This document shows, piece by piece, positions 1-35,372 of a stretch of DNA of 35,372 bases. The notes beneath the pieces were generated by a model. It made no database searches. It was not told where the DNA came from and saw nothing but the letters and a program-made list of their open reading frames with translations. The number at the start of each line of letters is the position of its first letter. Position 1 is the first letter of the stretch. The translations under genes were made by a program, and so were the position numbers. This DNA comes from Acaryochloris sp. IP29b_bin.137 (GTDB taxonomy: Bacteria > Cyanobacteriota > Cyanobacteriia > Thermosynechococcales > Thermosynechococcaceae): the NCBI RefSeq assembly GCF_028285745.1, contig NZ_JANQOP010000259.1:1-35372 (forward strand). The letters run 5' to 3'.

Positions 1-1
1 T

Positions 2-109
2 ATTAAGGCGATTGCGGGGTTGAGAGTACCTGAAGAGGAGGAAATCAAGGGGCTCGATATCAGCGAGCATGGCATGGAAGCCTACAGTGGCTTCCTCAAA
101 GAATCTTAG
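2..109 (+). CDS. amt: Ammonium transporter (Amt family), C-terminal tail only
   Basis: The frame open from the window edge encodes the last 35 residues of a protein, ending in [19 protein letters not shown]. Acidic tails with the pattern GLD-x-SEHG-x-x-AY are typical of the cytoplasmic C-terminus of cyanobacterial and other bacterial Amt ammonium channels, which carry ammonium across the plasma membrane. Only the regulatory tail is visible; the eleven membrane helices lie outside the window. A strong terminator follows 55 bases after the stop, so this gene ends its own transcript. The assignment rests on the tail motif alone. Confidence 0.8.
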
Positions 110-164
110 ATTTATGAGTTCTCATCTCTGAATAGATAAATTTAAATCCCGTTTGGGATGCAAT

Positions 165-201
165 AGTCCTAGAGCCGTATGGAAAACTCTAGGACTTTTT
201 T
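165..201 (+). terminator. Rho-independent terminator after the Amt gene
   Basis: A perfect 10-bp inverted repeat, AGTCCTAGAG at 165-174 and CTCTAGGACT at 187-196, encloses a 12-base loop and is followed directly by a run of six T (196-201). This is a textbook intrinsic terminator on the + strand and separates the Amt gene from the ndhF3 operon. Confidence 0.93.
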
Positions 202-569
202 GATCTTCCTTCTTGAACCTTGGAATGACAGGGCAGTGTTTTTTTGTGAATTCAGAACCATGTGGTTTGCATGACAGTCAGACCGAACAAGAGCTTCAAC
301 TACAAGCAATCCCAGTTCCAGTTAGGTCGATTTTCTAGGTTCTGCGACGGAAGAGATCAAGGAAGAATAATGGTTTTAGTAAACTCAAGCAAAAGTAGCT
401 TCTGTATTCGTCAGATAGTCTGGATAAGTTGCCAAGAGGACCTTTCAAGAAAAGTTTGATTTTTTTGAAGTTTTATTACAGAATTAATATATTGATTTTC
501 ATAAACTTATATCAATATAAGTCTAGATATAAATCTATATAAGTTTTTCTTTTAAATCTAGTAATACTC
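202..569 (+). other. Intergenic regulatory region upstream of ndhF3
   Basis: No convincing gene lies between the Amt terminator and ndhF3. The base composition falls sharply toward AT from about 465 to 565. The region carries the palindrome and repeated half-sites described separately (505-544). A 65-codon open frame at 262-459 has no ribosome binding site and no recognisable sequence. Confidence 0.7.
505..544 (+). promoter_or_regulatory. Candidate LysR-type (NdhR/CmpR-like) operator of the ndhF3 operon
   Basis: ACTTATAT (505-512) and ATATAAGT (515-522) form a perfect 8-bp-arm palindrome around CA. The half-site recurs exactly at 537-544 and with one change (ATATAAAT) at 527-534, so the right-hand copies are 12 and 10 bases apart, about one helical turn each. 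The centre reads TTA-N8-TAA (507-520), which agrees with the TTA-N7/8-TAA motif reported for the cyanobacterial LysR regulator CmpR. An overlapping wider inverted repeat, TATATTGAT (488-496) with ATCAATATA (511-519), is also present. In other cyanobacteria NdhR (CcmR) represses this operon when CO2 is ample. The regions are AT-rich, so chance matches are possible; the regulator's identity is inference. Confidence 0.5.
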
Positions 570-2405
570 GTGCTCCAATTTCTAGCTCAAACTGCCTGGT
601 TTATCCCCTGCTACCCTCTGATTGGAATGGTGCTTTCCCTGCTGTGGACACCCTCCATCATTCGTCGTACGGGGCCACGCCCCGCAGGTTATATCAATCT
701 GATGACTACCCTGTGTGCTTTTTTACATGGGGTGCTTAGCTTCCCAACCACTTGGCATCAACCGCCCCAATATCTCAATATTAGTTGGCTAGAGGTATCG
801 GGGTTAACCCTCGATATTCCTCTGGAATTGTCAACAACCACGATTGGAGCTGGCTTGGTCATAACCAGTCTGAATCTATTGGCTCAGATCTATGCTGTTG
901 GATATTTAGAGATGGACTGGGGGTGGGCTCGGTTCTTTTCCTTGATGGCTTTGTTCGAGACGGGGATGTGCTCCCTAGCACTCTGTAACTCCCTATTTTT
1001 CAGCTATATCATTCTGGAAATTTTGACCTTAGCGACTTACTTGATTGTCGGCACTTGGTTTAATCAGTCTTTAGTTGTGACGGGGGCTCGAGATGCTTTT
1101 TTGACTAAACGAGTCGGGGACTTATTCCTTCTAATGGGGGTGTTGGCGATCTTCCCCTTGGCAGGTACTTGGGATTACCGAGGGTTGGGGATTTGGGCAC
1201 AAACGGCGACGGTTGATCCAACATTAATGACTTGGTTAGCACTGGGCTTGGTGGCTGGTCCAATGGGTAAATGCGCTCAGTTCCCTCTACACCTATGGCT
1301 GGATGAGGCGATGGAGGGTCCAGTCCCAGGCACCATTTTGCGAAATTCTGTGGTGGTGTCTACTGGAGCTTGGGTGCTGATTAAATTGTCTCCCGTGATC
1401 AGCCTTTCGCCCATTGCCCTGACCACCATGATTGGGGTGGGTTCAATTACGGCGATTGGTGGCAGCCTGATTGCGATCGCACAGATTGATATCAAGCGAG
1501 CCTTATCTTATTCCGCCAGTGTGTATATGGGCTTGATCTTTATTGCCGTAGGCACCCAGCAGTTAGATGCTGCCCTACTCTTGATGCTGACCTATGCCTT
1601 AGCCATGGCACTCCTAATTATGAGTACGGGGTCAATTATCTTAAACACCATCACTCAAGATTTAACGCAGCTGGGCGGTCTTTGGAGTCGCCGTCCGATT
1701 ACCGGACTGTGTTATTTGGTGGGAGCGGCAGGCTTGATTGGAATTCCTCCTCTTGGGTCCTTTTGGGCGTTATTGGAACTGTTAGACGGCCTATGGGTTC
1801 AGCATCCCTTGCTAGTCGGGGTTGTGGTTTTAGTCAATGCCTTAACTGGGTTGAGTATTACCCGTGAATTTGGTCTGATTTTTGCTGGAGAACAGCAACA
1901 AATGACGGTGAGAGCGCCTGAAAACTTCTGGCTGGTTACCTTGCCAACCGCCTTGCTAGCAGGGGCAACGCTGCATTTGCCGATTATCTTGCAGCGTTTA
2001 GGATTACTACCTCAGTGGTCAGCATTGAATCATGCTGCGGGCTTACTTCTCGTGGTTTCCAGTATTGTGGGCTGCAGTGTGGGGGTTTGGTTATATGTGA
2101 GCGATCGCATGACGAAACCCGTCCAACTCCCTTGGGTTTCCGTTCAAAACTTCTTTGCCTTCGATATGTACACCCCGACGTTGTATCGCTCCAGTATTGT
2201 CTCAGGAGTAGATGGGATTTCTCGTCTCACCGACTGGCTGGATCGAACTGTAGTAGATGGGGTCGCTAACTGGATCGCTCGCACCTCCGTCAATAGTGGC
2301 GAATTGCTGAAGTATGGAAACTTTGGTCAAACTCAGCTTTACTTGCTAACTATCATCTCCGGTGTATTTGTGATCACCCTGCTGCTGCTGCGATCTCTGC
2401 TTTAA
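570..2405 (+). CDS. ndhF3: NDH-1MS subunit NdhF3 (high-affinity CO2 uptake)
   Basis: This is a NuoL/NdhF-type antiporter subunit of the low-CO2-inducible NDH-1 complex that drives CO2 hydration at CupA in the thylakoid membrane. The 611 residues are almost entirely membrane helices. Proton-path residues of the family are visible: Glu150 in a helix (IILEILTLATYLIVG), Lys234 in GKCAQFPLHLW with His241, and Lys309 in QIDIKRALSYSASVYMG. The segment after Lys234 (EGPVPGTILRNSVVVSTGAW) differs from respiratory NuoL/NdhF1 and is the form I associate with the F3/F4 CO2-uptake type. The start is GTG at 570; no earlier start is in frame and no Shine-Dalgarno sequence is evident. ndhD3 follows after 52 bases, and the ndhF3-ndhD3-cupA-cupS order fixes the identity as F3 rather than F4. 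Confidence 0.93.
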   Translation: MLQFLAQTAWFIPCYPLIGMVLSLLWTPSIIRRTGPRPAGYINLMTTLCAFLHGVLSFPTTWHQPPQYLNISWLEVSGLTLDIPLELSTTTIGAGLVITSLNLLAQIYAVGYLEMDWGWARFFSLMALFETGMCSLALCNSLFFSYIILEILTLATYLIVGTWFNQSLVVTGARDAFLTKRVGDLFLLMGVLAIFPLAGTWDYRGLGIWAQTATVDPTLMTWLALGLVAGPMGKCAQFPLHLWLDEAMEGPVPGTILRNSVVVSTGAWVLIKLSPVISLSPIALTTMIGVGSITAIGGSLIAIAQIDIKRALSYSASVYMGLIFIAVGTQQLDAALLLMLTYALAMALLIMSTGSIILNTITQDLTQLGGLWSRRPITGLCYLVGAAGLIGIPPLGSFWALLELLDGLWVQHPLLVGVVVLVNALTGLSITREFGLIFAGEQQQMTVRAPENFWLVTLPTALLAGATLHLPIILQRLGLLPQWSALNHAAGLLLVVSSIVGCSVGVWLYVSDRMTKPVQLPWVSVQNFFAFDMYTPTLYRSSIVSGVDGISRLTDWLDRTVVDGVANWIARTSVNSGELLKYGNFGQTQLYLLTIISGVFVITLLLLRSLL

Positions 2406-2457
2406 AAAGTCCTTTTTATACCTTACTTCTGCCGTTCGTTTAATAACTACCCTTCTC

Positions 2458-3966
2458 ATGCTGAGCGTTCTGATCTGGTTTCCTTGTTTCGCCGCAGTCA
2501 TTATTGCCTTACTCCCAAAGTCCCTTGATTTAAAGCGGGTGCGCTTATCGGCCTTATGGCTGTCGGGTATCACCCTGCTGTGGACCATTGGGCTAGTGAT
2601 TCAATTCGATCTCAGTAACCCGTTACTCCAGTATCAAGAATCCTTACCCTGGCTGTCAGATTTGGGGTTGGACTATCAGCTTGGGATAGATGGACTTTCC
2701 TTGCCTTTGCTCATCCTCAATAGCTTGCTCACTTGGCTAGCCATCTACAGTAGTCGTATCGATACCAAACGCCCAAACCTTTTCTACGCATTGATCTTAT
2801 TGATCAGCGGCGGCGTTGCTGGGGCTTTTTTGGCGCAGAATCTACTCTTGTTTTTCCTGTTCTATGAGGTGGAACTCATCCCCTTCTATTTGCTGATTTC
2901 GATTTGGGGAGGCGCCCAGCAAGGAAGTGCGGCCACCAAGTTTTTACTCTATACCGCTACGTCAGGGGGCCTTATCCTCGCCGGATTCTTAGGCTTAATT
3001 TGGTTTAGCGAAGCCTCTAGTTTCGCCTATGACCTTCTCTTAGGGCAGACCTTACCGCTCAATATTCAGTATGTGTTGTTGGTGCTGCTATTGCTGGGGT
3101 TTGGGATCAAAACCCCTCTTGTACCGTTACATACCTGGTTGCCTGATACCTATGTTGCGGCGTCTACGCCTGTTGCCATGCTATTAGGAGGTGTACTAGC
3201 CAAACTCGGAACCTACGGTATTTTTCGATTTTGTATGCCGCTTTTCCCAGAGGCTTGGAGTAATCTCTCCCCTTTGTTGGCGACCTGGGCAGTGGTCAGT
3301 GTTTTATATGGTGCTCTGGCGGCTATCGCCCAAAAAGATATCAAACGGATGGTGGCCTATAGTTCAGTCGGACATATGGGATATATTCTGTTAGCCGCCG
3401 CTGCCCATACTCAGCTCAGTATTGTGGGAGCTATTTCCCAAATGTTTGCCCACGGTTTGATCCTGGCACTTCTCTTTCATCTGGTCGGTTTGATTGAAGC
3501 GAAAGTGGGTACCCGTGATTTAGACGTCCTGAATGGCTTGATGAATCCAGTTCGAGGATTACCTTTGGTGAGCGCTCTACTAGTGCTCGGGGGAATGGCG
3601 AGTGCGGGGATTCCTGGCCTAGTTGGGTTTATCGCAGAATTCCTGGTCTTCCAAGGCAGTTACGCCGCATTCCCCGTTCAGACCTTACTCAGTGTGGTTG
3701 GTACGGGACTAACCGCCGTCTATTTTGTGATTTTGTTGAACCGAACCTGCTTTGGTCGTTTAGACAATAGTCTGGCTTACTTTCCCAAAGTGCATTGGGA
3801 TGAGCGCGTTCCCGCTTTAATATTGACTCTCCTGATATTCATCTTGGGAATCCACCCAACATGGCTCGTCCGCTGGAGTGAGCCTACCACAACATACCTC
3901 GTGGCAGAAGCCCACTTATCCACGCCTGCCCCCCAATCCATTATGGCGAATGCAGAGTTCCACTAA
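2458..3966 (+). CDS. ndhD3: NDH-1MS subunit NdhD3 (high-affinity CO2 uptake)
   Basis: A NuoM/NdhD-type proton-pumping antiporter subunit, 502 residues, the normal family length. Conserved charged residues of the antiporter fold can be read: Glu137 in FYEVELIPFYLL, Lys218 in GFGIKTPLVPLHTWLPD with His225, Lys249 in LGGVLAKLGTYG, and Lys296 in AQKDIKRMVAYSSVGHMG. It sits at the distal membrane arm beside NdhF3 in the CO2-uptake version of NDH-1, where proton movement is coupled to CO2 hydration. The ATG start at 2458 has no clear Shine-Dalgarno sequence, consistent with translation within the operon. The gene lies 52 bases after ndhF3 and 71 bases before cupA. Family membership is certain; the D3 type rests on the neighbours. 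Confidence 0.94.
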   Translation: MLSVLIWFPCFAAVIIALLPKSLDLKRVRLSALWLSGITLLWTIGLVIQFDLSNPLLQYQESLPWLSDLGLDYQLGIDGLSLPLLILNSLLTWLAIYSSRIDTKRPNLFYALILLISGGVAGAFLAQNLLLFFLFYEVELIPFYLLISIWGGAQQGSAATKFLLYTATSGGLILAGFLGLIWFSEASSFAYDLLLGQTLPLNIQYVLLVLLLLGFGIKTPLVPLHTWLPDTYVAASTPVAMLLGGVLAKLGTYGIFRFCMPLFPEAWSNLSPLLATWAVVSVLYGALAAIAQKDIKRMVAYSSVGHMGYILLAAAAHTQLSIVGAISQMFAHGLILALLFHLVGLIEAKVGTRDLDVLNGLMNPVRGLPLVSALLVLGGMASAGIPGLVGFIAEFLVFQGSYAAFPVQTLLSVVGTGLTAVYFVILLNRTCFGRLDNSLAYFPKVHWDERVPALILTLLIFILGIHPTWLVRWSEPTTTYLVAEAHLSTPAPQSIMANAEFH

Positions 3967-4037
3967 CCTGACTACCCCTTAAAATCCAGGTTTTACGACG
4001 ACCTTAAATAACCTTCTGATCAATTTTTGTCCTACCT

Positions 4038-5333
4038 ATGAACGCTGTAACTCCGACGCCGACAAAACTCCCGCCCTCCCAACATGAATTTGCCGAGATT
4101 ATTCATCGTTTGGAAGCGGGGGGAGCCATGCTGCCAGATACCCCTGAAAATCTCAAGCAGATCATTGGTATCTATAAAGCCTATGCAGTCCCCATGGACT
4201 TTTACTGGCGGAACTTGCTCTATATTGCAGAGCGGGTGTTCTTAAATCCTTTGCCCGCATTCAAATATTTTCTACCCCAGGACTATCTCGATCGCCATAA
4301 TCACTACGCGGGTGAGGACGCCGATCTTCGCATTTGGCGAGGAGAAGCAACAGCCCATCCAGAATTGTTGGAATTTATGGAAAAGGGAGAGGTCAAGCGC
4401 AAACTTCCCAAGCTGCTCCATCATCTTTGGCATGACCGCATCAATATGGAGTTTGCAGAAGCCTGTATGCGCGCTATGTTTTGGCATCGCAACATGGGCG
4501 GACAGTTTGATCCCTACCTTGATACAGAGGAGTATGTTGCTAATGCGGATCGGGCGATCAAAGCCTACTTTAAGGGGAATCCCGTGATGTTGGGACTCTA
4601 TAAACTATTCCCTGACATGTTTATAGAGCAAGTGCGGCAGTTATCTTACTATTCCAACTTGGGACTGTTTTGGGAAGTGATGGCTCCCGTTTTCTTTGAG
4701 ATGTCCGATCTCTACGATGAAGGCAAGATCACAACCGTGCCAGAAGCAATGAGTTTTCTGGTGAATGGAATTTTCGCCATAGCGGGTCGTCCGATTTACC
4801 ACCATGTCTATATTCGGGGTGAGTGCTACGAGATTATCCCCAAATCCAAGGGCTTTATGTGGTTATACGAAGCTGCTTTACCGTATGTTGAAGCGGTGTT
4901 TTATCGCACCTCGCCGTTCCGGGGAACCAAATCCTATAATGCCCAAGCCAAACAGGTGCCTGAGAATCAGGATGACTTTCACTACGGGATTCTCTACGCT
5001 GATGTTTTTCCCGTTGGCTCGGCGGGGATTCCTCCGACTTTACTGATGCAAGATATGCTTCATTTTCTCCCTCCCTATTTAGTGGAGTATTACCAGCAGT
5101 ACTGCCGAGGTGGAGACGATACGTTAATTCAATTGGGTGTGACCTTTCAACGATCCATGTACTGTGTAACTTCAGCCGTCATTCAGGCCTTGCGCCAGGC
5201 GCTGCTATATCCCCTCGATGACCCTAATCCGGAACATCTTCAGGCCAATCGGGCGTTTTTCGAGGCTCAGCTTAATCGACTAACCCGACCTGAAGCCCGG
5301 TTACGGGATATTCAAAGTCAGGATTATCGCTAA
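4038..5333 (+). CDS. cupA: CO2 hydration protein CupA (ChpY)
   Basis: CupA is the cyanobacteria-specific hydrophilic subunit that docks on NdhF3/NdhD3 and hydrates CO2 to bicarbonate in the manner of a carbonic anhydrase. The 431 residues match the family length. The sequence is rich in aromatic residues and histidine, with the cluster LLHHLWHDR at 127-135 (His128, His129, His132, Arg134) preceded by Glu115; structural work on the complex places the metal site in this part of CupA, though I do not assign individual ligands. The product lacks a signal peptide and obvious membrane helices. It is third in the operon, 71 bases after ndhD3 and 106 bases before cupS. CupA rather than CupB is chosen because ndhF3, ndhD3 and a fasciclin gene surround it. 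Confidence 0.93.
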   Translation: MNAVTPTPTKLPPSQHEFAEIIHRLEAGGAMLPDTPENLKQIIGIYKAYAVPMDFYWRNLLYIAERVFLNPLPAFKYFLPQDYLDRHNHYAGEDADLRIWRGEATAHPELLEFMEKGEVKRKLPKLLHHLWHDRINMEFAEACMRAMFWHRNMGGQFDPYLDTEEYVANADRAIKAYFKGNPVMLGLYKLFPDMFIEQVRQLSYYSNLGLFWEVMAPVFFEMSDLYDEGKITTVPEAMSFLVNGIFAIAGRPIYHHVYIRGECYEIIPKSKGFMWLYEAALPYVEAVFYRTSPFRGTKSYNAQAKQVPENQDDFHYGILYADVFPVGSAGIPPTLLMQDMLHFLPPYLVEYYQQYCRGGDDTLIQLGVTFQRSMYCVTSAVIQALRQALLYPLDDPNPEHLQANRAFFEAQLNRLTRPEARLRDIQSQDYR

Positions 5334-5360
5334 TCTTCTGGCTCGCTCTTTTTTGACTCA

Positions 5361-5380
5361 GTCGCGACAAAGAGTCGCGA
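5361..5380 (+). other. Intercistronic hairpin between cupA and cupS
   Basis: TCGCGAC (5362-5368) and GTCGCGA (5374-5380) form a 7-bp stem with loop AAAGA. No T run follows, so it is unlikely to stop transcription. It may affect mRNA processing or the relative amounts of CupA and CupS. The function is inference. Confidence 0.5.
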
Positions 5381-5439
5381 TTGATTGGAGAGGCCCCCTC
5401 TAACCCTTTTCACCGTTTCAATTCATGGAGTCTAGCTAA

Positions 5440-5841
5440 ATGGCCGATATTGTTGATATTGCTGTTGGATCCGAGGATTTTTCAACATTAGTTGCGGCGG
5501 TGCAAGCAGCGGGGCTGGTTGAGACCTTAAAAAGCCCTGGACCGTTCACCGTTTTTGCCCCCACGGATGCAGCGTTTGCCCAGCTTCCGGCTGGCACGAT
5601 TCAAACACTCCTGCAGAACATTCCTCAGCTCAGCCGAATTCTCACCTTTCATGTGACGCCGGGTAAGTTAACACAAGCTGACTTACAGGCACTCGATTCA
5701 GTCGTGTCGGTTGAAGGCTCCCCCATTCCAATTCAAAAGTCGGAAGGCTTTGAAGTGAAAAATGCCACGGTGGTGGCAGCAGATATCGAAGCCGACAATG
5801 GCATTATCCATGTCTTAGATCGAGTCCTCCTGATGGGGTAA
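5440..5841 (+). CDS. cupS: NDH-1MS small subunit CupS (fasciclin/FAS1 domain)
   Basis: The 133-residue product is a single FAS1 (fasciclin) domain: the H1 box reads [16 protein letters not shown] (about 44-59), and the H2 end reads [12 protein letters not shown] (about 120-131). There is no signal peptide, which separates it from secreted fasciclin adhesins and fits CupS, the small cytoplasmic-face partner of CupA in NDH-1MS. GGAG at 5427-5430 provides a ribosome binding site 9 bases before the ATG. It is the last gene of the operon and is followed by a strong hairpin at 5862-5896. Confidence 0.9.
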
Positions 5842-5861
5842 TTTAACAGGCTTAAGCAGCG

Positions 5862-5896
5862 TTATGCAGCTATTTCATACAGAAATAGCTGCATAA
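5862..5896. terminator. Hairpin between convergent cupS and htpG
   Basis: A perfect 15-bp inverted repeat, TTATGCAGCTATTTC (5862-5876) and GAAATAGCTGCATAA (5882-5896), encloses the 5-base loop ATACA. It lies 21 bases after the cupS stop and 20 bases from the htpG stop on the other strand. It lacks a long T run on either side, but its symmetry and position suggest a bidirectional terminator shared by the two genes. Confidence 0.75.
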
Positions 5897-5915
5897 ACAG
5901 TCCCGAATACAGCGT

Positions 5916-7907
5916 TTATTTGGCCGCTAACTCGGTCAGACGAGTGAGGACCTGATTAGAACGCTCTGTAAAAGATTGCATCCCTTCCGCATCAAACCCT
6001 TTCTGAGCCATTAAGGCTAAATCATAAACATGGTTGCAGATTTGATTGGCTAATTCGGCTGAAGGGGATTGGCCCTCCGCCTGAACCACGCCACCTTGGC
6101 TCAAGGTCATCAAATTTTGAATCAATGGATGGGAGGTATTCACCAACAGCGTATGCTCGGTAGGAAATTGCATGGCTTGCTGTTGCATCATCGCCATCAT
6201 CTCTTGCATACGGCGCGCTGATTCAGGTAACAACACCATTGCAGGCGGTGCACCTTGGGGGTTATCTGATTTCAGGGCCTCAGTTCGAATCGTCAGATTA
6301 GGTTTGTCCAGAGACGCCTCGAATAACGCCTTAATCACTTCACTGCGAGTTTGATTGGTGGTGGGATCGACAATTTCAGCCGCTTGATCCTTATCAATCA
6401 GTGTTTCATCTAAATCAGCGTCTACACGGGCAAACTTAACGTCTGTGTACTCTCGCTCTAGGAATGGCACAAAATGAGTATCAATGAAAGTATCCATATA
6501 CAGGACTTCTAGACCTTGGCTCTTGAGTAAGGAGACATAGGTAGCCTGATTCACTTCATCGGTACAGTAATAGACTTGATTTTCATGCCGTTCTTTGTTC
6601 CGCTCCAAATATTCTTTCAAAGTGGAGTGGGGGGGCTCCGAAGAGGTTGCAACTGCATCGGAAGGCTTATCCGCCCAAGCATCATCTTCAGTGTCCCCTG
6701 AACTTTCGGCAGTGGGCTCTTGCTCTTCTGTGGCTGCAGGGAGTTCTGCGGTTGTCCGATAAATCAGGATGTCTTCCACCTGTTTTTTGAACTTGTCGTT
6801 GTTGATGGAGCCAAACTTGACGAAGGTGCCAACATCTTGCCAGCAGCGGATATAAGCATCTTGATCGTCACGATAAAGTGCTTTGAGACGATCCCCCACT
6901 TTCTTGGCAATGTAATCAGCAATTCGACGCACCGTGCGATCGTTTTGTAAAAAGCTACGGGAAACATTAAGGGGAATATCGCTGCTGTCAATCACACCTT
7001 GAAGGGGCATCAAGAATTGTGGAATGACTTCTTCGCAGTTGTCGCTAACAAATACTTGATTGCAGAACAACTTAATTTGGCCTTTTGTAACATCAATATC
7101 AGGCTTCAGTTTGGGAAAATATAAAATGCCATTGACGATGAACGGATAGTCGGTATTGAGATGTACCCACAGCAAAGGATCTTCTTGGAAGGGATATAGA
7201 TACCGATAAAACTCTAGATAGTCTTCGTCAGTCAGATTGCTGGGGGACTCTTTCCAAGGAGCCTTCTGCTTATTGATTTGCTCCTCCCCTAGCTTGATGG
7301 GAACGGGCATAAAGTCACAGTAGGTCTTGACCAAAGACTTGATCCGGGCTTCTTCTAGATATTCTTCCTCTTCCTCCATCAACGTGAGGGTGATTTTGGT
7401 CCCGCGCTGATTCCACTCAGAGGCTTCTAGTTGATAGTCAGTGTTACCTTCGCAGGACCAATGAACGGCTTCAGCCCCTTCCTTGTAGGACAGCGTATCG
7501 ATTTCAACTTTCTGCGCCACCATAAAGGAGGAATAAAAACCCAAACCAAAGTGTCCAATAATGGCTTGATCACCACTGGCTTTATACTTCTCAACAAATT
7601 CTTCGGCACTGGAGAAGGCCACCTGAGTAATATATTGCTTCACTTCATCAGCAGTCATACCGATGCCATTATCGGTAATACTGAGCTGCTTTTTGTCCTT
7701 GTCAATCGCAATAACAACTTCAGGTTCCCCCACTTCACCGGAGTATTCTCCTGCCATCGACACCATCTTCATCTTCTGCATGGCATCTACTGCATTTGAA
7801 ACAAGTTCCCGCAAGAAAATCTCATGGTCTGAATAAAGCCATTTTTTGATTATTGGGAAAATATTCTCGGTATGTATCGAAATTGTGCCTTGTTCCAGCA
7901 TAGTCAT
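5916..7907 (-). CDS. htpG: Chaperone HtpG (Hsp90)
   Basis: HtpG is the bacterial Hsp90, an ATP-driven dimeric chaperone needed for heat and light-stress tolerance in cyanobacteria. The 663-residue protein shows the N-terminal GHKL ATPase: FLRELVSNAVDA (Glu34, Asn38), DNGIGM (Asp79), GLGFYSSFMV (121-130) and RGTKITL (168-174). A middle domain follows (about 235-385) with the catalytic-loop type sequence NVSRSFLQNDR. An acidic, Pro/Ser-rich insertion at about 387-428 separates this from the rest of the middle and C-terminal region. The eukaryotic MEEVD tail is absent. Two ATG codons are possible, at 7907 and two codons later at 7901; I keep the first. No CIRCE operator is visible upstream. The gene converges on cupS. 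Confidence 0.95.
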   Translation of the reverse strand: MTMLEQGTISIHTENIFPIIKKWLYSDHEIFLRELVSNAVDAMQKMKMVSMAGEYSGEVGEPEVVIAIDKDKKQLSITDNGIGMTADEVKQYITQVAFSSAEEFVEKYKASGDQAIIGHFGLGFYSSFMVAQKVEIDTLSYKEGAEAVHWSCEGNTDYQLEASEWNQRGTKITLTLMEEEEEYLEEARIKSLVKTYCDFMPVPIKLGEEQINKQKAPWKESPSNLTDEDYLEFYRYLYPFQEDPLLWVHLNTDYPFIVNGILYFPKLKPDIDVTKGQIKLFCNQVFVSDNCEEVIPQFLMPLQGVIDSSDIPLNVSRSFLQNDRTVRRIADYIAKKVGDRLKALYRDDQDAYIRCWQDVGTFVKFGSINNDKFKKQVEDILIYRTTAELPAATEEQEPTAESSGDTEDDAWADKPSDAVATSSEPPHSTLKEYLERNKERHENQVYYCTDEVNQATYVSLLKSQGLEVLYMDTFIDTHFVPFLEREYTDVKFARVDADLDETLIDKDQAAEIVDPTTNQTRSEVIKALFEASLDKPNLTIRTEALKSDNPQGAPPAMVLLPESARRMQEMMAMMQQQAMQFPTEHTLLVNTSHPLIQNLMTLSQGGVVQAEGQSPSAELANQICNHVYDLALMAQKGFDAEGMQSFTERSNQVLTRLTELAAK

Positions 7908-8513
7908 TGGTATCCGTTTAGGCGGTCTACAGTAATTTCATCTTTTCCCTTAAAATATCGCATTATCTTTGGCCCTATAGGTACTCTAATGTAAGGGGAG
8001 ATCCCCGACGGTATTGGATTCGGATATCCCTACCTGCGGTCTTTACTGGAAAATAATCGGGAATAAGACCATGACTCAAGGGCTAGTTATCGTTATGGCT
8101 GAGTTGTAAGGATGACTTTAAAGGTGTTGGTGCAGACTGATTGGAACGGGTTTCGTCAGTACAATACTGTGCAGTGGTTACCTCTTATCTTGCCCAGACG
8201 ATTTGTTTCTTGGAGTGGATACTCGTTCTTTTTTCTATTAAGAATGAGCACAATATAAAGTCACCTGGCTGAGTTTGGCACCTATACTGCAATCCGTTAC
8301 ATGGGAGAAAAAATATTCTTCAGAAATACGGAAACACCTCATTTCAGGTTCTAATTTATCTACAGAGATAGCAAATTTATCCAAAAACTTGAGTAAATAT
8401 TAGCTTTACCTAGAGAACAAAACCTTATACTAAGAGGAGTCAAATAAAGGTTTTTTTGAACTAAAGGGTTAGATACTGGGTTCATCCCAGGCCATCCCAA
8501 TTAGAGAGCCCAA
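7908..8513. other. 606-bp intergenic region between divergent htpG and the receiver-kinase gene
   Basis: No supported gene is seen. Both flanking genes start here, so two promoters are expected. A small hairpin CTGGG-TTCAT-CCCAG (8476-8490) lies 24 bases before the ATG at 8514, and GGGG-AGAT-CCCC (7995-8006) lies near the htpG side. A 48-codon open frame at 8112-8258 has no recognisable product. No CIRCE or other known heat-shock operator was found by eye. Confidence 0.6.
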
Positions 8514-9728
8514 ATGACGACCTTGTCAAACATCACCACAAAATCAAATATTTTGGTTGTCGATGATTCGGCAGAGAACTTACGTATTCTCTCCAGCATG
8601 TTGACAGAAGAAGGGTTTGCAGTCCGTTGTGCCCGTGGGGGCTTAATGGCCCTGACAACGCTGCAAAGTACTCATGCCGACCTTATCTTGCTGGATATTA
8701 AAATGCCACAGATGTCAGGTTATGAGGTTTGTGAACATCTGAAAGCGGATCCAGCAACTCGTGAAATTCCAGTGATTTTTATTAGCGCGCTTGATGAAGC
8801 AGTAGATAAGGTCAGAGCGTTTCAATTAGGAGGAATCGACTATATTACTAAACCCTTCGAGTTACCTGAAGTGCTTGCTCGCATAGAAAATCAAATTACG
8901 ATTAGTCGACTCAGAACACAACTCCAAAATCAGCAACGAAAACTCTTGAGACAGAATCAGGAATTAATGCGTTCAAATCGAGAGCTAGAGCAGCTAGCTC
9001 ATGTCATGTCTCATGATCTAAAGCAACCCCTACAGAGTTTTTTATTTGCGATTGGCCTGGTCGAACAATGTTGTCAAAACAATACGAATCCCAAAGTTTT
9101 TGAATATCTCAAACGATTAAGGGATACAAGCGGAAAAATGCAAAAGCTGATAGACGCTTTGCTTGATTATGCTCGTGTCGGGAATGAAGAATTAGCGATT
9201 GAGGAAATTGCATGTGATGTAATTTTGGCAATGGTTTTAGACAATCTCCAAGTTGAGATTTCTCAGCAATCGGCGGTCATTCATTATGATCCACTTCCGA
9301 CTGTTTTTGCCGATCGAAATCAAATGATGCAATTATTTCATCATCTGATCTCTAATGCCCTCAAGTTCCAATCTAAGGGAAATAAACCTGAGATAAATAT
9401 TACGGTCAGTCTCCTGCCTCAGGACATTGCGGATAGTATGGCGAATTTTACTTATTCCTCATTGGCTAACTTTGAAAGACCCGATACTCATCCGCCTCAG
9501 CACTATTTGTTTGGAATCCACGACAATGGAATTGGCTTGAAGGCTGAGGAAGTAAATTTGATTTTTGAGATATTTCAAAGACTGAACTCTGACAACTATT
9601 CAGGAACTGGAATGGGGTTGGCTACCTGCAAGAAAATTCTAGAACGACACAATGGTCGGATTTGGGTGGAATCTGAACTGGGGAAAGGAACAAATATATA
9701 TTTTACTCTTCCTCAAGCATCGACTTAA
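8514..9728 (+). CDS. Hybrid signalling protein: N-terminal receiver, C-terminal histidine kinase
   Basis: The 404-residue protein begins with a complete receiver domain (about 12-125): acidic pocket Asp17-Asp18, phosphoacceptor Asp61 in LILLDIKMPQMSGYE, and Lys113 in ITKPF. A coiled coil (about 130-160, Gln/Arg/Leu-rich) links it to a dimerisation helix with His167 in VMSHDLKQPLQSF, an H box typical of HisKA kinases. The GHKL ATPase follows with N box LISNALKFQ (Asn281), DNGIGL and GTGMGLATCKKI. There are no membrane helices or sensor domain, so it is a soluble kinase probably switched by phosphorylation of its own receiver from another kinase. This receiver-first arrangement is common in cyanobacteria. 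Its partner is not adjacent. The ATG at 8514 is preceded by GAGAG. Confidence 0.9.
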   Translation: MTTLSNITTKSNILVVDDSAENLRILSSMLTEEGFAVRCARGGLMALTTLQSTHADLILLDIKMPQMSGYEVCEHLKADPATREIPVIFISALDEAVDKVRAFQLGGIDYITKPFELPEVLARIENQITISRLRTQLQNQQRKLLRQNQELMRSNRELEQLAHVMSHDLKQPLQSFLFAIGLVEQCCQNNTNPKVFEYLKRLRDTSGKMQKLIDALLDYARVGNEELAIEEIACDVILAMVLDNLQVEISQQSAVIHYDPLPTVFADRNQMMQLFHHLISNALKFQSKGNKPEINITVSLLPQDIADSMANFTYSSLANFERPDTHPPQHYLFGIHDNGIGLKAEEVNLIFEIFQRLNSDNYSGTGMGLATCKKILERHNGRIWVESELGKGTNIYFTLPQAST

Positions 9729-9986
9729 TAAGGGGCTTGTCAGTGATCTGCCCAGACCGCTTGTTCTGAGATAGTTAGCTTCAACTAAAGAATTAATTTT
9801 CTATTAATCAAAAAAAATATCGATAATTCTATATTCAGATTGTATTTAATAAATTCACTAGACATTAATATCGCTTGAAAAAGTGACATTAGTTTGCTTT
9901 TATAGCAGAAGTTTGAATGAGTTATTAATAAGCCTATTCTTTTGGAATGTTCTTTCAAGCTAGTTGTTTTATATAGGTTATTGGGT
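9729..9986 (+). other. AT-rich leader region before the CHRD gene
   Basis: This stretch is strongly AT-rich from about 9780 to 9905. It holds no gene and no clear terminator for the upstream kinase gene. A promoter for the CHRD gene is expected here, but no box stands out. Confidence 0.4.
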
Positions 9987-11573
9987 ATGCAGTTAGCTCA
10001 ACAGTTCTCTTCTGCCTCAGAATATATAACCAAAGACGATGTTGTAGGGTTTAGTATCACTGATGATGGGAGGATCACTCACTCTGGCGTCTCTGGTGCT
10101 GACTCTTGGTCCGTATGCAGAAAGCGAACTTTAGCATCAGACTATTCTCTACCCATCATGTGGCCTCACTGGAAGGTTAATTTGCAAGAAGCGAGTGAGA
10201 ACAGTATTCCAGGTCTAATGTCATCCCTGGCTACAACTCTGTCTGATCAAGCGATCTTCATGGAAGATATTCACAACATCAGCCCCCCATCCGTTGTTAG
10301 AGTTGCTGCAGTTCTAACGGCAAATCAGGAAGTCACGCCTAGCAATGATCCTCAAGCTAGAGGTACGTCTGTTTTACAGCTAAATCAGGCTGGAAATGCC
10401 TTGAGCTACAAACTCACTGTCTTTGGTTTAGATTTTGGCCACTTTATCGGAGACGGAACCCCCTTTACTTCTGATATAGGTGATGATGTCACTAAAGTTC
10501 ATATTCATAGTGCTATCAGAGGCGAGAACGGCCCATTAGCATTTGCGCCTATCGATTTAAGCGATTCGTTGATTGATAATCAAGATGCAGATGATTTACG
10601 GATTGTCCAAAATACAGATGGTTCAGTCACTTTAATGGGGCGCTGGGAAGTTTCTGATCCAGCGTTGATTTCTCTAAGTGAATTTGTTGAGGATTTACAG
10701 ACAGTAGAAGCGGGGGGTGAGATCCCTTTATATTGGAATGTCCATACTCAAGGCTCTCCTAGTGGAGCCATTCGGGGCCAGTTCCTAGAGCGGGGGTTGC
10801 AGCCCCCTGTCAAACTTTCTGCCAATTTAACAACCAGCCAAGAAGTCTCCCCCAGTAATAACCCAAATGCATCTGGGACTTCGACTCTGGCTCTGAATGA
10901 GGCTGGGGATGCATTAAGGTATACACTCACTGTGTTTGGATTGGATTTTGGCCAGTTTATTGGAGATGGAACACCCTTCACGTCTGATACGAGTGATGAT
11001 GTGACCAAGGTGCATGTCCATAATGGCATCAGAGGGGAGAATGGTCCGTTAGCGTTTGCGCCCATCGATCTAAGCGATTTATCTGTCAATGATCAAGATC
11101 GGGATGACCTACAGATTACCCAAAATAAAGATGGCTCTGTTACTTTGCGAGGTATCTGGGAAACCTCTGATCCGGCTGTCATCCCACTCAGTGATTTTGT
11201 GAATGATATTCGGGAAAGGGAGGTCGGCCAAGATGTCCCCCTGTATTGGAATATCCATACTCAGGGTTCTCCTGACGGAGCTATTCGAGGACAGTGGCAA
11301 GTCGATTCTTTAACCAGGGACCACTTCCCTCACTGTTGGACGACCGCACCTCAACAGAGGCATTTACTAAAAAGCCATGGCTATGATCGATTGATAGCTG
11401 AAGCGCATCTTGCCAGTGAAAATATTGGCGAACATTTTCACTCCTCTGACTACGGAGCGATAGGTGCGGTTGATCTGAGTTCGGCAACTAATCTGTCCGT
11501 AGATGTTTTGAAGAATGACGGACTAATGGTTAGTTTCAGTAGCTGTGATGTGGTTGATTTATTGGAGATATAG
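9987..11573 (+). CDS. Protein with two tandem CHRD domains, function unknown
   Basis: Two similar units of about 165 residues make up the middle of this 528-residue product (about 104-267 and 275-437). Each contains an opening TANQEV/TTSQEV, GLDFG-x-FIGDGTPFTSD, TKVH-x-H-x-x-IRGENGPLAF, LYWN-x-HTQGSP-x-GAIRGQ. The H-x-H-x-x-x-RGENG-P and final G-x-IRGQ pattern marks the CHRD domain, a beta fold first seen in chordin and common in secreted bacterial proteins. The flanking regions (about 1-100 and 438-528) are not recognised, and no signal peptide is evident. The ATG at 9987 is chosen; a TTG 45 bases upstream is in frame but less likely. The stop codon TAG is the first three bases of a MITE-like element, so the natural C-terminus may have been altered. 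Confidence 0.75.
   Translation: MQLAQQFSSASEYITKDDVVGFSITDDGRITHSGVSGADSWSVCRKRTLASDYSLPIMWPHWKVNLQEASENSIPGLMSSLATTLSDQAIFMEDIHNISPPSVVRVAAVLTANQEVTPSNDPQARGTSVLQLNQAGNALSYKLTVFGLDFGHFIGDGTPFTSDIGDDVTKVHIHSAIRGENGPLAFAPIDLSDSLIDNQDADDLRIVQNTDGSVTLMGRWEVSDPALISLSEFVEDLQTVEAGGEIPLYWNVHTQGSPSGAIRGQFLERGLQPPVKLSANLTTSQEVSPSNNPNASGTSTLALNEAGDALRYTLTVFGLDFGQFIGDGTPFTSDTSDDVTKVHVHNGIRGENGPLAFAPIDLSDLSVNDQDRDDLQITQNKDGSVTLRGIWETSDPAVIPLSDFVNDIREREVGQDVPLYWNIHTQGSPDGAIRGQWQVDSLTRDHFPHCWTTAPQQRHLLKSHGYDRLIAEAHLASENIGEHFHSSDYGAIGAVDLSSATNLSVDVLKNDGLMVSFSSCDVVDLLEI
10305..11303 (+). repeat. Internal tandem duplication encoding the two CHRD units
   Basis: The segments at about 10305-10790 and 10818-11303 encode near-parallel protein sequence with a period of 513 bases (171 codons). 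For example, FIGDGTPFTSD occurs at both places. Many third-codon positions differ, so the duplication is old and the copies have been kept under protein-level selection. Confidence 0.85.
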
Positions 11574-11664
11574 CAGTCGCCATGCTATTTAGGACAAGGG
11601 GGCTAGCAATAACAGTCTTATACTCATCATTGAAACGTCTTGCAAGAAGTGGCGACTGCTATAT
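11569..11664. mobile_element. MITE-like element with TA target duplication
   Basis: Inverted ends TAGCAGTCGCCA (11571-11582) and TGGCGACTGCTA (11651-11662, counting outward from T at 11650) bound a 92-bp element that encodes nothing. TA is present on both sides (11569-11570 and 11663-11664), so the full inverted match is 15 bp (11568-11582 with 11650-11664). Short size, perfect terminal repeats and a TA duplication are the features of MITEs mobilised by IS630/Tc1-mariner transposases, which are abundant in cyanobacteria. The alternative is a large terminator-like hairpin, though the 67-base spacer argues against that. The interior shows no transposase remnant. Confidence 0.6.
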
Positions 11665-11773
11665 AACCCCTTTTCACCACCTCTGGAGCTGATGGCGTCT
11701 TTGCTTATGGGTTAGAGAATGCCGTGGGATCTATTGAATGCTGCGGGATCTGTTTCTGAATAGAGCGGGTTGG
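11665..11773. other. Short spacer between MITE-like element and SNF2 gene, with coding-like debris
   Basis: In the + frame beginning near 11669 the sequence can be read as TTSGADGVFAYGLENAVGS, which resembles repeat proteins, but it is not in frame with the CHRD gene and has no start. It may be a remnant of a gene that preceded the present arrangement. Evidence is weak. Confidence 0.3.
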
Positions 11774-14700
11774 TTATGCTCCGTCTTCATCAATGACGGC
11801 ATTACGATCTAGGAGGAGTAAGTTACGGAGTTGATCCGTATCGAGTTCGGTCAACCAGTTTTCCCCCGTTCCCACCACTTGCTCGGCGAGGGCTTTCTTA
11901 CTTTCTAGCTGTTCATGAATTCGCTCTTCCAGGGTGCCTGTACAGACGAATTTATGGACTTGAACATTGCGTGTTTGACCAATTCGGAACACTCGGTCAG
12001 TAGCCTGATTCTCCACTGCAGGATTCCACCAGCGATCGAAGTGAAAGACATGGTTCGCTCGAGTAAGGTTGAGGCCCACTCCACCGGCTTTAAGGGACAA
12101 AATGAATAGCCGCGGCCCCTGAGGATCATGTTGAAATCGATCAATCATGGCTTCGCGTTGTTTTTTGCTGGATCCCCCGTAAAGGAGTAGGGTTTCCCGC
12201 TCTAGTCTGGACTCTAAGTATGTTTGCAGCAGCTTACCTAATTCAGCAAATTGGGTAAAGATTAAGGCTCGATCTCCCTCATCTAGCAACTCTTCCAGCA
12301 TTTCATTGAGACGTTTGAGCTTGCCGGAGCGCTGTAGTCCAAGATCTAAATGCTCCTCATGCAGAAACTGGGCGGGATGATTGCAGATTTGTTTCAGTTT
12401 GACCAACGTTGCGAGGATAATGCCTCGGCGCTGAATGCCTTTGGCAGCGTCTACTGCGTCTAGGGATTCTTGAACAACGGTTTGGTAAAGTTCTGCCTGT
12501 TCGGGGGTCAAGCTACAAAAAACCGTCATTTCCTGTTTTTCGGGTAAGTCTTGAATAATGTCTCTGTCTGTTTTGGTACGCCGAAGAATAAAGGGTTGAA
12601 CGAGCGATCGCAACGTCGTTAACGATGCAGTATCGCCGTATCGCTCAATGGGAGTCGCAAATCGTCGTTGAAAAAAGGGTTTTGGCCCTAAATAACCCGG
12701 ATTTAGAAAGTCTAAGATTGACCACAATTCAGTTAGACGATTTTCTAACGGCGTCCCCGTCAGGGCTATGCGGATGTTGGCCTCTAAATTGCGAACGGCT
12801 TTAGATTGCCGAGCCTCAGCATTTTTGATGTTTTGGGCTTCATCCAGGACGAGTCCTTGCCAAGCTTGTACAGCGAGGGTCTTCTCATCTCGATAAACCA
12901 AGGGATAGCTGGTAATCACCAAATCTAAAGACTTGATTTTCTTGAGGAAAGGCTTGCCCTGCAATCGCCCCGATCCATGGTGAACCATGACTTTTAACTC
13001 TGGCCCAAATCGGTGCACCTCCCGTTCCCAATTGCCGAGAACAGAGGTCGGGCAGATCAGTAGCATTGGCCCCGCTAAACGGTCCTCATTTTTTAGGTGT
13101 AGTAAATAGGCAATAAACTGCACGGTCTTGCCTAATCCCATATCATCCGCCAAACAGGCCCCTAAGCCCCATTGCTCTAGAAAAACAAGCCAGCCCACCC
13201 CTCTGGCTTGATAAGGTCGTAAGCTCCCCTTAAATCCAGAGGGTTCAGCGATAGGTGTTAGGGTTTGATTGCCATTAAGGGTACTCAGCAAGGATTCTAG
13301 AGAACCAGACGCTTCAAAACGAACCACTGGCAGCTTATCTATGATTAACGTGTCCCCAGTACTCATGCGCAATGCGTCTTCTAAAGACAAGCCGGTTTGA
13401 TTCTGACGAGCGCTAAAGAAATTCTGGGCCGCCTTGATGTCCTGAGGTCGAAATTCTACCCATTCCCCATTAATCTCAACCAAGGGTGAACCTTGAGCAA
13501 CCAGCCGATCAAATTCCGATTTTGATAAAGTTTGCCCCCCAATCGCCAGCTCCCACTGAAAGTTGAGTAAGCTGTCTAACCCTATCGACTTTGCACTCCG
13601 AGTTTGCGTCGCAGCCTTAATTTGCAGTCCCAGTCGATTTGCCATGGCCTTTTGATTGGACAAGCTGGCGGGCAGAAGGACGCCAAAGCCACTATCTTCC
13701 AGTCGCCAGGCCGCTGCTTTTAAGAAATCGTAGGCCTGCGTGGGTGATAAGCGCATATGGGTCGGTCGTGCCCCCTGCAAGCTTTCCTCTAAAAGCGGAT
13801 AAACCCGTGACGCCAGTCCCAAATCTTTCAGCAACGTCTCTTGAGGACGATCAATCCTGCGCCCCAAATAGTCAAGTTGTTCTGACGTTGTATTCCAGAC
13901 AACTTCAGCAGTGACCAAAAAAGATGGGTCATCAGCAGCTTGGAGAAAATACTCTATCGACCAACTGGTCGCATTATTCGTTGGGACTTGCAAATTAAAG
14001 CAAGCTCGATATTGTTGCCCCTGTAGGCTTTGGGCAATCGGTTGTAACCATTGGTCCAGTGCTTCAGACCAACTGGAACAAGCTGCTTTCGTGTCATTCA
14101 CAAGGGACTCAGAAGTTGCAAGGGCGGATAGCCATTGTTCAAAAAGCGGATTAATACCTGCTTTTTGCATTGAAATAACAAGATCGGCATCAATAGCATT
14201 TCGAATCTGTTGATCAATTAAATGAGTAAGGAAATCAATCAGTAAATGTCCAGACAGTGCAGGCAAGTTAACAACAGGACACTCGATTTTTTCGAATGGA
14301 TAAAACTGGCAGGTTTGGGGCATTACTTGAGTAAATTGTTGGAGCCGCCTCCGATCCGTTGCACTGTCCAAAATGGGTTGCCAAGAAAACTGGCAGGTGT
14401 TGGCGGTTAGGGGATGAACTGAGGGGATGAACTTGGTTCGAGTCAGTAAATCCAGACTCCAGCGAGCCACATGACACCAAAAGGGGAGTTCTGGGCCTAA
14501 AAAAGAATCTTCGATTGCCGCCGTATGCAAGGGCAATCCGGCTAAAAACTCAAGGGTTTGCTCAGGGGATAGGGCCAGTCCAGACACCACAAACGGATAA
14601 AGATGGATAGGGGCTTCAACCTCCAGTTCCGACGATGAATGGAAGGGCAACCACCTGCCATTATCTTCTTGAGCCGGAATGACGATCGTTTGAGCGATCC

Positions 14701-15034
14701 AAGCTGCTGGGGCAGACGGGATTTGAGACTGAGCTTTTTTCGATTGACGTTTGGGGGGGGAGGCGGCGGTAGAGGCTAAGGTTTGTGAAAGGACGAGTTG
14801 CTTAGATGCTTGCAGAGAATATAAAAAATCACTCAGTTCTGTCGCGTTGAGGGATAGAGGATGAACCGGAATATCATTCGATCGTTTTCGCGTCTTTGAT
14901 GTTGGACTCCGCCAGGTTTCAGCCCAGATAAAAAACGTACCATTTAGCAGCGGTCCTGCGGCAGCCTGGGAAGGGAGAACTGCATCTCCATTTTGAGCTG
15001 AGGCAGGTCGCCAACTCCCATGCAAAACAGCCAT
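11774..15034 (-). CDS. SNF2/HepA-family DEAD-box-like helicase
   Basis: The 1086-residue protein belongs to the bacterial Swi2/Snf2 family of ATP-driven double-stranded DNA translocases. The helicase core begins at about residue 600: Walker A CLADDMGLGKTVQF (Lys636), motif Ia LLICPTSVLGNWE (658-669), DEAQ box (731-734), motif III IALTGTPLENRLTELWSILD (756-775), and in the second lobe the arginine-finger motif WWNPAVENQATDRVFRIGQ. The first 600 residues are the long N-terminal extension seen in cyanobacterial members, starting MAVLHGSWRP and including FFIWAETWR. No SWIM zinc finger is visible. The ATG at 15034 follows an AGAGAGG ribosome binding site. It stands alone, on the opposite strand to both neighbours. 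The cellular role is unknown; HepA/RapA-like recycling of RNA polymerase or DNA repair are possible. Confidence 0.93.
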   Translation of the reverse strand: MAVLHGSWRPASAQNGDAVLPSQAAAGPLLNGTFFIWAETWRSPTSKTRKRSNDIPVHPLSLNATELSDFLYSLQASKQLVLSQTLASTAASPPKRQSKKAQSQIPSAPAAWIAQTIVIPAQEDNGRWLPFHSSSELEVEAPIHLYPFVVSGLALSPEQTLEFLAGLPLHTAAIEDSFLGPELPFWCHVARWSLDLLTRTKFIPSVHPLTANTCQFSWQPILDSATDRRRLQQFTQVMPQTCQFYPFEKIECPVVNLPALSGHLLIDFLTHLIDQQIRNAIDADLVISMQKAGINPLFEQWLSALATSESLVNDTKAACSSWSEALDQWLQPIAQSLQGQQYRACFNLQVPTNNATSWSIEYFLQAADDPSFLVTAEVVWNTTSEQLDYLGRRIDRPQETLLKDLGLASRVYPLLEESLQGARPTHMRLSPTQAYDFLKAAAWRLEDSGFGVLLPASLSNQKAMANRLGLQIKAATQTRSAKSIGLDSLLNFQWELAIGGQTLSKSEFDRLVAQGSPLVEINGEWVEFRPQDIKAAQNFFSARQNQTGLSLEDALRMSTGDTLIIDKLPVVRFEASGSLESLLSTLNGNQTLTPIAEPSGFKGSLRPYQARGVGWLVFLEQWGLGACLADDMGLGKTVQFIAYLLHLKNEDRLAGPMLLICPTSVLGNWEREVHRFGPELKVMVHHGSGRLQGKPFLKKIKSLDLVITSYPLVYRDEKTLAVQAWQGLVLDEAQNIKNAEARQSKAVRNLEANIRIALTGTPLENRLTELWSILDFLNPGYLGPKPFFQRRFATPIERYGDTASLTTLRSLVQPFILRRTKTDRDIIQDLPEKQEMTVFCSLTPEQAELYQTVVQESLDAVDAAKGIQRRGIILATLVKLKQICNHPAQFLHEEHLDLGLQRSGKLKRLNEMLEELLDEGDRALIFTQFAELGKLLQTYLESRLERETLLLYGGSSKKQREAMIDRFQHDPQGPRLFILSLKAGGVGLNLTRANHVFHFDRWWNPAVENQATDRVFRIGQTRNVQVHKFVCTGTLEERIHEQLESKKALAEQVVGTGENWLTELDTDQLRNLLLLDRNAVIDEDGA

Positions 15035-15436
15035 TTCTTCAACCTCTCTAAACAGAAAAAAAAGTCACATTGATGCCCTAGCAATGATTCAAGTTGACCC
15101 ACGATTTGTGGGGATTAGGGTCATGTTGGCGCGACTTTTGCATCATGAACCAAACGAGATTGAGTGAATCGGATGCGGTAGACTCGCTACTTTTTCTGGA
15201 CGTTTGTTGTCATTATGCACGTTCTTCGCCGAACTCAAGCTCAACAAGTCCAGGCGAACATCTCTTACCTATGCTACAGGGTGAACTTGTCATCTGGATA
15301 TCCTTTTTGAAAGTCAGTTGGGACTCACTCCAAAAGCCATTTGAATTGAGTCGGGTAAAGCAAGCTGTTCGCCAACAATGTTAGGATTGCCACAGAAAAA
15401 AAAGGACAAAACAATAAGTTAAGGACAAGTCACTTA
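15035..15436. other. 402-bp divergent intergenic region between SNF2 gene and pnp
   Basis: Both neighbours start here, so promoters for both strands are expected. A TTG-started open frame of 96 codons (15094-15384) exists but has no ribosome binding site or family signature. The pnp leader ends with AAGGACA twice (15400-15406 and 15421-15427); the second is the plausible ribosome binding site. I see no obvious stem of the RNase III type known from the E. coli pnp leader. Confidence 0.55.
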
Positions 15437-17584
15437 ATGTCAGAAGTTATTAAGTCAATCTCTGTTGATGGAAGAGAAATAAAGCTCACCATTGGCCGAT
15501 TCGCTCCACAGGCAGGTGGGTGTGTACTCATTGAATCAGGTGAAACCTCTGTTTTGGTTACAGCGACACGTTCTACAGGCAGAGAAGGAATCGATTTTTT
15601 ACCACTCCTCGTTGATTACGAAGAAAGACTGTATGCTGCAGGCCGAGTCCCAGGCGGGTTCTTGCGCCGAGAGGGGCGTCCTCCTGAAAAGGCCACGCTT
15701 ACTTGTCGTTTAATCGACCGACCGATGCGGCCCCTATTTCCCCAATGGTTGCGGGATGATATCCAGATTGTGGCCACGACCGTTTCGATGGATGAGCAGG
15801 TTCCACCGGATGTGCTAGCGGTGACGGGGGCGTCCGTCGCAACGCTGCTCGCCCAAATTCCATTTAAGGGACCCATGGCAGCAGTTCGCGTGGGATTAAT
15901 TGGTGATGACTTTATTATTAATCCCACCTATGAAGAAATCTCCGAAGGGGAACTCGACCTGGTTGTGGCTGGTTCTCCAGATGGGGTAATTATGGTCGAA
16001 GCAGGGGCGAATGAAGTCCCTGAGCAAGACATGATCGAAGCCATTGACTTCGGATATGAGGTCGTCTGCGATTTGATCAAAGCCCAAAAAGAATTATTGG
16101 CAGAGTTGGGCATCGAACAAGTTGAAGAAGCAGCGCCTGAGACGGATCCAACCTTAGAAAACTTCATCCAAGAACGAGTAACAACAGATATTAAGGATGT
16201 ACTCGCCCGGTTTGAGAAAGATAAAAATGTTCGTGACGCTGCGTTAGATGAAATAAAGGATGCTGTCACGGTTGCCATCGAAGAGCTTTCTGAAACCGAT
16301 CCCGTCCAGATTGCTGCAACTGAAAACCCCAAAGCTGTTGGTAAGGTTTTTAAAAGTATTACTAAAACCCTTATGCGTCAGCAGGTCATCAAAGAAGAGG
16401 TTAGGGTGGATGGCCGTAAGTTAGATGAAGTTCGCCCCATCACTTGTAATGTCGGGGTTTTACCTCAACGGGTTCATGGAAGTGGTTTATTTAACCGTGG
16501 TTTAACCCAAGTTCTATCTATTGTGACCTTGGGAACCCCCGGAGATGCACAGGAAATGGATGATCTTCATCCCGATAGTTCTAAGCGGTATTTACATCAC
16601 TATAATTTCCCACCTTACTCCGTTGGTGAGACTCGCCCCATGCGCTCTCCTGGTCGTCGTGAAATTGGTCACGGCGCCTTGGCTGAAAGGGCTTTACTTC
16701 CTGTTTTACCCAGCAAGGAAGACTTCCCATACGTGTTGCGGGTGGTATCTGAAGTCTTATCGTCCAACGGCTCAACGTCCATGGGATCCGTTTGTGGATC
16801 AACCCTATCCCTAATGGATGCAGGGGTACCCTTGTCAAAACCTGTAAGTGGGGCGGCAATGGGTTTGATCAAAGAAGCAGATGAGGTCAAAGTGTTGACT
16901 GATATCCAGGGTATTGAGGATTTTCTGGGAGATATGGACTTCAAAGTGGCTGGAACGTCCGATGGAATTACGGCGTTACAGATGGATATGAAAATTACGG
17001 GATTATCCATGAAAGTGGTGTCAGATGCCATTCATCAAGCCAAACCAGCTCGTCTTCATATTCTCGAAAAGATGATGGCTGCCATTGATAAGCCCCGCGA
17101 GACAATGTCCCCCTATGCGCCACGATTGCTAACGATCAAGATTGATCCTGAACAGATTGGCATGATTATTGGCCCCGGAGGTAAGACTATTAAGGGGATT
17201 ACCGAAGAAACGGGGGCCAAAATCGATATCGAAGATGATGGTCGCGTGACGATTTCTGCAGTAGATGAGAAGGCTGCGACTCGGGCACGCCAGATCATTG
17301 CCGGGATGACCCGCAAGCTAGCTGCTGGAGATGTGTTCCTGGGTAAGGTGACTCGGATCATTCCGATTGGGGCCTTTGTAGAAATAGCTCCCAGTAAAGA
17401 AGGTATGATTCATATCTCTCAACTGGCAGATTATCGAGTCGGGAAAGTAGAAGATGAAGTCTCCGTTGGTGATGAAGTGGTGGTTAAAATTCGGGAGCTC
17501 GACAACCGGGGCCGAATTAACTTGACTCGCTTGGGAATTCATCCTGAGGAAGCCGCGGCGGCTCGTGCAGGTGGCGCTGAGTAA
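15437..17584 (+). CDS. pnp: Polyribonucleotide nucleotidyltransferase (PNPase)
   Basis: PNPase degrades RNA from the 3' end using phosphate and, in cyanobacteria, also adds the heteropolymeric tails that take the place of poly(A). The 715 residues show two RNase PH cores separated by an alpha-helical linker. The catalytic core in the second has Asp495 and Asp501 in [16 protein letters not shown], and the phosphate site includes [18 protein letters not shown] domain ([15 protein letters not shown], Gly-rich loop at about 579-583) and an S1 domain (about 630-705, [20 protein letters not shown]) complete the standard order. The ATG at 15437 is preceded by AAGGA. The last 68 bases overlap the 3' end of queG on the other strand. 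Confidence 0.97.
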
Positions 17585-18557
17585 TTTGTTTACTGGCCTT
17601 GAGAGATGCTGTGGCATTTCGCTGCAGCATCTCTAGTTTTATCCGGCGGAGGGCTGAAGCCCGAAATCTGCGATCGCGCTCCGCTACCGACAAAGTTGCC
17701 AGCTCTTCAAGCGTCGGGGCAACGTTCTCAGGATAAGGCTGAAAATCTGGGATATCCGTTTCTTGGGAAAATCGCTGATTCCAAGGACAAACATCCTGGC
17801 AAATATCGCAACCGGCAACCCAACCTTGTAAATTCTCAGCAATCTCGTTGGGTAATTTAGCCTCACGATTTTCAATGGTGTGGTAAGCAATACAGCGATT
17901 GGCATCAACGACAAAAGGCTCACGAATCGCATCGGTTGGACAGGCAGTTATGCAGCGGGTACAAGAACCACAATGCTGAGTATGGGGACGATCAGGCTCT
18001 AAGTCCAAATTAGTGAGAATTTCTCCTAAAAAAAGCCAGGATCCATAATCCCGCGAAATTAAGTTGCTGTGCTTACCAAGCCAACCAATTCCAGCACGTT
18101 CCGCCCAAACTTTATCCTGCACGGGGCCAGTATCAACATAATAACGAGCTTGAATGGTGGGTTCTTGAGCTTGCATCCACAGCGCTAAAGCCTTTAAGCG
18201 GCGACCGACAACACGATGATAGTCTCGCCCCCATCCATAACGCGAGATTTTGGCAAACTTTTGCCCTGAGGGTCGTTTATGAGGCGTATAGTAATTGATG
18301 CCTACACAGATAACAGAACGAACACCGGGCATCACCTTGAGGATGTCTTGCCGCCGGTGATCCGACATCCATACCATATCGGCATGATATCCCCGGTTCA
18401 ACCACCGTTGTAACGAAGGGGGTGACGTTGGATCTCCCTCCTGCCATGGGGATACTTGAGCTATCCCTACCTTATGACATCCTAAAGCGATAGCTTGCTG
18501 CTTCAAGATCTGACTGGTGATATGCCGAGCCCTCATCAATTCAATTAGATCTCCCAT
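17517..18557 (-). CDS. queG: Epoxyqueuosine reductase QueG
   Basis: QueG carries out the last step of queuosine formation in tRNA, reducing epoxyqueuosine with a cobalamin and two [4Fe-4S] clusters. The 346-residue protein has the cobalamin-binding N-terminal half with the catalytic-loop motif [20 protein letters not shown] (Asp142) and [14 protein letters not shown]. The ferredoxin-like part has [12 protein letters not shown] (Cys196, 199, 202, 206) and [11 protein letters not shown] (Cys250, 253, 257). The C-terminal [14 protein letters not shown] fits the end of the family domain. The final 20 or so residues are extra and come from reading antisense through the end of pnp. ATG at 18557 is chosen; Met8 is an alternative. 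Confidence 0.95.
17602..17638 (+). terminator. Terminator of pnp, lying inside the queG coding sequence
   Basis: AGAGATGCTG (17602-17611) pairs with CAGCATCTCT (17625-17634). The stem can be extended by four more pairs, two of them G-U, leaving the loop ATTTC. AGTTTT follows. The hairpin starts 18 bases after the pnp stop. On the opposite strand the same bases encode part of the QueG C-terminus, so one sequence serves two purposes. Confidence 0.75.
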
Positions 18558-19172
18558 CAGTTTTCCACTAGACCGCTGGCAAAATTAGATGTGTGGCAAC
18601 TACCCAAACGATTCCTTAAGAGCCTTGCCTCTACTTGCTAGGAGAGGTTGATTCCTAATTATTCTTCAAATCTTAATTCTCAACAAACTGGATGAATGAG
18701 CTTCTTGTTGAGAATTTGCGATTATTTTTAGGCTAAGGGGTGCATTTTAAACACCATATAGAGCATTTTAGATATTTAATAGCCTAAATTTCAGAGTCTA
18801 GGCCGTAACGCCCTTTTCTTATCCAAATCACAGAATTGCATCAGGATACCTTCAGTCTCCTCAGATAGATTAGAAGTCATTCACACATAAATCGCTGACT
18901 TAAATGAAACATACATCTAACCTCTGACTGTATCCCGCAGTTCGGGTCAAACCTATTTTTGAGATGTGTTTGCGGAGAAGTAAAGGTTTCAACCTACGCA
19001 AAAATAAGAATTTCCGCTAGTCCCAAACTCAAGATCATTAGCGGGCAGGAATGGTGCTTCATCTCTCAGGGCAGTGATGAATGTTACTGCTTAGCTGCAA
19101 ACTGACCCACCCCGCTGTAAGTATCGATTGGATGTGTATCGTCAATTTCCACTAGATCATTAAACTTAGAAA
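18558..19172. other. 615-bp intergenic region with two hairpins
   Basis: No gene of reasonable length is present. Two structured elements are seen. First, a perfect 12-bp inverted repeat AATTCTCAACAA (18675-18686) and TTGTTGAGAATT (18705-18716), followed five bases later by TTATTTTT. Second, TTTGCG (18969-18974) pairs with CGCAAA (18997-19002) around an inner AGGT/ACCT stem. The first could end an unannotated + strand small RNA. The second could be part of the leader of the receiver gene at 19173. Both are inference. Confidence 0.45.
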
Positions 19173-19547
19173 ATGAACCCTCATATCTTGCTAGTTGAAG
19201 ATGAAGTTAGAATTGCTCAGCTCGTTGAACTGGAACTGTCCGATGCGGGGTATCACGTCAATATTGCCCATGATGGTCAAATTGGCCTAGAGCTAGCCCA
19301 ACGCATTCAACCCGATGCCATTGTGTTGGATTGGACCTTACCCCGATTAACTGGTTTAGAAATCTGTCAACAACTGCGAGCCGCGGGTAGCGCCGTTCCC
19401 ATTGTGTTTGCGACCGCGATGGATGATCTCCCGCATCGGCAAGCCGCCATGGATGCTGGGGCAAATGCCTACGTTGTCAAGCCCTATAGTATTAGTGACT
19501 TGGTAGAGACGATTACGGCTCAACTGTCTGCCCCAGCAGAAGTATAG
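19173..19547 (+). CDS. Single-domain response regulator (CheY-like receiver)
   Basis: The 124-residue protein is a receiver domain with no output domain. The acidic pocket (Glu9, Asp10), phosphoacceptor Asp53 in AIVLDWTLPRLTG, Thr81 in VFATAMD and Lys103 in VVKPYS are all in place, so it should be phosphorylatable. It most likely acts by protein-protein contact or as a relay. It ends 9 bases from the 3' end of a histidine kinase gene on the other strand, which is a plausible partner. The sequence resembles receivers of the OmpR class. No clear Shine-Dalgarno sequence precedes the ATG. Confidence 0.92.
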   Translation: MNPHILLVEDEVRIAQLVELELSDAGYHVNIAHDGQIGLELAQRIQPDAIVLDWTLPRLTGLEICQQLRAAGSAVPIVFATAMDDLPHRQAAMDAGANAYVVKPYSISDLVETITAQLSAPAEV

Positions 19548-19556
19548 GGGGCAATG

Positions 19557-21743
19557 TTACGAAGATCCGCTGACGATTGGCAATAACACTGTTACCGTTG
19601 TCCCCGTTTCAGCGGTAGATTGGATCAGTAATTCTCCGCCATGGGTTTCCACGATGCGCTTGGTAATGGCTAGCCCCAAACCATTCCCTGATGATTTGGT
19701 CGTAAAAAACGGTTTCGTCAATTGAGGAAGCACATCTGCTGGAATCGGATCTCCTCCATTCTTGACCTCAATCATCACTTGATCTGGTTGGGGGGCAGTC
19801 TGAACCTGCCAAGTAATCGGTTCACCTTGGGAAACCGCTTCACATGCGTTGCTAACTAAATTGATAAAGACTTGCTTGAGTTTATCGATATCCGCTTCTA
19901 CCCAAGTCGATGCGGAAGCGGGGGTCAGCAAAATGGGGCGGTCCTTAGCACTGGGCATCTCCTGTAATGTCGGCAGGAGATCCGCAAAAAATTGATTCAG
20001 CTCTATAGTCATGGTCTCAAGCTTTTGCTGCTTCGCGTAGAGCAATATTTCATTGAGGAGCCGTTGCAGACGTTCCGATTCATCTAAAGCCAGTTGCAGC
20101 CTTAATTTTGCCCGGTCGGGTAAGTCCATCCGTTGAAACGAGCTGAGCCCCATCAGAACGGTTGTCAGAGGATTTCGGACCTCATGCACAATCATGGCGG
20201 CAAGTTCGCCAATTTCGGCCAGTCGCTCCCGATCTTTCTCAGCTTGCCGTCGCTCAGTAATATCCCGCGCCAGAGCCAAAATCAACTGTTCTTCCCCTGC
20301 TTCAAATAAACCTAAACGCACTTCGACCGGAAATTGACTGCCGTCTTTCCGCTGATGCGTCCCGATAAAGGTGAGGGGGTCTTTGGGGAGTAATCGTTGC
20401 CATAGGTCGGCAACGCTATCGTCTGAAAGGTTTCTCTGAATATCGGGTACACGGCATTTGAGTAGCTCCTCACGGGTATACCCTAAGTTGGCACAGGCCT
20501 GCTGATTCACATCCACAAACTGCCCTTGTTCATTGACCACATAAATGGCATCTACCGCTTGGTCAACCAGCATCCGAAATCGTTCTTCGCTGGCCTCTAG
20601 GGCAATTTCGGCTTTTTTACGCTCCGTGATGTCGTTGATCACGGAGAGAATGCAGTCTTGGTCGTTAACTTTGATTTGTTCTGAGGAGTAGAGGACGGTT
20701 TTTTCTTTGCCAGTGCGATCGCGCAGTCGATACTCATAATTTCGAATAATGCCATCCTTGAGAATGGCCTGAATCATTTGCATCCGATCGGTTGGATCGG
20801 CCCAGAGATCCAGATCCAAACTGCTCCGACCTAAAACCTCTGAGGTCGTTAATCCAAACAACTCTAAAAAACTGTCATTGACTTCCACTAAACGACCATC
20901 TTCGAGGGTGCTTAGGGTGATCGGATTGGGGCTAGCTCGAAAGGCTTTCGAAAATTTCTCTTCCGATAATCTCAGATCAGATTCCGCTTGTTGCCGCTGG
21001 GCGATCGCATCTCGAATCTGATTAAACATCTGATCGAACGTTTGGATCACATCCCCCAGTTCATCATCTGGGGGATGCTTGAGAGACTCAAATTCTGGGG
21101 GTAAAGCGTCGGGTTGCTCGGCTAAAAATGTTCCCGCTTGTAGGAGGTCCTTCCGCAGCTGCAAAATCGGCGCAATCACAAAGGATTGCAGAACAATCAT
21201 GGTGGCTATGGAGACAAACAGCGAAATAATCACGACTAAACCAATAATTCGACCAATAAACAGATTGAGTTCGTCTTGGACACTACTGGCGTCATGGCGA
21301 ATAATCAGCACATATTTATTGAGCAAGGGCTTCATGGCCCAAGCCGCATCGTATCGTTGTCGAGATCGATTGAGATAGGACTCTTCTGCCCGCTGGGTCA
21401 CTTGTGCAAAGGTTAGTTCAGGCTGCTCACCGAAGGCTCCCACTTGCCTGCCATCAATTCGAAAAAGAACGCCTCCCGTCACTACAGGATTTTTCTGAAT
21501 CACCTCAAGTTTGTCTAATACGGTTTGATCGGTAATTTCATCTTCCTCATTGGCCAGTACGCCTGTGGCCTTGGCAGCGGAGATCTCTGTGAGGTGCTTG
21601 AGCAGTTCGTCTTCACGTCGATAAACCGAAGGAATTAGAATAATAGCCTCAATCACAATGATGCTCAGAAATACCCATAACTCTATACGGCGTGAGAGTC
21701 GGGCTTGGAAGAGTTGGGTAAACGGATGCGATCTGAACGACAC
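19557..21743 (-). CDS. Membrane-bound PAS-PAS sensor histidine kinase
   Basis: The 728-residue kinase has a membrane helix at about 22-40, an extracytoplasmic sensor of about 120 residues, and a second helix at about 164-190. A HAMP linker follows (to about 250), then two PAS domains (about 260-375, ending ITERKKAE, and 385-500, ending ITERRQAE). The HisKA helix has His520 in [14 protein letters not shown], and the ATPase has Asn632 in [10 protein letters not shown], and [18 protein letters not shown]. The extracellular part is not a recognised ligand domain. The start is GTG at 21743, since no ATG occurs before the first membrane helix. It converges with a receiver protein gene 9 bases away. 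The signal sensed is unknown. Confidence 0.92.
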
Positions 21744-22004
21744 AGCGAAATTCTACTAAAACTGATCCCTATTATCCCTGTAAGCCAGTTGGTTTTTATG
21801 AGTATTGACTGGATAGGTGGCAAGGTATCAAGGACGATTCCCATTGGTAAACCCATCCTTAGTGGAGAGATAAACGGGCGATATGAAACGGTCGGCCTAT
21901 CCCTGGAAGTCCTGAATAACGGTTGGGCAACGGTTGAGAAAAGGTGGGATATTTGCGATCGCAAAGTGATACATATATTAGAGTTTCATATTTATGGATG
22001 GCTG

Positions 22005-22009
22005 AGGAG
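22005..22009 (+). promoter_or_regulatory. Ribosome binding site that fixes the start of the secreted repeat protein
   Basis: AGGAG lies 7 bases before the ATG at 22017. The open frame extends 104 codons further upstream, but only this start gives a signal peptide at the N-terminus, so the upstream extension is rejected. Confidence 0.8.
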
Positions 22010-22016
22010 AAAAATC

Positions 22017-24887
22017 ATGGGTCGCTGGATCGTATTACTCACCAATCGTGCTCCCTTCGCTGCCCTTTTGATGGTATGCACGTTCCTGGCAGATACTGCT
22101 TTAGCTCGCAATTCTTCTACCAACACCGCGGACCAAGCAATACCTAATCTTGATTCCCCCATCGCTCCTATCCCCAGCCCAAAAGCCCCCATTTTTCAGG
22201 TTGCAGACGCCAAGATGTGTAATGGCAGCTCCATCGTGGAACTGTCTTTTCGTAATCCTAAAAAAGAGAACAACCGCCCCAACCTCTCCGTCGGCTCCAT
22301 CTATCGATTTACCCAGGTTGCTCCAGGTATTGATGCATTGGTTACGGTTGATCAGTTCAACAACGGGGCAACGTTAGGAGCAATTGATAACCCCAGTACA
22401 GGGTCCGCAGATGCCCTGCAGCCCACGCTCAATGCTTCCCAGCAAAAAGGGGATTCCAGTGTAGATCTTATTATCAGCTTTGTAGAAACCGGGACCAATA
22501 CCCCTACAACCATTAAAGCCTTTAATGCCTCGGGGGTAGACATCGACGGAGACAGCCGTGATCTCAGGGAATATATCGAACTGGATGGATTCTCAAACTA
22601 CACCCTTGAAAATCCCACAACGCTGAAGCCAACGATTAACCCGCCATCGGGTCGCTTTGAGTCAAATACGGTCAAGACGCAACCTGGCATTAGCACAGAT
22701 GCAACACAAACCTTAGTAACGGCCTCATACGAGAATATCAGCAGTTTTCGCTATCGCATTGGCGCGCTAAAGCCTAAAGGTCGTAAAAGTGGTCGCCTCA
22801 ACTCTTTATCCTTCAGTTGCCTCCCGTTTAAAGAGCCAGAAACTGAGTCAGGGGCAACTCCTACACCGGCACCTACCCCAGAGCCAGAGACTTCTTCAGA
22901 GCCAGCTCCATCCAATAATCCACCTGATGCAGTTGATGACACTAACACGACAAAAGAAGATGTCCCTGTCAGCGGTAATATCCTTGACGGCAGTAACGGG
23001 GGTCTAGATACAGACCCAGATCAAGACACGCTCACCGTTAGCGGCAATACAGAACCAGCCAATGGCTCTGTCACTGTCAATCCAGATGGCACCTATACCT
23101 ATACGCCTAATTCAGGCTTTAGTGGCAAGGATAGCTTTACTTACACGATTTCTGATGGCAATGGTGGTACAGATACAGCGACCGTCAACATCACCATTGA
23201 CACCATTGAACCCGAACCAACCTCAGAACCGACCCCAGAACCGGAACCAACCTCTGAGCCGGAGCCTGAACCAGCACCAGGGCTAGAGCCTACCCCTGAC
23301 CCCAGTCCTGAGCCAACTCCAGGCCCTGAGCCAGATTCGGGTAATCCCCCTGCGCTATCTCCTCTATCTGGGAAAATCGTTATCAATGAGGTGCTTTATA
23401 AGCAAACGATTGGCAATGCCAATGCTGAGAATAACGATGAATTTATTGAGTTATTCAATCCATCCGATGAAGCCGTTGATCTTGGCGGCCTGCAATTAAT
23501 GGATGGCAATATCCTGGATGGTGATATTGATGGTACAACCGGAAGTATTACAGGCAATACCAACCCTTACGTTTTTCCTGTTAATACCATTCTTAAGCCC
23601 GGAGAATATGCCGTTATTTGGATCGGTAGCGAGAAGGATGCTCAAGGCAATTCTATCCCAGCCCATCAAGCCCCAGACGCTGCATTTCAAACATGGTTAG
23701 GACAACGTCCCAAGCTCAATAACACCGGGGACGATGTTTGGTTATACGATGGCCAAAACCAGATCATTGACTACATTGCCTACGGTAAAAATACTAGCAG
23801 CAGTTCAGGGATTAATACTCCGCCACCTGCAGTCTTAGGGTTGTGGGATGATTCTGCTCAGACAACCTTAGGGGGAGCTGACAACGGGCAATCCATTAGT
23901 TTGACGGCTAATGGTCAAGATTCTAATAACAGTGCCTGTTGGGAACAGACGACGAGTAGTGATGCGAGTACCCGTTGCTTAGGCTATTTAGAAACGATTG
24001 ATTCAGATTCCACAGGCAATCGGATAACCAGCGTTGCAGGTAATAATAATGGTTCAGATGAGCCAACACCCGAACCAACGCCTGAGTCAGAACCCGAACC
24101 GGCCCCTGAGCCAACACCCGAACCAACACCAACGCCTGAGCCTGAGCCAGAATTGGTTCCAGCACCGGAACCTGAGCCAACACCCGGACCAGTTCCTGAA
24201 CCCATGCCAGAGCCCGAGCCAACTCCAGAGCCCGAGCCAACGCCTGACCCTGAACCAACGCCAACGCCTGAGCCAGAACCGGGTCCCACGCCAGAGCCTG
24301 AGCTAACGCCCGACCCTAGTCCTGTGCCAACTCCAACGCCCACTCCAGCACCGACACCTGGGCCAGCCCTAACACCGGAGCCCATTCCAACGCCCGAACC
24401 TAACCCGACACCCACTCCAATACCCGGGTCTGGACCTTCTCCCGTGCCCATCCCTACACCAGGATCAGAACCTACCCCAACCCCTGGACCCATTTCAAGT
24501 CCAACCCCCCAACCTGACCCCGGTCCTGAACCAACGCCAGGGGTATCCCCTGTACCTCAATCCATCACAGATCCGCCGAGGGAGTCTACATCCAAGCCTT
24601 TCCCATCTCCTATGCCCTTACCGTCACCTTCTCCCCAACCTGGAATTGCGCCCGAGAATCTTCCTGACTCAGGAATCTTGCCTGGGTCAGGGACTCCTGC
24701 AAAAACAGCACCTAAAGAAGGTATCCGTCCAGGCGAGACTCCTCGTACTGGTACTCCAGGTGAACAGCCGCCAATACCGACGGAACAGTTGCCTGCCCCG
24801 ACAGAACGACCAGCGCCTCAACAGAAAATAAAGGCCCCCTCTCGTGACGAGCCTGAATCTCCACCCCCTGTGCGAGCCCTCTGGTAA
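22017..24887 (+). CDS. Large secreted or surface protein: cadherin-like domain, lamin-tail domain, Pro/Glu/Thr repeat tail
   Basis: The 956-residue precursor starts with a signal peptide (about 1-30, hydrophobic [19 protein letters not shown]). Residues about 58-272 form an unrecognised globular domain beginning [14 protein letters not shown] Pro/Glu linker leads to a cadherin-like bacterial Ig domain (about 301-395) with the signatures NPPDAVDD and [21 protein letters not shown] second Pro/Glu linker leads to a lamin-tail domain (about 451-650) with [29 protein letters not shown] and [10 protein letters not shown]. The last 270 or so residues are almost only Pro, Glu, Thr, Ser and Gly in PEPT-like repeats. 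No LPxTG motif, PEP-CTERM anchor or terminal membrane helix is visible. The protein is likely exported and extended. Lamin-tail domains in bacteria often accompany surface or nuclease proteins, but no nuclease motif is seen here. Confidence 0.85.
24058..24560 (+). repeat. Imperfect tandem repeats encoding PEPT/EPEP tail
   Basis: Short degenerate units of the type CCAACGCCTGAGCCAGAACC repeat through this 500-base stretch and encode Pro-Glu-Pro-Thr-like protein. Unit length varies between 6 and 24 bases. Similar but shorter runs occur at about 22850-22910 and 23208-23340. The repeats open long false frames on the other strand. Such tracts change length by slippage. Confidence 0.9.
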
Positions 24888-24914
24888 GGACACAGTTGTC
24901 TGTTTTGTAGCATT

Positions 24915-24930
24915 GCGGCCCTCGGGCCGC
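24915..24930 (+). terminator. Possible terminator hairpin after the repeat protein
   Basis: GCGGCC (24915-24920) and GGCCGC (24925-24930) form a 6-bp all-GC stem with loop CTCG. Only a weak T-containing stretch follows (CTTGTATG), so termination would be partial at best. It is 28 bases after the stop codon. Confidence 0.45.
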
Positions 24931-24985
24931 CTTGTATGCTGAGATAAAGGTAGCTTATCCATTGTTTCAGTCAAGCTAGGTGCCC

Positions 24986-26443
24986 ATGCAAACTCAAGAC
25001 TGCGATACCCAACGGGACCGCTTTGCCCAAGGAAAACCCCTGTGGGCCCGTGCGATCGCAACCCCCGCTACGGAATTTGGTCCCACTTCTCTGCCGTTGC
25101 TATCAGGTCAAGTACCAACGGGCCTCAGGGGCACCCTGTATCGCAATGGTCCCGGTCGGTTGTCTCGTCAGGGGCAAACCGTCGATCACTGGTTTGATGG
25201 AGATGGCGGTATTTTGGCCGTGCGCTTTGGTCCCGAAGAAACAACGGCTAGTTACCGCTATGTCCAAACCCAAGAGCTTCAGACTGAAGAAGCAAAAGAT
25301 CAATTTCTCTATTCTGGTTATGGACAAATGGCTCCTGGTCCCCTTTGGAAACGATGGGGCGTTCCACCCAAAAATGTGGCGAATACCTCGGTTTTGGCAT
25401 TGCCTGATAAGCTGCTCGCCCTCTGGGAAGGTGGCAATCCCCATGCCCTTGATTCCATCACCCTAGAAACCCACGGGTTAGAAACCCTTTCAGGTTTAAC
25501 CGCCAAGCTCACCTATTCGGCCCATCCCAAGCGCGATCCACAAACGGGCACTATTTATAACTTTGGCGTTATCTTTGGTCCCAAAACCTATCTCCAGATC
25601 TATTGCAGCCATGCCTCTGGCGACATTGATCGGCAAGCCTCCATTCTCTTGCCGGGACTATCTTTGGTTCATGATTTTGTCTTAGCTGGGCGCTATCTCG
25701 TCTTTATTGTGCCGCCGCTGCGACTGCAGATGCTCCCCGTCATGCTGGGCACCAAAAGTTTAAGTGATGCCTTACAGTGGCAACCGCACCAGGGAACGCA
25801 AATCATCGTCATCGATCGAGATACGTTTGAGGAGGTGACTCGCTTTGAGACCGATCCTTGGTTTCAGTGGCACTTTGGCAATGGTTATGAAGATACTGTC
25901 GGACATATTGTTCTGGACTATGTTCGCTATCCTGATTTCCAAACCAATCAGTGGTTGAAGGAAGTGGTCACAGGCTATCCACAAACCCCTGCCTTGGGAA
26001 TGTTGTGGCAGCTACACATTAATCCCCAGACGGGGCAAGTATTGCAGAACGAGCAGCGGTTTAGCTTGGGTTGTGAATTTCCGGTCGTTTCGCCTCTAGA
26101 AACGGGGCAAGAGACAACCGCCCTTTACCTAACCCATCATTCCCATTCCCAACAGCCTGTGGAGGAAATGTTTGACTGCATCGCTCGCATTGATAGTCAG
26201 ACTTCTGGTGTTGTAAGCATGGCATTTCCTTCCGGCTGTTACCCGATGGAAGCCATTTATGCGCCTGATCCAACCAGTTCTGATCAAGGGTGGCTGTTAA
26301 CGGTTGTCTTTGATGGCAACCAGGATCAAAGCACCGTGCAGATTTTTTCTGCCGATCAGCTAGACGCTGGCCCGATTGCCGTTTTAGGATTGCCCGAGAT
26401 CATTCCCTTTGGATTTCATGGGACTTGGCAAGCTGCCGAGTAG
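24986..26443 (+). CDS. Carotenoid oxygenase (RPE65/carotenoid cleavage dioxygenase family)
   Basis: This is an iron(II) dioxygenase that cleaves a double bond of carotenoids or apocarotenals, giving retinal-type products. The 485-residue protein shows the seven-bladed propeller family pattern and four iron-binding histidines, counted from the ATG: His180 (YSAHPKRDP), His229 (LVHDFVL), His296 (WHFGNGYED) and His478 (GFHGTW). N-terminal motifs GTLYRNGPGR and DHWFDGDGG are typical. It resembles cyanobacterial apocarotenoid oxygenases more than NinaB-type enzymes. No membrane helix is seen. The ATG at 24986 is chosen over an in-frame GTG two codons upstream. Substrate is not predictable from sequence alone. 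Confidence 0.92.
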   Translation: MQTQDCDTQRDRFAQGKPLWARAIATPATEFGPTSLPLLSGQVPTGLRGTLYRNGPGRLSRQGQTVDHWFDGDGGILAVRFGPEETTASYRYVQTQELQTEEAKDQFLYSGYGQMAPGPLWKRWGVPPKNVANTSVLALPDKLLALWEGGNPHALDSITLETHGLETLSGLTAKLTYSAHPKRDPQTGTIYNFGVIFGPKTYLQIYCSHASGDIDRQASILLPGLSLVHDFVLAGRYLVFIVPPLRLQMLPVMLGTKSLSDALQWQPHQGTQIIVIDRDTFEEVTRFETDPWFQWHFGNGYEDTVGHIVLDYVRYPDFQTNQWLKEVVTGYPQTPALGMLWQLHINPQTGQVLQNEQRFSLGCEFPVVSPLETGQETTALYLTHHSHSQQPVEEMFDCIARIDSQTSGVVSMAFPSGCYPMEAIYAPDPTSSDQGWLLTVVFDGNQDQSTVQIFSADQLDAGPIAVLGLPEIIPFGFHGTWQAAE

Positions 26444-26450
26444 GTCGCGG

Positions 26451-26915
26451 CTACTCCGCCCCTCGCTTCAAGGCCCGCTCCATATCTCGCTTGTCCTGAC
26501 GTTTTTTGATCGATTCCCGCTTGTCATGCAGTTTTTTACCCCGAGCCAGCCCAATCGTTACCTTGATCCAGCCGCGCTGAAGATAAAGCTTTAACGGCAC
26601 CAGGGTCAGCCCTTTTTGCTCCGTTTTGCCAATCAGCTTACGGATCTCTTGGCGATGCATCAAGAGCTTGCGGGTTCGCCGAGGGTCGTGATTAAAAAAT
26701 TGGCCAACATTGGTATGGGGGGAAACATGAACATTGAGGAGGAACGCCTCCTCATTGCGAATTTGGGCAAATCCATCCCGCAGGTTGACTTTCCCCGCTC
26801 GGATGGACTTAACTTCTGTTCCAGTTAGGGCAATGCCAGCCTCAAACACCTCTAGGATTTCATATTGAAAGCGGGCTTGGCGATTATCACTAATAACTTT
26901 GTAAGACTCACTCAT
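26451..26915 (-). CDS. smpB: SsrA-binding protein SmpB
   Basis: SmpB binds tmRNA and delivers it to stalled ribosomes for trans-translation. The 154-residue product has the family core: YKVISDNRQARFQYEILEVF, GIALTGTEVKSIRAGKVNLRDGF, PHTNVGQFFNHDPRRTRKLLMHR and LVPLKLYLQRGWIKVTIGLARGKK (read in parts). It ends with the basic helix DKRESIKKRQDKRDMERALK that enters the ribosome A site. The frame is open 57 codons upstream of 26915, but the ATG at 26915 begins MSESYKVI in the usual position and is preceded by GAGGG. The gene converges with the carotenoid oxygenase gene, 7 bases apart. Confidence 0.95.
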   Translation of the reverse strand: MSESYKVISDNRQARFQYEILEVFEAGIALTGTEVKSIRAGKVNLRDGFAQIRNEEAFLLNVHVSPHTNVGQFFNHDPRRTRKLLMHRQEIRKLIGKTEQKGLTLVPLKLYLQRGWIKVTIGLARGKKLHDKRESIKKRQDKRDMERALKRGAE

Positions 26916-27085
26916 ACCCTCTACTGTACTCTGCCCACTTCTTTTTGTTGTACCGTCTATCCCTGCCAGACCCCGATCACCCGGGAAAGCCCCATAGCCT
27001 GTCGCATCTACCGATGGATTTGAGGGATTCACTTGGACTGATAGCATGGACAATAATGCATGCTGGGCTATGAAGGTAAGCAACA

Positions 27086-27397
27086 ATGGGTAAAGCCGTC
27101 ATCAAATTTTCTTCTGAAGACTGTGGAATTTGCCACAAAATGTCTTTTTATGATCAGAAAGTCACCGAAGAACTGGGCTTAGAATTTATTGATGTCAAAA
27201 TGCAGGACACCGCGACTTACCGCAAATATCGCAAAATCCTTCTGACTCAATATCCTGATAAATCAGAAATGGGTTGGCCCACCTATATTATTTGCGATGA
27301 TCCTGATGCAGCGTTCTCGATTTTGGGCGAAGTCAAAGGCGGACATCCGAAAGGAGAGTTTAGAAGCCGACTCCAAGCGGTCTTGGGAGCGGCGTAA
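27086..27397 (+). CDS. Thioredoxin-fold protein with a CGIC active site
   Basis: The 103-residue protein has the thioredoxin fold with a redox motif Cys13-Gly-Ile-Cys16 instead of the usual CGPC, and a cis-Pro at about 65 in GWPTYI. It is a probable cytoplasmic thiol-disulfide protein with no signal peptide. Thioredoxins with changed dipeptides between the cysteines have altered redox potential, so it may serve a specific partner. GAAGGTAAG precedes the ATG by a few bases. It is followed after 45 bases by a membrane-protein gene on the same strand, possibly in one transcript. Confidence 0.85.
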   Translation: MGKAVIKFSSEDCGICHKMSFYDQKVTEELGLEFIDVKMQDTATYRKYRKILLTQYPDKSEMGWPTYIICDDPDAAFSILGEVKGGHPKGEFRSRLQAVLGAA

Positions 27398-27442
27398 AGC
27401 CTCTCTCTGATTATCCCGACGTTCTTCTTTGAAATTTCTGGT

Positions 27443-28927
27443 ATGCCCCAATCCCCCGTCAGCCGCAAGAAAACGAAGCAGTACAAGAGACGACGAACTC
27501 GGCGGAATCCTTGGTTACTGGGCTTGGACCGACTGATGGCGCTGGCAGCCCTAGCTAATTTAAGCCTGGTACTCTTCAATATCACCTATATTCCCTTCCG
27601 GGATTTTTATCTGAGTCAACTCCCGCAAGTCGCAGAATTGTACGACCCCATTAAGGGGATCGAGCCTTACCGGGATACTCAGCAATATCTCAATACGGTC
27701 GATAAAGTGGAGCAGCAGTTGGCTGAGTCGGGTACAGAAGGGCCTGAACTCCTAACGCTCTTGGTCCAGATCAGAGACCAGAGTGAAGCTATGGTGAATG
27801 AAAATCCATTTGAGCTGGCCAATAAAACTGGAACCCTAGAAAAGATTAAGAACCGGATGCGAGAGCATATGGGTAATGAGTCGGCCAAAGGTTCCTTTCG
27901 GGAGTTTTGGAGTGTCGATTACCTGAAGAAGAATCTATGGACGCGGGAACTCGAATTTTTTAATAAAGATATTCGGCCCCTGATTGCCTCTAACTACTAT
28001 CGTCCCTTTGGAGAAAGCGGCAATTTCGTTGACTTCTTTGTCGTGATTGATTTGCCCTTTGTTCTGCTATTTGGGCTGGACTATTTGGTCCGCACCTTCT
28101 ACCTGAGTCGTCGCCGCCAGGGGATCAGTTGGAAAGATACAATTTTTTGGCGTTGGTATGATCTCCTCTTCTTTATACCCATATGGCGAATTCTGCGGAT
28201 TCTACCGATCACCCTACGTTTACATCAGGTGGGCTGGATTAATCTCAGCCGAATGCAAACTCAAATCAATCGGTTCTTAGCTGAAAGTCTAGCTGGAGAT
28301 ATGACAGAAATCGTCTTGGTCCAGTCCGTTGGTATTGCTCAGGACGCCATCGAGCAAGGCGTAATTGAGCAATGGCTCCTAAATCCGGAGACTGACACGG
28401 TCGAGATTAATGAGGTGAATGAGATAGAAGAGCTGATTCTTCAAGCCGTCAAAATCACCATTTACAAAGTTTTACCCCAGCTCACCCCCGACTTAGAGAA
28501 TGTGATTCGCCATGCCATTGTGGAAGCCTTGAGTGATATTCCGTTTTATCGGCAGGCCCAACAGTTGCCAGGAATGATGACCCTTCCCAATGTGATTGCC
28601 CAGCAAGTGTCAAAACAACTCACTCAAACCTCGCAATCCACTCTAACGAAGGTCCTCAATGATCAGAAGGGCAAGGATATCTTTGAACAACTGGGAGAAC
28701 ATTTTACGGATGCTTTGCGGGATGAGCTGCAAAACCAAGAAACCTTGGATGAAATTCAGTCCTTACTCACAGACTTTTTGGAAGAGACCAAACTCACGAT
28801 TCTGCAACGTTTGGAATCTAAAGGTGGAGAAGGAGCCGCTGCCGAGGTTGAACATTTGCGCCAAGTTACCTATGAGTCGGGCCGTTTACCTTCTGTAAAG
28901 GTGATTCCAGGCGCTTCTCGTCCATAG
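27443..28927 (+). CDS. Conserved-looking membrane protein with an S4-like basic helix, function unknown
   Basis: The 494-residue protein starts with a strongly basic segment (KKTKQYKRRRTRRNP). One membrane helix lies at about 31-50, followed by a soluble acidic region (about 60-190). A second helix spans about 196-218 (VDFFVVIDLPFVLLFGLDYL), and then RWYDLLFFIPIWRILRILPI (237-256) leads into TLRLHQVGW. This last stretch, an Asp-containing hydrophobic helix followed by regularly spaced arginines, resembles the S3-S4 part of voltage-gated ion channels. No pore helix or selectivity filter is seen. The remaining 220 residues are soluble and helical. I cannot name the family; similar proteins appear to be general in cyanobacteria, from memory. 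Confidence 0.75.
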   Translation: MPQSPVSRKKTKQYKRRRTRRNPWLLGLDRLMALAALANLSLVLFNITYIPFRDFYLSQLPQVAELYDPIKGIEPYRDTQQYLNTVDKVEQQLAESGTEGPELLTLLVQIRDQSEAMVNENPFELANKTGTLEKIKNRMREHMGNESAKGSFREFWSVDYLKKNLWTRELEFFNKDIRPLIASNYYRPFGESGNFVDFFVVIDLPFVLLFGLDYLVRTFYLSRRRQGISWKDTIFWRWYDLLFFIPIWRILRILPITLRLHQVGWINLSRMQTQINRFLAESLAGDMTEIVLVQSVGIAQDAIEQGVIEQWLLNPETDTVEINEVNEIEELILQAVKITIYKVLPQLTPDLENVIRHAIVEALSDIPFYRQAQQLPGMMTLPNVIAQQVSKQLTQTSQSTLTKVLNDQKGKDIFEQLGEHFTDALRDELQNQETLDEIQSLLTDFLEETKLTILQRLESKGGEGAAAEVEHLRQVTYESGRLPSVKVIPGASRP

Positions 28928-28991
28928 TCTGCGGTGTTATATCCTCGTCATTCATCCAAACTGTCCCGGGCTGCGCTACACTAAGACTTTG

Positions 28992-29059
28992 GTGGGCGTC
29001 TGTCCACGGCTCATGCCTTTAGGATGAGCTTTCAAGGTGGGTGTTAACCCACTTTTTTT
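28992..29059 (+). promoter_or_regulatory. Structured rimP leader ending in a terminator-like hairpin
   Basis: Three hairpins succeed one another: GTGG/CCAC (28992-28995 with 29004-29007), GCTCAT/ATGAGC (29009-29014 with 29024-29029), and AAGGTGGGT/ACCCACTTT with loop GTTA (29034-29055, one G-U pair), followed by a run of T to 29059. The last is a rho-independent terminator shape only 18 bases before the rimP ATG and about 110 bases after the previous gene. GTGGG at 28992-28996 can also pair with CCCAC of the terminator (29048-29052), which would allow an alternative fold. This could be an attenuator of the rimP-nusA-infB operon, or simply the terminator of the preceding gene. Confidence 0.6.
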
Positions 29060-29077
29060 ATTGTCAGGGTTATTTCC

Positions 29078-29542
29078 ATGGCACATCCATTGATCCCCAA
29101 AGTGATCGATTTGGCTACCCCTGTGGCAGCACAATTTAATCTGGAAGTGGTGGGCGCGGTGTTCCAAACCAACCAAAATCCGCCGATTTTGCGGATTGAT
29201 ATTCGCAATTGTGATGCAGACACGGGTTTGGAAGATTGCGAAAAAATGAGTCGTGCCTTGGAAACGGTCTTGGACGAAGATGATGTTTTCCCAGAAGCTT
29301 ATGTGCTGGAGATTTCCAGCCCTGGGCTGTCAACGCTACTGACCTGCGATCGCGACTTTATCTCCTTTAGGGGATTTCCCGTGCTGATCCAAACCCATCA
29401 ACCCTATCGAGGCCATCATCAGTGGATTGGCAATCTCACCGGTCGAGACGAACAATTCGTCCAACTTAACCAAAAAGGTCGGACCATTCAGATCCCTCGA
29501 GACGAAATCATGCAAGTGCAGCTCTATGATTCCCCAGCCTAA
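29078..29542 (+). CDS. rimP: Ribosome maturation factor RimP
   Basis: RimP helps assemble the 30S subunit. The 154-residue product has the two-domain form: an N-terminal alpha/beta domain with ILRIDIRNCDADTGLEDCEK and the conserved YVLEISSPGLSTLL (95-108, the EISSPG motif), and a C-terminal SH3-like barrel ending IPRDEIMQVQL. It is the first gene of the rimP-nusA-infB cluster found in most bacteria. The ATG at 29078 has CAGGG upstream. nusA begins 69 bases after its stop. Confidence 0.94.
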   Translation: MAHPLIPKVIDLATPVAAQFNLEVVGAVFQTNQNPPILRIDIRNCDADTGLEDCEKMSRALETVLDEDDVFPEAYVLEISSPGLSTLLTCDRDFISFRGFPVLIQTHQPYRGHHQWIGNLTGRDEQFVQLNQKGRTIQIPRDEIMQVQLYDSPA

Positions 29543-29611
29543 CCACTTTTTGCCAGCCTTTACGCCCTCTACGTTCCTCTTCCCACGCCCTGTCAGTAAT
29601 GGAGTAAGCCG

Positions 29612-30943
29612 ATGTCAATGGTTCAGTTACCTGGTTTAGCAGACATGATTGATGTGATCAGTCGTGAACGCAATCTCCCTAAGCCAGCGGTGGAAGCTGC
29701 ACTTCAAGAGGCATTGCTGAAGGGATATGAACGGTACCGTCGGACACTGCTGCTGGACAGCGGTGCCCAGTTCGACGAAGAATATTTTTATAACTTTGAC
29801 GTGGAATTAGACATCGAGGAAGAAGGATTTCTCGTCTTGGCCACTAAAATGATCGTCGACGACGTGGAAAGCACCGATCATCAAATCGCCCTGGCAGAAG
29901 TGCGAGAAGTTGCGCCAGAAGCCCAACTGGGAGATACCGTTGTTTTAGATGTCACCCCTGAACAGAACGAATTTGGCCGGATGGCAGCCATCCAGACCAA
30001 ACAAGTGCTCTCCCAAAAGCTCAGGGATCAGCAGCGCAAGCTGATTCAAGAAGAGTTTCAAGATCTAGAAAAAACCGTTTTGCAGGCCCGCGTCCTCCGC
30101 TTCGAGCGTCGTTCTGTAATTATGGCCGTAACCAGTGCCTTCGGCCAGCCTGAGGTGGAAGCGGAGCTACCGAAACGGGAACAGCTTCCCAATGATAACT
30201 ATCGAGCCAATGCCACCTTTAAAGTCTTCCTCAAACGGGTCGCAGATGGTCCCCATCGGGGTCCCCAACTCGTCGTCTCTAGAGCCGACGCGGGTTTAGT
30301 CGTCTACCTCTTTGCCAATGAGGTACCGGAAATTGAAGATGAGGTGGTGCGGATTGTGGCCGTGGCGCGGGAGGCCAATCCCCCCTCTCGCCAAGTGGGT
30401 CCCCGCACCAAAATTGCGGTGGATACCCTAGAAAGGGATGTTGACCCGGTCGGTGCCTGTATTGGGGCACGGGGGTCGCGCATTCAAGCCGTGGTCAATG
30501 AGCTGCGAGGGGAGAAGATCGATGTGATTCGTTGGTCTCCCGATCCAGCCACCTACATCGCCAATGCCCTCAGTCCCGCCCGCGTCGATGCTGTCCGACT
30601 AATTGATACGGAAGAGCGTCAGGCTCATGTTTTAGTGGCTGAGGATCAGCTGAGCCTTGCCATTGGTAAAGAAGGACAAAATGTTAGATTAGCCGCTCGA
30701 CTCACCGGTTGGAAAATTGATATCAAGGATATTGCCAGTTATGACCAAGAAGCGGAAGATTTGCAGTTGAGCCAACTCCAATCTCAACAGATGGCCGAAA
30801 TCGGGTCTGAAGCGAGCCCTGATCCCTTACCTGAAGAAGATGCCGACACCTCGGCCAGTTCAAGCATTGCCGATCCGCCTGAAGAGAACGAACGCGAGAT
30901 ACCCAGTGAATTAGAAGAGGCTTCGCCGGATCTGGAGTCCTAG
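29612..30943 (+). CDS. nusA: Transcription elongation/termination factor NusA
   Basis: NusA binds RNA polymerase and nascent RNA and tunes pausing, termination and antitermination. The 443-residue protein has the N-terminal polymerase-binding domain (about 1-125, LPKPAVEAALQEALLKGYER), an S1 domain (about 135-205) and two KH domains. KH1 carries GACIGARGSRIQAVVNEL (about 283-300) and KH2 LAIGKEGQNVRLAARLTGW (about 349-367). The acidic tail of about 65 residues after KH2 is Asp/Glu/Ser-rich and low complexity; the C-terminal acidic repeats of E. coli NusA are missing, as is normal outside proteobacteria. GGAG lies ahead of the ATG at 29612; a second ATG two codons on is also possible. Confidence 0.95.
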   Translation: MSMVQLPGLADMIDVISRERNLPKPAVEAALQEALLKGYERYRRTLLLDSGAQFDEEYFYNFDVELDIEEEGFLVLATKMIVDDVESTDHQIALAEVREVAPEAQLGDTVVLDVTPEQNEFGRMAAIQTKQVLSQKLRDQQRKLIQEEFQDLEKTVLQARVLRFERRSVIMAVTSAFGQPEVEAELPKREQLPNDNYRANATFKVFLKRVADGPHRGPQLVVSRADAGLVVYLFANEVPEIEDEVVRIVAVAREANPPSRQVGPRTKIAVDTLERDVDPVGACIGARGSRIQAVVNELRGEKIDVIRWSPDPATYIANALSPARVDAVRLIDTEERQAHVLVAEDQLSLAIGKEGQNVRLAARLTGWKIDIKDIASYDQEAEDLQLSQLQSQQMAEIGSEASPDPLPEEDADTSASSSIADPPEENEREIPSELEEASPDLES

Positions 30944-31380
30944 ATCCGCCATCCCCACTTTGCAGTTTCTAAAGGGCTCCACCTCGATCTACGCTTGGAC
31001 ATTTGTCCCTGTAATGCAGACCTTGAATGGATGATTTTTTTATTCAAGAACCATCTGTTGAAAAACTTCAACCTTAATCCTAGGCAAGCAAAAAATAGTT
31101 GATAATGGGGTTAACGCTTGAACATTAAACCTATAAAGGAGTGGCTGAATCAAAGGTTGGAATCGATGGGTTTACCCGTAAAAGTTTTGCTTCCAACTCG
31201 CCAGTTTGTCGAACAACGTGGATAATGCCTATTGGGGGGTAAACTCCCCAAAATGAGCTGAGTAATCAGTTGTTTCAATCATCATTGAAAGCTGCATCAC
31301 CAGCATTGAACATATCCTTATCCTAAAAACGTAAAGGGTAGAACTATGTAAGATCACAGGAGACTAAAAGGGGCCAGTGG
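30944..31380 (+). other. 437-bp nusA-infB spacer without ylxR
   Basis: In cyanobacteria I know of, a small ylxR (DUF448) gene lies between nusA and infB. No frame here shows its Cys-Arg-x-Cys motif. The spacer contains a stable hairpin TTGGGGGG-TAAA-CTCCCCAA (31232-31251, one G-U pair) and an AT-rich stretch around 31030-31140. A 33-codon GTG frame at 31141-31242 after AAAGGA is too short to judge. The length suggests that infB has its own promoter or a long leader. Confidence 0.6.
31232..31251 (+). other. Stable hairpin in the infB leader
   Basis: Eight pairs (TTGGGGGG with CTCCCCAA, one G-U) close on a TAAA tetraloop. No T run follows, so it is not an intrinsic terminator. It lies 129 bases before the infB start and may control mRNA stability or infB expression. 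Confidence 0.5.
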
Positions 31381-34335
31381 ATGAGTAACAGTCACAAAGT
31401 TAGAATTTATGAGTTATCAAAAGAGTTGAATTTAGAGAATAAAGACATTCTGGCGGTCTGCGAAAAGCTAGATATCGCCGTCAAGAACCATAGCAGCACC
31501 ATTACTGAAGCAGACGCAGCTAAGATCCGGGATGCCGCTGCTCAAAAACGCCCCTCTGGTCCTCGAACGACTCCCCCCAGACGTACAGCCTCTGCCAAAG
31601 ATGAGAAAGGGCGTAAGCCCCGACCTGTTGCGAAACCGAACAAGCAAGATCGGCCCAAAAAGCAGCAAATCTTGGAGCTTCGCAAGCAAAAAACTAAACC
31701 CCCTGCTGAACCGATGGCACCCTCCTCGGCCGTTAAGGCTGCTAGGCCGCCAGAGTCGCTGCAAGCCCCGAAGCCCATACGTCCTCAACCTACTCAGGGG
31801 GCAGAGAAGCCCACCCTGACGCCCAAACCGACTGTTGCTAGCCAGCCCCCCTCAACTTCGGTACCCAAAGCCAGTGCTCCGGGGCCCGCGTTGTCTCCTC
31901 CGCCTAGGACAGACAAGGTGTTGACGAAACCCGCCACCCAAGTGCCCGAAATCGTCAAACCCCAACTTCTCAAAAAGCCAACCTTGAATCAGCCGGCTGA
32001 GCCCACGGTGCCGGAGGTATCCCAGACCGCTCCTCCGACAAAGCCGCCTGTTTCGAATCAACCTGAAAAAACTGTTGAGACAGAGCCGCCCCGGCCTCGC
32101 TTAGTTCGGCCCATTTCCATTGCAAAAGCAAAAGCTGAAGCAAAGGCCGCTGCCGAAACGTCACAGTCAACGGCTGGATCCGCCAGTAACGACACCACTG
32201 AACTCCTCGTTCTTACTCCCCCCACATCCCGTCAGAAGAAAGATAAACGGTCGTCTAAACCAGAAGAATTTGAAGATCGTCCTGCCAAGGTTTCTAAATC
32301 GAGTCTGAAGCAAAAGCGACGAACGCAAAAAGAGATCGAAGAAGATGAAGATGATCTCTTGGCTGCTGATGACACCCATAACCAAGCTGTGATTGATGTC
32401 AGTCAGTCCCTGGTGCGGCCACCTAAACCCAAATCGATGAAGCAGTCTAAGCCTGCGACGGTCCCAATTAATCGGACGCCAAGTAGTTCCAAAGGCAATC
32501 GGCGTCAGCGCAATCGGTACCGCCAACAACAGGAAGCAGAAGTCGAACGGCCCACGACGCTGACGTTAACGACTGAGTTAACGGTCCAAAACCTAGCTTT
32601 GCAGTTAGTTGTTCCCGAAACTGAGGTCATCAAGATCCTCTTTATGAAGGGCATTGCTGCCAACATTAATCAAGTTCTTGATATTGAGACGGCCACCATG
32701 GTGGCTGAGGAACTAGATTGTATCGTTGAAACCCAGGCAGAAGAGTCTGAAGCCCGAAAAGTTTCAGAAATGCTGGATGTTGAGGATTTAGAAAATCTTC
32801 AATCCCGGCCGCCGGTGGTGACCATTATGGGCCATGTCGACCATGGTAAAACAACCCTCTTGGATGCCATTCGCGAAACCAAGGTTGCCCAGGGTGAAGC
32901 AGGGGGGATTACCCAGCATATTGGCGCCTATCACGTTGACTTACCCCATGAAGATGGGGTACAGCAGGTGGTGTTTTTAGATACACCGGGTCACGAAGCC
33001 TTTACCGCAATGCGGGCTCGGGGGACCCGAGTCACAGATATCGCCATTCTGGTGGTGGCGGCGGATGATGGCGTACGACCTCAAACCTTAGAAGCCATTA
33101 GTCATGCCCGAGCCGCAAAAGTGCCGATTATTGTGGCCATCAACAAGATTGACAAAGAAGGGGCTCAGCTAGATCGGGTGCGGCAAGAGCTGAGTGAGCA
33201 TGAGCTCGTCCCTGAAGACTGGGGGGGCGAGACCGTTATGGTCCCTGTGAGCGCCCTCAAAGGCGAGAACTTAGACACCTTGTTAGAAATGATTCTGCTG
33301 GTTGCTGAGGTCGAAGATCTCCAGGCCAATCCCAATCGCCCCGCCAAGGGCACAGTTATTGAAGCCCACCTCGACAAGGCCAAAGGTCCAGTTGCTAGCT
33401 TGTTGGTTCAAAATGGAACTCTTCGAGTTGGGGATGTCTTGGTGGCTGGATCAGTGTTTGGTAAAGTCCGGGCGATGGTGGACGATCGAGGCGACCGAGT
33501 GGATACCGCCAGCCCATCTTTTGCCGTTGAGGTGCTGGGCATGAGCGAGGTCCCTGCCGCTGGAGAGGAATTTGAAGTATTCACAGATGAGAAAGAAGCG
33601 CGCAGTCAAGCAGGCCAAAGAACGGATCAACAGCGCCATACTCGCCTACAGCAAGCGATGGCATCCCGACGGGTCTCACTCAATGCGCTGTCTGAACAAG
33701 CTCGTGAAGGGGAACTGAAGGAGCTGAATTTAATCATTAAAGCAGATGTGCAGGGATCAGTTGAAGCTTTATTGGGATCCCTTGCTCAATTGCCTCAAAA
33801 TGAAGTTCAAGTCCGGGTATTGCTGTCTGCACCAGGTGAGATTAGCGAAACAGACGTCGACTTGGCAGCTGCGAGTGGGGCCGTCATTATTGGCTTCAAC
33901 ACCAGCTTAGCCAGTGGGGCTCGTCAAGCGGCGGATCGGGCTGGGGTCGACATCCGTGAGTACGACATTATTTACAAGCTGCTGGAAGATATTGAAGGGG
34001 CCATGGAAGGTCTCCTCGAACCTGAGTTTGTAGAGGAGGACTTGGGTGAAGCCGAAGTTCGGGCCGTCTTCCCTGTGGGACGAGGTGCGATCGCAGGTTG
34101 TTACATCCAATCCGGCAAACTCGTGCGCAATTGTCGGCTGCGGGTTCAGCGCAATAATGAGATTGTGTTTGAAGGCTTCCTAGATTCCCTGAAACGGATG
34201 AAAGACGATGTCCGCGAAGTTAACTCTGGCTATGAATGTGGGGTGGGTGTCGATAACTTTAGCGGGTGGACTGAAGGGGATCGGATTGAAGCCTATCAGA
34301 TGGTCACTAAGCGGAGAACCCTATCGGCTACCTAA
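31381..34335 (+). CDS. infB: Translation initiation factor IF-2
   Basis: IF-2 is the GTPase that places initiator tRNA on the ribosome. The 984-residue protein has an N-terminal IF2_N domain ([20 protein letters not shown]), then a long Pro/Lys/Ala-rich disordered region (about 55-390), a second IF2_N-like domain (about 398-450), and the GTPase core. G1 is GHVDHGKT (Gly484 onward), G3 DTPGHEA (Asp534), G4 NKID (Asn588) and G5 VSALKG. Domains II to IV end in the fMet-tRNA binding part ([20 protein letters not shown]). The long disordered N-terminus is normal for cyanobacteria. ATG at 31381 is preceded by AGGGG. It closes the rimP-nusA-infB cluster. Confidence 0.97.
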
Positions 34336-34376
34336 GCGGCTGGGAAATTGATGGCTTCTGTAGTCCAAATAACATT

Positions 34377-34405
34377 TTCCAGCATCTGCGTTCAGTATGC
34401 TGGAA
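34377..34405 (+). terminator. Hairpin after infB, possible terminator
   Basis: TTCCAGCAT (34377-34385) and ATGCTGGAA (34397-34405) form a 9-bp perfect stem with an 11-base loop, 41 bases after the infB stop. No T run follows, so termination is uncertain and the hairpin may instead protect the 3' end. Confidence 0.5.
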
Positions 34406-34582
34406 GGGAGCTTAAGTGAATCTTAAGTCGTCTAGCTCTCGATCCACAGAGCAGTTGGATCTGAGCGCATTTTTAAATGGTCTCCTATGCATGCATGGTG
34501 TGCATCGGGTCCTAAACTCGGCTATTCTTGAAATAGAGTTAATGGCTGAGACATTTATTCCTCACCCTTCTGGCAACCCGCT

Positions 34583-34792
34583 ATGAGTTCATTTTCCCCT
34601 CCTACAGCTAATCCTTCCCTTTCCGATCACGATGATCTGTTTTGGCCTGACCTGCGACAAATTATTTCTAGTAGCTCTGGTTTCAAGCGTTGGGTTCTCG
34701 AAAGAGGGCTTGATGCCAATGCAAAAGGGGCAACCTTAGATGTTTTGGTCCGCTCTTATCTTAAGCAAACCCTAGAAACTTTAGCTTACTGA
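34583..34792 (+). CDS. Small protein of 69 residues, function unknown
   Basis: The product begins with a Ser/Pro-rich stretch and then has a compact helical-looking core: DLFWPDLRQIISSSSGFKRW (18-37) and LDVLVRSYLKQTLETLAY (52-69). The FWPDLRQII...GF-x-RW-x-LE pattern and the ETLAY end look conserved and I have the impression of similar short cyanobacterial proteins, but I cannot name a family. There is no signal peptide, membrane helix or metal motif. No strong ribosome binding site precedes the ATG. It converges with the glycosyltransferase fragment, whose stop lies 19 bases away. Confidence 0.65.
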   Translation: MSSFSPPTANPSLSDHDDLFWPDLRQIISSSSGFKRWVLERGLDANAKGATLDVLVRSYLKQTLETLAY

Positions 34793-34811
34793 ACCGGATC
34801 AATTAGACCCC

Positions 34812-35276
34812 CTAGTCCACCGTTGTTCTATATTCCATAATCTGGCAGGTACGACCCGTAATCCGCTGCCAGTGAAATTGCATTTGCCCCTGTGCTTCTG
34901 GAATTTTGCCCATCGTGCAAAATATCGCGTATAGGATTGATTCTTGCCAGGTATGGTCTAGGCGCTTGCGCAAGCATATTTTCAAGCCTAAGGCGAGATA
35001 GGTCACTCCGCCTAAAAGGCTCCAGCCATGACTCCAAAATAAGGAGCAGAGAATGGACAGGGGTAACATTAGGCCCCACAGCCAACTGCGGAGGCTCTCC
35101 CGCACCCAATGCCTCAGGCGACCGATCATGTATCCAGGCCCTCTCGGCATAGGCATGCCCTGCTCGCCGAGTTCGCTGCCACCATTGACCAAACTGGGTG
35201 ATCCCCGCATCATGCCAAGTCATAGTTGCGTCGATGCGAAGAATCCGCCAATTCTGCTGTCTTAACCTGACACACA
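34812..35276 (-). pseudogene. Glycosyltransferase family 2 gene, 3' exon, frameshifted
   Basis: Read on the minus strand from 35276, the frame gives CVRLRQQNWRILRIDATMTW, then HDAGITQFGQWWQRTRRAGH and AYAERAWIHDRSPE. The expected continuation is in another frame: RHWVRESLRSWLWGL, a membrane-helix region, then LYAIFCTMGKIPEAQGQMQF, ending MEYRTTVD at 34812. Together these match, from memory, the C-terminal part of a cyanobacterial membrane-anchored family 2 glycosyltransferase (QFGQWW-RT-RAG-AYAE and GK-PE-x-GQ motifs). The shift of frame falls at about 35111-35113, after SPE. The upstream part of the gene is cut off by a group II intron at 35276/35277, and the catalytic domain is outside the window. 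A sequencing error could explain the frameshift. Confidence 0.7.
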
Positions 35277-35372
35277 GTTAGGGTCGAGTGACAGGTCACC
35301 CTGTCACCCTCCCATTCAGAACGGTGCATGAGACTTTCGAACTCACACCGCTCCTCAACAATACGGCTGTTG
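35277..35372 (-). mobile_element. Group II intron, 3' end (domains V and VI)
   Basis: Read on the minus strand, 35353-35319 folds into the conserved domain V: outer stem GAGC/GTTC with the catalytic AGC triad, GGTG/CACC, a two-base TG bulge, TGAG/CTCA and a GAAA tetraloop. Domain VI follows (35318-35277): stem GTGACAGG/CCTGTCAC with GTGA loop (35288-35307), and a lower GGG/CCC pair with A unpaired eight bases from the end, the expected branch point. The intron ends in TAAC at 35277. A small stem CAACA/TGTTG beyond 35354 may be the base of domain IV. The reverse transcriptase, if present, lies outside the window. Confidence 0.88.

Follow-up and report, generated by a model that had tools for sequence, protein, structure and literature searches.

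Bacterial group II introns are described as lying mostly outside housekeeping genes (PMC4424553, PMC6003770), and cyanobacteria are singled out for carrying introns in such genes (PMC4424553). The introns TeI3 and TeI4 of Thermosynechococcus elongatus, which are related to the CL/IIB1 intron EcI5, form multicopy families with differing EBS and targets, encode an RT-X-D-En protein, and insert by base-pairing-directed reverse splicing (PMC2882425). In Trichodesmium erythraeum, many sense-oriented group II introns are reported to splice in protein genes, and splicing in vivo is described as giving putatively functional mRNA (PMC4649490). Group II introns in protein genes of cyanobacteria are already in print; among the matches listed for group II introns together with Acaryochloris, titles and the first parts of abstracts mention none of the introns discussed here. 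The intron of the present locus resembles TeI3 and TeI4 in belonging to a multicopy cyanobacterial family and the Trichodesmium introns in lying sense-oriented in a protein gene, but its family is distant from the former and its host gene, in contrast to the latter, is frameshifted. The reading that we favour, with a probability of roughly 85%, is that a multicopy mobile group II intron entered a glycosyltransferase gene of Acaryochloris by base pairing with its target, and that this frameshifted gene is probably a recent pseudogene.

The window, i.e., the whole stretch of 35,372 nucleotides that was analysed, is a complete contig (C144) of the draft genome of Acaryochloris sp. IP29b_bin.137 (G000; 373 contigs, 87.8% complete), and the features considered here are collected in Table 1. 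On its minus strand, the Rfam model RF00029 matches positions 35277-35355 with 48.5 bits against a gathering threshold of 40 (E 1e-6 for the window), a score that places the domain V/VI catalytic core of a group II intron at this contig end. The preliminary description had named such an intron and predicted that a covariance-model search would strike its domain V, and this domain indeed lies within the match; no second match to the model appeared in the same genome, for which 150 of 255 candidates were scored. Domains V and VI fold with -14.4 and -23.5 kcal/mol, respectively, and none of 200 shuffled sequences folds equally well in either case. The two-base bulge described for domain V is present in the fold. 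Of the GAAA loop described with it, the Rfam alignment retains the tetraloop after one inserted base, whereas the minimum-energy fold opens a loop of nine bases. In group II introns, the branch-point A is expected eight bases from the 3' end. The A that had been called bulged in domain VI lies at exactly this distance and is unpaired, as is the adjacent G, and its position makes it the probable branch point. The consensus ends of group II introns are 5' GUGYG and 3' AY, and the intron terminates here with CCCTAAC at 35277, after which the exon restarts as TG-TGT-GTC. Within the family, six of 29 genomes, among them the own, contain DNA matches to the 96-base 3' end. The minus strand of 35277-35372 forms the 3' terminus of a known type of group II intron.

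Table 1. Features of the window discussed in the text, with the evidence for each.
Feature	Position	Strand	Evidence and remarks
Group II intron, 3' terminal 96 bases	35277..35372	-	RF00029; contig end at 35372 cuts the intron
Intron domain V (catalytic), 35 nt	35319..35353	-	Rfam alignment; fold z -4.14
Intron domain VI stem-loop, unpaired A at 35284	35281..35313	-	Fold z -5.58
Glycosyltransferase 3' exon, stop codon included	34812..35276	-	Orthologue tblastn, two reading frames
Reading-frame change in 3' exon	35113..35132	-	tblastn with three intact orthologues
infB (translation initiation factor IF-2)	31381..34335	+	Pfam IF-2; convergent with glycosyltransferase, synteny anchor

When a full-length intron from a relative (L031, genome G010) is used as query, two intron 5' ends are detected in the own genome, on contigs C27 and C307, each at a contig end and each starting with GTGCGACCC, in agreement with the consensus. 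A GTGCG end and a 5' exon of the glycosyltransferase had both been predicted for the missing side of the intron, and both are located on C307, where GTGCGACCC immediately follows the exon sequence ...GGC GAA GAA CCC GAG C. Joined to TG TGT GTC AGG of the window, this exon reads in frame as GEEPE-L-CVRLRQ. The three aligned orthologues from congeners (L016, L017, and L018) read GEEPELCLRLR without a gap at the junction, and their leucine codon spans it exactly, being split after its first base. The empty site in all three relatives therefore equals exact excision and bears out the 3' splice site that had been proposed. In the genomes G001 and G004, the glycosyltransferase gene lies between an acetyltransferase-like gene (a name given by eye) and infB, which is the arrangement that C307 and C144 jointly imply; the region of the third orthologue (L063, 8174 bases) contains the acetyltransferase-like gene and lacks infB. 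Because the exons complement each other at one codon and the gene order is that of G001 and G004, the intron is placed by sequence comparison in the sense orientation within the glycosyltransferase gene, as the preliminary description had stated, and a single continuous intron would bridge C307 and C144. The other intron 5' end, on C27 (L042:1502-1597; G000:C27:9878-9973), is preceded by an ABC-transporter-like gene and by a hairpin resembling a terminator, each named by eye, and a search of the own genome for a contig with the matching 3' part found none.

Short-read assemblies are expected to break at repeated introns, and C27, C307, and C144 all terminate within the intron. A full interior is predicted for this copy. 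The G010 intron as query retrieves only the ends from the own genome, and the interior of a plasmid intron retrieves nothing from the own assembly, in a search that had no positive control. A reverse transcriptase in domain IV had been anticipated for this intron; although relatives carry one, the own assembly yielded none that belongs to the intron. Two other reverse transcriptases were considered and rejected. The one on C232 (L002:892-2385, 497 residues) has its best PADLOC match in the type XIII retron reverse transcriptase model (652.6 bits), and the one on C106 (L003:1303-2091, 262 residues, possibly 5'-truncated) matches best the UG4 reverse transcriptase model from position 42 (322.1 bits).

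The host gene encodes a glycosyltransferase whose orthologue L016 matches Pfam Glycos_transf_2, and the protein encoded by the 3' exon is 59-78% identical to L016 and L017 and 44-63% identical to L018. Against all three orthologues, each exon contains one change of reading frame, i.e., two within about 1 kb. In the 3' exon the frame switches at 35113-35114 by comparison with L016 and L017, and the second piece aligned with L018 starts at 35132; in the 5' exon tblastn places the switch at about C307:309-336. Although the junction itself is in frame, the exons form no single open frame after excision. It had been suggested that splicing could restore the message, but since there is a frameshift in each exon, splicing alone would not do so. 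Differences from L016 number 84, 53, and 188 at the first, second, and third codon positions, respectively, and this bias toward third positions points either to recent decay or to consensus errors behind the frameshifts, of which recent decay is more likely. When the exons were submitted to a test for relaxed selection, synonymous differences were saturated.

If the frameshifts were due to assembly errors or strain mixture, the gene could be functional, its intron being spliced out and the enzyme being made. Such a gene would be expected to show the exactly in-frame junction that is observed, its exons look conserved apart from the two frame changes, with differences mostly at third positions, and spliced group II introns are on record for cyanobacterial protein genes (PMC4649490). 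Yet the frame of this gene breaks at two separate points within about 1 kb, whereas 19 other main ORFs of the window (30,414 bases), our own selection from its 36 ORFs, display no obvious break when judged without orthologues, and 18 of them match Pfam families. In addition, a query with the C-terminal part of the glycosyltransferase is unmatched in three of six congeners (G003, G005, and G006), so that the gene may be dispensable, although these genomes are incomplete drafts. Taken together, a functional gene seems unlikely to us, and the glycosyltransferase gene is probably a recently decayed pseudogene, in which the intron has the look of an ordinary parasite of the genome.

Full-length relatives of the intron span about 2.5 kb, and the protein that they encode is a reverse transcriptase-maturase that includes an HNH endonuclease domain. 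The relative in G010 (L031, 573-3104) has an ORF of 603 codons whose product contains the domains RVT_N, RVT_1, GIIM, and HNH above their cut-offs and reaches 293 bits with TIGR04416, under the cut-off of 300. The best PDB chain for a relative's protein (P0003) is 6me0_C (562 aa, 316.7 bits), which is from a T. elongatus intron complex, and among 13 genomes searched with this protein G028 alone is matched, its six best matches being 40-42% identical. In a tblastn search of plasmids with a relative's protein, Acaryochloris plasmids provide the best five among the matches listed. The Acaryochloris plasmid introns considered here are those of pMB07 (L055), pREC1 (L056), pREC3 (L057), pMB04 (L058), and pMB01 (L059). 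Among six full-length introns compared base by base, the four from pMB07, pREC1, pREC3, and pMB01 share all 96 of the 3'-terminal bases with the window, whereas L031 shares 86 and a Leptolyngbya copy (L060) 55; the first 98 bases of the own intron show several mismatches to the plasmid introns. The plasmid introns differ from that of the window in being antisense to a gene for a double-stranded-RNA-binding motif, which is annotated as overlapping the intron 5' end on pREC1 and as lying nearby on pMB07 and pMB01; the same peptide is open in antisense at the sites on pREC3 and pMB04. The copy on pMB04 (L058:1002-4913) is about 3.9 kb long and has an annotated transposase gene inside.

The insertion target of the own intron is similar to those of all five plasmid introns. 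From -15 to +3, 15 of the 18 positions of the glycosyltransferase site agree with the best of the plasmid sites, whereas the top score among 70,708 window positions is 13. At the C27 site, 10 of 15 positions match from -15 to -1, a value reached by 154 of 70,714 window positions. EBS1 and EBS2 borrowed from the plasmid introns, those of the own copy being absent from the assembly, would pair with 10 of 11 bases at both the glycosyltransferase site and C27 and, at the five plasmid sites, with 10 or all 11, and 37 of 70,718 window positions reach at least 10; the extent of the EBS was chosen by eye with the sites in view, which flatters these pairing counts somewhat. Their placement relies on alignment with the Leptolyngbya intron, whose own EBS pair 7/7 and 6/6 bases with its exon. 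The EBS1 loop of L031 pairs with at most three of six bases of its own 5' exon. On balance, the target comparison supports insertion by reverse splicing directed by base pairing. Excised intron RNA together with its protein would recognise GAAGA..CCGAGC/T (the slash marking the insertion point) in the glycosyltransferase gene through EBS-IBS pairing, and the RNA would reverse splice into the sense strand and then be copied into DNA, so that the conserved leucine codon is interrupted behind its first base. If spliced exactly, the exons would be joined in frame at this codon; given the frameshift in each exon, however, splicing would chiefly free mobile intron RNA and would not restore the enzyme. 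Splicing, mobility, and the order of these events are what we infer from the arrangement of the locus and its relatives.

About as unlikely as a functional gene is the idea that the lineage has repeatedly settled, in sense orientation and in compatible phase, in protein genes of Acaryochloris and its kin and has survived there by efficient splicing, the frameshifts being later events or artefacts. The genes concerned would be the glycosyltransferase gene, a DUF3768 gene in G010, and two similar genes in G005, one of them with a weak Transposase_31 match. A survey of 12 5' flanks and 17 3' flanks, from which L040 (G007:C82) was excluded as a match without a 3' end, indeed includes sense insertions within genes at the own glycosyltransferase, at G010 C53, and at two G005 loci. 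At G010 C53 (L031:573-3104), the frame of the DUF3768 gene is open across the joined flanks. In two similar genes at the G005 loci, intron ends occupy the same point (L067 and L068 on C18 and C19, L033 and L036 on C78 and C167). Of the two 5' parts, one has a weak Transposase_31 match and the other matches no family; the two 5' flanks and two 3' flanks, which would pair up as two insertions, agree in phase, and the frame on C167 stops after 23 codons. Antisense copies, however, occur at the five Acaryochloris plasmid sites and as a remnant on the own contig C130, and because of these the lineage is not restricted to the sense orientation. Two further sites in G004 (C148 and C416) are antisense by open frame only, and the remaining flanks, among them G004 C355 with a sense frame of 474 codons on its 3' side, were assigned to neither class.

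The remnant on C130 (L004:1501-1549; G000:C130:12322-12370, minus strand) consists of 49 bases with the same 3' end and is 5'-truncated. It lies antisense in a transposase-like gene (DUF4096, 24.4 bits, below the cut-off of 34.3); an interpretation as simple insertion was dropped, since the transposase frame ends at the remnant, unlike in the relative on C282. The existence of this remnant might suggest that C307 and C144 are not adjacent but carry separate intron copies in two half genes, or that the window holds a similarly truncated piece, yet this is very improbable given that the two exons fit together exactly within a single codon of one gene and that both flanks match the arrangement of G001 and G004.

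A mobile intron that probably entered the glycosyltransferase gene by base pairing, in a gene that is probably a recent pseudogene, carries a lesson for the reading of similar loci: a junction that is exact and in frame is no proof that an intron-containing gene is functional, and the whole exons need to be checked. For Acaryochloris, the locus would clearly illustrate the spread of a bacterial group II intron, with plasmid relatives seated at targets of the same type and a nearly matching site beside infB occupied.
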